NCBI GenBank assembly: GCA_017405865.1
Contig: JAFQZN010000042.1
Coordinates: forward strand, 1 to 52,795
DNA: 52,795 bases
DNA from: Oscillospiraceae bacterium
GTDB lineage: Bacteria > Bacillota > Clostridia > Oscillospirales > Oscillospiraceae
Direction of reading: 5' to 3'
The notes under the pieces were generated by a model, which saw only the letters and a program-made list of their open reading frames with translations, searched no databases and had not been told where the DNA came from. Each line of letters opens with the position of its first letter. The first letter of the stretch is position 1. Made by a program: the position numbers and the translations under genes. Of the stretch, positions 1 through 52,795 are shown piece after piece.

Positions 1-3
1 AAG

Positions 4-80
4 CTTGCTTCGCAAGGATTTTGACTTACTGCGCAACTCACGACTTACCGTATCTATATACGCCTACAGTCGTGAGTTGC
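4..80. repeat. Nested palindromes at left end
   Basis: Directly visible: a small hairpin at 4-17 (CTTGC/GCAAG arms) and a 48-nt foldback at 33-80. The foldback has 13-bp outer arms (33-45 and 68-80) around an inner CGTAT-CTAT-ATACG hairpin at 49-62. There is no coding frame of merit here. With the two perfect hairpins that follow it makes a gene-free, palindrome-dense 190-bp stretch. It could be a small repeated intergenic element or part of a terminator zone for a gene outside the window. Confidence 0.6.
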
Positions 81-108
81 TTGTCTTCCGAACTTTTTGA
101 CCGTCTGT

Positions 109-140
109 CAGCGTGTCGAAAAGGTTTTTTCGACACGCTG
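109..140 (-). terminator. Perfect hairpin, likely terminator
   Basis: Arms of 14 bp at 109-122 and 127-140 with loop GGTT. It lies second in line downstream of the minus-strand LRR gene. Its A/T pairs near the loop and lack of a free U-run make it atypical as an intrinsic terminator. Confidence 0.5.
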
Positions 141-176
141 ATAAGAATCCCGTCGGTGTTCCGACGGGATTCTTAT
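141..176 (-). terminator. 16-bp perfect hairpin after the LRR gene
   Basis: Arms at 141-156 and 161-176 are perfectly complementary (16 bp) with a 4-nt loop. It begins 15 bp past the stop codon of the minus-strand LRR gene, the expected place for its terminator. It abuts the 109-140 hairpin with no spacer, giving a double stem-loop. Confidence 0.65.
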
Positions 177-190
177 GCCATTTTCAGTTT

Positions 191-1912
191 TCAGTCAACG
201 TAGGACGGCGCTGTCGTGGGATCGAAGTTCACGATCACGCCCATATTGAGCAGGACCTCGACCTTTTCTACCTTGGTTCCGAAGCAATCCACCTGCACGA
301 GCATGTGGCACGGCGCAAGGCATTCGACGTCCTCAATGTTGTCGTTGTAGTCGACGTTCACGTAAGTCAGCTCTAAAAGCCCCGCCAGATGCGAAACGTT
401 TTCGAGCTTGTTATAGGAGGCATAGAAGCTGCTCAATTTGCTTTCCTCGGTGTTCAATTCGGGAATGGCGGTAATCAGGTTGTGGCTGACGTCAAGATAG
501 GAAAGCTGCGGCATTTCGGCGATCATGTCGATGGCGGTCAGCGCGTTTTCCGCAAGCTCCAGTCGCGTCAGCACGGGGCAGGAGGCAACGGCGCTCGCGT
601 CGAAAATCTTATTGCGTGAAGCGCAGAAGGTCGCAAGCTCCGGCATCTTGGCAACGACGCCAATGTCAGAAATATGATTGTCGTTGGCAATCAGCTTTTC
701 CATCTGCGAGCATTCCCCAAGCGGTGCGAGGGAAGGAATGTTGTTTTCGGAAATATCCAGCGTCTGCAGCTTGCCTGCATGCTTGAGCGCCTCCAGAGAG
801 GAGATCGCGTTGCTGTGAAGATCCAGCTGCCTGAGATACTTCATGCCGCTGATGGCGTTGATATCCGAAATGCTGTTGTTGGAAAGATCGAGCGTTTCAA
901 GATCGGTCAGCGCCGCAAGAGGGGCAATGTTCGTCAGGCCGCAATTGTTCAGGCGGAGCTCACGCAGCGCAGTGCATGCGGCGATAATACCAACGTCCTC
1001 AAGCTCGATCCTGCAGCCGGAGAGATCAAGCGCTTCCAGCTCCGGCATAGAGGTCAGGAAGACGCAGGACATGAGCGGCACTTCGTGAATCACGAGCTTT
1101 TTCAGTTTGGTAAAGTGTATCAGATCGCTGTACTCCGTTACATTGTCCGGGAGGGTCAGCTCGGTGATCTTCCAGATGTCGTCTGTCATGACCTTTGCCG
1201 TGCGCGGGATGAAGAGCGTCTCACGGACGTAGCTCTCCAGCTCGGGGCTGACGAAGGTCACTTCCTCGACCACGCCGACGATCGTATAATCGCCGGTCGT
1301 CAGCGGACTGACAAGACCGTCCTCACCGACGGTGATCGCGCTGACGGAGCTGGCGCCTGCGGGCAGCGCGATCGGCTCGGTATAGACCGCGGTGGCAGTC
1401 GAGGGATATTGCTCCGTCAGAGACACGTAGGTGTCGCCGTCACATTCGACCGTGAGGGTGACGTATTCATCATACTGGCCGGACGCAGGCGTGAAGACGG
1501 GCGCAGCCGGGCGCAGGGCGTCAAGCTCGTTTCGCAGGCCGGAGTCAGTGATGCTGTCGAGCATCTTCTGCGCGTCAAGGAGCTTGTCCTGCGCGACGTA
1601 GACGGAGGACAGCTTCGTATAGAGCGCGGCAGATGGCTTGTCCTTGATCGCGGTGACCAGAGAACGCTCCGCCTTGGTATAGCTGCCGTCGGCGATGCAG
1701 GCGTCGGCGAGGGAAAGCACGTATTCCGAGTTGCCGGGGTCGAGCCTGACTGCCATCTCGAAGCGGGAGACGGCTCTGGAGTACTTTCCGTCCTTCATTG
1801 CGCTTTCGCCGAGGGAGGCAAAATTTTCAGCCGTCCAGAAGAAATAATACAGGCCGAACAGCAGCGCGCCGACCAAAACCAGGACGAGCATGGTGATCAG
1901 AAACTTTTTCAT
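191..1912 (-). CDS. Membrane-anchored TPR and leucine-rich-repeat protein
   Basis: A 573-residue protein predicted to sit outside the membrane on an N-terminal anchor (hydrophobic residues about 4-25 after MKKF). Residues about 30-130 form tetratricopeptide-like helical repeats (GKYSRAVSRFEMAVRLDP, then GSYTKAERSLVTAI). Residues about 135-210 look like a chitobiase-C-terminal/FN3-type beta domain (PVFTPASGQYDEYVTLTV). Residues about 240-560 hold some ten LRRs of the internalin/LRR_4 kind (LETLDLSNNSISDINAISG). Such domains bind proteins or glycans; no enzymatic motif is seen. It is monocistronic with a strong promoter at 1945-1973, SD GGAG 8 nt before ATG, and a double hairpin after the stop. 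The ligand is unknown. Confidence 0.85.
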   Translation of the reverse strand: MKKFLITMLVLVLVGALLFGLYYFFWTAENFASLGESAMKDGKYSRAVSRFEMAVRLDPGNSEYVLSLADACIADGSYTKAERSLVTAIKDKPSAALYTKLSSVYVAQDKLLDAQKMLDSITDSGLRNELDALRPAAPVFTPASGQYDEYVTLTVECDGDTYVSLTEQYPSTATAVYTEPIALPAGASSVSAITVGEDGLVSPLTTGDYTIVGVVEEVTFVSPELESYVRETLFIPRTAKVMTDDIWKITELTLPDNVTEYSDLIHFTKLKKLVIHEVPLMSCVFLTSMPELEALDLSGCRIELEDVGIIAACTALRELRLNNCGLTNIAPLAALTDLETLDLSNNSISDINAISGMKYLRQLDLHSNAISSLEALKHAGKLQTLDISENNIPSLAPLGECSQMEKLIANDNHISDIGVVAKMPELATFCASRNKIFDASAVASCPVLTRLELAENALTAIDMIAEMPQLSYLDVSHNLITAIPELNTEESKLSSFYASYNKLENVSHLAGLLELTYVNVDYNDNIEDVECLAPCHMLVQVDCFGTKVEKVEVLLNMGVIVNFDPTTAPSYVD

Positions 1913-1944
1913 AATGGATGCTCCATTCGGAATTTATCTGCTAT

Positions 1945-1973
1945 ATTATACTTCTTCGGCGCGAATAAGTCAA
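1945..1973 (-). promoter_or_regulatory. Sigma-A promoter of the LRR gene
   Basis: On the minus strand, -35 TTGACT (1968-1973), 17-bp spacer, -10 TATAAT (1945-1950), 33 bp before the ATG at 1912. It is close to full consensus. Confidence 0.85.
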
Positions 1974-2034
1974 CGAAAAATGACGAATTCGGCGAGCGGA
2001 TATGTTTTCCTGTCGGAAAATATTGGAAAAGTAA

Positions 2035-2063
2035 TTGCGATTTCACTGCGCGTGTGATATAAT
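2035..2063 (+). promoter_or_regulatory. Sigma-A promoter of the MATE gene
   Basis: -35 TTGCGA (2035-2040), 17-bp spacer, -10 TATAAT (2058-2063) with an extended TG at 2055-2056. It lies 32 bp before the TTG start at 2096. Confidence 0.85.
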
Positions 2064-2095
2064 ACGCTGGATTTCACTGAAAGAAGAAGAACTGC

Positions 2096-3460
2096 TTGAA
2101 TCAACGCAACGACGCCCTGCTGCGCGGCCCGATCTGGAAGGGTCTGATCACCTTTGCCCTGCCGATCCTGCTGGGGCAGGTGTTTCAACAACTGTATAAT
2201 ACCGCTGACGCGTGGATCGTCGGGCATTATCTGTCGGACTCCGAATATGCGGCGGTGACCTCGACCGGCAGCCTCGTGTTTCTACTGGTCGGCTTCTTCG
2301 GCGGCATCGCCGTCGGCGCGGGTGTGATCATCTCGCGTCATTTCGGCGCGAAGGATACCGAACGTCTGCAGATCGCCGTCCACACCACCGTGGCGTTCGG
2401 ACTTGCGGCAGGCATTCTGATGACCGGCATCGGCGTAGGCCTTACGCCGTCGATCCTCAAGCTGATGGATACGCCGGACAACGTCATGCCGTACTCCGTG
2501 GAATATTTCCGCTACTACTTCCTCGGCTCGCTCGCGATCGTCATGTACAACCTCGGCATGGGCATTCTCCGCGCCGTGGGCGACAGCAAGCACCCGCTGT
2601 ATTATCTGATCTTTTCATCCCTCGTCAACGTCGCGCTGGATTTTCTGTTTGTCGGCGGCTTCGGCTGGGGCGTGTGGTCTGCGGCGCTGGCCACGACGAT
2701 CTCCCAATTCGTCAGCGTGTTTTTGTGCCTGTACCGTCTGACGCACTTTCAGACGGACTATCAACTGCATCTGCGGAAGATCCGCTTCCAGCTGCCGATG
2801 CTGCGGGAAATCGTCCGTTACGGTCTTCCGTCCGGAGTGCAGAATTCCATCATCGCCTTTGCCAACGTCATCGTGCAGGCGAATATCAACGCCTTCGGCG
2901 AGGATACGGTCGCAGGCTGCGGCACCTACGCGAAGATAGAGGGCTTTGCCTTCCTGCCGATCACGTGCTTTACCATGGCGCTGACGACCTTCGTCAGCCA
3001 GAATCTCGGCGCGAGGCAGTATGAGCGGACAAAGAAGGGCGCAAAGCTCGGCACGATCGGCTGTGTGCTTGCCGCAGAGCTGATCGGCGTCGTCATGCTC
3101 GTCTTTGCTCGGCCGCTGATGGACTTCTTTACGGACAACCCCGCTGCGATCGAGATCGGCGTGCGGCAGTCTACGGTCGAATCTCTGTTCTTCTGCATGC
3201 TGTCGTTTTCCCACTGCATCGCGGCGATCATGCGCGGCGCGGGCAAGCCGATGGTGCCGATGTTCGTGATGCTGATCGCATGGTGTGTCATCCGAGTGGC
3301 GTATATCTCCATTATGGTGCCGTATGTCAAGGAAAGCTGGGTCATATTCAGCGCCTACCCGCTGACGTGGACGATCAGCAGCATCATCTTCCTAATCTAC
3401 TATTTGAAATCTGACTGGCTGCACGCCTTCGACAGTGCAGAAAGCAAGAGAGCATCTTAA
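2096..3460 (+). CDS. MATE-family multidrug/Na+ efflux transporter
   Basis: A 454-residue, 12-helix transporter of the MATE (NorM/DinF-like) family, expected to export cationic compounds using a Na+ or H+ gradient. Family marks include the start LRGPIWKGLITFALPILLGQ, the QLYNTADAWIVG segment of helix 2, and its repeat in the second half (CFTMALTTFVSQNLGA). Length is normal for the family. The start is taken as TTG at 2096: no in-frame ATG exists before helix 1. The SD there is only a purine-rich run (GAAAGAAGAAG), so translation may be modest. It has its own promoter and a terminator overlapping its stop codon, so it is monocistronic. The substrate cannot be read from the sequence. Confidence 0.92.
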   Translation: MNQRNDALLRGPIWKGLITFALPILLGQVFQQLYNTADAWIVGHYLSDSEYAAVTSTGSLVFLLVGFFGGIAVGAGVIISRHFGAKDTERLQIAVHTTVAFGLAAGILMTGIGVGLTPSILKLMDTPDNVMPYSVEYFRYYFLGSLAIVMYNLGMGILRAVGDSKHPLYYLIFSSLVNVALDFLFVGGFGWGVWSAALATTISQFVSVFLCLYRLTHFQTDYQLHLRKIRFQLPMLREIVRYGLPSGVQNSIIAFANVIVQANINAFGEDTVAGCGTYAKIEGFAFLPITCFTMALTTFVSQNLGARQYERTKKGAKLGTIGCVLAAELIGVVMLVFARPLMDFFTDNPAAIEIGVRQSTVESLFFCMLSFSHCIAAIMRGAGKPMVPMFVMLIAWCVIRVAYISIMVPYVKESWVIFSAYPLTWTISSIIFLIYYLKSDWLHAFDSAESKRAS

Positions 3461-3482
3461 TCTCAAGATGCTCTCTTTTTTA
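3448..3482 (+). terminator. Intrinsic terminator after the MATE gene
   Basis: 11-bp arms at 3448-3458 and 3465-3475 followed by T7 (3476-3482). The MATE stop codon lies in the hairpin. The convergent gene ends at 3488, so it may work in both directions. Confidence 0.9.
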
Positions 3483-3487
3483 TATGC

Positions 3488-4237
3488 TCACTGGTCTTCA
3501 AAGCGGTGTGCCAGCGCGGCTCTTCCGCGAAAGCTGATCAGGGTAAACAGCAGGGTCGTGATAAAGTCCGCCGCACCGGCGACGATCATACCGGCGAACA
3601 GCGTCCTGCTCGTAACGCGGTATTCCGGCATCAGCCGGATCAGAATGGGAAGCGAATTTGCAAGGATCAAAGCGACGATGTTAGCAGCCTTCAGGCAGAG
3701 CGAAACGATCAGCACGGTCGGAAGAAGCACGGAGCAATTGCGGTAGGTATAGCCGTTGATCACGACGTCCCGCGCCGTTTTCAGCGTGCTTGCCGCAGAA
3801 AACGCGAGCAGAAGCGTGAACGGCGTCAAAAGCGCAAGGCACGTCGTGAAATAATAGTGAGAATTACTCAAAGCGCTCAAGCTGAACGGCAGCAAAACGG
3901 CGCAGAGAATCAGAAGAGCGACCATCATGACGAACAGGATCGTATAGCCAGTGCGTTTCATGGAGGCCCCGGAACGGGCGTTTGTATAGATCATAAACAC
4001 GGAGATCACGGGCAGGGATGCAAACACGGTAATCGGGATCATCAGGAAAAAAGTCCTGGTGTTCATCACGGCCTCGGATGCTTCGGCGTCAAGACTTCCC
4101 GTAAAGAGATAAATGACCTCGTATAAAACCATGCGCCAGATGACCGCAAGAGAGAGCAGCGTGGAGATCAGCAACGCGATCGCAGCACATAGCGTCAGGC
4201 GGGAGGAGGCAACCTTCCGCAGTTCAAGATATTGCAT
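3488..4237 (-). CDS. Polytopic membrane protein, paralogue B
   Basis: A 249-residue protein not matched to a named family. It starts MQYLELRKVASSRLTL, then has about six hydrophobic segments separated by short loops (a loop holding YTNARSGASMKRTGY near the middle). It is clearly a paralogue of the gene just upstream at 4292-5047: the same start (MQY-LRK-ASSR), same length, same loop (IYANARSD/IYTNARSG) and a shared late segment (VVTFGFTYRK/VVINGYTYRN). No catalytic motif is evident. A 54-bp gap with SD CGGAGG and no clear promoter suggests co-transcription with its paralogue. It may be a permease-like or envelope protein, but the sequence does not say. Confidence 0.75.
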   Translation of the reverse strand: MQYLELRKVASSRLTLCAAIALLISTLLSLAVIWRMVLYEVIYLFTGSLDAEASEAVMNTRTFFLMIPITVFASLPVISVFMIYTNARSGASMKRTGYTILFVMMVALLILCAVLLPFSLSALSNSHYYFTTCLALLTPFTLLLAFSAASTLKTARDVVINGYTYRNCSVLLPTVLIVSLCLKAANIVALILANSLPILIRLMPEYRVTSRTLFAGMIVAGAADFITTLLFTLISFRGRAALAHRFEDQ

Positions 4238-4291
4238 ATAACGGTTTTCCTCCGTTCTGCCGTCGCGACGGCCTTCATGGAGTGCTTTCTG

Positions 4292-5047
4292 TCAGAATTC
4301 AAGCGGATCAGTCGGAGCTGCGCTGTGATGTGAGAGCGCCTTTTTGCCGCGGATGCAGAGAATAGCGAATAAGACGGAGCTGATGATGCTCAACCCCGAG
4401 ACAGCGACTCTGGAATAGTACAGGGCGGCCGTTGACATACGGAAGCTGGACAGCTCGGCCATCAGGGAAGGAACGGTATTCGCAAGAACCGTAAGGAGCA
4501 GGTTCAGTCCGAGCAGGCCGGCGGAGCAAAGGATCGAGACCGGCAGCAGAGTTGAGATTTTTCGGTAGGTAAACCCGAAGGTAACGACTTCCTTGGCTGT
4601 CTTCAGCGCGCTTACGGAGGCAATTGCGATATACAGTGAGAGAAGCGACGAGAAGATGGAGGTCGCCATCGGCACGGTGTAGAACGTGACGAGCGGAATC
4701 AAGGAGATGAGCAGCTCGAACGCGCAGAATACGATATTCGCGATCATATAGCCGCGCAGGAGCGTGAAGCCCGCCGTTTTCAGGGGACGGTCAGAGCGCG
4801 CGTTCGCGTAGATCATAAACAGGGCAATGATCGGCAGAGAAGCTACGCCGAGGAACGGAATCAAAATAATGAACACGATGATCCTGAGAAGAAAGCGCAT
4901 TTCGCCCGGAACGGGATAGACGGCAAAGGACTCGTCCATCACGGCCCAGACGACCGCTGCCATGGCAAGCAGGATCAGGATTATGGAAAGGGTCGCAAAG
5001 AGCATCAGTCTGGAGGATGCCTCTTTCCGAAGCGCTTGATATTGCAT
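4292..5047 (-). CDS. Polytopic membrane protein, paralogue A
   Basis: A 251-residue protein with about six predicted membrane segments and a short cytoplasmic-looking N-terminus (MQYQALRKEASSRLML). It is the first gene of a two-gene unit with its paralogue at 3488-4237. A strong sigma-A promoter (5078-5106) and SD GGGAGG precede the ATG. The two copies share fold-level features but have drifted considerably in sequence, so the duplication looks old, and both have remained open. I do not recognise the family. Confidence 0.75.
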   Translation of the reverse strand: MQYQALRKEASSRLMLFATLSIILILLAMAAVVWAVMDESFAVYPVPGEMRFLLRIIVFIILIPFLGVASLPIIALFMIYANARSDRPLKTAGFTLLRGYMIANIVFCAFELLISLIPLVTFYTVPMATSIFSSLLSLYIAIASVSALKTAKEVVTFGFTYRKISTLLPVSILCSAGLLGLNLLLTVLANTVPSLMAELSSFRMSTAALYYSRVAVSGLSIISSVLFAILCIRGKKALSHHSAAPTDPLEF

Positions 5048-5077
5048 AGAAAGACCTCCCTTTTTGTAGCTATCGTT

Positions 5078-5106
5078 ATTCTATCATTTCGACTGATTTC
5101 TGTCAA
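5078..5106 (-). promoter_or_regulatory. Sigma-A promoter of the paralogue pair
   Basis: Minus-strand -35 TTGACA (5101-5106), 17-bp spacer, -10 TAGAAT (5078-5083). The -35 box starts 2 bp from the terminator hairpin of the preceding operon. Confidence 0.85.
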
Positions 5107-5107
5107 T

Positions 5108-5142
5108 GAAAAGCGTGCGCTGGTGTTCAGCGCACGCTTTTC
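5108..5142 (-). terminator. Terminator of the oxaloacetate decarboxylase operon
   Basis: 15-bp arms at 5108-5122 and 5128-5142 with a 5-nt loop, ending in the minus-strand run CTTTTC. It starts 9 bp after the oadB stop codon. Confidence 0.85.
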
Positions 5143-5150
5143 ACTATTTA

Positions 5151-6383
5151 TCAGCCGCCGAAGACCTTGAGCAGGAAGCCTGCAGCGATCGCAGAGCCGA
5201 TGACGCCTGCGACGTTCGGACCCATCGCGTGCATCAGCAGATAGTTGTTTTTGTTGTATCTTCTGCCGACGTCCTGCGAGACACGGGCTGCCATCGGAAC
5301 GGCGGAGACGCCTGCCGAGCCGATCAGCGGATTGATCTTGCCCTTGGAGAGCCAGCTCATCAGCTTGCCGACGAGCAGACCGCCGACCGTGGACAGCGAG
5401 AAGGCGAACAGACCGAGCAGAATGATCTTCACCGTATCCAGCGCAAGGAAGCGGAAGCCGATCATCGTCGCACCGACGGAGGTGCCGAGGAAGATCGTGA
5501 CGATATTCATCAGGGAATTCTGCGCCGTGTCGGACAGACGCTCGGTCACGCCGCACTCGCGGAAGAGGTTGCCGAGCATCAGGCAGCCGATCAGCGGGGC
5601 GGTGGAGGGGAGCAGGAGAACGACGAAGATCGTGACGATGATCGGGAAGAGGATCTTTTCCGTTTTGGAGACCTCTCGTGCCTGCTTCATGACGATCTCG
5701 CGTTCTTTTTTTGTCGTCAGCGCCTTCATAATGGGCGGCTGGATCATCGGGATCAGCGCCATATAGGAATAGGCGGCGACGGCAATCGCGCCCAGAAGCT
5801 CGGGCGCGAGCTTGGTGGTCAGGAAGATGGCGGTCGGGCCGTCCGCGCCGCCGATGATGCCGATGGAGGCAGACTGCGCGCCGGTGAAGCCGATCAGACT
5901 TGCGCCGAAGAAGGCGATGAACACGCCGAGCTGGGCGGCAGCGCCCATGATCAGAGAGGACGGACGGGCGATCAGCGGACCGAAGTCCGTCATTGCGCCG
6001 ACGCCCATGAAGATCAGACAGGGATAGATGCCTGCCTTGACGCCGATGTAGAGAATGTCGAGCAGGCCGCCGTGCGCGAGGATCGTGCCGTAGCTGTGGT
6101 AGGCGGGGCTGGACGGATCAAGGAAGGCGTCCCACAGATCCTGATGGAAGAGCGCATCGGGGTTACCGCTGCTTAATTTGCTGTAGAACCAGCTGATGTT
6201 GACCAGCAGGCAGCCGAAGGCGATGCCGACCAGCAGCAGCGGTTCAAATCTTTTCTTAATGCCGAGGTAGAGCAGCCCACAGGCGATGACGATCATGGCA
6301 AGATTCTGCCAGCCGCCCTCCGCCATCAGAGAAGCAAAGCCGGAGTCTGTCAGCAGCCCTTTCAGAGTACCGATAATATCCAT
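5151..6383 (-). CDS. oadB: Na+-pumping decarboxylase beta subunit
   Basis: The 410-residue integral membrane subunit of a sodium-ion-translocating decarboxylase. It removes CO2 from carboxybiotin and couples this to Na+ export. The signature GGADGPTAIFLTTKLAPELL (family Na+/proton-site Asp in GGADGPT) is intact, as are the GNLFRECGV and NIVTIFLG segments late in the chain, with about ten hydrophobic helices. The length is slightly over the usual 375-400. It is last in the operon: SD AAGGAGG precedes the ATG, 11 bp after the biotin-carrier gene, and a terminator follows. Beta subunits alone do not distinguish oxaloacetate, glutaconyl-CoA or methylmalonyl-CoA enzymes; the 5S-type alpha gene in the operon points to oxaloacetate. 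Confidence 0.93.
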   Translation of the reverse strand: MDIIGTLKGLLTDSGFASLMAEGGWQNLAMIVIACGLLYLGIKKRFEPLLLVGIAFGCLLVNISWFYSKLSSGNPDALFHQDLWDAFLDPSSPAYHSYGTILAHGGLLDILYIGVKAGIYPCLIFMGVGAMTDFGPLIARPSSLIMGAAAQLGVFIAFFGASLIGFTGAQSASIGIIGGADGPTAIFLTTKLAPELLGAIAVAAYSYMALIPMIQPPIMKALTTKKEREIVMKQAREVSKTEKILFPIIVTIFVVLLLPSTAPLIGCLMLGNLFRECGVTERLSDTAQNSLMNIVTIFLGTSVGATMIGFRFLALDTVKIILLGLFAFSLSTVGGLLVGKLMSWLSKGKINPLIGSAGVSAVPMAARVSQDVGRRYNKNNYLLMHAMGPNVAGVIGSAIAAGFLLKVFGG

Positions 6384-6394
6384 TCTGCCCCTCC

Positions 6395-6793
6395 TTACGC
6401 AAGGACGATCAGTGCAGCGCCGGTATCGACCTTGTCGCCGACCTTGCAGACGACCTGCGCGACCGTGCCGGCCTTGGGAGCGGCGATCTCGTTTTCCATC
6501 TTCATGGCTTCGAGGATGGCGAGGGTATCGCCCTCCTTGACGCTGTCGCCCTGCTTGACGAGGAGCTTCAGGATGACGCCGGGCATGGGGGCGGGTACGG
6601 GCTCGCCTGCGGCGAGGGTGACTGCGGCAGGCGCAGCGGCGGGAGCGGGTGCGGCAGCCGGGGCAGCGACCGCTGCCGGAGCGGCGGGAGCGGGAGCGTA
6701 GGCTTCATATTCGTCCAGAAGCATTGCCTTGCCCGCTTCTACTTCCACTTCATACGTCTTTCCGTTTAAGGTAACTTTATATTTCATCTTCAC
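6395..6793 (-). CDS. Biotin carboxyl carrier subunit of the decarboxylase
   Basis: A 132-residue biotin carrier. A short N-terminal domain (residues 1-30) is followed by an Ala/Pro-rich hinge (about 33-58) and a biotinyl domain with EAMKMEN, where Lys98 should be biotinylated. It would swing CO2 from the alpha subunit to OadB. In many oxaloacetate decarboxylases this domain is the C-terminus of OadA; here it is a separate gene, and the alpha gene lacks it. The start is a GTG that overlaps the TGA of the gene upstream (GTGA), with AAGGAG 5 nt before, so translation is coupled. The alternative ATG is two codons later. The same layout occurs in gcdC/mmdC-type carriers. Confidence 0.92.
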   Translation of the reverse strand: MKMKYKVTLNGKTYEVEVEAGKAMLLDEYEAYAPAPAAPAAVAAPAAAPAPAAAPAAVTLAAGEPVPAPMPGVILKLLVKQGDSVKEGDTLAILEAMKMENEIAAPKAGTVAQVVCKVGDKVDTGAALIVLA

Positions 6794-7149
6794 TTAATCT
6801 CCTTGATAGAAATGAACCGCAGCTCGTTCAGCGGCTTTTGCAGCTTGTCCGCGACGATCGCCATAATCATGGCGGCTTCCTTGTCCGGCACGTCAAACAG
6901 CTTGACCTCGCCTGCGCTGCCGGGCGCCTGCTTTGCCTCCGGTGCGGGAGCCGGATCGCTGGGCATAACAACGGCTGCCGCCTTTTTTGCCTTTGCCTTA
7001 AAGATGCTTCCGCTGATCAGCAGGACTGCCAACAAAAGGCTCAAACCGATAAACACGACGGCATAGCCGAGCACACCGGTCAGACCGGCGTCACCGACCC
7101 CGAGGAAGGAAAGACCGAAATCGTTCGCATCCAGAATGATATGACTCAT
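6790..7149 (-). CDS. OadG-like small membrane subunit
   Basis: A 119-residue protein with one transmembrane helix (about residues 28-49, LGYAVVFIGLSLLLAVLLISG), then a basic, Ala/Pro-rich stretch and a soluble C-terminal part. This is the architecture of the gamma/delta (OadG/MmdD) subunits that hold the decarboxylase complex together at the membrane. These subunits are poorly conserved, so the call rests on topology plus position between alpha and carrier genes. SD AAGGAGG precedes ATG; the gap to oadA is 12 bp, and the stop overlaps the carrier's GTG. Confidence 0.85.
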   Translation of the reverse strand: MSHIILDANDFGLSFLGVGDAGLTGVLGYAVVFIGLSLLLAVLLISGSIFKAKAKKAAAVVMPSDPAPAPEAKQAPGSAGEVKLFDVPDKEAAMIMAIVADKLQKPLNELRFISIKEIK

Positions 7150-7161
7150 AGCGCCGCCTCC

Positions 7162-8574
7162 TTACATCTCTTCGATGCTGTAGGTGCAGACGTTTTCTTC
7201 CGCTGCCTTGCGCTTTTCAAGGAACTCCTTTGCCTGCTTGGGGAAGCAGATGAAGCTCATGACGTCCTCTTCGCTGCGCGCCAGCTCGCCGAGCTCCGCC
7301 TTTGCGTCTGCAAAGTCCTTGCCCGTTCGTTTGCTGTCCTCGATGCGGCAGTCGATGGGCTGGTTGCCCGCGCCGAGGATCTTGTCCTGCAGTTCCATGC
7401 TGACGGGAGCGGGAGCAATGCCGTATTCGCCCTTGAAGTAGTTCTTGACTTCGTTGGAGATGTTCTTATAACGTTCGCCGACGAGAACGTTCGTGACCGC
7501 CTGATTGCCGACCATCTGCGACAGCGGCGTGACCAGCGGGGGATAGCCGAGGTCCTTGCGGACTGCGGGGATCTCCTTGAGCGCTTCGTCGAATTTGTCC
7601 ATCGCGTTCATGTCCTTAAGGTTGGCGATCATGTTCGAGAGCATGCCGCCGGGTACCTTATACACGAGCGCCTGCGAGTCGGTCGCCATGGACTTCGGGT
7701 TGATCGTGCCGGCGTCGATGTACTTCTGCTTGATCGGCTTGAAGTAGTCGTTGACCTTGTTGATCGCGTCTTCATTCAGACCGGTATCAATGCCGTACTG
7801 GCCGAGCGCGTAGAACATCGTCTCCGTCGCGGGCTGGGAGGTGCCGTTGGAGAAGCAGGAGGTTGCGCAGTCGATCACGTCCACGCCCGCCTCGATCGCC
7901 TTGGTGATCGTCATATACGCCATGCCGGTGGTGCAGTGCGTGTGCAGGATGACCGGTACATTGCCGACAGCAGACTTGATGCCCTTGATCAGGCCTTCCG
8001 CCTCGAAGGGGCTCATCGTGCCCGCCATGTCCTTCAGGCACAGCGTTTCAAAGCCCATTTCCACCAGCTTTTTGCACATTTCGACATACTTCTCGACGGT
8101 ATGCACCGGGCTCTGCGTGTAGGAAATGCAGCCGGAGGCGATCACGTGGCGGCCGTACTCCTTGGAGTACTTCTTGACGGCGGCGAGGGCGGTTTCCAGA
8201 TTGCGGAAATCGTTCAGCGCGTCGAAGATGCGAATAATATCAATGCCGTTCTTGATGGAAAGCTCTACGAACTTTTCCACCACGTCGTCATGATAGTGCT
8301 TATAGCCGAGCAGGTTTTGCCCGCGCAGCAGCATCTGCGTTTTGGTGTTGGGCATCGCCTTCTTGATGTTGCGCAGACGCTCCCACGGATCCTCGCCCAA
8401 ATAGCGCAGGCAGGAGTCAAAGGTGGCGCCGCCCCAGCACTCTACGGAGTAATAGCCGGCTTTGTCCATCGTGGAGAGGATGTCGGCAAAATCCGCGTAG
8501 GGGAGCCGGGTTGCCATCAGAGACTGATTGGCGTCACGCAGGACAGTCTCGGTGATCATAACTTTTTTTGCCAT
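7162..8574 (-). CDS. oadA: Oxaloacetate decarboxylase alpha (carboxyltransferase) subunit
   Basis: A 470-residue cytoplasmic carboxyltransferase of the OadA/pyruvate-carboxylase-B family. It moves CO2 from oxaloacetate to biotin, leaving pyruvate. Visible features: TVLRDANQS near the start (metal Asp14), CLKDMAG (Lys181, the carbamylated lysine position) and the metal pair in HTH (His211, His213). The C-terminal conserved domain runs to about residue 440, then stops; no biotinyl domain follows, which matches the separate carrier gene. It is first of the four-gene oad operon, with AAAGGAG before the ATG. Only 34 bp separate it from the kinase-like gene upstream, and no good promoter is visible in between. 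A pyruvate-carboxylase B role is possible, but the Na+-pump beta gene favours the decarboxylase. Confidence 0.92.
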   Translation of the reverse strand: MAKKVMITETVLRDANQSLMATRLPYADFADILSTMDKAGYYSVECWGGATFDSCLRYLGEDPWERLRNIKKAMPNTKTQMLLRGQNLLGYKHYHDDVVEKFVELSIKNGIDIIRIFDALNDFRNLETALAAVKKYSKEYGRHVIASGCISYTQSPVHTVEKYVEMCKKLVEMGFETLCLKDMAGTMSPFEAEGLIKGIKSAVGNVPVILHTHCTTGMAYMTITKAIEAGVDVIDCATSCFSNGTSQPATETMFYALGQYGIDTGLNEDAINKVNDYFKPIKQKYIDAGTINPKSMATDSQALVYKVPGGMLSNMIANLKDMNAMDKFDEALKEIPAVRKDLGYPPLVTPLSQMVGNQAVTNVLVGERYKNISNEVKNYFKGEYGIAPAPVSMELQDKILGAGNQPIDCRIEDSKRTGKDFADAKAELGELARSEEDVMSFICFPKQAKEFLEKRKAAEENVCTYSIEEM

Positions 8575-8608
8575 TATTTAAATATCTCCTTTGATATTGT
8601 TGATGAAA

Positions 8609-11600
8609 TCAGGAAATGGTGAACGCTGCGGAGGCGAGCAGCTTGCCGTTGACGTAGATTTCCAGCGTGTAGCTGCCGGTGACGACGGCGCCGTCCTTTT
8701 CAGGCATCGGGATCGCGCTGGCATGACGGCGGCTGTACCACATGTCGTTCCACGCCATCGTCTTGACGGCGTCGGTGACGGCGTGGCCCTCCGCGTCGCG
8801 GATCACGTAGGTCAGACGGATGGAATCCTCCGAGGCGTTGACAGACTTGACCTCCAGACAGACGGCGATCTTATCCGAGGCGGAGAAGGCGTTCTTCTTA
8901 TCGGTCAGATCGGTGTATTTCCAGTCCGCTGTCTCCGGAACGGTCCACAGCGTGACGTAGCCGCCGTCTACGGGCAGAGGCGCGTCGGGGTTAATGCCGT
9001 AATCCTTGAAGTTCTGCGCTGCCGCGGTTTTCACGCCGGTAGTCGTCTCGCCGAAGACGCGGGACGAAGCGTCGGCCGCAGTCGTTGCGATGGAAATACT
9101 GTATTCCGTGTTGGGGATCAGACTGTTCAGCACGGTGCTGTTGCCGCTTACCGCGTTGTTCTCCGCATCGGGCAGGTATTCCGTATGGAAGCTGCCGACT
9201 GCGTTATAGGTGACGTACCAGCCGCCGGACGGAGCGCCGGCCGGGGTTTCCCAAGCGAGCGTGACCGTGCCGTCATCGTTTGCCGTCGCCTTCAGATTGT
9301 CAACAACGATCGGATTGGCGGGAAGAACTAACGTTTCGGGCTTATCCATGCCCCTTGCGCTGACGGAAATCGTATAATCTCTTGCAAAATCGGGAAGCCC
9401 CGTGATGGTGAAAGCGGTTTCCTGCGAAGTGCCTTCCTGCCTGAAGTCGCCGGATTCGCAGACGATCGTCCATTTCTCGGGCAGGTTCTTGCCGGCAGTC
9501 CATTGGATGTGCAGATTGCTGCCGTCGATGTCGACGATATCGAGGTCGTTCGCCTCCACGAAGGGAAGCAGCTCATACTCTACCGTCGTTGTGCCGGAGA
9601 GGAAGACGTCTCCCGCAGCCTCCAGCGTGAAGGTGTAGGATTCGCCCTGCGTCAGACCCGTGACGAGGAATGCGTTGCCGTCAAAGTCAAAGGACTTCGC
9701 GCTGCTTCCGTCCGCGTTGGTGTAGGAGAGGATCCAATGCGACGGCGTCGGCCCCTCATGCAGGAAGGAGAGCAGTACCTCGCCGTCCTCATCTCCGCGC
9801 TTGGCGGTGAAGTCGACGATCCGCGTCGCTTCAGGCGTGGTGCGCGTCAGGGTGGTGACGCTCGCCGGGGTCAGCATGTGGTAAGGCGCGGCTTCGACGG
9901 TGATGGTGTAGGTCGTTTTCTCGCTCAAGCCGGAGAAGGTGTAGCGATTGGCGACGACGTCGACGGGGTAGGCGTTGCCGTAGCTGTCGGTGCAGGTAAC
10001 GACGAACTTATCCTGCGTATCGTTCGTGACCAGCTCGATGATCATTTCCTCGGTGTTGCAGGCGAGAACATTGACCGCAGAGGCATGGACGAAGAACCAT
10101 TGCCAGAGGAACCAGCCGACAGCAGCGATCGCAAGCAGCAGACCGATGATCAAAAAGACCTTGCCGACCCTGCCGGAGCGGCGAGGAGCCTCCTCTTCGG
10201 CTTCTTCCTCCTCCGGCTCCTTCGCTCCGTCGACATACTCGTCGGAAACGGGAGCCGCGTCCTCCGTGGCCTTCAGCGCCGTCTCTGCCGTCGGGATTTC
10301 CGTCTCAGGCTCGGGCAGCTCTTTGTTGACGACGCGCTCGACCGAGGCTAAAAGCTCGTCCAGATTGATTTGATCGGGGTCGAAGTCTTCGTCGGCCTCC
10401 GCTTCTTCGGATTCTTCCGCAGCGGGCGCGCCGCTGCCGTTCTGCGGCTGTGCCGCTGCAGTCTCCGGCGCCGGTTCGGTGATCGGCTCCGGTTCCTGTG
10501 CTGCTTCTGCAGGCTCGGGCTGCGGCTCGACCCGCGGCTCCGTCGGCGTAACGACCGGGATGGCGATCGTCTTGTCGATATCCTTTTCCGTGCCTGCCCC
10601 GGACAGATCCGGAGCGAAGCTCTTGCGGAAGTCGTCGTCCAGCTGATCGGCGTCGGTCATGCGGATCGGCTCGTCCGTCGGCTCTGTCTCTTCCGCGTCC
10701 GGTGCGATCGGCGCTTCGTCCGCGACGATCGGCGGAACAATCAGCGTATCGGAGATCTCGTTGCGCTGCATATACATGCAGATCGCCTGCTTGAGCTCGT
10801 CCGGCGACTGATAGCGATCCTCGGGGTTGAAGGCGCAGGCCTTCAGAATAATGCCTGCAAGCTCGTAATCGGCGTAGATCGGGGTGGGCAGCGGCTTGCC
10901 CGTCATGCGGAGTCTGTCCGCCATGCCCTCGACGGTGTTTTCATCCTCAAACGGGTCGTGATTGCCGTTATAGATCTTATACAGCACCATGCCGAGCGAG
11001 TAGATGTCCATCGTCCGGTTGGGAGCGGATGTGATCTCGGACAGCTCCGGCGCGGAGTAGGCGCCGAGATACTCCTCCGGCAGGCAGGCATACTCCAGAT
11101 CCTCCAAGGGGATCAGGCCGAGATCGCCGAGCATGAATCGGCCGGAATGGGTCAAGAAGACGTTCTCCGGCTTGATATTGCCGAAGATATAGCCCGCGCT
11201 CCGGCAGGCATTCACAGAATCGCACAGGTCAATGCCCAGATTGATCGCGCGCAGGTTGGTGATCGCGCCGTGGGAAATCAGCTCGTTGAGCGGGATGTGG
11301 AACGGACGGAGTATGTAGACGTCAAACCCTACGCCGGACTCCTTCGGCTCGATTTGATAATCCAGCGCGCCGGAGAAGAAGCCGCTCTCGGCGAGCTTTT
11401 TGCCGGCGTCAAGCTCCGCTTTGATATTGCTGACGACTCTGCCGTAGTATTCGTGTACGGCCGCCTCATCGGGATAAGCGCCGGAGAGGATCATCGCGCG
11501 CACCTGACTGTCGGCGGCGGGGACCGAAAGAACCTTCAGAACAAACCGATCATCGGAAGAATCGCGGCGAAGAATATAGCTTTTGCGTCCTTTATGCGCA

Positions 11601-11662
11601 GGTGATTCCTTTTCGACCTGCATTCCGTCCAGCAAAGGAGAGATCATTTTCAGATCAGACAT
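8609..11662 (-). CDS. Kinase-like receptor with FN3-type repeats (possible pseudokinase)
   Basis: A 1017-residue protein. Residues about 1-300 are a Hanks-type kinase fold: Lys43 in VLK, DLG at 180-182, APE at 204-206, DIYSLG at 219-224. The catalytic loop reads GNIKPEN at 161-167: the HRD histidine, arginine and catalytic aspartate are Phe160, Gly161 and Asn162, while Lys164 and Asn167 remain. Phosphotransfer may therefore be lost. Residues about 310-495 are an acidic, Pro/Glu-rich linker, 501-524 a transmembrane helix, and about 530-900 several FN3-like beta repeats outside the cell, with a further beta domain to the end. The layout resembles PknB-type receptors with different ectodomains. 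SD AGGAGG lies 8 nt before ATG. The oad operon follows without a visible terminator, so read-through is likely. Confidence 0.85.
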   Translation of the reverse strand: MSDLKMISPLLDGMQVEKESPAHKGRKSYILRRDSSDDRFVLKVLSVPAADSQVRAMILSGAYPDEAAVHEYYGRVVSNIKAELDAGKKLAESGFFSGALDYQIEPKESGVGFDVYILRPFHIPLNELISHGAITNLRAINLGIDLCDSVNACRSAGYIFGNIKPENVFLTHSGRFMLGDLGLIPLEDLEYACLPEEYLGAYSAPELSEITSAPNRTMDIYSLGMVLYKIYNGNHDPFEDENTVEGMADRLRMTGKPLPTPIYADYELAGIILKACAFNPEDRYQSPDELKQAICMYMQRNEISDTLIVPPIVADEAPIAPDAEETEPTDEPIRMTDADQLDDDFRKSFAPDLSGAGTEKDIDKTIAIPVVTPTEPRVEPQPEPAEAAQEPEPITEPAPETAAAQPQNGSGAPAAEESEEAEADEDFDPDQINLDELLASVERVVNKELPEPETEIPTAETALKATEDAAPVSDEYVDGAKEPEEEEAEEEAPRRSGRVGKVFLIIGLLLAIAAVGWFLWQWFFVHASAVNVLACNTEEMIIELVTNDTQDKFVVTCTDSYGNAYPVDVVANRYTFSGLSEKTTYTITVEAAPYHMLTPASVTTLTRTTPEATRIVDFTAKRGDEDGEVLLSFLHEGPTPSHWILSYTNADGSSAKSFDFDGNAFLVTGLTQGESYTFTLEAAGDVFLSGTTTVEYELLPFVEANDLDIVDIDGSNLHIQWTAGKNLPEKWTIVCESGDFRQEGTSQETAFTITGLPDFARDYTISVSARGMDKPETLVLPANPIVVDNLKATANDDGTVTLAWETPAGAPSGGWYVTYNAVGSFHTEYLPDAENNAVSGNSTVLNSLIPNTEYSISIATTAADASSRVFGETTTGVKTAAAQNFKDYGINPDAPLPVDGGYVTLWTVPETADWKYTDLTDKKNAFSASDKIAVCLEVKSVNASEDSIRLTYVIRDAEGHAVTDAVKTMAWNDMWYSRRHASAIPMPEKDGAVVTGSYTLEIYVNGKLLASAAFTIS

Positions 11663-11702
11663 CGCATTCGCCTCCTATGAAAACTCAAAAATAATCAACT
11701 AT

Positions 11703-11731
11703 ATACTATGACATTTTTGGAAAAAAATCAA
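11703..11731 (-). promoter_or_regulatory. Promoter of the kinase-like gene
   Basis: Minus-strand -35 TTGATT (11726-11731), 17-bp spacer, -10 TAGTAT (11703-11708). Its -35 is 8 bp from the -35 of the divergent promoter, so the two polymerases would compete. Confidence 0.75.
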
Positions 11732-11739
11732 TAAGATTC

Positions 11740-11768
11740 TTGTCATATTCTAAAGAAAATGATATGAT
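11740..11768 (+). promoter_or_regulatory. Promoter of the zinc-ribbon gene
   Basis: -35 TTGTCA (11740-11745), 17-bp spacer, -10 TATGAT (11763-11768). Back-to-back with the kinase promoter. Confidence 0.8.
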
Positions 11769-11803
11769 ATGGAAAACGGTGCAATATATGTTACATGAAT
11801 TGA

Positions 11804-11836
11804 AAGGAGAATAGGCGCATATTTGCGCTGCATCAT
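11804..11836 (+). promoter_or_regulatory. Displaced ribosome site with intervening hairpin
   Basis: The only good SD (AAGGAGA, 11804-11810) is 26 nt before the ATG at 11837. Between them a 5-bp hairpin (arms 11815-11819 and 11824-11828) could fold out and reduce the effective spacing to about 12 nt. No in-frame ATG/GTG/TTG lies at normal spacing. Confidence 0.45.
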
Positions 11837-13009
11837 ATGGAAAACAAATTGATTTGCTATTACTGCGGAACGGTTTACGACGAAACGCTCGGCAAGTGTC
11901 CGCTCTGCGGCAGCTCTCTGACAACGGAGGACGAAGCCAGCCGCCCCGTGCAGCGCCGCCGCATCACGGCGGAGGAGCGCAGAGAGCGTCAGCGTGCCGC
12001 AAAGGGAAAGTATTCCGCCCCGAAGAAAAAGAAAACGAAGAATCCCGACCCCAAGCCCTTCCGGATCGCGGCGCTGGTGTTTTTGATTCTGGCCGTTCTG
12101 GTGGTGTTCTACTTTATCGGCGACATGATCGGCTGGTGGCCGGGTCTGGAGGACCGGATCGTCCGGGAAGACGTCTACAATATCGACAACGTCGACCAAA
12201 GCTGCAAGGAGCTGATCGTGGATCAGGAACGGCTTGAATTTGAAGCGCCCGGCGAGACTGCCGTACTGACGGCGAGCGTCAACCTCAACTGCGGCAAGAC
12301 CCTTTACTGCATCAGCAAGGATGAGTCGGTCGCGACGATCTCAAAAGAAGCGCAGACCGAGATTGGCGAGGAAATGAAAACCGTTGCCTTCACCGTGGCT
12401 GCTTCCGGCTACGGCGAGACGGAAATCGAGCTTACCTGCGGCGACCGTAAAATCAGCTGTACCGTTTCCTGCATTGACCCGACCGGAACCGTCGTTCCGA
12501 CCGAGGCACCGACGCCGGAGGATTTTACGCCTCAGCTCAATTATCCGCTGGACGCCTCGCTGTACGCCAAGGGAGCGACGCTGATGCTCCGCGTGATGAA
12601 TCTGCCGGCAGGCATGCGCGTGGAATGGACGAGCGACGACGTGACGGTCGCCAAGGTCAGTCAGAACGGTATCGTGACGGCAATCAGCGGCGGCAAGACG
12701 AAGGTGACCGCACTGGTCGGCGGGAAGAAGGCAGAGGTACTGATCCGCTGCACGTTCGGCAGCAATCCCGATAACGGCGCGCACCTGCAGCTGACCGACG
12801 TGACCCTTTCACTGTGGCGCAACGAGACGTACGATCTGTTCCTTTATGACTCCGACGGCGTACATATTTCGGACATCACGTATACGATCGAGAATTCGAG
12901 CGTATGCGAGGTAAAGGACGGCGTCGTTACGCCGAAGAATCGCGGCACGACGAACGTGATCATCACCTACAACGGGAAAGAATACACCTGCATCATCCGC
13001 GTCTCCTGA
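11837..13009 (+). CDS. Zinc-ribbon membrane protein with bacterial Ig-like domains
   Basis: A 390-residue protein. Residues 1-30 hold a four-cysteine zinc ribbon (Cys7, Cys10, Cys21, Cys24), followed by a very basic segment (about 35-72), a transmembrane helix (76-97), and an extracytoplasmic part with about three BIG_2/Ig-like domains. The clearest is near residues 240-300 (RVEWTSDDVTVAKVSQNG). The ribbon is expected on the cytoplasmic side. It is divergent from the kinase-like receptor, sharing the control region, which suggests a linked role at the surface. A bidirectional terminator follows. The function is unknown, and the family is seen mainly in Clostridia (recollection, unverified). 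Confidence 0.8.
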   Translation: MENKLICYYCGTVYDETLGKCPLCGSSLTTEDEASRPVQRRRITAEERRERQRAAKGKYSAPKKKKTKNPDPKPFRIAALVFLILAVLVVFYFIGDMIGWWPGLEDRIVREDVYNIDNVDQSCKELIVDQERLEFEAPGETAVLTASVNLNCGKTLYCISKDESVATISKEAQTEIGEEMKTVAFTVAASGYGETEIELTCGDRKISCTVSCIDPTGTVVPTEAPTPEDFTPQLNYPLDASLYAKGATLMLRVMNLPAGMRVEWTSDDVTVAKVSQNGIVTAISGGKTKVTALVGGKKAEVLIRCTFGSNPDNGAHLQLTDVTLSLWRNETYDLFLYDSDGVHISDITYTIENSSVCEVKDGVVTPKNRGTTNVIITYNGKEYTCIIRVS

Positions 13010-13021
13010 TGAACAATGAAA

Positions 13022-13052
13022 ACCGCCTGCAAGAACAGATCTTGCAGGCGGT
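13022..13052. terminator. Bidirectional terminator between convergent genes
   Basis: 13-bp GC-rich arms at 13022-13034 and 13040-13052, loop of 5, between the stop at 13009 and the convergent stop at 13057. Weak A/T flanks on both sides. Confidence 0.8.
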
Positions 13053-13056
13053 AAAT

Positions 13057-13779
13057 TTATACGGTTCTCCAGTTTTCCGTGTCGTAAAATTTGCACAGCT
13101 TTGTTCTCATAAAGCGCTCGTTGCACGCCTTGAGCACGTTCGGCAGCTTCGTATACTTTGCGATCACGAAGCAGATCTCCGCAAGCGCAACGCCGGAAAT
13201 GACGTCTGCAATGACGTGCTGCTTGGTAAAAAGCGTGGAGGCGAAAACGATCAGAGAAGCGATCACGCAAAGCACGCCGTTGAGACCTCTGTGGCGCAGC
13301 TTCCTTGCCTCGAATATCTGCCTTGTTCCGAGCCATGCGATATAGCAGTGCAGCGACGGGAAGAGATTGCGCGGCGCGTCGATCCAGTAGACGAAGCGGA
13401 TGACAAAGGGAATAAAACCGGTGCCGGCGACCTCGGGGCGGACGTTTGTGGTCGGCATCGCGATAAAGATGATCATGCTGACGATCTTACCGAGAAAGTC
13501 TGCCGTGACAAGCCGGTAGGCAGCCTCGGGACCTTCCTTTGCGATCGTTGTGTAAAGGTAGAACCAAAATGCGAATGTGATGAGATAGGGAAGGATCCAG
13601 ACCGGTTCAAACGGGATCATCATATCCCATTTCGCCGTCATGTCGAGCGCATTGTCCAAAGCGAAGATCGACTGGATCCACTTGGCGCCCGTGTAAGATA
13701 CGAGATTCATCAGACCCGTGAACGCCAGGGGCAGGAGAGCATATGTAGGTACGATTCTTTGCAGAGTGCGGCGAAGCAC
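13057..13779 (-). CDS. PAP2-superfamily membrane phosphatase
   Basis: A 240-residue, roughly six-helix protein of the PAP2 (lipid phosphatase / phosphotransferase) superfamily. The three catalytic motifs are present: NVRP at 112-115 (motif 1 Arg), PSLH at 141-144 (motif 2 His) and TKQH at 185-188 with Asp192 (motif 3 His-Asp). It resembles the PAP2_C/inositolphosphotransferase type. Likely substrates are membrane phospholipids or undecaprenyl pyrophosphate, not decidable here. The start is GTG at 13777-13779 with GAGGTG upstream. It has its own promoter at 13813-13840. Confidence 0.85.
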   Translation of the reverse strand: MLRRTLQRIVPTYALLPLAFTGLMNLVSYTGAKWIQSIFALDNALDMTAKWDMMIPFEPVWILPYLITFAFWFYLYTTIAKEGPEAAYRLVTADFLGKIVSMIIFIAMPTTNVRPEVAGTGFIPFVIRFVYWIDAPRNLFPSLHCYIAWLGTRQIFEARKLRHRGLNGVLCVIASLIVFASTLFTKQHVIADVISGVALAEICFVIAKYTKLPNVLKACNERFMRTKLCKFYDTENWRTV

Positions 13780-13812
13780 GTTTTTTCACCTCGAAAAGCG
13801 TTTTTCCTATGC

Positions 13813-13840
13813 ATTATAACAAATTTTTTTCGCTTGTCAA
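13813..13840 (-). promoter_or_regulatory. Promoter of the PAP2 gene
   Basis: Minus-strand -35 TTGACA (13835-13840), 16-bp spacer, -10 TATAAT (13813-13818). Directly downstream of the U-run of the preceding terminator. Confidence 0.85.
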
Positions 13841-13843
13841 TAT

Positions 13844-13869
13844 AAAAAGGGAGGCGCAGCGCACCTCCC
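13844..13869 (-). terminator. Intrinsic terminator after the GtrA gene
   Basis: GGGAGG/CCTCCC arms (13849-13854 and 13864-13869), extended by GC pairs across one mismatch, then T5 on the minus strand (13844-13848). Confidence 0.85.
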
Positions 13870-13878
13870 CGTAAGGAA

Positions 13879-14325
13879 TCATTCCGCTTCCTTTTCCTGC
13901 GGCGGTTCCTTCTCCTCGCGGAAGGCGAAGAACCGCTGGCCGAGATAATTGAAGCCGACAAACAGGCACATGCCGGTCAGCATGGCGACGTTGTCGCGCA
14001 CGCTCTCCGTTGCACCGGAAAGAAGCCATTTCATCAGCGGCTGCGCGATGCCGTAGGCGAGCAGATAGCAAACGGCGATATTGAGCGCAAAGCGAAAAAC
14101 GACCTTCCAGCCGCTGCCCTGATATTTGAACGTAAAGTATCGGTTGAGAAAGTAGCTCATCACGCTGGCGAGAATATAGCTGACGGCCGTCGAGGGCCAG
14201 TAGCCCCAGTGCGCCAGATTGTACAGCAGGAACATCAGACCGTTCCCGACGATCGTGTTCAGCACACCGACCAGCAGAAATTTCCACAGCTTGGCGTCAA
14301 AGAGGGATTTGATTCTTTCTTTCAT
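13879..14325 (-). CDS. GtrA-family membrane protein
   Basis: A 148-residue, four-helix GtrA-family protein. Relatives are thought to move polyprenyl-linked sugars across the membrane for cell-surface glycosylation. Family marks: KFLLVGVLNTIVGNG in helix 1, SYILASVMSYFLNRYFTF in helix 2, and a late FVGFNYLGQRFFAF. The start is set at the ATG of 14325, 8 nt after GGAG. A TTG two codons earlier would be too close to that SD. It lies 15 bp behind the gene at 14341-14799 and should share its transcript. No glycosyltransferase adjoins it. Confidence 0.88.
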   Translation of the reverse strand: MKERIKSLFDAKLWKFLLVGVLNTIVGNGLMFLLYNLAHWGYWPSTAVSYILASVMSYFLNRYFTFKYQGSGWKVVFRFALNIAVCYLLAYGIAQPLMKWLLSGATESVRDNVAMLTGMCLFVGFNYLGQRFFAFREEKEPPQEKEAE

Positions 14326-14340
14326 TGGCAATTCTCCGTT

Positions 14341-14799
14341 TTACGGTTCCGTCGTATTCCAGCAGGTCCAGATCTCGCCGCTGCTGCTGACCGTGAAGAT
14401 CGGCTTTTCGTCCGTGCTCAAATAGCAAAGCGTCGCGGTGAGGGAGGAAACGCCGCAGTGTGAGGCAACGTCGAGCGCAATGGAGGACACATCGCGCTGG
14501 AACGTCTCCGGCGCAAGCTCGCCCTCGTAAACGCTGCCGCCGTAAGCGCAGGCGTCGTCATAGGACAGCGGCGTATCCTTTGACAGCGTGAGGATGCCGC
14601 TCGCCCTGTCGTAGGCGGCGCGATAGCCGGGCCACTGCTCCGTAACATAGGCTTCGATATCGGCGCCTTGCGCCGTTTCCGTCTCTGCGGTCTTTTGACT
14701 GTCGCCGTAAATGGAAAGAAACCGGACAATCAGAAATACGCTGACGGCGATCAGCAGTGCGAGAAAAATCAAAAGTGCGGCGATCAGCCATTTTTTCAT
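14341..14799 (-). CDS. Single-pass membrane-anchored protein, unknown
   Basis: A 152-residue protein with one N-terminal hydrophobic helix (MKKWLIAALLIFLALLIAVS and on) and an exterior domain of about 115 residues. The domain is marked by EAYVTEQWPGYRAAYD, SYDDACAYGG and a pair of Cys residues near the end. I do not recognise the family. The start is the ATG at 14799, 4 nt after GGTGAT; an upstream GTG at 14808 overlaps the SD. It has its own promoter (14820-14848) within the 3' end of the preceding lipoprotein gene, and gtrA follows at 15 bp. Confidence 0.7.
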   Translation of the reverse strand: MKKWLIAALLIFLALLIAVSVFLIVRFLSIYGDSQKTAETETAQGADIEAYVTEQWPGYRAAYDRASGILTLSKDTPLSYDDACAYGGSVYEGELAPETFQRDVSSIALDVASHCGVSSLTATLCYLSTDEKPIFTVSSSGEIWTCWNTTEP

Positions 14800-14819
14800 C
14801 GGTATCACCTTCAGGAACT

Positions 14820-14848
14820 ATTCTATCCGATATTTCCCGATTTGTCAA
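14820..14848 (-). promoter_or_regulatory. Promoter inside the end of the lipoprotein gene
   Basis: Minus-strand -35 TTGACA (14843-14848), 17-bp spacer, -10 TAGAAT (14820-14825). The -35 overlaps the stop codon region of the upstream gene. Confidence 0.82.
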
Positions 14849-15348
14849 ACGGCGTCCAGCACCGCGCCTGCCAGAATCTCGGCAAACACGTCGCGGTAGG
14901 CCTGTTCCGCTTCTGCGTCGCAGGTGATCTGCAGGCTGTAGCCGTGCGTACCGTCAAAGAAAAGCACACCGGTGCAGACCTCCGTGCCGTCTTCTCCTGC
15001 CACGGTACAGGCATAACGGTATTCTTCCTGCGGGAAGGTCGCGACCGTGACGGGATGCAACTCCTCCTGCGTCCGGCCGGTCAAGGCCAGAAGCGCCTCG
15101 CCGGCAGAGGCGGCAGTGATGGTTTCCTTGCAGACCGTGAAGTCGTCGTGCACATAAAAGATCCGCTGTCCGTCCTCCGTCATAGCCGCCATGACCGCAT
15201 CCTCCGGCAGGGGAGCGTTCACGCAGAAGGCGGGGATCGACGGGACGATATAGACGTCGTTCAGGCATTCCGTGTCATCTTCCTTGACAGAGCAGGCGGT
15301 CAATGATACAATCAGAAGCAGGCAAAGGAAAGTAAATGCTTTTTTCAC
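14845..15348 (-). CDS. Small predicted lipoprotein, unknown
   Basis: A 167-residue protein with a lipoprotein signal (hydrophobic residues 4-18, lipobox LTAC, Cys19), so it should be tethered outside the membrane. The mature part is acidic with several cysteines (DTECLNDVY, AFCVN, TVCKET, VCTGV, ITCD), possibly disulfide-bonded. No family is recognised. The start is GTG at 15346-15348 with GGAGGG 6 nt before it. Its 5' end is 26 bp from the divergent gene's ATG, so its promoter must lie inside that gene; I find no convincing one. Confidence 0.75.
   Translation of the reverse strand: MKKAFTFLCLLLIVSLTACSVKEDDTECLNDVYIVPSIPAFCVNAPLPEDAVMAAMTEDGQRIFYVHDDFTVCKETITAASAGEALLALTGRTQEELHPVTVATFPQEEYRYACTVAGEDGTEVCTGVLFFDGTHGYSLQITCDAEAEQAYRDVFAEILAGAVLDAV
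15284..15312 (+). promoter_or_regulatory. Promoter of the DUF1294 gene, antisense inside lipoprotein gene
   Basis: -35 TTGACA (15284-15289), 17-bp spacer, -10 TACAAT (15307-15312). It lies within the signal-peptide codons of the opposite-strand lipoprotein gene, about 60 bp before the DUF1294 ATG. Confidence 0.75.
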
Positions 15349-15374
15349 AATAATCCCTCCGAAAGGTGATCGTT

Positions 15375-15662
15375 ATGTTTTATCTCTATGCAGCCGTCGT
15401 CCTCATTATGAGCGTGACCGCGTTCATTCTGATGCGGACGGATAAACTACGTGCGCGCCATCGCGAAAGAAGAATCCCGGAGCGCGTGCTGTTTCTTGCC
15501 GCTGCATTTTTCGGCGCGGCAGGCGGCTGCCTCGGCATGTATTTTTATCACCACAAGACCAAACATCTGAAATTTGCGCTGGGCTTCCCTTTGCTCTTCC
15601 TCCTGCAGGTCTATGTGACGCTTCTGCTGATCGGAAAGAGAATCATCAGACTGCCGTTTTGA
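15375..15662 (+). CDS. DUF1294-family small membrane protein
   Basis: A 95-residue protein with about three hydrophobic segments. The sequence RTDKLRARHRERRIPE followed by LFLAAAFFGAAGGCLGMYFYHHKTKH is characteristic of DUF1294, a family of unknown function. The start is the ATG at 15375 with GGTGAT 4 nt before; a GTG at 15366 lies within that SD and is rejected. It ends at a hairpin shared with the convergent DUF896 gene. Confidence 0.88.
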   Translation: MFYLYAAVVLIMSVTAFILMRTDKLRARHRERRIPERVLFLAAAFFGAAGGCLGMYFYHHKTKHLKFALGFPLLFLLQVYVTLLLIGKRIIRLPF

Positions 15663-15681
15663 CAGTGACATTATAAAGATA

Positions 15682-15708
15682 CAGGAACGGTTGTTACGAC
15701 CGTTCCTG
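15682..15708. terminator. Convergent terminator, DUF1294/DUF896
   Basis: 9-bp arms at 15682-15690 and 15700-15708, extended by inner pairs. On the plus strand TTTCTT follows. The DUF896 stop codon (15694-15696) lies in the loop. Confidence 0.75.
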
Positions 15709-15909
15709 TTTCTTCGTCAGTTTCGTCTTTTTGCCGTCCGGCGTGACGATGTAGGTGTTTTCCAGCTGCACGGTCAGACTGCGCTTGAAGGCGTCGATAT
15801 ACTGCCTGCGCAGCGCGTTGCGCTCTGCTGTTTCCTCCTCTGTCAGACCCTCGGACTTCGCCTTGCGCGCAAGCTCGTTGATCCTTCGGATCACTTCATC
15901 CATTGTCAT
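15694..15909 (-). CDS. DUF896-family small cytoplasmic protein
   Basis: A 71-residue DUF896 (YnzC-like) protein: a helical hairpin, IRRINELARKAKSEGLTEEE, then RNALRRQYIDAFKRSLTVQL and a short C-terminal tail ending in basic residues. The Bacillus relative is a small SOS-region protein of uncertain function. The frame extends upstream, but a strong promoter (15929-15957) lies in that extension, so the start is the ATG at 15909, 9 nt after GGAG. Two codons later there is another ATG. The leader would be only about 13 nt. Confidence 0.88.
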   Translation of the reverse strand: MTMDEVIRRINELARKAKSEGLTEEETAERNALRRQYIDAFKRSLTVQLENTYIVTPDGKKTKLTKKQERS

Positions 15910-15928
15910 TTGCATCAGCTCCGCGTCA

Positions 15929-15957
15929 ATCATAGCGGTTTTTGCGGAAGCTGTCAA
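15929..15957 (-). promoter_or_regulatory. Promoter of the DUF896 gene
   Basis: Minus-strand -35 TTGACA (15952-15957), 17-bp spacer, -10 TATGAT (15929-15934). It fixes the start of the gene at 15909. Confidence 0.85.
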
Positions 15958-15961
15958 GAAC

Positions 15962-15980
15962 AAAGCGCGATCAGCGCTTT
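15962..15980 (-). terminator. Possible terminator ending the MFS operon
   Basis: 7-bp arms at 15962-15968 and 15974-15980 with the stop codon in the loop, followed on the minus strand by TTTGTTCTT. Modest stem. Confidence 0.5.
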
Positions 15981-16945
15981 ATCTTCTTGATCAGCAGAAC
16001 GGCAATTGCTGCGCCGACTGCCAAAACAGCTATGCCGACCGTCAACAGGATCGTGCCGGTCGTCCAGAAGCCTGCGTCCTGCGGCGCTTCGTCTGTAGGC
16101 GCGTCGTCGACCGCCATCGCAAATGTGGGAGGGGACTCCGGCTCCGTGACCGTTTGGGTCTCTCGTTGGTTGAGGCGCTCTGTTTCTTCCTCGGTGAGCG
16201 TATCGGTATAAAATCCCAGAAGAGTAAAGTCAGACGGGTCAAACTGCGTTGCCTCGACGTCGCCGCTGTACTTCAGCATCATGTAGCAGTAGCCGACGCG
16301 CCTCGCGTTCTCTGCTGTTTCCGGGTCGTTTATCGCATAGCACGTTTCCGGGTCAGACGTCGTTTCATAGGTGAGGAAGTACATTTGGTAGTTGCCGTCG
16401 CCCAGGTAGTAAGCGCTATTCGCATAGGCAAAAAGGTTCCGCGGGTGAGCGGCATGATCGGCATAGGAAGAGAAATCGCTGCTCTTCGCGTAGGAAGTGT
16501 CGCTTGGCGTTTCGACCGTCAGCGGTGTTGATTCGCTCACGAGGAAGTACCCGTTTTCGCAGGAATAGAAGTCCCCGGCGCGGAGGGTCCGACCGAATCT
16601 TGCTTCCGCGCAGGAAGCAAAGGCTTCTTCGGAAATGCCGGTCACGCCGGTAGGATCGCGCAAGACACGATTGTACTGCTCCGGATGCTGCATTATCATG
16701 CGCACAACGGCAGCGGCGATCACTCCGTCCGCAGTACTTTCGTCGAAGGTTTTCAGCCCGGCGTGGAGGTATTCGCTCGCAAACCGGTTGAGCACTTCTG
16801 CGCCGCCCTTGCTGTAAGCAAGCTCCTCCAATCCCGCACAGTAGGATTCGTCGTCGATCGGAGGAATCCAGACGTCCGCAAAGGTGCTGTACGACAGGGC
16901 AAAGCATAAAAACAGTGCAAGAATGAGAGAAAGAGTTTTTTTCAT
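15971..16945 (-). CDS. Exported protein with C-terminal membrane anchor, unknown
   Basis: A 324-residue protein: signal peptide (MKKTLSLILALFLCFALSY, probable cleavage near FA-D), an extracytoplasmic domain starting DVWIPPIDDESYC, a Thr/Glu/Pro-rich stalk (about 255-285), a transmembrane helix (about 293-316) and a basic tail KKIKR. Cysteines are spaced through the ectodomain. I do not recognise the family. The longer frame to 17116 is rejected: SD AGGAGG sits before the ATG at 16945, and this ATG overlaps the preceding gene's TGA. It is third in the MFS operon, and the tight coupling suggests it acts with the 4-TM protein. Confidence 0.75.
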   Translation of the reverse strand: MKKTLSLILALFLCFALSYSTFADVWIPPIDDESYCAGLEELAYSKGGAEVLNRFASEYLHAGLKTFDESTADGVIAAAVVRMIMQHPEQYNRVLRDPTGVTGISEEAFASCAEARFGRTLRAGDFYSCENGYFLVSESTPLTVETPSDTSYAKSSDFSSYADHAAHPRNLFAYANSAYYLGDGNYQMYFLTYETTSDPETCYAINDPETAENARRVGYCYMMLKYSGDVEATQFDPSDFTLLGFYTDTLTEEETERLNQRETQTVTEPESPPTFAMAVDDAPTDEAPQDAGFWTTGTILLTVGIAVLAVGAAIAVLLIKKIKR

Positions 16946-17280
16946 AGCAACAGTCCTCCTGAAAATGAAATCGTATTGAGCAGGATGATCAGCAGCAGCG
17001 GCGAGAGCTTTTGATACGCAAGACGGCGGCGCAGGAGCAGCCATTCCGCTGCGGTTGCGGCAAGCTCCAACGCGCCGATCAGATACCACGGCGGCATGCC
17101 GCGCGCGATATACCACAGATCGAGCGTCAGCACGAGCGGGGGATTGGTAACAACGTTCACGAGCAGAAGAAGCAGAAAATCCCTTTTGTCCCGCACCCCC
17201 AGCACGAACGCCGCGCCAAGCTCGAGCAAAAGCGTGAAGCCAAGACTGATCAAAAGGGAACGGATCAAATCAGCCGTCAT
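16942..17280 (-). CDS. Small four-helix membrane protein, unknown
   Basis: A 112-residue protein made almost entirely of four hydrophobic segments. The second contains LLLVNVVTNPPLVLTLD, and the third carries WYLIGALELAATAAEW with a polar Glu inside the membrane. The start is the ATG at 17280, 9 nt after GGGAG; it overlaps the end of the MFS gene by 11 bp, and its own TGA overlaps the next gene's ATG. Both junctions imply coupled translation. The function is unknown; it may be a partner or assembly factor of the exported protein downstream. Confidence 0.72.
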   Translation of the reverse strand: MTADLIRSLLISLGFTLLLELGAAFVLGVRDKRDFLLLLLVNVVTNPPLVLTLDLWYIARGMPPWYLIGALELAATAAEWLLLRRRLAYQKLSPLLLIILLNTISFSGGLLL

Positions 17281-18310
17281 GCGCACCGGCTCCCTTCTGC
17301 GCGAGGCGAAGCCCAAGCAGCAGCGTCATAGCGGAGATGCAGCCGATCAACGCAAGTCCCCATGGGGTGAACAGGGGATTCGGCGCGCCGAGCAGCCGGG
17401 GCAGAACGCCCAGATACAGCGCGAGCGTCGTCAGACCGAACATCGCGCCGGCGTGGGATGGCGCACTTCTGAAGAGCGTGTGAACGGTGACAGCCATCGT
17501 GGTGTTGAACAGCAGCACGGCGGGAAGAGCGAGCGGCGGAAAGACAACCGACAGCGCAAAGAGCGCCGTGCCGATCAGCTGCGCCGGGAGCTGGAAACGA
17601 AACGCGCCGAAGCGGTCTGCAAGACTTCCGCCTAAACACTTTCCGAGAAAAACACAAACGGTCATTGCAGCGGCAAACGTCGGCAAAGACAGCTCCGCAT
17701 ACCGCGTGACCGTACCCATATAGGAGCGAAGCAGCACCGTCAGAAACATGCAGATGACGAGCGCGGCGTACTGCGGCGGCTTTAGCGAAAGCGGCGGTGC
17801 GGAAGAGGTCTGCTCCTGTTTTTGGAGACAGAAAAGTAGCGCGCAGGCAAGGAGCAATAGCGGGGCAGCGCAGCGCGTGAGCCAAAAGATAGCTGCCGAC
17901 AGCGGACCGAGGAAGATGCCGAATGCGCCGGGCGCGACGAACCGACCGACCCGCGCTGCGCGCGAGCCTCCGAGCAGCAGCGCCTCGCGTCCGGCTCCCA
18001 CGTGGAAGCAGGCGTTGCCCAGCCCAACGGCGATGCACAAAAGCAGAGGCACAGTCAACAGACTTCCGAGCGCAACCGTCAGACAGCCGACGGCAGACAG
18101 CACGTGACGAAGGCAAAAGCGGTCGGCGAGCATCCCGATCGGCAATTGCAGCGCAAAGGCGCAGCCGTTATACAAAACAGCGCATAGGATCACCGAAACG
18201 GCGGAAGCTCCGAGGCATGAAGCGGTCAGCAGCGCCGTGCAGGCGAAATCAACGCAGAAATGCGACACGCAGGGCAGCAGCTCGCGCAGGCGTTCCGATC
18301 GTATCGACAT
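17270..18310 (-). CDS. MFS-type transporter
   Basis: A 346-residue major-facilitator-like permease with about 11-12 hydrophobic segments. The loop after helix 2 reads GMLADRFCLRHV, and after helix 8 GGSLADRFGAFR, the A/B loop motif of the superfamily (G-x-L-aDR-x-G-x-r). It is a little shorter than the usual 400 residues. The open frame reaches 18625 but runs through a promoter; the ATG at 18310, with AGGAGG upstream, is the start. The substrate is unknown. It begins a three-gene operon with the 4-TM and exported proteins. Confidence 0.85.
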   Translation of the reverse strand: MSIRSERLRELLPCVSHFCVDFACTALLTASCLGASAVSVILCAVLYNGCAFALQLPIGMLADRFCLRHVLSAVGCLTVALGSLLTVPLLLCIAVGLGNACFHVGAGREALLLGGSRAARVGRFVAPGAFGIFLGPLSAAIFWLTRCAAPLLLLACALLFCLQKQEQTSSAPPLSLKPPQYAALVICMFLTVLLRSYMGTVTRYAELSLPTFAAAMTVCVFLGKCLGGSLADRFGAFRFQLPAQLIGTALFALSVVFPPLALPAVLLFNTTMAVTVHTLFRSAPSHAGAMFGLTTLALYLGVLPRLLGAPNPLFTPWGLALIGCISAMTLLLGLRLAQKGAGAHDG

Positions 18311-18367
18311 GGGCGCATTCCTCCTTTGCTTTCTTTGACGCTGATTTTTGAGTTTTGTTCCGTAAGG

Positions 18368-18395
18368 ATTATACTGTGATTCGAGTTTTTCGCAA
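18368..18395 (-). promoter_or_regulatory. Promoter of the MFS operon
   Basis: Minus-strand -35 TTGCGA (18390-18395), 16-bp spacer, -10 TATAAT (18368-18373). Divergent from the flavoprotein promoter 15 bp away. Confidence 0.78.
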
Positions 18396-18409
18396 TCCGA
18401 AGAAGCTAC

Positions 18410-18438
18410 TTGCCACGACGAAGAGAAACGGCTATAAT
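18410..18438 (+). promoter_or_regulatory. Promoter of the flavoprotein pair
   Basis: -35 TTGCCA (18410-18415), 17-bp spacer, -10 TATAAT (18433-18438). It is 27 bp before the ATG at 18465. Confidence 0.82.
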
Positions 18439-18464
18439 GAAAGCAGAAAACGGAGAGTGATACT

Positions 18465-19658
18465 ATGAAGGTGCTCATCATCGGCGGCGGCGCAGCGGGT
18501 ATGATCGCCGCGCTGACCGCTTCCGAACAACCGGATAACGAGGTCGTGCTGCTGGAACGGCAGGCGCGAATGGCGCGCAAGCTGCTTGCCACGGGCAACG
18601 GACGCTGCAATCTGACAAACCGCAATCTGACCCCTGCAAATTATCACGGACAACAGCCACAGTTCTGCCAATACGCGCTGCATGCGTTCGGCGTGGAGGA
18701 CACGCTTTCCTATTTCCTCTCGCTGGGGCTTCTGACCGTGACAGAGGAGAGCGGCAGGGTCTACCCGCGCTCTGACAGCGCAAACAGCGTCGCAGACGTC
18801 CTGCGCCTCCCGCTGGAGCAGCGGAAGAACGTGACGGTCATCACGGGCGCGGAGGTCACGGGACTGCGGCAAGTAGACGGCGGATTTCTTGCCGTCGCCG
18901 GAGAGACCGCCTACCACGCCGACCGCGTGATCGTCTGCGCAGGCGGCTGTGCCGGCGGAAGGCTGGGAGGTACGGACTGGGGCTATAAGCTCCTGTCGTC
19001 CTTCCGTCACACGAGAACGAAGCTCCTCCCGTCACTCGTGCAGCTTCGCACCGATACGACCTACGTGCGATCACTCAAGGGCGTGCGCTGCGAGGTCGAA
19101 GTGCGGCATGCGGGACAGAAGCGCAGCGGCGAGCTTCAGTTCACGGACTACGGCGTGAGCGGCCCCGTGATCTTTGAACTCTCCGCCCATGCCGTGCCGG
19201 AGGAGAATCTCATGATCGACTTCCTGCCGGAATTAACGAAGGATGAAATCCTGCAGATGCTGGCGCAGCGCTGCCGGACCATGCCGGAATTAAAGGCGGA
19301 GGATTTGCTCACGGGCATGCTGCATAACCGCCTCGGCAGGACGCTGCTGCGCTCCTTGGGCTATTCGCTTGAGCAGCCGTGCAATGCGTTTCAAGACGCC
19401 GATCTGCGCGCAGTTTCCCGTCAGATCAAAGGCTTCTCGCTTCGCGTCCTCGGGCCGATGGGAATGGACGGCGCGCAGGTGACTTCGGGCGGCGTCCGCA
19501 CGGACGAGTTTGACGAAACGACGATGGAAAGCAAGCTCTGCCCGGGACTGTATGCAGCCGGAGAGGTTCTGGATATCGACGGCGACTGCGGAGGCTATAA
19601 TCTGCAGTGGGCGTGGTCTTCCGGCCGTCTCGCGGGGCAATTGAGGAGCACGAGATGA
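18465..19658 (+). CDS. HI0933/YhiN-family flavoprotein
   Basis: A 397-residue FAD-binding protein of the HI0933/YhiN (BaiN-like) family, often annotated as NAD(P)/FAD-dependent oxidoreductase. The Rossmann motif IIGGGAAGMIAAL opens the chain (GGGAAG at 7-12). The family's RKLLATGNGRCNLTN follows near residue 38, and the C-terminal FAD contact VTSGGVRTDEFDETTMES with GLYAAGEVLDIDGDCGGYN is intact. Length is typical. Relatives may be flavin dehydrogenases; the substrate is unknown. Its TGA overlaps the next gene's ATG, so two flavoproteins are made together. Confidence 0.92.
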   Translation: MKVLIIGGGAAGMIAALTASEQPDNEVVLLERQARMARKLLATGNGRCNLTNRNLTPANYHGQQPQFCQYALHAFGVEDTLSYFLSLGLLTVTEESGRVYPRSDSANSVADVLRLPLEQRKNVTVITGAEVTGLRQVDGGFLAVAGETAYHADRVIVCAGGCAGGRLGGTDWGYKLLSSFRHTRTKLLPSLVQLRTDTTYVRSLKGVRCEVEVRHAGQKRSGELQFTDYGVSGPVIFELSAHAVPEENLMIDFLPELTKDEILQMLAQRCRTMPELKAEDLLTGMLHNRLGRTLLRSLGYSLEQPCNAFQDADLRAVSRQIKGFSLRVLGPMGMDGAQVTSGGVRTDEFDETTMESKLCPGLYAAGEVLDIDGDCGGYNLQWAWSSGRLAGQLRSTR

Positions 19659-21238
19659 TACGGATCAGAGACATAATTCTGCCTTCGACGCACGGCAGAG
19701 ACGATCTGCTCTATCACGCTGCGCAGGCGCTGCGCGTCAAGCCGTCGGAGATCAAATCCCTGACGGTTTTCCGCCGCTCTCTCGACGCGCGGAAAAAGCC
19801 GGAGCTGCGCTGGGTCTACACGGTGGACGTCACGCTGCACAGCGGCGAGGGCGCGCTGCTGCGCCGAAATAAGAACAAAAAGATCACGCGGGAAACGCCA
19901 TACGTTTATTCGGTCCCCCAAAAGCAGTCGCCGGACCGTCCCGTGATCGTCGGCTTCGGCCCGGCCGGTATGTTTGCTGCATTGGTGCTTGCGAAAGCAG
20001 GCTTGCGGCCGATCGTTCTGGAGCGTGGCGAGCCTGCGCCGGAGCGCAGAAGGAAGGTCGAAGCCTTTTGGAGCGGCGGTGCGCTCGACCCGGAATCGAA
20101 CGTGCAGTTCGGCGAGGGCGGCGCAGGGACATTTTCCGACGGAAAGCTGAACACGGGAACGAAAAACGAGCGCGGCCGCTGGGTGCTGGAGCAATTCGTC
20201 CGCTTCGGCGCGCAGGAGGAGATCCTCTGCGACGCCAAGCCGCACGTCGGCACCGACGTGCTTTTTACGGTTGTGCAGAACCTGCGTCAGCAGGTGATCG
20301 CGCTGGGCGGCGAGGTGCGATTCGGCGCGAAGCTGACCGGCTTGAAGACGGAAAGCGGCCGAATGAGCGGCGCAGAGTATCTTCAAAACGGAAAAATGGA
20401 GACGGTTGCCTGCAAGGATCTGATCCTTGCGATCGGTCACAGCGCGCGCGATACGTTCCGCTATCTTGATTCTGTTCATATCCCGATGGAGCCGAAGCCG
20501 TTTTCCATGGGTGTGCGCATCGAGCACAGGCAGGCAGAGATCGACGCCTCCCAGTACGGAAGACCGTCGGGGAACGGAATACCGCCAGCCGATTATAAGC
20601 TGTCGTGCCATCTACCGGACGGAAGCTCGGCCTATACCTTCTGCATGTGCCCCGGCGGCAGCGTCGTCGCTGCTGCCTCGCAGCAGGGCGGCGTTGTGAC
20701 AAACGGAATGAGTGAGGCTGCCCGGGACGGCAAAAACGCGAATGCCGCCCTGCTCGTAACACTGCAGCCGGAGGATTTTCCAAGCAAGGAGGTTCTCGGC
20801 GGCATGCTCTGGCAGGAGGAGCTGGAGCGCCGCGCCTTTGTTCTCGGCGGCGAAAGCTACCGCGCGCCCGCGCAGACGGTCGGAGACTTCCTCGCCGGGA
20901 AAGCGTCACAGGCGCTCGGTGCGGTCAAGCCGACCTACCGCCCCGGCGTGACGCTCTGCGACCTGCACGAGCTATTTCCCCCCAAAATCACCGACACGCT
21001 GAAGCAGGCGATCGTAACGCTCGACGGATCGCTCAAGGGCTTTGCTTCGCCGCAGGCGCTGCTGACCGCCCCGGAGACGCGAAGCTCCAGCCCCGTCAGG
21101 ATCCTGCGCGGAGAAGACCTGCAGAGCGAGATCAAGGGTCTTTATCCCTGCGGAGAGGGAGCGGGCTATGCCGGCGGCATCATGTCCGCCGCAGTCGACG
21201 GCATGCTCTGCGCGGAAGCGATTATCAGAAAAAGCTGA
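19655..21238 (+). CDS. COG2509-type FAD-dependent dehydrogenase
   Basis: A 527-residue flavoprotein of the uncharacterised COG2509 family. An N-terminal domain of about 90 residues (IRIRDIILPSTHGRDDLL) precedes the FAD Rossmann motif VIVGFGPAGMFAALVLA (about residues 97-113). NVQFGEGGAGTFSDGKLNT and the closing GLYPCGEGAGYAGGIMSAAVDG are family hallmarks. The start is the ATG at 19655 (ATGA overlap with the upstream stop, TTGAGGAG before it). The terminator hairpin begins inside its last codons. The reaction is unknown. Confidence 0.92.
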   Translation: MIRIRDIILPSTHGRDDLLYHAAQALRVKPSEIKSLTVFRRSLDARKKPELRWVYTVDVTLHSGEGALLRRNKNKKITRETPYVYSVPQKQSPDRPVIVGFGPAGMFAALVLAKAGLRPIVLERGEPAPERRRKVEAFWSGGALDPESNVQFGEGGAGTFSDGKLNTGTKNERGRWVLEQFVRFGAQEEILCDAKPHVGTDVLFTVVQNLRQQVIALGGEVRFGAKLTGLKTESGRMSGAEYLQNGKMETVACKDLILAIGHSARDTFRYLDSVHIPMEPKPFSMGVRIEHRQAEIDASQYGRPSGNGIPPADYKLSCHLPDGSSAYTFCMCPGGSVVAAASQQGGVVTNGMSEAARDGKNANAALLVTLQPEDFPSKEVLGGMLWQEELERRAFVLGGESYRAPAQTVGDFLAGKASQALGAVKPTYRPGVTLCDLHELFPPKITDTLKQAIVTLDGSLKGFASPQALLTAPETRSSSPVRILRGEDLQSEIKGLYPCGEGAGYAGGIMSAAVDGMLCAEAIIRKS

Positions 21239-21259
21239 AGTACAATCTTCAGCTTTTTT
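21229..21259 (+). terminator. Intrinsic terminator after the flavoprotein pair
   Basis: 12-bp arms at 21229-21240 and 21247-21258 followed by the T-run to 21259. The stop codon TGA lies in the stem. Confidence 0.92.
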
Positions 21260-21260
21260 C

Positions 21261-21289
21261 TTGTAATTTACCACTATATGTAGTAAAAT
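21261..21289 (+). promoter_or_regulatory. Promoter of the recD2-mreB transcription unit
   Basis: -35 TTGTAA (21261-21266), 17-bp spacer, -10 TAAAAT (21284-21289), directly after the preceding terminator's T-run. Confidence 0.7.
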
Positions 21290-21341
21290 ATATTTTGGAA
21301 CATTACAACAAGACGAAACATAGACTGTCTTGGTGATGGAA

Positions 21342-21695
21342 ATGCTGTTGAAACTGATCCTTGCTGCATTTGCCGCCTGCGGCCTGCTGATGGTACTGCG
21401 GGCGCTTCTGGAGGCGGTGCTGCTTCCGTTTCCGGGAAACGATGCGGTTCATGTTTACTATCTGCGCGGTGGCAGTGCCGAAGCGGAGCATGCCATTCGC
21501 GCCTGCCTGCATCTGCGCGAACGCAGAGGAATGCGCGGCATGCTGATTTTCGCTGACGGAGGACTGACGCCGGAGGCACAGGAAACGGCTGAACTGCTGC
21601 TTCGCAGGGAGCCGGACACCGCGCTGTGTTCCAAGGCGCAGGTTTTCGATTACATACGACAGGAGAACGACGAGGTTGGAGCAGGAACTGATTAG
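21342..21695 (+). CDS. Small membrane-anchored protein upstream of recD2, unknown
   Basis: A 117-residue protein with one N-terminal helix (MLLKLILAAFAACGLLMVLRAL) and a soluble cytoplasmic or exterior part with a repeated-looking helix-rich sequence (EAEHAIRACLHLRERRG, then FADGGLTPEAQETAELLL). No family is recognised. The start is ambiguous: ATG at 21342 fits the GGTGAT at 21332-21337, while ATG 21336, GTG 21333 and TTG 21330 are also in frame. Its last 20 bp overlap the start of recD2, so it is probably translated and couples recD2 expression. Confidence 0.65.
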   Translation: MLLKLILAAFAACGLLMVLRALLEAVLLPFPGNDAVHVYYLRGGSAEAEHAIRACLHLRERRGMRGMLIFADGGLTPEAQETAELLLRREPDTALCSKAQVFDYIRQENDEVGAGTD

Positions 21696-23880
21696 CGGCA
21701 CGATCGCTGCGGTAATATTTCAAAATCAGCAAAACGGATACGCAGTGATCAAGCTGGATGCAGAAGAAGGCGCGCTGATCACTGTCGTCGGAACGATTCC
21801 CGTTCCCATCGTCGGCGAACGGCTGATCGTAACCGGAAAATGGGCGATGCACAACAACTACGGCAAGCAGTTTGAAGCCGAGTTTTTAGAGCGCCTGCTG
21901 CCGGACACGACCGACGACATCCGCGCGTATCTGTCTTCCCGCGCGGTGCGCGGCATCGGGCCGAAAACCGCCGAAAAGATCGTTGCACGTTTCGGGGAAG
22001 ACAGCCTGAAGATATTGGATACCGCGCCCGAACGCCTTGCGGAGATCAGCGGGATCTCCCTCAAGGCGGCACTGGAAATGGGCATCTCCTTCCGCCGGCA
22101 GGTCGGTGTGCGCAGGCTGATCGAATTTCTGGCCGGCTACCGTATCCCTGCGGAGATCGCCGTGCGGCTTTACCGCGTCTATGCAGAGGAGGCCATGGAG
22201 CGGATCCACGACAACCCCTATCTTCTGACGCTGCCACAGTTCGGCGCAGGCTTTGCCGCGACCGATGCGATGGCGCTGGAGCTGGGCTTTGACGGTGACG
22301 ACTACTGCCGCGTCGAGGCTGCCGTGATCTTCGAGCTGCGTCATAATCTCAATAACGGACATACCTTCCTGCCGCTGGACAAGCTGTCGCTCGCGACGGC
22401 CTCCATGCTGGAGCTGAACAGCGATACCGTGCGCGAGGCGCTCGACCGGCTCGCGGAGCTTGGCAGGGTGGAAATCGACGCAATCGCCGGTTTGCAGGCG
22501 GTTTACCTGCCGGAATACTGCGAAGCAGAACGCTATATCACCGAGCGCGTGATCTCCATGGCGCATGAAAAGCCGCAGCCGCTGCGCTTTGCCGATGAGC
22601 AGATCGCCTCGATCGAGCGGGAAAACAGCATCACCTATGCGCTGCTGCAAAAGCAGGCGATCCGATGCGCTGCCGAGCGCAGGATCATGCTCTTGACCGG
22701 CGGCCCCGGCACCGGTAAAACGACGGCGCTCGCGGGCATTCTATCGCTGTTTGACCGTATGGAGAAAAAGACGCTCCTTGCCGCGCCGACAGGACGCGCG
22801 GCCAAACGTCTTTCGGAGCTGACCGGCCGCGACGCCTCGACGATCCACCGTCTTTTGGAGGCGCAGATTTCTCCCGAGACAGGCGAAATGTACTTCGTGC
22901 GCGATGAAAGCGAACCGCTCGACTGCGACGCGCTGATCGTGGACGAAATGTCGATGGTGGACGTGCTGCTGATGCACAGCCTGCTGCGCGCCTTGCCCGA
23001 GGAGGCCTCTCTGATTCTGGTCGGCGACCCGGATCAGCTGCCCTCGGTCGGCGCGGGAAACCTGTTCGCCGATCTGATCCGCAGCGGCGTCGTGCTGACG
23101 ATCGCGCTGACGGAAATCTTCCGTCAGGCGCAGGAAAGCCTGATCGTCATGAACGCGCACGCGGTCAACCACGGCGAGCTGCCCGTGCTGACGGCAAAGG
23201 ACCGGGACTTCTTCTTCCTCAAGCGCCGCTCCCCAGACGCCGTGGTGCAGACGGTCGCCGAGCTTTGCGCCAAGCGTCTGCCGGATCATATGGGCATTCC
23301 GTCCTCCGAAATCCAGGTGATCAGCCCGACGAGAAAAGGGGAGACCGGCACCCATAATCTGAATACGGTCCTTCAATCCGTATTAAACCCGCCGTCTCCC
23401 GCAAAAAAAGAAAAATTCAGCGGAGAAATTTGTTTCCGCGAAGGCGATCGGGTGATGCAAATTCGGAATAACTATGATATAATGTGGAAAAAGCGGGGCG
23501 GCGGCGCCGGAACCGGTATTTTCAACGGCGATATCGGCATGATTTTGGAGATCGACCAGCAGGAGGACACGATCCGCATCCTCTTTGACGATAAGGAGGT
23601 CCTTTACGACAGCGACCTGCTGCCGGAGCTGGAGCTTGCCTACGCCATCACGGCGCACAAGAGCCAGGGCAGCGAGTACCGCGCAGTCATCTTCGTGCCT
23701 TACGCCGGAGCGCCGATGCTTTTGACGCGCGGCGTGCTGTATACTGCGATCACCCGTGCAAGAGAGCTTCTCATTTTGGTCGGAAATGAGGAGGTCGTCG
23801 CGCAGATGACGGAAAACAACCGCAGAAACAAGCGCTACAGCGGCCTGCGGCACCGGCTTGCGGAGCGTGAGGCAACGTGA
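21676..23880 (+). CDS. recD2: RecD-like ATP-dependent DNA helicase
   Basis: A 734-residue RecD2-type SF1B 5'-3' DNA helicase of the kind found without RecBC. The long N-terminal region includes helix-hairpin-helix-like repeats (AVRGIGPKTAEKIVARFG near residue 95, then DTAPERLAEISGIS). Then come the Walker A motif GGPGTGKTTAL at about 341-351, Walker B VDEMSMVD, the GDPDQLPSVGAGN motif III and the C-terminal YAITAHKSQGSEY motif V and AITRARELL motif VI. Probable role in replication/repair. The start is TTG at 21676 with AGGAG 10 nt before. Its stop overlaps the comF start (GTGA). Confidence 0.95.
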   Translation: MEQELISGTIAAVIFQNQQNGYAVIKLDAEEGALITVVGTIPVPIVGERLIVTGKWAMHNNYGKQFEAEFLERLLPDTTDDIRAYLSSRAVRGIGPKTAEKIVARFGEDSLKILDTAPERLAEISGISLKAALEMGISFRRQVGVRRLIEFLAGYRIPAEIAVRLYRVYAEEAMERIHDNPYLLTLPQFGAGFAATDAMALELGFDGDDYCRVEAAVIFELRHNLNNGHTFLPLDKLSLATASMLELNSDTVREALDRLAELGRVEIDAIAGLQAVYLPEYCEAERYITERVISMAHEKPQPLRFADEQIASIERENSITYALLQKQAIRCAAERRIMLLTGGPGTGKTTALAGILSLFDRMEKKTLLAAPTGRAAKRLSELTGRDASTIHRLLEAQISPETGEMYFVRDESEPLDCDALIVDEMSMVDVLLMHSLLRALPEEASLILVGDPDQLPSVGAGNLFADLIRSGVVLTIALTEIFRQAQESLIVMNAHAVNHGELPVLTAKDRDFFFLKRRSPDAVVQTVAELCAKRLPDHMGIPSSEIQVISPTRKGETGTHNLNTVLQSVLNPPSPAKKEKFSGEICFREGDRVMQIRNNYDIMWKKRGGGAGTGIFNGDIGMILEIDQQEDTIRILFDDKEVLYDSDLLPELELAYAITAHKSQGSEYRAVIFVPYAGAPMLLTRGVLYTAITRARELLILVGNEEVVAQMTENNRRNKRYSGLRHRLAEREAT

Positions 23881-24542
23881 AGCTGTTTGCATGGCTGCTG
23901 GATCTGATCTATCCGCCAAAATGCACCTTCTGCGGAAAGCTGCTCAAGAAGGACGAGACGGATATCTGCGCAAAATGCAGAAAAACGCTTCCGGAGGTCG
24001 GCGGTTCGATCAAGCGCGGTGAGAACTTCCGCCAGTGCTGGTCCGTTTATTCCTACGAGGATTACGTCGTCGACTCCATCCACCGCTTCAAGTTCGGCGG
24101 GATGCAGCACTACGCGCAGGTCTACGGCAGACTGATCGCCATGCTGCTGCTGCGCAGCAAGGTCGAGTTTGACGTTTTGACCTGGGTGCCGATCAGCGGA
24201 AAGCGCCGGAAGAAGCGCGGCTATGAACAGGCGTATCTGATCGCAAAAACCGTTGCGGCAGAGCTGCATTGTGCCTGCGTTCCGACCCTGAAGAAGGTGC
24301 GCGACAATCCACCGCAATCGCTGCAGAAAAGTGCGGCAAAGCGCCGCGGCAACGTTTTGAATGCATACCGCGCGGTCCATCCGGAGCGGTTTCGCGGCAA
24401 GCGGGTGCTGCTGATCGACGACATTATCACGACCGGCGCGACCTTGAGCGAATGCAGCAAGGTCCTGCGCATGGCAGGGGCGGTGCAGGTGGAATGCGCA
24501 ACCCTTGCGGCAACACAATATAATGACAAGAAAGATAAGTAA
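23877..24542 (+). CDS. comF: ComF-family phosphoribosyltransferase-like protein
   Basis: A 221-residue ComF-type protein. The N-terminal zinc-ribbon cysteines are present (KCTFC at 15-19, then ICAKC), followed by a type I phosphoribosyltransferase fold with the PRPP loop VLLIDDIITTGATLSEC. In Bacillus ComFC acts in DNA uptake; here the gene lacks comFA and sits after recD2, so the role is inferred at best. The start is GTG at 23877, overlapping the recD2 stop by 4 bp. Confidence 0.92.
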   Translation: MKLFAWLLDLIYPPKCTFCGKLLKKDETDICAKCRKTLPEVGGSIKRGENFRQCWSVYSYEDYVVDSIHRFKFGGMQHYAQVYGRLIAMLLLRSKVEFDVLTWVPISGKRRKKRGYEQAYLIAKTVAAELHCACVPTLKKVRDNPPQSLQKSAAKRRGNVLNAYRAVHPERFRGKRVLLIDDIITTGATLSECSKVLRMAGAVQVECATLAATQYNDKKDK

Positions 24543-24560
24543 GAAATAGTAGGTGACAGT

Positions 24561-25592
<1,032 letters not shown>

Positions 25593-25611
25593 GAAAGAGA
25601 GGTAGCTCGCG

Positions 25612-27198
25612 ATGGAGGAAAACAGAAACAAACCGTTCGTAGGCGAGGAGGCTTTCCTGCAGGAGATCGACTCCGAATGGGACGTGGAACAGTTCCTCGC
25701 GCAGCAGCGCGGAGAGCCGCTGCCGCAGCCTCCGGTGCAGCAGCAATCTGCGCGTGTGCAGGAGACTCCGGCAGAGGAAAGACGGCAGCCGTCCGACCGC
25801 CCTGCAAATCGGCAGCGGACACAGACGGCAACGCAGCAGCGTCCCGCTGCGAAAAAGCAGCCGAAGAAAAAGCAGAAGCTCAACTATCGCGGCCTTGCGC
25901 AGCTGATTCTTGCCGCCCTGCTCGTCGTTGCAATCATCGTCGTTCTGATCATCCTGATCGGTAAAATCAAATCCGGCAGCACGGTCGATACGCCGGAAAC
26001 GGAGGCCACCGAAACGACGCTTTCGAGAGAGGATATTATCAGCGGTCTCATAACGCGCGCCGACCGCCTCGCCTCAAGCTACGATTATGACGGCGCCGTC
26101 AGCGTCCTGCGCGAATACGGCGCAGACTGGATGCAGCAGCCGGAGCTTACCGACGCAAACGCCCGCTACCAGAGCGCGCAGTCGATGCTGGTCAAGTGGG
26201 AAGACGTCTCCAAGATCTCCATGCTGTCTTTCCACAGCCTGATCGTCGATCCGCAGCGCGCCTTTGACGGCGACGTGCAGGCAAGCTATTACCGCGATTA
26301 TATGGTTACGGTAACAGAATTCAAGGCGATCCTGCAGGAGCTGTATAACAAGAACTACATCCTCGTCAGTATCCACGACTTGTATACCCTGAATTACGGT
26401 GAGGCCAACACCGATCAGGCTGCGGCCTATGAGCCGGCAGAGCTTTACCTGCCGGCCGGCAAAAAACCGCTCGTTCTGGTGCAGGACGATCTGAACTACG
26501 CCCCGACCATGACCGACGGCAATGCAGACGGTTACGCCGACAAGGACGGTGACGGCTTTGCGAGCAAGCTGATTCTGGACGATGACGGGAATATCACCTG
26601 CGAGTACATCACGTACGACGGGCAGATCCAGCAGGGAGATTTCGACCTGATTCCCGTTTTGGAGGCCTTCCTTCGCGACCATCCGGATTTTACGTATCAG
26701 GGCGCAAGGGGCATCCTCAGCCTGACCGGCAGCGACGGCATCTTTGGATACCACACGAGCAGCGCGTGGAAGGAAAAGCTCGACGGCGCGACCTACAATG
26801 CAGAGGTCGAAGAGGCCAAAAAGGTCGCCGATGCACTGAAGTCGCTCGGCTGGGAATTCGCCTCGCATACCTACGACCATATCAGCTACGGCGACGCCGC
26901 GCAGGACGAATTGACGGCCGACCTCAAAAAATGGAAGGACGAAGTCCAGTCCATTGTCGGTGAAACGGATCTGCTCATGTACCCGAAGGGCGGCGGTTTG
27001 TACGCTTATGACGACGCACTGTTCAACGCGATCTACGACAACGGCTTCCGCGTGTTCTGCAATATCGATACGGAGACGACGGAGCTGCGCTTCTTCGACA
27101 CCTATCTGCGGATCAACCGCACACCGGTCGGCGGACAGTGGTTCAACGGTCTGGACGAATTCTTCAGCGGTTCCAAGGTGAAGGATTCTGCAAGATAA
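25612..27198 (+). CDS. Membrane-anchored polysaccharide-deacetylase-like protein
   Basis: A 528-residue protein: a long Gln/Pro-rich cytoplasmic N-terminus (1-90), a transmembrane helix (95-117), a Thr-rich spacer and an extracytoplasmic NodB-like domain. Deacetylase marks are LVQDDLNYAP (motif 1 Asp-Asp) and FASHTYDHISYG (motif 2, HTxxH metal pair). Motif 3 is altered (LLMYPKGGG; the usual Arg is absent). A calcium-site-like stretch, DGNADGYADKDGDG, sits just after motif 1. It may trim peptidoglycan or another glycan; activity is uncertain. It is last in the recD2-mreB unit; terminator follows. Confidence 0.82.
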   Translation: MEENRNKPFVGEEAFLQEIDSEWDVEQFLAQQRGEPLPQPPVQQQSARVQETPAEERRQPSDRPANRQRTQTATQQRPAAKKQPKKKQKLNYRGLAQLILAALLVVAIIVVLIILIGKIKSGSTVDTPETEATETTLSREDIISGLITRADRLASSYDYDGAVSVLREYGADWMQQPELTDANARYQSAQSMLVKWEDVSKISMLSFHSLIVDPQRAFDGDVQASYYRDYMVTVTEFKAILQELYNKNYILVSIHDLYTLNYGEANTDQAAAYEPAELYLPAGKKPLVLVQDDLNYAPTMTDGNADGYADKDGDGFASKLILDDDGNITCEYITYDGQIQQGDFDLIPVLEAFLRDHPDFTYQGARGILSLTGSDGIFGYHTSSAWKEKLDGATYNAEVEEAKKVADALKSLGWEFASHTYDHISYGDAAQDELTADLKKWKDEVQSIVGETDLLMYPKGGGLYAYDDALFNAIYDNGFRVFCNIDTETTELRFFDTYLRINRTPVGGQWFNGLDEFFSGSKVKDSAR

Positions 27199-27208
27199 TA
27201 ACATTACA

Positions 27209-27250
27209 AAAAACGGACGGTGCAGCTTCCTTGCTGCACCGTCCGTTTTT
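27209..27250. terminator. Bidirectional intrinsic terminator
   Basis: 18-bp arms at 27209-27226 and 27233-27250 with A/T ends giving a U-run in both directions, between convergent stops at 27198 and 27252. Confidence 0.93.
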
Positions 27251-27251
27251 A

Positions 27252-29129
27252 TTAATCCTTGTCAGATTCGTATTCCAATATTTTGCGGAACTGCGTTTCA
27301 TACAGCTCCCGATAGATGCCGCCCTGCGCCAGCAGATCCTCGTGCGTACCCTGCTCGGCAATCGTACCGCCCTGCACGACGAGAATGCGGTCTGCCTTCA
27401 GAATGGTGGAGAGCCGATGCGCGATCACGATACTCGTCCTGCCCTCCATCAGCGTTTCCAGCGCATCCTGAATCGCATTTTCGGAGATGGAGTCCAGCGC
27501 GGAGGTCGCCTCGTCCAGAATCAGGATTTTCGGATCCTTCAGAATGACACGCGCGATGGACAGACGCTGCTTTTCGCCGCCGGAGAGCTTCAAGCCGCGG
27601 TTTCCGACCATCGTATCGTAACCGTCCGGCTGATTGACGATGAACTCATGGATGCTTGCAATTCTGCAGGCCTCCTCCAGCTCCTCCTGCGTGGCGTCCT
27701 CTTTGGCATAAAGCAGATTTTCCCGAATCGTGCCGTTAAACAGGTACGTGTCCTGCGTAACGACGCCGATGCAGTCGCGCAGATAGGAAAGATCAAAGTC
27801 GCGCACGTCGACGCCTGCCACGCTGACGCTGCCGCCGCACACGTCATAAAGACGGGGGATCAGATTGACGACGGTGGATTTTCCCGAGCCGGACGGCCCG
27901 ACGATCGCGTACATCCTGCCGCCGGGAACGGTAAAGTCAATGTCCGTCAGCAGCGGCTTTTCCGGATCGTAGGAGAAGACGACATGGTCAAAAACGATGT
28001 CCTTTTTCGTCACGTCCGGCTTTTGGGCATTCGGCTTGGAGACGATGGTGTTCTCCATGTCGAAATAGTCGAAAATTCTTGTGAACAGAGCCAAAGACCG
28101 GGTGAAATCCACCTGAATGTTCAAAAGCGACTGCACGGGGCGGTAGAGCCTGTTGATCAGCGCGACCGTGGCGGTGATCACGCCTACGGTCAGCGTGCCG
28201 CTCATGGGGATCGTAACGGGGCCGATCTTGACCTGCGAGAGAATGATGAACAGTCCGCCGAAGAAATAGATCAGCAGGGGACCGATCTGTGTAAACATGC
28301 CCATGATCACGCCGAACCATTTGCCGCTGCGCTGCTCCTTGAGGTTGAGCCTCGTCACTTCTTCATTAACCGAACGGAAGCGGCTGTACTCTCTGTCCTC
28401 GCGGGTGAAGAGCTTGACAAGCAGGGAGCCGCTGACGGACAGCGTCTCGTTGACGAGCTGATTCATCTCGTCGTTTTTCGCCTGACTTTCGGTCAGCAGC
28501 TTCCAGCGGGTCTTGCCGACGCTCCGGGTCGGCAGGATCAGCAGGGGAATGACGACGATGCCGACGAGCGCGAGCTGCCAGCTCATGGAGAACAGGGCGA
28601 TCAACGTGGTGACGACCGTCGCCACATTGCTGACGATGCTCGACAGGGTGCCGGAAATCACGGTGCTGACGCCGCTGATGTCGGTATTCATGCGGGTGAT
28701 GATGTCGCCCTGCTTTTCCGCCGTGAAGAAGGCGTGGGGCATGTGCTGCAGATGGTCGTACATCTGGTTTTTCATGTCAAAGATGATCCGCTGCGAGATC
28801 CACGCATTGATATAACTCTCCAAAACACCGATGATCTGCGAGGCCGCCATCGTGACGAAGGCGAGCAAAAGCAGCTGAATCAGCAGCTTCAGATCCTTGC
28901 CGACCAGCGCCTCGTCCACGATGCGTCCGGTGATGATCGAGGGAAGAAGACCGACGGTGGCAGAGAGCAAAATAGCAGCGAATACCAGCAGGAACTGCAG
29001 CCAATAGGGCTTAAGATATGACAGAATACGTACCAGAAGCTGCTTGGTCACCTTGGGCATATTCTGCTTTTCTTCATCGGTGAGAAAGCCTCGCGGGCCG
29101 AGCCCACCGCGTCCGAAACCGCCGGCCAT
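27252..29129 (-). CDS. ABC exporter half-transporter (ATPase-permease)
   Basis: A 625-residue fusion of six transmembrane helices (about residues 40-340) with an ATP-binding domain. Visible: Walker A GPSGSGKST (about 414-422), Q-loop VTQDTYLFNGTI, signature LSGGEKQRLSIARV, Walker B ILILDEATSALD and the H-loop IAHRLST. The N-terminus is Gly/Arg-rich (MAGGFGRGGLGPRG). It should act as a homodimer exporting lipids, drugs or peptides; the substrate is unknown. The start ATG lies 21 bp after the stop of the clostripain-family gene, with AAAGGA upstream, implying co-transcription. A protease-exporter pair hints at peptide or lipoprotein traffic, but this is inference. Confidence 0.92.
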   Translation of the reverse strand: MAGGFGRGGLGPRGFLTDEEKQNMPKVTKQLLVRILSYLKPYWLQFLLVFAAILLSATVGLLPSIITGRIVDEALVGKDLKLLIQLLLLAFVTMAASQIIGVLESYINAWISQRIIFDMKNQMYDHLQHMPHAFFTAEKQGDIITRMNTDISGVSTVISGTLSSIVSNVATVVTTLIALFSMSWQLALVGIVVIPLLILPTRSVGKTRWKLLTESQAKNDEMNQLVNETLSVSGSLLVKLFTREDREYSRFRSVNEEVTRLNLKEQRSGKWFGVIMGMFTQIGPLLIYFFGGLFIILSQVKIGPVTIPMSGTLTVGVITATVALINRLYRPVQSLLNIQVDFTRSLALFTRIFDYFDMENTIVSKPNAQKPDVTKKDIVFDHVVFSYDPEKPLLTDIDFTVPGGRMYAIVGPSGSGKSTVVNLIPRLYDVCGGSVSVAGVDVRDFDLSYLRDCIGVVTQDTYLFNGTIRENLLYAKEDATQEELEEACRIASIHEFIVNQPDGYDTMVGNRGLKLSGGEKQRLSIARVILKDPKILILDEATSALDSISENAIQDALETLMEGRTSIVIAHRLSTILKADRILVVQGGTIAEQGTHEDLLAQGGIYRELYETQFRKILEYESDKD

Positions 29130-29150
29130 ACTACCACGTCCTTTCGATGA

Positions 29151-31604
29151 TCAGGGAAGGATCGGCGTCCAATAATACTGATTGTAGATGTCGGTGAAGC
29201 GATAGCATGCCTGCAGCGCGGCGGCGTCAAGGTAGACGTTGCTGATCTGCATGCCCTCGCGGTAGACCATCGGGTCGCCGAGCAGATAGCTGTCGAGGTA
29301 TTCGCCGTCGTAGGAATAGTAGTCGCAGAGGAAATCGAGCGTATCGCCGGGCATAAGAACGGTCAGACCTTTTGCGACGGTTTCCGTCTCGCCGCCCACG
29401 TAGTCGTATCTTGCGCCGGCAATATAGCCGTAGGGATGGGCGTTGTCGAAGACGAGAATGAGATTGGCGCGGTCGCCGTTGATCAAAACGGGGACTCTGC
29501 CGGTGATCGTATAATTTGTGCCGTCAAAATCGGTGCCCTCATAGTAGTAGGCGACCGGCTGATTGTCAATGGCGAGCCACGTGCCGTCGTATTCTCCGAC
29601 CAGCGCGCCGTCGTCCGTGAATTCAAAGACGTTGTCCAGACCGAGATCAATGAAGCCCTCGCCGTCGTCCATAAAGACGTTCAGCTCCAGATCGTGCACG
29701 AGCGACCACTGCTCGTTGGTGAGGACGAGCTGCTGCCGTCCGTCTTCTTCCGTCCAGACGAGCGCATCTGGATTGAAGCGGTGCGTTTCCAGAAAGTCCT
29801 GACTGTCCATGCTCAAGCCCTTGCCGAGGAAGCCGGTGTTGCCGCTCGTCAGCCCAGAGACGTTAAACAGATCAGAGCCGCCCATCAGTCCGCCTAACAC
29901 GCTGCCGATATCCAGACCTCCGCCAGATGAGCTGCCGGAGGAGCCGCCGAGGAAGGAGCCGAGCAAAGAGCCGAGCGGACTGCCGCTGCCGCCGGAGGCC
30001 GCCTGACCGGCAACCTCGAGACTGGCAAATTCCTGAATGCAGCGGGTGTATTCGCTGTCCATGCCAATTGCCTCGTAGGTCGCTACGGCGCTGTCAACCT
30101 TCGAGGTGCGCTGATAGGGGAAGTAGATGGAAAGGCCGTAGGCGTTGGAGATGTTGGAGGAGGTACGGTTGTATTTCACGGCGTCGAGCAGCGTCTGCGC
30201 CAGCGCGTTGCCCTCATCGGTTCCCATGTTGTAGGCAAGATGGATCAGGTCGACCTGGTCGATCTTGTTAGAGGAGGAGAATTCCTTCGTGCTGCTTCTC
30301 GCGTCGGAAACGGTCTGATAGCCGTCGCTGCGGATCAGCTCGGAGGTCGCAGAAGCAAAGTCCTTGAGCTTCTGCGGTGCAGTTGCCTCCAGCTCCGCAA
30401 GGTCAATCACGGACAGGGTCGCCTTCTGGCCGGCGCACTGCTTGCTGCATTGATCCACGAAATCATCGACGATTTTCTGGCCGAGAGTCAGCGTCGGCAT
30501 GCCGGGATCCTTGGAAAGGGCGGTCAGCCAGTTGGTATAGTACCAGCCGATGCCCGGCTCGGTTTCCTCCGAGGCGATCATATAATCGGCGTAATTCGTG
30601 AGCATGAGGGCATTTTCCGCCGTTGCCATGAGGCAGGTGTCAAAGCCGATGAGATCAAAGGTCGTCTTGGCATTTTTCAGCGCCTCGTTGATGCCGCTCA
30701 AGGTCATAGAGCCGGAGCTGCTGTTCTTTTCGTCATAGCCGTAGCCGCTCAAAGAGCCGCCGCCGTGATCCCAAAGCACCAGCATATAGCGGTTAGCCGG
30801 GTAGTTTTTCGTGCAGTAGTTGATAAAGCCGGTGAGGGTCGCGGGCTTGGTCATCGAGGCGTTTCCGTCGTCCTTGACGAGGCAGCGCATGCCGCCGGAT
30901 TCGACCTTGTAGATCTGATTCTTGCTGCTGCTGATAAAGCTGTTTTTCCAGCTCTTGCAGCCGCCGGTGTACACGAGGAGATTGACATTGCTGCTCAAGG
31001 TGGCGTTGCACATCTCCTGCAGATCGTTGGACGCCATGCCGCTCTTTGACTCCAGATCGGTGCCGCAGAGGTAGACCATGAGCGTGACCTGATCGCTGCC
31101 GTCGCCGTAGATCACGGTGCGCTTGTCTCTTGCCGAGGCTGCGACCTTCGTATTGAGAACACCGGTGTTCTTCTGCGCCGTCCAGTCAGAGGCGACGCTG
31201 CTGCTGCCGCCGAACAGATCACCGAGTCCCGACAGACTGGAAAGATCGGGCAGAGAGAACGAGCCGGACTGCGACTGCTGCGAAGAAGGCGTCGCCGTAG
31301 TGCCGCCGCCGAACAGACTGCTGAACAGGCCGCTGATCCCGCCGCCGCCCAACAAAAGGACGGCGATGACGATGATCGCGATCAGACCCTTGCCGCCGAG
31401 ACCTCGGGTCGTCCCGCTGTCGGAGCTTGCATTGCCGCTGCCGAAGAACGTGCCCTTTCTGCGTCCGCCGCCTCCGGAGCTCGGTCTGTCCTGATAGCCG
31501 CCGGAATTGCCGACGGGTCCCGTGCCGAGGCCTTCCCCGCGTCTGCCGACGTGATTTCCCTGACCTGTGACGTGCTTTTGCCGCCCGAATGGTCTGTTCG
31601 CCAT
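29151..31604 (-). CDS. Membrane-anchored clostripain-family (C11) cysteine peptidase
   Basis: An 817-residue protein. Residues 1-70 are Gly/Arg-rich and cytoplasmic, about 74-90 a membrane helix, 91-165 a Gly/Ser linker, and from 170 a C11 peptidase domain with MVYLCGTDLES, the catalytic His280 in LWDHGGGS and Cys324 in GFDTCLMATAEN. A low-complexity Gly/Ser run (about 575-620) leads to a C-terminal domain of 200 residues that I cannot assign. C11 enzymes cleave after Arg/Lys and often need self-processing. The start is ATG at 31604 (GGAGGG before it); the longer frame is rejected. Own promoter at 31642-31670. Confidence 0.88.
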   Translation of the reverse strand: MANRPFGRQKHVTGQGNHVGRRGEGLGTGPVGNSGGYQDRPSSGGGGRRKGTFFGSGNASSDSGTTRGLGGKGLIAIIVIAVLLLGGGGISGLFSSLFGGGTTATPSSQQSQSGSFSLPDLSSLSGLGDLFGGSSSVASDWTAQKNTGVLNTKVAASARDKRTVIYGDGSDQVTLMVYLCGTDLESKSGMASNDLQEMCNATLSSNVNLLVYTGGCKSWKNSFISSSKNQIYKVESGGMRCLVKDDGNASMTKPATLTGFINYCTKNYPANRYMLVLWDHGGGSLSGYGYDEKNSSSGSMTLSGINEALKNAKTTFDLIGFDTCLMATAENALMLTNYADYMIASEETEPGIGWYYTNWLTALSKDPGMPTLTLGQKIVDDFVDQCSKQCAGQKATLSVIDLAELEATAPQKLKDFASATSELIRSDGYQTVSDARSSTKEFSSSNKIDQVDLIHLAYNMGTDEGNALAQTLLDAVKYNRTSSNISNAYGLSIYFPYQRTSKVDSAVATYEAIGMDSEYTRCIQEFASLEVAGQAASGGSGSPLGSLLGSFLGGSSGSSSGGGLDIGSVLGGLMGGSDLFNVSGLTSGNTGFLGKGLSMDSQDFLETHRFNPDALVWTEEDGRQQLVLTNEQWSLVHDLELNVFMDDGEGFIDLGLDNVFEFTDDGALVGEYDGTWLAIDNQPVAYYYEGTDFDGTNYTITGRVPVLINGDRANLILVFDNAHPYGYIAGARYDYVGGETETVAKGLTVLMPGDTLDFLCDYYSYDGEYLDSYLLGDPMVYREGMQISNVYLDAAALQACYRFTDIYNQYYWTPILP

Positions 31605-31641
31605 AAGAATCCCTCCGATTACGGTAGTTTTACAAAATAGT

Positions 31642-31670
31642 ATTATATGTCGGTTTTTGGGAAAAGTCAA
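31642..31670 (-). promoter_or_regulatory. Promoter of the C11-ABC operon
   Basis: Minus-strand -35 TTGACT (31665-31670), 17-bp spacer, -10 TATAAT (31642-31647). The -35 overlaps the stop codon of the preceding ligase-like gene. Confidence 0.85.
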
Positions 31671-33004
31671 TTTTCCCGTGCTTCTTTTTTGGCCTGCAGC
31701 ACGTTCACGAGGATCGCGAACGTGCACCAGAAGAAGGGCGAGGTGATCAGCTGACTGATGCCGAAGAACGCCTGCAGGCAGTAGCACAGAACGGCTGCGC
31801 CGGCAATTGCGGCAGGCGCGTTGTCCTTCGATTTGCGAATCCAGCCGACAAACGTGACGCCCAGTGCGGAAAGATAGGCGAGCAGCGCAAAAATGCCCTG
31901 ATGGAACAGAATGTTCAGGTATTCGTTATGCGCCGCGTCATAGAGCCTGACGTATTTCAGATTGCCGCTTGCGTCCAGCACGTCCTGCCGGGCAAAGTCA
32001 GCCAGCGACATCGTGTCCGGCCCCGTGCCGAACCAAAGATGCGACGGAACGGCCTGCAGCGTTCTGCGCCAAATATAGACTCTGCCGGTGCCGTAGGAAT
32101 CCTTGATTTTCCCGTGCAGAATGTTGTGCAGCTGCTTCAGCTCCGTTTGCCGGATGGGAATAAAATAAACCAGTATCAGCGCCGCAAGGAACAGGGCGCC
32201 AACGGCGATCCAAACGGAAATCCTCGCTTTCCTTCCGCAGGGCAGGACGGCGGGAACCGTCAGCAGCGTTCCCACGATCAGACCGAAGCAGCCTGCGCTG
32301 ACGTTGATTTTCACGAGAACGTTCAAGCATAGCAGCAGCGGGATCGCGAGAAAGAATCGTTGCTTGTTCTTTAGGCGCAGGATGCTGCACCAGAAGATCG
32401 GAATTGCGATACAGAGAAAGGAGGCCGTAAAGTCGATGTTGCCGATCGTGCCGATGAAGGCGCCGATAAAGTCCGCGCAGGAGTTTTTCGCTCCGATCAA
32501 CGGATACAGACCGAAAACGTTGACGTTCCGCATCTGTAAAATGCAGATCATGCAAAACGCCGTCGTTGCTGCTGCAAACAGATACAAATGCCACAGCCTC
32601 GGACGGTAGAACCTGCAGATAAGCAGGAAAGAGATGCAGTACAGTGAGATCGTCAGCATGCCCTCGCGCCGCCCGCCGCCGACCCAGACCGTGTCAAAGT
32701 CAGACAGCAGGGAGGAAACGAGCGTGAAGAGAAGATACAGCGTAATCAGCCATGCTGCGGCAGGCGTGCTTTTCAGTTCGCTGCGGCAGGCAGACCACGT
32801 CACTCTCCGCCGTACGCATTGATACAGTGCGAGAAAAATGACGGAGGCAAAATAGGCCAGCGTGAGCGCGTAGTAGCAGCGCAGCTTCGCCGTGGAGATC
32901 GCAGCCAGACCGTTTTTATCAAAAAAGAGAAGGAAAAAGGAAAAAATCAGCGTAACGTAGACCGTGGTTACGATCCGGTACGGCTTTTTCAGTTGCTCGC
33001 TCAT
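31667..33004 (-). CDS. O-antigen ligase/polymerase-like membrane protein
   Basis: A 445-residue protein with about 11-12 hydrophobic helices and a large loop near residues 290-370. In that loop are RVYIWRRTLQAVPSHLWFGTGPD and AHNEYLNILFHQGI, the Wzy_C/WaaL/Wzy-family pattern. Such proteins join or polymerise lipid-linked glycans on the outer face. The organism's class would use this for capsule or wall glycopolymer. No glycosyltransferase cluster is nearby, so the target is open. SD GGCGGTG; own promoter upstream. Confidence 0.85.
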   Translation of the reverse strand: MSEQLKKPYRIVTTVYVTLIFSFFLLFFDKNGLAAISTAKLRCYYALTLAYFASVIFLALYQCVRRRVTWSACRSELKSTPAAAWLITLYLLFTLVSSLLSDFDTVWVGGGRREGMLTISLYCISFLLICRFYRPRLWHLYLFAAATTAFCMICILQMRNVNVFGLYPLIGAKNSCADFIGAFIGTIGNIDFTASFLCIAIPIFWCSILRLKNKQRFFLAIPLLLCLNVLVKINVSAGCFGLIVGTLLTVPAVLPCGRKARISVWIAVGALFLAALILVYFIPIRQTELKQLHNILHGKIKDSYGTGRVYIWRRTLQAVPSHLWFGTGPDTMSLADFARQDVLDASGNLKYVRLYDAAHNEYLNILFHQGIFALLAYLSALGVTFVGWIRKSKDNAPAAIAGAAVLCYCLQAFFGISQLITSPFFWCTFAILVNVLQAKKEAREN

Positions 33005-33024
33005 TGCTTCACCGCCTTTTCTAC

Positions 33025-33053
33025 AGTATACCTGTAAAAATGCTAAAAAGCAA
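33025..33053 (-). promoter_or_regulatory. Promoter of the ligase-like gene
   Basis: Minus-strand -35 TTGCTT (33048-33053), 17-bp spacer, -10 TATACT (33025-33030). The -35 box abuts the terminator stem and uses its U-tract. Confidence 0.6.
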
Positions 33054-33084
33054 CAGCACCCTTCATCAAATCAGAAGGGTGCTG
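33054..33084 (-). terminator. Intrinsic terminator after the acyltransferase gene
   Basis: 11-bp arms at 33054-33064 and 33074-33084, then TTGCTTTTT on the minus strand. It starts 9 bp after the stop at 33093. Confidence 0.85.
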
Positions 33085-33092
33085 CAGCGTAC

Positions 33093-33800
33093 TTATACGA
33101 TGAACAGAAAAACGATCAGGAACATGACCGGCTGATGCAGCAGATAGAACCACAGAGAGTGCCTGCCGATGAAGCGAAGACCGCGCAGAATGAAGTTGTC
33201 TTCCTTCACCTTTGGCAGAAGACTGGTTTTATTCCGGTAGACGGTCTTTCCCAGAGCCGCGCCGATCAGGAACCAGCCAAAGCCGGGGAAAATCGCAAAG
33301 TAATCGCTGCCGACGTAAAATCTTGCCGAGCGCAGCCCGAGCGGGAAGAGATAATCGACGGAAACGGTCAGCGTCTGCATCCAGTAGCCGAGGACGAGAA
33401 AGCAGACGCCGAGCAGCGCAAAGGCCCAAAACGGCAGCTTCCGGAAGAGAGGATAGAGGATCATGCACAGGCCGAGCATATGCAGAATGCCGAACCAGAT
33501 GCGCAGATCGGTGAAGCCGAGCACGAGGTCCATGAACAGGGTCACGTAGGAAACGAGCAGGCCGCAGCCGAAGACGACGAGTCCTCTTTTCAGCGTGGAA
33601 TGGGAGGTCAGCGTCGCACAGATGCCGGAAATCAACACGAACAGGATATGACCGTACTGACGCATCAGCAGGAACCACTTCGGCAGATCAATGCTTTTCC
33701 CGCCGTAGACGGTCAGGTCATACATAAAATGCACGACCATCATCCCGAGGATACAGATTCCGCGCAGTGCGTCCAGCTCCCAGACACGCTTATTCGTCAT
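33093..33800 (-). CDS. DUF1624/HGSNAT-like membrane acyltransferase
   Basis: A 235-residue, about seven-helix protein of the DUF1624 group, related to heparan-alpha-glucosaminide N-acetyltransferase. The defining N-terminal segment RVWELDALRGICILGMMVVH is present; the His in MVVHFMYDL is the likely acyl-carrying or catalytic His by family analogy. HGSNAT enzymes take an acyl group from acyl-CoA in the cytosol to a sugar outside. The ATG overlaps the TGA of the acyl-CoA synthetase (ATGA), so the two proteins are translationally coupled. Confidence 0.85.
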   Translation of the reverse strand: MTNKRVWELDALRGICILGMMVVHFMYDLTVYGGKSIDLPKWFLLMRQYGHILFVLISGICATLTSHSTLKRGLVVFGCGLLVSYVTLFMDLVLGFTDLRIWFGILHMLGLCMILYPLFRKLPFWAFALLGVCFLVLGYWMQTLTVSVDYLFPLGLRSARFYVGSDYFAIFPGFGWFLIGAALGKTVYRNKTSLLPKVKEDNFILRGLRFIGRHSLWFYLLHQPVMFLIVFLFIV

Positions 33801-35500
33801 TTTGCAGCTTCCTCCTCCTCGAGAACGCGGTATGCGACCTTGCCGACCAGCGTCTTCGGCAATTCGTCACGGAATTCGATGTCGTACGGCATGGCGTATT
33901 TTGCGATCCGCTCGCGGCAGTAGGCCAGCAGCTCCTGCTTGATCTCCTCGCTTGGCGTGAAGCCGGGACGCAGAACGACGAACGCCTTGATCTTCTGCAT
34001 TTTGTACGGATCCTTCACGCCGATGACGCAGGAGAGCAGCACCTTGTCGTGACCGTCGATAATGTTCTCCAGCTGGCTGGGATAGACGTTGTAGCCGGAG
34101 GTGATGATCATGCGCTTGATGCGCTGACGGAAGTAGACGAAGCCGTCGGTGTCCATCTTGCCGAGGTCTCCGGTGTGCAGCCAGATGCGGCCGTCGTCAT
34201 GGCGGCGCAGGGTCTGGGCGGTCTCCTCAGGATTGTCAAGATAGCCGAGCATGACGGACGGACCGGAGATGCAGATCTCGCCCTCCGCCTCCGGCTCGAC
34301 CTCGTCCTGCGTGCCGGGCTTGACGATCTTGAAGAAGGTGTCCGGGAAGGGAATGCCGATAGAGCCGTCGCGCGCGTAGTCGATGGGGGTCAGGCAGCAG
34401 GCGGTGACGCATTCGGTCGTGCCGTAGCCCTCACGGATCTGCACGGTGGCGCCGTGCTCCTTGAGGAAGGCGTCGACCTTGTGCTTCAGCTCGACGGACA
34501 GAGAGTCGCCGCCGGAAAAAACGCCCATGAGGAAGGACATATCCAAATCGTCAAGATTCTTCGTGCGCAGCAGCGCCTCAAACAGCGTCGGAACGCCGGG
34601 GATAAAGTTCGGATGCTTCTTGCGAAGGAGCTCTGCATAGACCTTGATATTGAAATTGGGGACAAGAATGCACTTCGCGCCGCCGACGAGCGCCGTATGG
34701 ATGCCAATGCCCAGACCGAAGCCGTGGAAGATCGGCATGACGGAAAGCATGCTTTTGCCAATGATGTTCTCGCAGCCGCTGGCGGCGATCGTCTGCAGCG
34801 CCAGGGCGTTAAAGTTGTAGCTGGAAAGGCAGATGCCCTTCGTCGTACCGGTCGTGCCGCCGGAATAGAGGATGCTTGCGCATTCTGCGGCAGTGCCGTC
34901 GTCTGCCGGAAGCTCGGCGGCGCCGTGCTTCAGCGCATCCGACCAGAGCATGTAGCTGCCGTCCCGCGGCAGCTTCGGATATTTCCGTCCCTCCGTCAGC
35001 GCAAAGCCGAGCTTCAGGGCGAGGTTCAGCTCGTCCTGAATTCGCGCGATCAGCAGAAGGGGCTTGTGCTCGGTCTTTTCAATGGCGGAATGTACCTTGC
35101 CGTAAAAGCGGTCGAGCGTCAGGATCGCCTTGCTCTTGGATATGTTCAGATAGAACGTGATCTCCTCCGTCGCAGAGAGCGGGTGGATCATGTTGGAAAC
35201 TGCGCCGATCCGGTTGAGGGCATAGAAGCAGTCGACGGACTGCGGCGCATTGGGCATGCAGATCGTCACACGGTCGCCCTTGCGAATGCCGAGCGCGTAC
35301 AGGGCCTTCGCCGCCCGGTCGATGCGCGTCATGAACTCGGCATAGGTCGTCATGCGGTTCATAAACTCGTAGGCGGGAAGCGCCGGATAGCTTTCGCCGG
35401 CCTTCGCGACGAGCTGATAAATCGTCTGGCGCGGATAATCTATGGTTTTCGGCATCCTGCCATAGAAGTTAAGCCAAGGGGCAGAGGAGGAAAGTGCCAT
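33797..35500 (-). CDS. AMP-forming acyl-CoA synthetase
   Basis: A 567-residue adenylate-forming enzyme that activates a carboxylic acid to acyl-AMP, then acyl-CoA. Core motifs: ILYSGGTTGTTKGICLSS (P-loop-like A3), GYGTTE (A5), WLHTGDLGKMD (A7), IITSGYNVYPSQLE (A8) and the catalytic Lys near the end in LPKTLVGKVAYR. The chain length is usual for long- or medium-chain synthetases; the acid is not identifiable. The ATG at 35500 is chosen (9 nt after GGAAG); a TTG two codons earlier is too near. First gene of a two-gene unit with the DUF1624 acyltransferase. No strong promoter is visible in the A/T-rich region upstream. Confidence 0.92.
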   Translation of the reverse strand: MALSSSAPWLNFYGRMPKTIDYPRQTIYQLVAKAGESYPALPAYEFMNRMTTYAEFMTRIDRAAKALYALGIRKGDRVTICMPNAPQSVDCFYALNRIGAVSNMIHPLSATEEITFYLNISKSKAILTLDRFYGKVHSAIEKTEHKPLLLIARIQDELNLALKLGFALTEGRKYPKLPRDGSYMLWSDALKHGAAELPADDGTAAECASILYSGGTTGTTKGICLSSYNFNALALQTIAASGCENIIGKSMLSVMPIFHGFGLGIGIHTALVGGAKCILVPNFNIKVYAELLRKKHPNFIPGVPTLFEALLRTKNLDDLDMSFLMGVFSGGDSLSVELKHKVDAFLKEHGATVQIREGYGTTECVTACCLTPIDYARDGSIGIPFPDTFFKIVKPGTQDEVEPEAEGEICISGPSVMLGYLDNPEETAQTLRRHDDGRIWLHTGDLGKMDTDGFVYFRQRIKRMIITSGYNVYPSQLENIIDGHDKVLLSCVIGVKDPYKMQKIKAFVVLRPGFTPSEEIKQELLAYCRERIAKYAMPYDIEFRDELPKTLVGKVAYRVLEEEEAAK

Positions 35501-35679
35501 GAGCAAATACTTCCTTTCTATTTCGTTTGCATTAGTATATCAATAAGGAAAATAAAAAGATACATACAAATCAAGCTAAAATGTAATAAAAATTTTCAGC
35601 AAGGAAGAAAAGTCGCTCTTTATTTCTGATGAGAAATGTAATAAAATAGAGGAAGATTTTTGCAGAGGCAGGATAAACT
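35501..35679. promoter_or_regulatory. A/T-rich divergent control region
   Basis: A 179-bp gap between the divergent acyl-CoA synthetase and pcrA genes. A TAAAAT (35642-35647) lies 33 bp before the pcrA ATG, without a good -35; a minus-strand TATACT also occurs near the synthetase. Only weak promoter candidates are visible. Confidence 0.35.
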
Positions 35680-38049
35680 ATGACAGAGAACTTTGCACAG
35701 CGATTTTTGACTGCACGGCGCGAATACATTGCGCGGCAGTTTTCCGATATGAACACGCGGCAGGCCGAGGCGGTCCTGACGACGGAAGGCCCACTGCTTC
35801 TGCTGGCCGGTGCGGGCAGCGGCAAGACGACCGTGCTGATCCACCGGATCGCCAATCTGATCCGGTTCGGGTGCGCTTCTGACAGTGAGGAGATCCCGGA
35901 GGGCATTACGGAGGACGACGTGATCTATCTGGAGAGCGTCAACGCCGGCACGGTCGAGGCGGACACATGGCGGGCGGACGGCCTTTGTGCGCTGCGCCCG
36001 GTCGCGCCGTGGTCGATCATTGCAATCACCTTTACGAACAAGGCGGCCAACGAGCTGAAGGAACGCATCTGCAATCTCCTCGGTGCGCAGGGCGAGGGCG
36101 TCTGGGCAATGACCTTCCACAGCGCCTGCTGCCGTATCCTGCGCCGCGAGATCGGGCGCCTCGGCTATGATACGAGCTTCACGATCTACGATACTGCGGA
36201 CTCCGAGCGGGTGATGAAGGAAATCCTGCGCGACCGGAATCTGGACGATAAGATCTTCCCGCCGAAGGCCGTCCTCGGCATGATTTCCAAGGCAAAGGAC
36301 GAACGCCGGACGCCCGCTGATTTTGCAAACAACGCCGGCGACGATTTCCGCATGAAGCGGATCGCGGAGCTGTATGAGGAATACCAGCGCAGGCTGAAGG
36401 GCGCGAACGCCGTCGATTTTGACGACATCATCCTGCTGACGGTGCAGCTGTTGCAGGAATATGAGGAAGTGCGCACCTACTATCAGCGCAAGTTCCGCTA
36501 CGTGCTGATCGACGAGTATCAGGATACCAACCACCTGCAGTATTTGCTTGCTTCGCTGCTGGCGGGCGGATACCGGAATATCTGCGTGGTCGGCGACGAC
36601 GACCAGAGCATCTACCGCTTCCGCGGCGCGACGATCCGAAATATTCTCGATTTTGAAAACCAGTTTGACGGCGCGAAGGTCATCCGTTTGGAGCAGAACT
36701 ACCGCTCCACGCAGTCGATCCTTGACGCTGCGAACGCGGTGATCGCCAATAACCGTGGCAGAAAGGGCAAGCACCTGTGGACAAAGAACGGCGTCGGTGA
36801 AAAGATCCTGCACTATGAGGCGATGAACGAAAGCGACGAGGCGAGCTTCGTTGCCAATCAGATCCTTTCGGAATCCAAGGGGAAAAACCTCAATCAGTTT
36901 GCCGTGCTTTACCGCACCAACGCGCAGTCGAACGCGCTCGAATATGCCTTCAAGCGCAGCGGTGTGCGCTACCGCATCATCGGCGGTACGCGCTTCTTTG
37001 ACCGCGCCGAGGTCAAGGACATGCTGGCCTATCTGTGCGTGATCAACAACCGCAGCGACGATCTGCGTCTGAAGCGAATCATCAATCAGCCGCCGCGCGG
37101 CATCGGCGCGAAGACGATCGAAACGATGGAACGGCTCTGCGCCGCTGCGCAAGCTCCGCTTTACAGCGTGATCAGCGACCCTTATAACTATCCGGCGCTG
37201 GAACGCTCGGCGCAGAAGCTGATGGCGTTCACCATGCTCATTGAGGAGTGCGCTGCGCTGCTCAACACGCTGCCCCTGCCGGACTTTTACGAGGAGCTTC
37301 TGATCCGCACGGGTTATACCGCGATGCTGGAGCAGAAGGACGATCTGGAAAACCGCACCCGTCTGGAGAACGTGCGCGAGCTGAAATCCTCCATTCTGAC
37401 CTACGTGGAGAATACCGATGCGCCGACCCTCAACGGATTTTTGGAGGAGATCGCGCTCTATACCGACATCGAGCAGTACGACAAGGACGCGGACGCCGTG
37501 GTGATGATGACCATGCACTCGGCGAAGGGACTGGAGTTCCCGAATGTCTTCATCGTCGGCTGTGAGGAAGGCCTGTTTCCCGGCCTTCGCTCCATCGGCG
37601 ACAACGAGGAGATGGAAGAAGAACGCAGACTTTGCTATGTGGCGATCACACGGGCGAAGCGGCATTTGACCGTCACGAGCGCAAGACAGCGCATGCTCTA
37701 CGGTCACACAACGGTCAACCGTCCCTCGCGCTTTTTGAGCGAGATCCCGGACGAGCTGCTGCTAAACAAGTCTGCGGCACAGCCGAAGGCCTACGCGCCC
37801 TACGATTACACCGCCCCGAAGCCGCAGGCGCCGCGCTGGAACGCCAACACCTTCAGCGCGCCGAAGAAGAAAACGGCAATCCCGGAGTTTTCCAAGGGCG
37901 ATATGGTGCAGCACGACGCCTTCGGCAGAGGTATGGTGCTGTCCGTCCTGAAAATGGGCAACGACGCCATGCTGGAGATCGCCTTCGACCAGTTCGGCAC
38001 GAAGCGCCTGATGGCAGGCGCGGCGTCGACGAGAATGAAAAAGCTGTAA
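35680..38049 (+). CDS. pcrA: PcrA/UvrD-type DNA helicase
   Basis: A 789-residue SF1A 3'-5' helicase for repair and clearing of RecA or transcription complexes. Motif I GAGSGKT is at 44-50, motif Ia AITFTNKAANELKERI, motif II LIDEYQDTNHLQY, motif III VVGDDDQSIYRFRGA, motif V MTMHSAKGLEFPNVF and motif VI YVAITRAKRHL. A Tudor-like C-terminus (MVQHDAFGRGMVLSVLK) binds RNA polymerase in PcrA. Residues about 64-106 form an extra, acidic insertion between motif I and Ia absent from Bacillus PcrA as I recall it. SD AGGCAGG before ATG. It precedes yunB and ligA. Confidence 0.95.
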   Translation: MTENFAQRFLTARREYIARQFSDMNTRQAEAVLTTEGPLLLLAGAGSGKTTVLIHRIANLIRFGCASDSEEIPEGITEDDVIYLESVNAGTVEADTWRADGLCALRPVAPWSIIAITFTNKAANELKERICNLLGAQGEGVWAMTFHSACCRILRREIGRLGYDTSFTIYDTADSERVMKEILRDRNLDDKIFPPKAVLGMISKAKDERRTPADFANNAGDDFRMKRIAELYEEYQRRLKGANAVDFDDIILLTVQLLQEYEEVRTYYQRKFRYVLIDEYQDTNHLQYLLASLLAGGYRNICVVGDDDQSIYRFRGATIRNILDFENQFDGAKVIRLEQNYRSTQSILDAANAVIANNRGRKGKHLWTKNGVGEKILHYEAMNESDEASFVANQILSESKGKNLNQFAVLYRTNAQSNALEYAFKRSGVRYRIIGGTRFFDRAEVKDMLAYLCVINNRSDDLRLKRIINQPPRGIGAKTIETMERLCAAAQAPLYSVISDPYNYPALERSAQKLMAFTMLIEECAALLNTLPLPDFYEELLIRTGYTAMLEQKDDLENRTRLENVRELKSSILTYVENTDAPTLNGFLEEIALYTDIEQYDKDADAVVMMTMHSAKGLEFPNVFIVGCEEGLFPGLRSIGDNEEMEEERRLCYVAITRAKRHLTVTSARQRMLYGHTTVNRPSRFLSEIPDELLLNKSAAQPKAYAPYDYTAPKPQAPRWNANTFSAPKKKTAIPEFSKGDMVQHDAFGRGMVLSVLKMGNDAMLEIAFDQFGTKRLMAGAASTRMKKL

Positions 38050-38061
38050 ACGAATGCCGTT

Positions 38062-38086
38062 CCCCCGAATAAATCTATACGGGGGG
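38062..38086 (+). promoter_or_regulatory. Hairpin covering the yunB ribosome site
   Basis: CCCCCG (38062-38067) can pair with CGGGGG (38080-38085), loop of 12 nt. The 3' arm contains the G-run that is the yunB SD (38081-38086), so folding would hide it. No U-run follows, so it is not an ordinary terminator of pcrA. Confidence 0.55.
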
Positions 38087-38092
38087 ATGGGT

Positions 38093-40716
<2,624 letters not shown>

Positions 40717-40722
40717 TTATTA

Positions 40723-40734
40723 GTTCAGCTGAAC
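40723..40734 (+). promoter_or_regulatory. 12-bp perfect palindrome near the murT start site
   Basis: GTTCAGCTGAAC at 40723-40734, no spacer, from about +1 to +12 of the predicted transcript. A possible operator, but no regulator is known. Confidence 0.35.
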
Positions 40735-40752
40735 AGGAAAGGAAATTAATAT

Positions 40753-42078
40753 ATGAGAAAATTCCTTGCGATCCTCGTTTGCAGACTGATCCGGCTTGTC
40801 GGCGGGCTTGTCGGGAAGGGGACGAGCCTGCCCGGAAAATATGCACTGAAGATCTGCCCGGACATCCTTGCGCGCATTCAGAAGCCCAAGATGATCGTAG
40901 CGGTCACGGGCAGCAACGGCAAGACCTCCACGGTGGAGATGATCGCCTCCGTTCTGAAGGCCTCCGGGAAGACCGTCGCTTACAATGCGGAGGGCTCCAA
41001 CCAGATCGAGGGTGTGACGACGATGATCCTCAATTCCTGCACCCTCGGCGGGAAAATGAAGCAGGACGTCCTGCTGATCGAATCGGACGAGCGCTATACG
41101 AAGTACACCTTCCGCTGGTTCCACCAGACGCACTACGTCATTACGAACCTCTACCGCGATCAGCTCACGCGAAATGGTCATCCCCAGTGGGTCTACGACG
41201 CGATCAAGGAGAGCGTTTTTGACGACACGACCCTGCTTCTGAACGCGGACGATCCGACGGTATCCCTGTTCGGGCAGGGAAGAGATAACGTCCTGTGGTT
41301 CGGACTGGATCACAGCAGCGTGGACACGGAGGAGTTTTCCGGCGCTTACAACGACGGGCTTTACTGCCCCGTGTGCGGCAAGCCGCTGACCTATGACTAC
41401 TATCACTTTAACCACGTCGGCAAATATCGCTGCGATTCCTGCGGCTTCCGGCGTCACGACACGGACTACACGGTGACGGACGTCGATCTGGAAAACAGCA
41501 AAATCACCGTCAACGGCAAGGACGAAATCAAGCTCGCTTTTCGCAGCGTCTATAACATTTATAATATTCTTGCTGCCTATGCCGTCTGCACCCTGCTCGG
41601 CATTCCCGGCGAGCAGATCGCCTCTCTTGTCAGCAATTATATTTTGAAGAACGGAAGATATATCGAATTCACGCTCGGCGCGCATCCGGGCATCTTCCTG
41701 ATCTCCAAGCATGAAAACTCGATCTCCTACGACCTGTCGTTCAAATTCGCCATGGCGCAGAAGACACCGTGCAGTGTCGTGATCGTTGTCGACGCGGTCA
41801 GCCGCAAATACTTCACCAGCGAGACCTCATGGCTGTGGGACATCAACTTTGAGCAGCTCGATCAGCCGCAGGTCGAGAGCATCTACCTGTGCGGCAAATA
41901 CTGCAACGATCTTGCAACGCGCTTCTCCTTCACGAAGATCCCGCAGGAGAAGCTCAAGGTGTTTGAGGACATCGACGCCGCCTGCGCCGACCTGCGCGAG
42001 CACGGCGATCAGCAGCTTTATGCCGTGACCTGCTTCTCGGACAAGGACAAGCTGATGTCCAACGTGACGGTGAAATGA
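40753..42078 (+). CDS. murT: MurT-like Mur ligase
   Basis: A 441-residue Mur-ligase-family protein. With GatD, MurT amidates the D-glutamate of lipid II. ATP loop GSNGKTST at 53-60, the four-Cys zinc ribbon (CPVC ... CDSC, residues about 205-230) typical of MurT, and the C-terminal DUF1727 domain with SWLWDINFEQL are present. The DE-motif reads LIESDERYTKY and the next RDQLTRNGHP, where most MurTs have VDE and RDQLDRYGE, so it is a divergent branch. SD AAAGGAA; the gatD-like gene follows in the same unit. Confidence 0.9.
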   Translation: MRKFLAILVCRLIRLVGGLVGKGTSLPGKYALKICPDILARIQKPKMIVAVTGSNGKTSTVEMIASVLKASGKTVAYNAEGSNQIEGVTTMILNSCTLGGKMKQDVLLIESDERYTKYTFRWFHQTHYVITNLYRDQLTRNGHPQWVYDAIKESVFDDTTLLLNADDPTVSLFGQGRDNVLWFGLDHSSVDTEEFSGAYNDGLYCPVCGKPLTYDYYHFNHVGKYRCDSCGFRRHDTDYTVTDVDLENSKITVNGKDEIKLAFRSVYNIYNILAAYAVCTLLGIPGEQIASLVSNYILKNGRYIEFTLGAHPGIFLISKHENSISYDLSFKFAMAQKTPCSVVIVVDAVSRKYFTSETSWLWDINFEQLDQPQVESIYLCGKYCNDLATRFSFTKIPQEKLKVFEDIDAACADLREHGDQQLYAVTCFSDKDKLMSNVTVK

Positions 42079-42086
42079 GGAACGCT

Positions 42087-42806
42087 ATGGAAGTTAAGAT
42101 TTTGCATCTTTACGATGATGTGATGAATCTCTACGGGGAATACGCGAACGTTTCCGTTCTGGCGCGCTTCCTTGCCGATCTGGGCTGCACAGTCAGCGTA
42201 GATACGCTCTCCCTGTATGAGCAAAAGGATATTTCCGGTTACGACTTTTTCTATATGGGCTCCGGCACGGAGCGGAAGCAGAAACTGGCGCTTTCGCAGC
42301 TTGTGTCCTACCGCGACGCGCTCAACGCTGCCTGTGAGCAGGGAAAGGTCCTGCTTTTTACCGGCAACAGCTTCGAGCTGCTCGGCGACAGGCTCACGGA
42401 CGCGGAGGGGACGGAGTACGAAGGCCTGCATATCGCCTCATTTGAAACAGCCGAGGGGAAGCGCCGCATCACAGGCGACTGCCTCGCCGTCTTTGACGGC
42501 TTTGACGAAACACTGGTCGGCTTTATCAACAAGTGCAGCAAAACCTCCGGCGTGGAGCAGCCGCTGTTCAAGCTTCAGATGGGCTTCGGCAATGAGTCTG
42601 ACAGGGGAGCCGAGGGCTTCCGGAAGAATAACTGCTTCGGCACCCATCTGACCGGACCGCTCCTCGTCAAGAACCCCGCCATGCTGCGCTATATCGCAGC
42701 CCTGCTCGGCGCGGAAAACCCGGAGCGCGTTTCCTATCCCTTCATGGAAAAGGGCTATGAGATCACGGCCTCGGAGCTGAGAAAGCGCCTTGAAACGATA
42801 AAATAA
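42087..42806 (+). CDS. gatD: GatD-like protein lacking the glutaminase Cys and His
   Basis: A 239-residue class I glutamine-amidotransferase-like protein, the partner of MurT. Overall it aligns with Staphylococcus GatD: LYDDVMNLYGEYANVSVLARF, FYMGSGTERKQ, EGLHIASFET, GFGNESDRGAEG, GTHLTGPLLVKNP. The nucleophile motif is however FTGNSFELLG, where GatD has ICGGYQFLG: position 93 is Gly, no Cys nearby. The catalytic His (LHGP in GatD) is Thr189, with a His at 187. The glutaminase should be inactive. The start is ATG at 42087 (GAGG 6 nt before); an ATG at 42075 overlaps murT's stop (ATGA) but lacks an SD. Confidence 0.88.
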   Translation: MEVKILHLYDDVMNLYGEYANVSVLARFLADLGCTVSVDTLSLYEQKDISGYDFFYMGSGTERKQKLALSQLVSYRDALNAACEQGKVLLFTGNSFELLGDRLTDAEGTEYEGLHIASFETAEGKRRITGDCLAVFDGFDETLVGFINKCSKTSGVEQPLFKLQMGFGNESDRGAEGFRKNNCFGTHLTGPLLVKNPAMLRYIAALLGAENPERVSYPFMEKGYEITASELRKRLETIK

Positions 42807-42809
42807 ACG

Positions 42810-42846
42810 AAATCCGCCGCTGTTCCTTTTGAACAGCGGCGGATTT
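42810..42846. terminator. Bidirectional intrinsic terminator
   Basis: 16-bp arms at 42810-42825 and 42831-42846, loop of 5, between gatD's stop and the convergent ribU stop at 42858; A/T-rich arm ends serve both strands. Confidence 0.92.
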
Positions 42847-42857
42847 GTATATGTACT

Positions 42858-43454
42858 TTATTCTCCCTTGAAAAGACGCGACAGCGGCTTGTAGATCAGC
42901 ATGGAAATGAAAACGCTGATCAGCCCCTTGACAAGTGTGAACGGGAGATTGAAGATCAGCAGCGACTCAAAAATGCTGCCGACGGAGGGGAGGATTGCCT
43001 GATACATATCAAGCACCGCCTGCTCCGGGAAGCCGAGGACGCTGTAGTACAACGGGTAGACGATGAAGTAATTCACCGGTACGCTGACAAGCGCCATGGC
43101 TGCCGCGCCGACGAGACCGGCGATCAGCGCGCGCATTTTCGTCTTCTTCCGCTGATAGATCAAACCGGCGACCAGAACAAACACCGCGCCGAGCAGAAAG
43201 TTGGATAGCTCGCCGACGAAGCCGCTCTGCGAGACGGCGAGATGGATCAGATTCTTCAGAAGCTGGATGAGAACACCCGCCAAAGGTCCGAAGGCGTACG
43301 CGCCCAGCAGCGCCGGAAGATCGGAGAAATCGAGCTTGAGAAAGCTCGGCACGAGGGGAATGGATATTTCAAGATACTGCAAAACGACGGCGACTGCGGT
43401 CAGCACGCCGACCACGGCAATGATCCTTGCTCCGATTCTCTTTTTTTGCTTCAT
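42858..43454 (-). CDS. ribU: Riboflavin ECF transporter substrate subunit
   Basis: A 198-residue, six-helix S component of an energy-coupling-factor transporter for riboflavin/FMN. The RibU pattern LEISIPLVPSFLKLDFSDLP and GPLAGVLIQLLKNLIHL is clear. The ATP-binding ECF module must be encoded elsewhere. The start is ATG at 43454 with GGAGG before it; the frame extends upstream only through riboswitch sequence. The FMN riboswitch next to it confirms the substrate. Confidence 0.94.
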   Translation of the reverse strand: MKQKKRIGARIIAVVGVLTAVAVVLQYLEISIPLVPSFLKLDFSDLPALLGAYAFGPLAGVLIQLLKNLIHLAVSQSGFVGELSNFLLGAVFVLVAGLIYQRKKTKMRALIAGLVGAAAMALVSVPVNYFIVYPLYYSVLGFPEQAVLDMYQAILPSVGSIFESLLIFNLPFTLVKGLISVFISMLIYKPLSRLFKGE

Positions 43455-43472
43455 ATACGTTCCTCCGTAAAA

Positions 43473-43498
43473 AAGCCCGAAGAAAACTCTTCGGGCTT
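43473..43498 (-). terminator. Riboswitch expression-platform terminator
   Basis: 11-bp arms at 43473-43483 and 43488-43498 with a U-run on the minus strand just before the ribU SD. It should form when FMN is bound. Confidence 0.88.
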
Positions 43499-43510
43499 GG
43501 AATGATAAGT

Positions 43511-43630
43511 TCCGTCTTCTTCCATCCAGACTGTACTGTCGGTTTCGGAATCGCACCGAATCATGCGCTTAACGCGCTCGCGGACTTTACCGCCGGTCGG
43601 GAATTGCACCCTGCCCTGAAGACAATATTT
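43511..43630 (-). ncRNA. FMN riboswitch (RFN element)
   Basis: On the minus strand the RFN consensus is visible in order: TCTTCAGGGCAGGGTG, AATTCCCGACCGGCGGTA, AGTCCGCGAGCG, GATTCCGAAACCGACAGT, then AGTCTGGATGGAAGAAGA closing P1 with the 5' TTGTCTTC. It controls ribU by transcription attenuation through the hairpin at 43473-43498, so high FMN would shut off riboflavin uptake. Confidence 0.97.
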
Positions 43631-43641
43631 CACACAAGAGG

Positions 43642-43670
43642 ATTATATCAGATTTGTAACCGAAATGCAA
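43642..43670 (-). promoter_or_regulatory. Promoter of the riboswitch-ribU transcript
   Basis: Minus-strand -35 TTGCAT (43665-43670), 17-bp spacer, -10 TATAAT (43642-43647). Confidence 0.85.
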
Positions 43671-43700
43671 CTCTTTTTTTATAATTATTTTTATGCTATA

Positions 43701-44246
43701 CTATCCTTGATTTTCCGTGACGCTTTCCGTTACGGCTTCAGTCGGCGCGTCCGTCGCCTCGCTCACGTTTTGCGGCTCCGACGCCTGCGGCATGCTGAAG
43801 CCGTGGATGACGCCCTCCGGCGCGGTGTTCGTGACGTCGCCGCCGATGATGATCCCGTCGTAGACCAGGACGCTGGCGTAGACGGGAGCGGACGCCTCCG
43901 GATAATTCAGGATTTCGTAGACGTAGCGCGTGACTTCCTTGCCTGCGTACTGTGTCAGATCAAAGCCCTGACTTTTCTGCAGGTCATTGTAGCGGGCAAA
44001 GACCTCGTTTTCCGCTGTATCCGGAATGCGCACCTTCTGCGCCTCCGTCGGCTCTGCATTGACGCTCCAGCCGAAGGTCGCAAGAAAGGCAACGCGTTCG
44101 TCGTTCGTGCTGCCTGCCTGCACTTGGGCATCGGCAGGCGCGCCGTCGGCAGTGGCAAGCAGGACAATCAGCAAAACTGCCGCAATGAGGATAAGGCAGG
44201 CCGCGATCAGCTTGGTCTTTGAAACTTTTGCGGTCATAACAAACAT
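43701..44246 (-). CDS. DUF4830-domain exported protein
   Basis: A 181-residue protein with an N-terminal membrane segment (LIAACLILIAAVLLIVLLA) and an outer DUF4830 domain: VAFLATFGWSV, VRIPDTAENEVFARYN, LQKSQGFDLTQYAGK and IIGGDV ... HGF. The tail is Thr/Glu-rich. The family is common in Clostridia and of unknown function. SD GGGGGG before the ATG. It diverges from the pseudouridine synthase gene, with an AGTATACT palindrome at 44272-44279 that offers a -10 box to both strands, without strong -35 boxes. Confidence 0.82.
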   Translation of the reverse strand: MFVMTAKVSKTKLIAACLILIAAVLLIVLLATADGAPADAQVQAGSTNDERVAFLATFGWSVNAEPTEAQKVRIPDTAENEVFARYNDLQKSQGFDLTQYAGKEVTRYVYEILNYPEASAPVYASVLVYDGIIIGGDVTNTAPEGVIHGFSMPQASEPQNVSEATDAPTEAVTESVTENQG

Positions 44247-44321
44247 GGAATTCCCCCCGATTGTAAGATGTAGTATACTGTATGTCCCCGATGGGACGAA
44301 TATGACGAAAGGAGCAGCGCC

Positions 44322-45050
44322 ATGCAGCGACTGGACCGATTTCTCTCCGAGGCGGGCGTGGAGTCACGCAGGAAAGTGAAGGACGTCATCCGCTCCGGCA
44401 GGGTGACGGTGAACGGCGCCGTCTGCACCGTGCCGGAGCAAAAGATTGACGAGACAAGCGCAACCGTCACCCTCGACGGTCAAACGGTTGGCAGGGGCGA
44501 CAGGCGGATCGTCGTGATGCTCCATAAGCCTGCAGGCTGCGTGACGGCTGCGACGGACGCGCGGTATCCGACCGTCATGGAGCAGCTTCCGCCGCAGTAC
44601 CGGCGGTTGATGCCGATCGGGCGGCTGGATATGGACACGGAAGGGCTGCTCCTGTTTACCAACGACGGAGATCTTGCCCACCGCCTGCTCTCACCGAAGA
44701 AAGGGATCGAAAAATGCTACTATGCCGAGCATGCCGGTACGGCGGATGCGGAAGACGTAGCCGCCTTTGCGAAGGGCTGCGTTTTGAGAGACGGGACGAC
44801 GTGCCTGCCTGCAGTGCTTGAGCCGCTCGGAGAAGGGAAGTCACTCGTCCGGGTGAGAGAGGGCAAGTATCATCAGGTACGCCGCATGCTTGCCAGCCGG
44901 AACAAACCCGTTTCTTATCTGCGGCGGATTTCAGAGGGGACCCTTGCGTTGGGCGACCTTCCACTCGGAATGTCACGTGAACTGACAAATGAGGAAATCG
45001 AGCGATTGGAATCTGTTCATTTTGACGAAAAATTTTTCAATCAAAACTGA
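44322..45050 (+). CDS. RsuA/RluB-family pseudouridine synthase
   Basis: A 242-residue rRNA pseudouridine synthase. An S4 RNA-binding domain (residues 1-60, QRLDRFLSEAGVESRRK, GRVTVNG) precedes the catalytic domain with PIGRLDMDTEGLLLFTNDGDLAH (catalytic Asp in GRLDMDT) and KYHQVRRMLA. Length fits RsuA (16S rRNA U516), though RluB/RluE cannot be excluded. SD AAGGAG before ATG. Confidence 0.93.
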   Translation: MQRLDRFLSEAGVESRRKVKDVIRSGRVTVNGAVCTVPEQKIDETSATVTLDGQTVGRGDRRIVVMLHKPAGCVTAATDARYPTVMEQLPPQYRRLMPIGRLDMDTEGLLLFTNDGDLAHRLLSPKKGIEKCYYAEHAGTADAEDVAAFAKGCVLRDGTTCLPAVLEPLGEGKSLVRVREGKYHQVRRMLASRNKPVSYLRRISEGTLALGDLPLGMSRELTNEEIERLESVHFDEKFFNQN

Positions 45051-45155
45051 AACATTTTGCTCAAAAATTTTTGTCCGCTTTGTCAAAATTCACGAAAAAC
45101 TATAAAAAATCCATAAAATCGCGCCTCCAAAATGAAATAAAATGTCTAAAAAGAC
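45051..45155. other. A/T-rich gap, no gene
   Basis: A 105-bp run rich in A and T between the synthase stop and the next promoter. It contains a 12-bp AT palindrome near 45063-45074 and A-tracts that could act as an UP element for the promoter at 45156. No clear terminator with a GC stem is visible. Confidence 0.5.
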
Positions 45156-45184
45156 TTGCAATCTGTTGAAGAATGGAGTATGAT
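45156..45184 (+). promoter_or_regulatory. Promoter of the PucR/CdaR-ftsEX unit
   Basis: -35 TTGCAA (45156-45161), 17-bp spacer, -10 TATGAT (45179-45184), preceded by A-tracts. Confidence 0.82.
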
Positions 45185-45198
45185 TGCATGTAGAATTT

Positions 45199-45218
45199 TG
45201 CCGAGAGTCGGCATTTTT
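45199..45218 (+). terminator. Leader hairpin with T-run
   Basis: 6-bp arms TGCCGA (45199-45204) and TCGGCA (45208-45213) followed by T5 (45214-45218). It starts about 8 nt into the transcript and ends 23 nt before the ATG. It may be an attenuator or a weak leader terminator. Confidence 0.5.
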
Positions 45219-45241
45219 CCGAAAGACAAGGAGGACGGCTT

Positions 45242-46333
45242 ATGGCGAGTCGTATGTTTCAGAGTGTGATCGAACAGCTTTCTGAGGCCTCGCAGCGGAC
45301 GATCGGCGTGATGGACGCAGAGGGAACCGTGATTTCCTGCGGCAGCACGGCGCTGCTCGGGGAGCGCTTCACCGATGCGGTTGCCGCAGTGAACGCTGAC
45401 CCGGAAAAGCCGGTCTGCGTCGGCAATCGTACGTTCTATGCGCTGAAGGGATGGAACTCCGCCTTCGGTTATTGCGTCTTTACTGACGGGACGGACGAAC
45501 AGTCAGCCGCGATCTGCCGCATGGCGCAGGTGTCCCTCGGCTTCACCAGAAGCTATTACGAGGAAAAGCATGACAAGGGCACCTTCGTGAAAAATATCAT
45601 CACGGACAATATCCTGCCCGGCGACATCTATATTCGCGCGAAGGAACTGCATTTCCAGACGGAGCAGCCGCGCGTTGTCTTCCTCGTCCGCCAGCGCGGT
45701 CACGCGGACGTCGCCGTTGTAGAGCTGCTGCAGTCCATGTTCGGCGACCAGCAGGACTTCGTCATCAGCGTCAACGAGACGGATCAAGCCGTGATCTGCC
45801 ACGTTTCGCCGGACGTGACCGGGGAAGAACTGACGCAAATGGCGAAAAACATCGAAGAACGACTCAAAACGGAGCTGTTTGCCCGCACGACGATCGGCAT
45901 CGGCACGGTGTCGGAGCATCTGCGCGAGCTTGCCGATTCGTATAAGGAAGCGCAGGTCGCCATCGAGATCGGCAAGGTGTTCGACCCCGAGAAGACCGTG
46001 ATCAATTACGAAAACCTCGGCATCGGGCGCTTGATCTATCAGCTTCCGACGACGCTTTGCGATATTTTCCTTTCCGAGGTGTTCAAGAAAAACTCCATCG
46101 ACTCTCTGGATCAGGAAACGCTCTTTACCATCAACATGTTCTTTGAAAACAGCCTCAACGTCTCCGAGACGTCTCGCAAGCTGTTCGTCCACAGAAACAC
46201 GCTCGTCTACCGTCTGGAGAAGATCAAGAAGCTGACGGGGCTCGATCTGCGCGAATTTGACGACGCGATTATCTTCAAGGTCGCGCTGATGGTCAAAAAA
46301 TATCTCGCTTCCCGCGAGAACCGAATGAAGTAA
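45242..46333 (+). CDS. PucR/CdaR-type transcriptional regulator
   Basis: A 363-residue regulator. The C-terminal helix-turn-helix (NVSETSRKLFVHRNTLVYRLEKIKKLTGLDL, in two halves from residue about 302) is that of PucR/CdaR proteins; a central GGDEF-like/sensory region (ARTTIGIGTVSEHLREL) and an N-terminal domain of about 110 residues precede it. It would regulate transcription in response to an unknown signal. It stands 16 bp before ftsE with SD AAGGAGG for its own start, so it probably belongs to the same transcript. Confidence 0.85.
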   Translation: MASRMFQSVIEQLSEASQRTIGVMDAEGTVISCGSTALLGERFTDAVAAVNADPEKPVCVGNRTFYALKGWNSAFGYCVFTDGTDEQSAAICRMAQVSLGFTRSYYEEKHDKGTFVKNIITDNILPGDIYIRAKELHFQTEQPRVVFLVRQRGHADVAVVELLQSMFGDQQDFVISVNETDQAVICHVSPDVTGEELTQMAKNIEERLKTELFARTTIGIGTVSEHLRELADSYKEAQVAIEIGKVFDPEKTVINYENLGIGRLIYQLPTTLCDIFLSEVFKKNSIDSLDQETLFTINMFFENSLNVSETSRKLFVHRNTLVYRLEKIKKLTGLDLREFDDAIIFKVALMVKKYLASRENRMK

Positions 46334-46349
46334 GGAATCTGGTGTTACT

Positions 46350-47027
46350 ATGATTGATTTAATCAACGTTACAAAAACGTATGAAACCGGAACGCATGCG
46401 CTCAACGGCATTGATATGCACATTGACGACGGTGAATTCGTCTTTCTGGTCGGTCAGTCCGGCTCGGGCAAGTCGACCATTATCAAGCTGCTGACGGCAG
46501 AGCTGAAGCCGACCTCCGGCTCCATTCTGGTCAACGGCTACAAGCTCGAATCCATCAAGCGTTCCTCCATCCCCTATATGCGCCGTACGTTGGGCGTCAT
46601 CTTCCAGGACTTCCGCCTGATCGAAAACAAGACGGTCTACGAAAACGTCGCCTTTGCCATGCGCGTGATCGGCGCTTCCAACAAGGAAATCAAGAAGCGC
46701 GTGCCTTACGTGCTCGAGCTGGTTGGGCTGGAGAACAAGGGGCGCCGTTTGCCGAACGAGCTGTCCGGCGGCGAGCAGCAGCGTGTTGCGATCGCCCGCG
46801 CCCTGATCAACAACCCCACGATGATCATTGCTGACGAGCCGACCGGCAACCTCGACCCGGCGCGTTCGTTTGAGATCATGCTCCTGCTGGAGAAGATCAA
46901 CGCCCTCGGCACGACCGTCATGGTCGTCACCCATGAGAAGGGGCTTGTCGACCGCTTCACCAAGCGCGTCGTACACATTGATGAAGGCCGCGTGATCAGC
47001 GACGGAATGGACGGGTACGTGGTATGA
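46350..47027 (+). CDS. ftsE: Cell division ATP-binding protein FtsE
   Basis: A 225-residue ABC ATPase. Walker A GQSGSGKS at 35-42, Q-loop FQDFRLI, signature LSGGEQQRVAIARAL, Walker B MIIADEPTGNLDP and H-loop VVTHEK are intact. With FtsX it regulates wall hydrolases at the septum. Start ATG after TAAGGAA; its stop overlaps ftsX (ATGA). Confidence 0.96.
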   Translation: MIDLINVTKTYETGTHALNGIDMHIDDGEFVFLVGQSGSGKSTIIKLLTAELKPTSGSILVNGYKLESIKRSSIPYMRRTLGVIFQDFRLIENKTVYENVAFAMRVIGASNKEIKKRVPYVLELVGLENKGRRLPNELSGGEQQRVAIARALINNPTMIIADEPTGNLDPARSFEIMLLLEKINALGTTVMVVTHEKGLVDRFTKRVVHIDEGRVISDGMDGYVV

Positions 47028-47905
47028 AACACAATAATTTCGGATATTTGTTGGGCGAAGGCTTCCGCGCCGTCTTCAAGCATGGCTTTATGTCCTTCGC
47101 GGCAATCAGCATTACGGTTGCCTGCCTTGTCATCATCAACAGCTTCCTGCTGATTTGCTACAACCTCAATCTGACGGTGGAGGACGTGCAGAAGGAGACG
47201 CGGATCGTCGTCTGCATCGACGAGAGCTATACCGAGGCGGAGTCCAAGAGCGTCGGTTCCGACATCAATCTGCTTGACAACGTTGCCAACGCAAAATTCA
47301 TCTCCCGTTCAGAAGCGCTGCAGAGCTTCATCGGCGACTCCGATCAGTCCCTGTTCGAGGGGTTGGATCCGCAGTCCATGCGCGACCAGTTTGAGATCAC
47401 GCTCGTCGATAACGCCAAGATCGCCGAGACGAAGTCTGCGCTTGAGAACGTGACCGGCGTGGCGGACGTCTACGCGGATATTGAGGTCGGCAATGCGCTG
47501 GCGACCATCCGCACGGTGCTGTATATCGCGTCGCTGGCGATCGCCGCCGTTCTGCTCGTCGTCTCTCTGATTATTATTTCCAATACGATCCGTCTGGCCA
47601 TGCTGGATCGCCGCGAGGAGATCGCGATCATGAAGATGGTCGGCGCAACGAACAGCTTTATCCGCTTCCCGTTCTTCGTGGAGGGCTTTATTCTCGGCTT
47701 CTTCGGCGCGGTGCTTTCGTTCTTCATCGAATGGGGCCTGTACGAGCTGATCCGCGAAGCGATCCTGAATACGGGGCTGGAGGTTCTGACGGTCGTTCCG
47801 TTTACCGAGGTTTTGCTCCCAATGGCGGTGATCTGCGCCGGCGCCGGTTTCTTCATCGGCATCTTCGGCAGCCTGATGTCCATCCGCCGCTTCCTGAAGG
47901 TATAA
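47024..47905 (+). CDS. ftsX: Cell division permease FtsX
   Basis: A 293-residue membrane protein with one N-terminal helix (residues about 20-43), an outer domain of about 110 residues (VVCIDESYTEAESKSVGSDI) and three C-terminal helices with the FtsX core MLDRREEIAIMKMVGATNSFIRFPF. It is the channel-less partner of FtsE and transmits ATP hydrolysis to an exterior peptidoglycan hydrolase, here likely the M23 protein 40 bp downstream. Confidence 0.95.
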   Translation: MKHNNFGYLLGEGFRAVFKHGFMSFAAISITVACLVIINSFLLICYNLNLTVEDVQKETRIVVCIDESYTEAESKSVGSDINLLDNVANAKFISRSEALQSFIGDSDQSLFEGLDPQSMRDQFEITLVDNAKIAETKSALENVTGVADVYADIEVGNALATIRTVLYIASLAIAAVLLVVSLIIISNTIRLAMLDRREEIAIMKMVGATNSFIRFPFFVEGFILGFFGAVLSFFIEWGLYELIREAILNTGLEVLTVVPFTEVLLPMAVICAGAGFFIGIFGSLMSIRRFLKV

Positions 47906-47945
47906 TCTGAAAAAACGGATTTGTATTTGAGATAGGAGGAATACT

Positions 47946-49205
47946 ATGTACAAGTACAGAAGACTGTTGATTTCTCTGATCGCCGGTCTGTTAGTCATTT
48001 CTCTGCTCGCGGGCTTCGTCGTGATGATCGTCAACGCAAAGACCTCCGCCGAGATTCAGGCGGAGATCGACGAGCTGGAGGGTCAGTCGGACGAGCTGGA
48101 GCAGCAGCGCAGTGAGCTGGAAGCGCAGATTACGGAGAATGAGAATAAAACGCTGAATATCGTCGAACAGAAGGCGCAGGTCGATCAGGAGATCGAGCTG
48201 ACGCGTCTCGAGATCGAAAACGTCACCGAACAGGTACACCAGTACAATCTGCTGATTTCCGAGAAGCAGGCCGAACTGGATGAGCTGCAGGGCAGACAGG
48301 ACGATCTCTTTGCCCGCTACAAGCTGCGCATGCGCGCCATGCAGGAGCGCGGCGAGGTGTCCTTCTGGTCGGTGCTGATCGACGCGGAGAGCTTTGCCGA
48401 TATGCTCAACTGCCGCGCCATGATCGAGGAGATTGCAAAAACCGATCAGCGCATGATGGACGAGATGCGCGCGCTTGCTTCCGAGGTCATTGCCGCCAAG
48501 GAAGACCTCGCGGCGCAGAAGGTCATTCTGGAGCAGAAGAAGGCGGAGCTGACACAGGCGCAGCAGCTTCTGGATGAAAAGCGCGCCGAGTCGGATCAGC
48601 TGCTTTCGGAGCTGGTTGCAGATAAGATCGAGCTGATCAAGCTCGACGAGGAATATGAGGCGCAGCTGACGGCGCTGACCGATTCGATCGCCGCGCTGGA
48701 GGCTGAAAAGACGGCCGCCCTGCAGGCGGAATGGATCGCGGCGCATCCGCCCGCACCTCCCACGCCGGACAATCCCGACCCGCAGCCGGTCTATCCGAGC
48801 AACGGCGAAGGCTTCCTGTTCCCGCTCGACCGCAGCGGCTATGTGTGCGTCACAAGCTCTTACGGCTACCGCGTCCACCCCATCACAGGCAACTATACGA
48901 TGCACAACGGCGTCGATCTTGCAGCCTATGAAGGCACCGCGATCTATGCCACCAAGAGCGGCTATGTCACCACCGCGACCTATAACTACGCTTACGGCTA
49001 CTACGTAACGATCAACCACATGGACGGCTTCTCGTCGCTCTACGGACATATGACCCACTACATCGTCAGTGAAGGACAGTTCGTCTCGCAGGGTCAGGTC
49101 ATCGGCTACGTCGGCTCGACCGGCTATTCCACCGGACCGCACCTGCATTTTACCATTTATTATAACGGCGATACCGTCAACCCGATGAACTATATTTCCG
49201 GCTGA
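47946..49205 (+). CDS. Coiled-coil M23 murein hydrolase (PcsB/EnvC-like)
   Basis: A 419-residue exported protein: signal or anchor helix (7-31), a long coiled coil (about 33-260, heptads such as ELEGQSDELEQQRSELEAQI), a Pro-rich linker (NPDPQPVYPSNGEG) and an M23 endopeptidase domain with HNGVD, LYGHM and the HLHF ligand motif. The zinc site is complete, so unlike EnvC it may cut peptidoglycan itself. Co-located with ftsEX it is the probable hydrolase partner. SD TAGGAGG before ATG. Confidence 0.92.
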   Translation: MYKYRRLLISLIAGLLVISLLAGFVVMIVNAKTSAEIQAEIDELEGQSDELEQQRSELEAQITENENKTLNIVEQKAQVDQEIELTRLEIENVTEQVHQYNLLISEKQAELDELQGRQDDLFARYKLRMRAMQERGEVSFWSVLIDAESFADMLNCRAMIEEIAKTDQRMMDEMRALASEVIAAKEDLAAQKVILEQKKAELTQAQQLLDEKRAESDQLLSELVADKIELIKLDEEYEAQLTALTDSIAALEAEKTAALQAEWIAAHPPAPPTPDNPDPQPVYPSNGEGFLFPLDRSGYVCVTSSYGYRVHPITGNYTMHNGVDLAAYEGTAIYATKSGYVTTATYNYAYGYYVTINHMDGFSSLYGHMTHYIVSEGQFVSQGQVIGYVGSTGYSTGPHLHFTIYYNGDTVNPMNYISG

Positions 49206-49224
49206 CCTGATCGGTTGATCCCGA

Positions 49225-49251
49225 CCCGGAGCCTGCACTGCAGGCTCCGGG
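49225..49251 (+). other. GC-rich hairpin between hydrolase and Ctp gene
   Basis: 11-bp arms at 49225-49235 and 49241-49251 with a 5-nt loop but no U-run behind it. It lies 20-46 nt after the stop and may adjust downstream transcription or mRNA ends rather than terminate fully. Confidence 0.55.
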
Positions 49252-49283
49252 CATACAATTATCTATGCGCATCGGAGGCTGCT

Positions 49284-50498
49284 ATGAAACACTATAATTC
49301 CATTTTGAAAAAAACGCTCTGCATCCTGCTTGTGTTTGGCGTCTGTCTTTCGCTGACCGGCTGCTATATCCACAGCACGATCACACAGCCGACCCAGAAC
49401 AGCGCCGTAACGCCTGCCGAGACGCAGGACACGGCATACAAGGAAAAATTGGACGAGATCGTTTCGATTCTGGACCAGTACTACGTTGACGGCTATTCTA
49501 CGGATGAACTGGGCGACTATTTAGCCGAGGCTGCCATTGCCTCGACCGGCGACAAGTGGAGCTACTATATCAGCGCCGAGGATTACGCCGCCTATCAGGA
49601 GGGCAATGCGAATGCATACGTGGGCATCGGCGTGACGATCCAGATGACGAATGAGGACGATCCCGGCTTCTCTATCGTATCCGTGTCGCATAACAGCCCT
49701 GCCGAGGCGGCCGGGCTGCAGATCGGCGATATGATCGTCGCCGTAGAGGGCGAAAACGCCGTGCAGATGGGCATGACCGAGGCGCAGCACCGCGTACGCG
49801 GCGAAGAGGGAACGGATATTACGATCACGATCCTGCGCGACGGTGAGGAATTTGACGTAACGATCACAAGGCAGACGATCGAGATCGAGGTCGTGGTCTA
49901 CGAGTTGCTGGAAAACAACGTCGGCTATATTAAGATCAACAACTTTGATACCCATTCCTCCCGCGATGCGATCGCGGCAATCGAGGCATTGATGCAGCAG
50001 GGCGCGGATTCGCTGATTTTCGATTTGCGCTTCAATCCCGGCGGCATGAAGCACGAGCTGGTCGCACTGCTCGACTACCTCCTGCCGGAAGGCCCGCTCT
50101 TCCGCTCCGTGGATTACAAGGGCAAGGAGGACGTCGATTATTCCGACGCGAGCTATCTTGATATGCCGATGGCGGTTCTGATCAACGACGATTCTTATTC
50201 TGCGGCGGAATTCTTCGCTGCTGCGCTGCAGGAATATGAAGCCGGCGTCATCGTCGGCACGCAGACCTGCGGCAAGGCGAATTATCAGCAGACCTTCCGC
50301 TTGAGCGACGGCTCCGCGATCGCGATCTCCACCGGTCACTATCAGACGCCGCACGGCGTTACGCTCGCGGACGTCGGCGTGACGCCGGACGTGATTGTCG
50401 AGGTCGACGACGAGACGTATCTGAACCTGTATTACGAGAAGATCGCGCATGAGGACGACGAGCAGCTGCAGGCGGCGATTGACGCGCTCGGCAAATAA
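49284..50498 (+). CDS. S41-family carboxy-terminal processing protease, lipoprotein
   Basis: A 404-residue Ctp-type protease. It has a lipoprotein signal (lipobox LTGC, Cys27), a PDZ domain (GFSIVSVSHNSPAEAAGLQIGD) and the S41 catalytic core with NDDSYSAAEFFAAAL (serine) and TCGKANYQQ (lysine). It probably trims exported proteins near the septum. The start is the ATG at 49284 after CGGAGG. Its location after ftsEX and the M23 gene suggests the hydrolase or FtsX as substrate (inference). Confidence 0.92.
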   Translation: MKHYNSILKKTLCILLVFGVCLSLTGCYIHSTITQPTQNSAVTPAETQDTAYKEKLDEIVSILDQYYVDGYSTDELGDYLAEAAIASTGDKWSYYISAEDYAAYQEGNANAYVGIGVTIQMTNEDDPGFSIVSVSHNSPAEAAGLQIGDMIVAVEGENAVQMGMTEAQHRVRGEEGTDITITILRDGEEFDVTITRQTIEIEVVVYELLENNVGYIKINNFDTHSSRDAIAAIEALMQQGADSLIFDLRFNPGGMKHELVALLDYLLPEGPLFRSVDYKGKEDVDYSDASYLDMPMAVLINDDSYSAAEFFAAALQEYEAGVIVGTQTCGKANYQQTFRLSDGSAIAISTGHYQTPHGVTLADVGVTPDVIVEVDDETYLNLYYEKIAHEDDEQLQAAIDALGK

Positions 50499-50502
50499 GT
50501 GC

Positions 50503-50531
50503 TTGACAGAACTTGCGCTTTCCTCTATAAT
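50503..50531 (+). promoter_or_regulatory. Consensus promoter of greA-lysS
   Basis: -35 TTGACA (50503-50508), 17-bp spacer, -10 TATAAT (50526-50531): identical to sigma-A consensus. Confidence 0.95.
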
Positions 50532-50566
50532 CATTGCGCATATTTGTATTATTGGAGGCTCATGGC

Positions 50567-51046
50567 ATGGCAAAAGAATACAAACTGACCAGAGACCGCT
50601 TGAGAGAACTCGAAGCGGAGCTGCACTATCTGAAAACCATCGGAAAAACGGAAGTCGCAGAGCAGATCAAGGAAGCGCGTTCTTTTGGCGACCTTTCCGA
50701 AAACAGCGAATACGATGAAGCGATGAACGAGCAGGCGAGAGTCTTCGGCAGAATCAGCGAGATCGAGGAGATCATGTCCCATGCCGTCGTGATCGACGAA
50801 ACGACGGACGCCGCAGACGAAAACCGCGTCGGCATCGGCTGCACCGTCAAGGTGCGCGACCTCGAGCTGGATGAGACGGAGGTTTTTGCGATCGTCGGCT
50901 CGCAGGAAGCGAACCCGATGGAAAACCGCATTTCTGACGACTCTCCCTTCGGAAAAGCCCTGCTTGGAAAGCTGATCGGCGACGTCGTCGACGTCGAAGC
51001 GCCCGCCGGCACGATCCGCGTTGAGATTCTGGACGTAAACCGCTGA
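50567..51046 (+). CDS. greA: Transcription elongation factor GreA
   Basis: A 159-residue GreA. An N-terminal coiled coil (residues about 10-75, with KEARSFGDLSENSEYDEA at the tip region) and the C-terminal FKBP-like domain (DDSPFGKALLGKLIGD) are normal. It rescues backtracked RNA polymerase. The start ATG at 50567 follows TTGGAGGC; the frame from 50534 is rejected. A consensus promoter drives it. Confidence 0.96.
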   Translation: MAKEYKLTRDRLRELEAELHYLKTIGKTEVAEQIKEARSFGDLSENSEYDEAMNEQARVFGRISEIEEIMSHAVVIDETTDAADENRVGIGCTVKVRDLELDETEVFAIVGSQEANPMENRISDDSPFGKALLGKLIGDVVDVEAPAGTIRVEILDVNR

Positions 51047-51052
51047 AATTTA

Positions 51053-51066
51053 CTGCCGTTCGGCAG
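51053..51066 (+). other. Small hairpin in the greA-lysS gap
   Basis: CTGCC/GGCAG arms (51053-51057 and 51062-51066) around GTTC, just before the lysS ribosome site GGAG at 51070-51073. It has no U-run. Confidence 0.4.
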
Positions 51067-51079
51067 AATGGAGAAAACT

Positions 51080-52795
51080 ATGGCAAAGTTTGTACCGCAG
51101 GAGGAGCTCTCCCTGGTCGACCAGGTGAGGATCCGCAGAGAAAAGCTGGCACAGCTGTGCGAGGATGGGAGAAACCCCTTTGCGCAGACAAAGTTTGACG
51201 TGACGACCACCAGCACAAAGATCAAAGAGCATTTTGACGAGATGGAAGGAAAGCAGGTCGCGATCGCAGGCCGCCTGATGAGCAAGCGCGGCATGGGCAA
51301 GGTGATTTTTGCCGACCTGCAGGACAGCGAAGGCCGCATCCAGCTCTACATCAAATTTGACGAAATGGAAGAGGCGGACTTTGAAGACTGCCGCAAGCTC
51401 GACATCGGCGACATCGTCGGCGTCAACGGCGACGTCTTCCGTACCCAGCGCGGCGAGATCTCCGTCCGTACGCACAAGGTCACGCTTTTGTCCAAAGCGC
51501 TGCTGCCGCTGCCGGATAAGTTTCACGGCCTGACGAACGTGGAAACGCGCTACCGCCAGCGCTACGTCGATCTGATCGCCAATCCCGAGGTCAAGGAAAC
51601 GTTCGTCAAGCGCAGCATGATCCTGCGCGAGCTTCGCGCCTTCCTCGACTCCAAGGGCTTCCTTGAGGTTGATACGCCGATCCTGACCCCGTTTGAGATC
51701 GGCGCGTCCGCGCGCCCGTTCTTCACCCATCACAATACGCTGAACATGGACATGGTCCTGCGCATTGAGACCGAGCTGTACCTGAAGCGGCTGGTCGTCG
51801 GCGGCATGGATCGCGTCTACGAGGTCGGCCGCATCTTCCGCAACGAGGGCATGGACCCGAAGCACAATCCGGAATTCACCACGATCGAGCTTTATCAGGC
51901 GTATACCGATTTCCACGGCATGATGGATCTGGTTGAGGAAATGATGAAGACCGTCGCGATGAAGGTCTGCGGCACCCTGCAGATCGAGTATCAGGGCATT
52001 CCTATCGACTTGAGTCACTGGGAGCGCATGACGATGATCGAGGCTGTCAAGAAGTATTCCGGCGTGGACTTCGCGGAAGTGAAGTCCGACGCGGAGGCGA
52101 TCGCTCTTGCCAAGGAGTATCACGTCGCGCTGCCCGAGCTTCCGACCAAGGGCGCGATCCTCGCGGAATTCTTCGATGCGTTCGTAGAGGAAAAGCTGAT
52201 CCAGCCGACCTTTATCTACGATTACCCTGTGGAAAACAGTCCGCTTGCCAAGCGCAAGCCGTCCGACCCCGCGTTCACGGAACGCTTTGAGTATTTCATC
52301 AATGCGACCGAATTCGGCAACGCATTTTCCGAGCTGAACGACCCGATCGACCAGAAGGCGCGCTTCGAGCGGCAGGTCGCCGAGCGCAGACAGCTCGATC
52401 CCAAGAGCAACGCACAGGTCGATTACGACTACGTCACCGCGCTGGAATACGGCCTTCCGCCCACGGGCGGCCTCGGCTTCGGCGTCGACCGACTGGTCAT
52501 GCTCCTGACGGACTCCGCCTCCATCCGCGACGTCCTGCTCTTCCCGACAATGAAACCTTTGGACAAGGAAAAGCCCGAAAAAGCCGAGACCAGGGCGGAA
52601 GAAAAGCCGGTTGAAGCGGCTCCTGTCGTCGAGGAAAAGATCGACTTTTCCAATGTCGTGATCGAGCCCTTGTTCCAGGAGCAGGTCGATTTTGAGACCT
52701 TCTCCAAGTCCGATTTCCGCGCAGTGAAGGTTCTCGAATGCGAGGCAGTACCCAAGTCCAAGAAGCTTTTAAAGTTCACTTTGGATGACGGTTCT
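51080..52795 (+). CDS. lysS: Lysyl-tRNA synthetase with added tRNA-binding domain (partial)
   Basis: The 572 residues seen have no stop before the window ends. The anticodon OB fold (about 60-150) is followed by the class II core: motif 2 YEVGRIFRNEGMDPKHNPEF and motif 3 GLGFGVDRLVML near residue 470. Typical LysRS ends at about residue 492 (FPTMKP). Here an acidic linker follows and from residue 537 (DFETFSKSDFRAVKVLECEA) an EMAP-II/Trbp111-type tRNA-binding OB domain begins. This domain is usual in MetRS. It follows greA on one transcript (SD GGAG before ATG). Confidence 0.93.
   Translation, partial: MAKFVPQEELSLVDQVRIRREKLAQLCEDGRNPFAQTKFDVTTTSTKIKEHFDEMEGKQVAIAGRLMSKRGMGKVIFADLQDSEGRIQLYIKFDEMEEADFEDCRKLDIGDIVGVNGDVFRTQRGEISVRTHKVTLLSKALLPLPDKFHGLTNVETRYRQRYVDLIANPEVKETFVKRSMILRELRAFLDSKGFLEVDTPILTPFEIGASARPFFTHHNTLNMDMVLRIETELYLKRLVVGGMDRVYEVGRIFRNEGMDPKHNPEFTTIELYQAYTDFHGMMDLVEEMMKTVAMKVCGTLQIEYQGIPIDLSHWERMTMIEAVKKYSGVDFAEVKSDAEAIALAKEYHVALPELPTKGAILAEFFDAFVEEKLIQPTFIYDYPVENSPLAKRKPSDPAFTERFEYFINATEFGNAFSELNDPIDQKARFERQVAERRQLDPKSNAQVDYDYVTALEYGLPPTGGLGFGVDRLVMLLTDSASIRDVLLFPTMKPLDKEKPEKAETRAEEKPVEAAPVVEEKIDFSNVVIEPLFQEQVDFETFSKSDFRAVKVLECEAVPKSKKLLKFTLDDGS

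Follow-up and report, generated by a model that had tools for sequence, protein, structure and literature searches.

Loss of both glutaminase residues from GatD in a clade of MurT/GatD pairs found mainly in Clostridia

The MurT/GatD pair described here comes from an Oscillospiraceae bacterium (assembly GCA_017405865.1, contig JAFQZN010000042.1, positions 1 to 52,795, a stretch of 52,795 nucleotides that is referred to as the window). It appears to derive from MurT/GatD, the amidotransferase for the D-Glu of lipid II, and to have become independent of glutamine. With a probability that we put at roughly 85%, its MurT is a ligase that works independently of glutamine, and its GatD is non-catalytic. 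That ammonia is, in addition, the nucleophile in pairs of the window's type, called type A in the following, is a narrower claim, for which the chances are about even. MurT would still bind ATP, and would probably turn the D-Glu alpha-carboxyl group of lipid II into an activated acyl phosphate. GatD would not hydrolyze glutamine, and would be kept in a complex with MurT as the structural and activating subunit that the ligase needs. In type A, free ammonia would be the likeliest nucleophile, leading to D-isoglutamine. The absence of the catalytic residues had been noticed in a sequence-only reading. The observation is confirmed and widened here to a clade-wide variant of a known enzyme, and the interpretation that went with it is partly supported.

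The two genes are on the forward strand, and their reading frames overlap by 4 bp. The first (40753..42078) encodes a MurT-type ligase of 441 amino acids with a Mur ligase middle domain and a Cys4 zinc ribbon (Pfam Mur_ligase_M, 43.2 bits; MurT_C, 74.2 bits), which matches S. aureus MurT (7q8e) with an E-value of 2.7e-55. The adjoining gene (42075..42806) encodes a GatD-like subunit of 243 amino acids (Pfam GATase_3, 59.6 bits), which is aligned by phmmer with the solved S. aureus GatD (5n9m, 8.2e-26; 6gs2, 9.2e-26). The pair is a relative of the curated NCBIfam isoglutaminyl synthase equivalogs, yet it scores far below their cut-offs (MurT 194.2 bits against 800, GatD 116 bits against 400). 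The genome contains one GATase_3 and one MurT_C match, and a second, intact MurT/GatD pair was not found in the assembly, which is 92% complete. Elsewhere in the window, an FMN riboswitch (Rfam RF00050, 117.6 bits, 43510-43627, reverse strand) sits at the start of a gene for an ECF transporter S component, which also matches the riboflavin type (42858-43556, reverse strand). A DUF4830 protein, to which no function is assigned, is encoded at 43701-44246, also on the reverse strand.

In the alignment with S. aureus GatD, TICGGYQFLG is paired with FTGNSFELLG in the window, and GTYLHGPIL with GTHLTGPLL. The place of Cys94 is taken by Gly97 (42363..42365), and that of His189 by Thr193 (42651..42653). 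The Cys to Gly and His to Thr changes that had been read from the window are thus correct. Their original numbers, Gly93 and Thr189, fit a start at the ATG at 42087, whereas counting from the ATG at 42075 gives Gly97 and Thr193.

The loss is neither a sequencing error nor a mutation of one strain, as Gly and Thr are present in all 15 loci read in the genus (the window and 16 further genomes, one of them without a match and one with a fragment). Thirteen matches came from other genera of the family. Of the twelve that were read, five have Cys and His, one has Cys and Tyr, and six lack both residues. An intact-looking relative (L023) keeps the Cys and has Tyr in place of the His. The order was represented by 147 genomes. 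A match scored above 80 bits in 27 of them; both residues are present in six of these and both are absent from 21, the window's included. For the class Clostridia (196 genomes), the reading covered 108 GatD loci from 106 genomes; Cys and His are found in 71, the Cys is missing in 33, and both residues are missing in 25.

A further branch, here called LHG, has divergent GatD motifs (LHGDRGN and FTNxLGP). An LHG query against named genomes retrieved 79 loci, including Acetobacterium, Anaerofustis, one Collinsella and four Propionibacteriaceae MAGs. Neither Cys nor His occurs at the two places in the 83 LHG GatD rows (one row is unaligned at each place), which comprise 78 of these 79 loci and five survey loci. 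In the locus that was left out (L294, Syntrophaceticus), the Cys is replaced by Val and the His is retained, and the matching stretch of the genome contains stops. Two LHG GatDs were tested and were not recognized by any Pfam family; their MurTs match MurT_C. LHG GatDs with no recognizable MurT nearby are found in a Clostridia bacterium (L251, 6001-6609) and in a Family XIII MAG (L286, 1237-1848), where the MurT may lie elsewhere. In Actinomycetes, 53 of 118 genomes have no GatD match at 1e-8. Loci were read for 63 of the 65 matching genomes; 60 have Cys and His, two lack only the Cys, and one has Gly and Gln. These Actinomycete counts speak neither for nor against the idea of a group B bridge ligase that is discussed below. 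The clade reaches beyond genus and family, and is found mainly in Clostridia, the class sampled most, with a few records from Collinsella and Propionibacteriaceae. The suggestion of a clade-wide variant holds for a group wider than genus or family, and an alignment of homologues bears out both the conservation of the loss (15/15 genus loci) and its covariation with MurT (shifts at positions 112, 137, 139 and 349).

The degenerate pairs apparently form a clade of single origin, judging from two MurT phylogenies. In a FastTree phylogeny of 145 MurTs (midpoint root), the partners of TGN-type and LHG GatDs are on one side of a branch with a support of 99, and there is no intact dyad on that side. 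In a PMSF tree of 92 MurTs, from which the trait columns were removed and six Actinomycete rows with too short a MurT were dropped, one change separates the 49 degenerate rows from the other 43, which include nine partial losers. The branch that unites all degenerate MurTs has an SH-aLRT support of 86, below the starred level of 95, as against 99 in FastTree. In the PMSF tree, types A, B and LHG are each set apart by a branch with a support of 100, type iii is not one group, and the TGN types without LHG require two changes. Outside the clade, dyad residues were lost separately in six families (f64, f37, f51, f75, f41 and f30). In family f64 (L133, L139, L140, L154), both GatD residues were lost independently and the MurT motifs that were looked at are unchanged, which perhaps represents a switch to ammonia. 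In family f51 (L136, L137), the Cys of GatD is kept and the His is replaced by Asp.

Type A GatDs also conserve the segment of the former nucleophile, T-G-N-x-x-E (T 0.92, G 0.97, N 0.89, E 0.83). A replacement nucleophile Cys shared across the clade was not found by sequence comparison. Within the window's branch, the most widely conserved Cys is Cys154 (S. aureus position 150), which 22 of 36 type A GatDs contain; it does not occur in the type B (0/14), type iii (0/3) or LHG (0/83) proteins. Of the 36 type A GatDs, 25 have a His at window residue 191 (S. aureus position 187), which is absent from types B and LHG. Another Cys with a His nearby had been named as the finding that would overturn the idea of a lost glutaminase. 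By sequence, no such Cys is clade-wide, but part of type A may have a private Cys154/His191 pair. Since the window has both residues, which are also frequent in type A, a different glutaminase site is conceivable, and this counts against our explanation; we regard the two residues as a loose end rather than a new dyad. The degenerate GatD is under purifying selection, with a median dN/dS of 0.146, compared to 0.104 for MurT (ten genus members, 45/45 pairs each, at a partly saturated dS of about 1.1), and looks functional.

MurT residues were counted, in S. aureus numbering, in 119 clade members (35 type A, 14 type B, three type iii, 67 LHG) and in 75 partners of GatDs with an intact dyad. The third residue of the catalytic triad, MurT Asp349, which the sequence-only reading had missed, aligns with Glu357 in the window (41821..41823). 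This position is Asp in 75/75 intact partners, Glu in 27 and Asp in eight of the 35 type A MurTs, Asn in 13 and Lys in one of the 14 type B MurTs, Asn in 61 and Gly in six of the 67 LHG MurTs, and Asp in all three of type iii. In S. aureus MurT, the D349N exchange is reported to abolish catalysis in vitro, and T60A, E108A and N267Y to lose activity (PMC6113224). Arg at position 112 (Arg114 in the window, 41092..41094) is specific to the clade, with 116/119 occurrences compared to 0/75 in intact partners. Asn at position 139 is present in 117/119 compared to 2/75, and Asp137 in 0/119 compared to 75/75. The window has TRNGH at residues 139-143 (41167..41181), in a loop at the GatD interface, where intact partners mostly have DRYGE. 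The DE and RDQL motifs had been described as divergent. In type A, the motif residues E108, D110, E111, R133, D134, Q135 and R138 are in fact retained, but their neighbours are altered (Arg at 112, Thr at 137, Asn at 139, His at 141).

The ATP loop and zinc ribbon of MurT had been judged intact, and this applies to type A as a whole, as K59, T60, N85, E108, N267, R298, K315 and the four zinc Cys residues are kept in 35/35 proteins. Across the clade, E108, D134, R138, K315 and the four Cys residues are present in 119/119 MurTs each, K59 in 116/119 (three gaps) and N85 in 117/119 (two gaps). T60 and N267 are variable in types iii and LHG: T60 is replaced by Gly in two of three type iii MurTs, R298 is altered in two of three, and N267 is replaced in 14 of 67 LHG MurTs. 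Ten MurTs from independent partial or full dyad losers inside the intact clade have Asp137 and Asp349 in 10/10 cases, unlike the degenerate clade. This difference is the strongest indication that more happened in the clade than the loss of a glutaminase.

Three options had been offered for the pair, namely use of free ammonia, supply of ammonia by another protein, or a different ligation at lipid II. Free ammonia is favoured among them by the S. aureus C94G variant, because it loses glutamine-dependent activity at pH 7.5 and 8.5, keeps NH3- and NH4Cl-dependent amidation at pH 8.5, and still needs GatD, as MurT or GatD alone is inactive, according to the original report (PMC3266927). A different ligation also has something in its favour, namely that MurT was remodelled along with GatD and that Acetobacterium is among the members of the clade. 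Three acidic residues are described to ring an opening towards GatD in pneumococcal MurT (PMC6085368). By our alignment, the residue at 349 and D355, which is present in 35/35 type A MurTs, are two of the three in type A, and acidic residues at an opening that faces GatD would suit the passage of NH4+/NH3. Exactly one MurT_C match was found in 21/21 clade genomes checked, which is what a replacement of the usual amidase by the pair would lead to. The MurE of the window's genome has the motif DNPR, which we take to be the meso-DAP motif. Some observations are less comfortable for an ammonia enzyme. The S. aureus pair is reported not to use ammonia at pH 7.5 (PMC3266927), so that a natural ammonia enzyme would need further adaptation. 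In view of the D137 and D349 kept by the ten convergent losers, remodelling of MurT is seemingly not required for a switch to ammonia alone. Arg112, Asn139 and T-G-N-x-x-E likewise have no obvious role in such an enzyme. The literature searched, as far as its text was accessible, contained no analysis of the cell wall of any type A organism.

MurT is a ligase known to act on the D-Glu alpha-carboxyl group, which is where the bridges of group B peptidoglycan begin, and Acetobacterium, which belongs to the LHG branch, is generally credited with a group B wall. This makes the LHG pair a candidate for the bridge ligase. It is possible, though we hold it only tentatively, that the pair joins another amine (an amino acid or a diamine) to the D-Glu, which would be the group B bridge amino acid in Eubacteriaceae and an undescribed substituent in the window's branch. 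The most specific version, in which the whole degenerate clade consists of D-Glu alpha-carboxyl ligases for amino acids or other amines, with LHG as the group B bridge enzyme of Acetobacterium and Eubacterium and type A making a new D-Glu branch in the meso-DAP walls of gut Clostridia, is slightly more doubtful still. The coordinated changes at MurT positions 112, 137 and 139, partly in the GatD-interface loop, fit a new substrate, but those at 137 and 141 may be neutral, as Ala at the pneumococcal equivalents reportedly had minor effects (PMC6085368).

Further indications come from the Eubacteriaceae (f74), in which 36 of 40 genomes have a GatD match and 30 were read, with eight intact and 22 LHG (one of which could not be aligned where the Cys would be). 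The assignment of f74 to Eubacteriaceae is supported by CdhC, an acetogenic-pathway protein that is present in 3/3 of its genomes compared to 0/10 others. Taking the best MurE match per genome, the motif is DNPA in 17/17 LHG genomes with a MurE read (two classed as LHG via named records), and DNSR in at least six of the eight intact genomes. DNPA fits the consensus D(D,N)P(N,A) given for L-Lys MurE (PMC6113224). The wall amino acids listed for E. limosum are Ala, Glu, Lys, Orn and Ser (PMC4791908), and B 2alpha is among several wall types given for Eubacterium (PMC11382707). However, MurE was not found at threshold in 7/30 genomes of the family, one genome (G533) has a DNPA MurE yet no GatD match, and the contrast between intact and LHG may reflect a single event. 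LHG pairs also occur alongside a DNPR MurE (G229, G090), and the MurE motif in 25 degenerate genomes is DNPR in 18, DNPA in four and another in three. A Lachnospiraceae MAG of 1.5 Mb (G379) has three degenerate pairs of three types, two of them on one contig (L376, L377, L378), and no intact one, and a Propionibacteriaceae MAG (G375) has an LHG pair and pieces of a GatD with the His kept, hinting at more than one product, although MAG contamination is possible. No gene for the group B bridge enzyme is named in the literature found on it, in so far as its text was available. Unusual MurE substrate motifs, QDPR and EDPG, accompany the type B pairs of family f26 (L211, L215), and one genome (G530) has a second, weaker GatD match beside an intact GatD.

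Other explanations appear considerably less probable. A second glutaminase or amidotransferase that feeds ammonia to MurT is unlikely: GlmS lies a few genes from the pair in 3/23 neighbourhoods, one of them from the Acetobacterium group (L185), and this is the only hint for an ammonia supply by another protein, but GlmS and GlmM are ordinary wall-precursor genes. The search for a conserved third gene was negative, as no family recurs in more than four of the 23 neighbourhoods (naive ORF calling, with neither gene of the pair labelled in three), and the largest cluster mixes GlmS in three loci with PurF in one. It is just as improbable that GatD is a sensor, which would bind glutamine or another amino acid without hydrolysis and gate MurT. 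Arg at S. aureus position 128, presumably the counterpart of pneumococcal Arg142, is present in 36/36 type A and 14/14 type B GatDs, but in 0/83 LHG proteins, and the canonical E147 and H149 (80/80 each) are found in 0/36 type A and 0/14 type B GatDs. The pneumococcal Arg142 is said to capture glutamine (PMC6085368). Least likely of all is a decaying or non-functional pair. It would account for the absence of both glutaminase residues, but hardly for purifying selection, the adjacency of MurT and GatD in most loci read, or near-invariant residues specific to the clade.

Amidation of D-Glu affects peptidoglycan cross-linking and innate sensing. The degenerate pair is carried by many gut and acetogenic Clostridia, and probably couples either ammonia itself or some other amine to the wall precursor. 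A large clade that has kept the ligase and discarded the glutaminase suggests that the two functions have been uncoupled in nature. Should the amine be one other than ammonia, the clade would supply a direct candidate for the enzyme behind group B cross-bridges. The literature searched, which did not reach most subscription papers, yielded no description of a GatD that naturally lacks the dyad.

With the MurT/GatD of S. aureus and S. pneumoniae, the window's pair shares the gene order, both families by sequence, the ATP-site residues of MurT and the zinc ribbon Cys residues. It differs from them in the absence of Cys94 and His189, in Glu instead of Asp349, and in Arg, Thr, Asn and His at MurT positions 112, 137, 139 and 141. 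The Cys to Gly change is the same as in the S. aureus C94G laboratory mutant, which loses the use of glutamine and keeps that of NH3 at pH 8.5 (PMC3266927). In contrast to this mutant, the variant described here is natural and clade-wide, and is accompanied by loss of the His and by changes in MurT. The archaeal MurT-like proteins resemble the window's ligase in that they belong to the MurT group and lack a partner with glutaminase activity. They are reported to have no GatD (PMC11915815), whereas in the window's clade GatD is kept and conserved.
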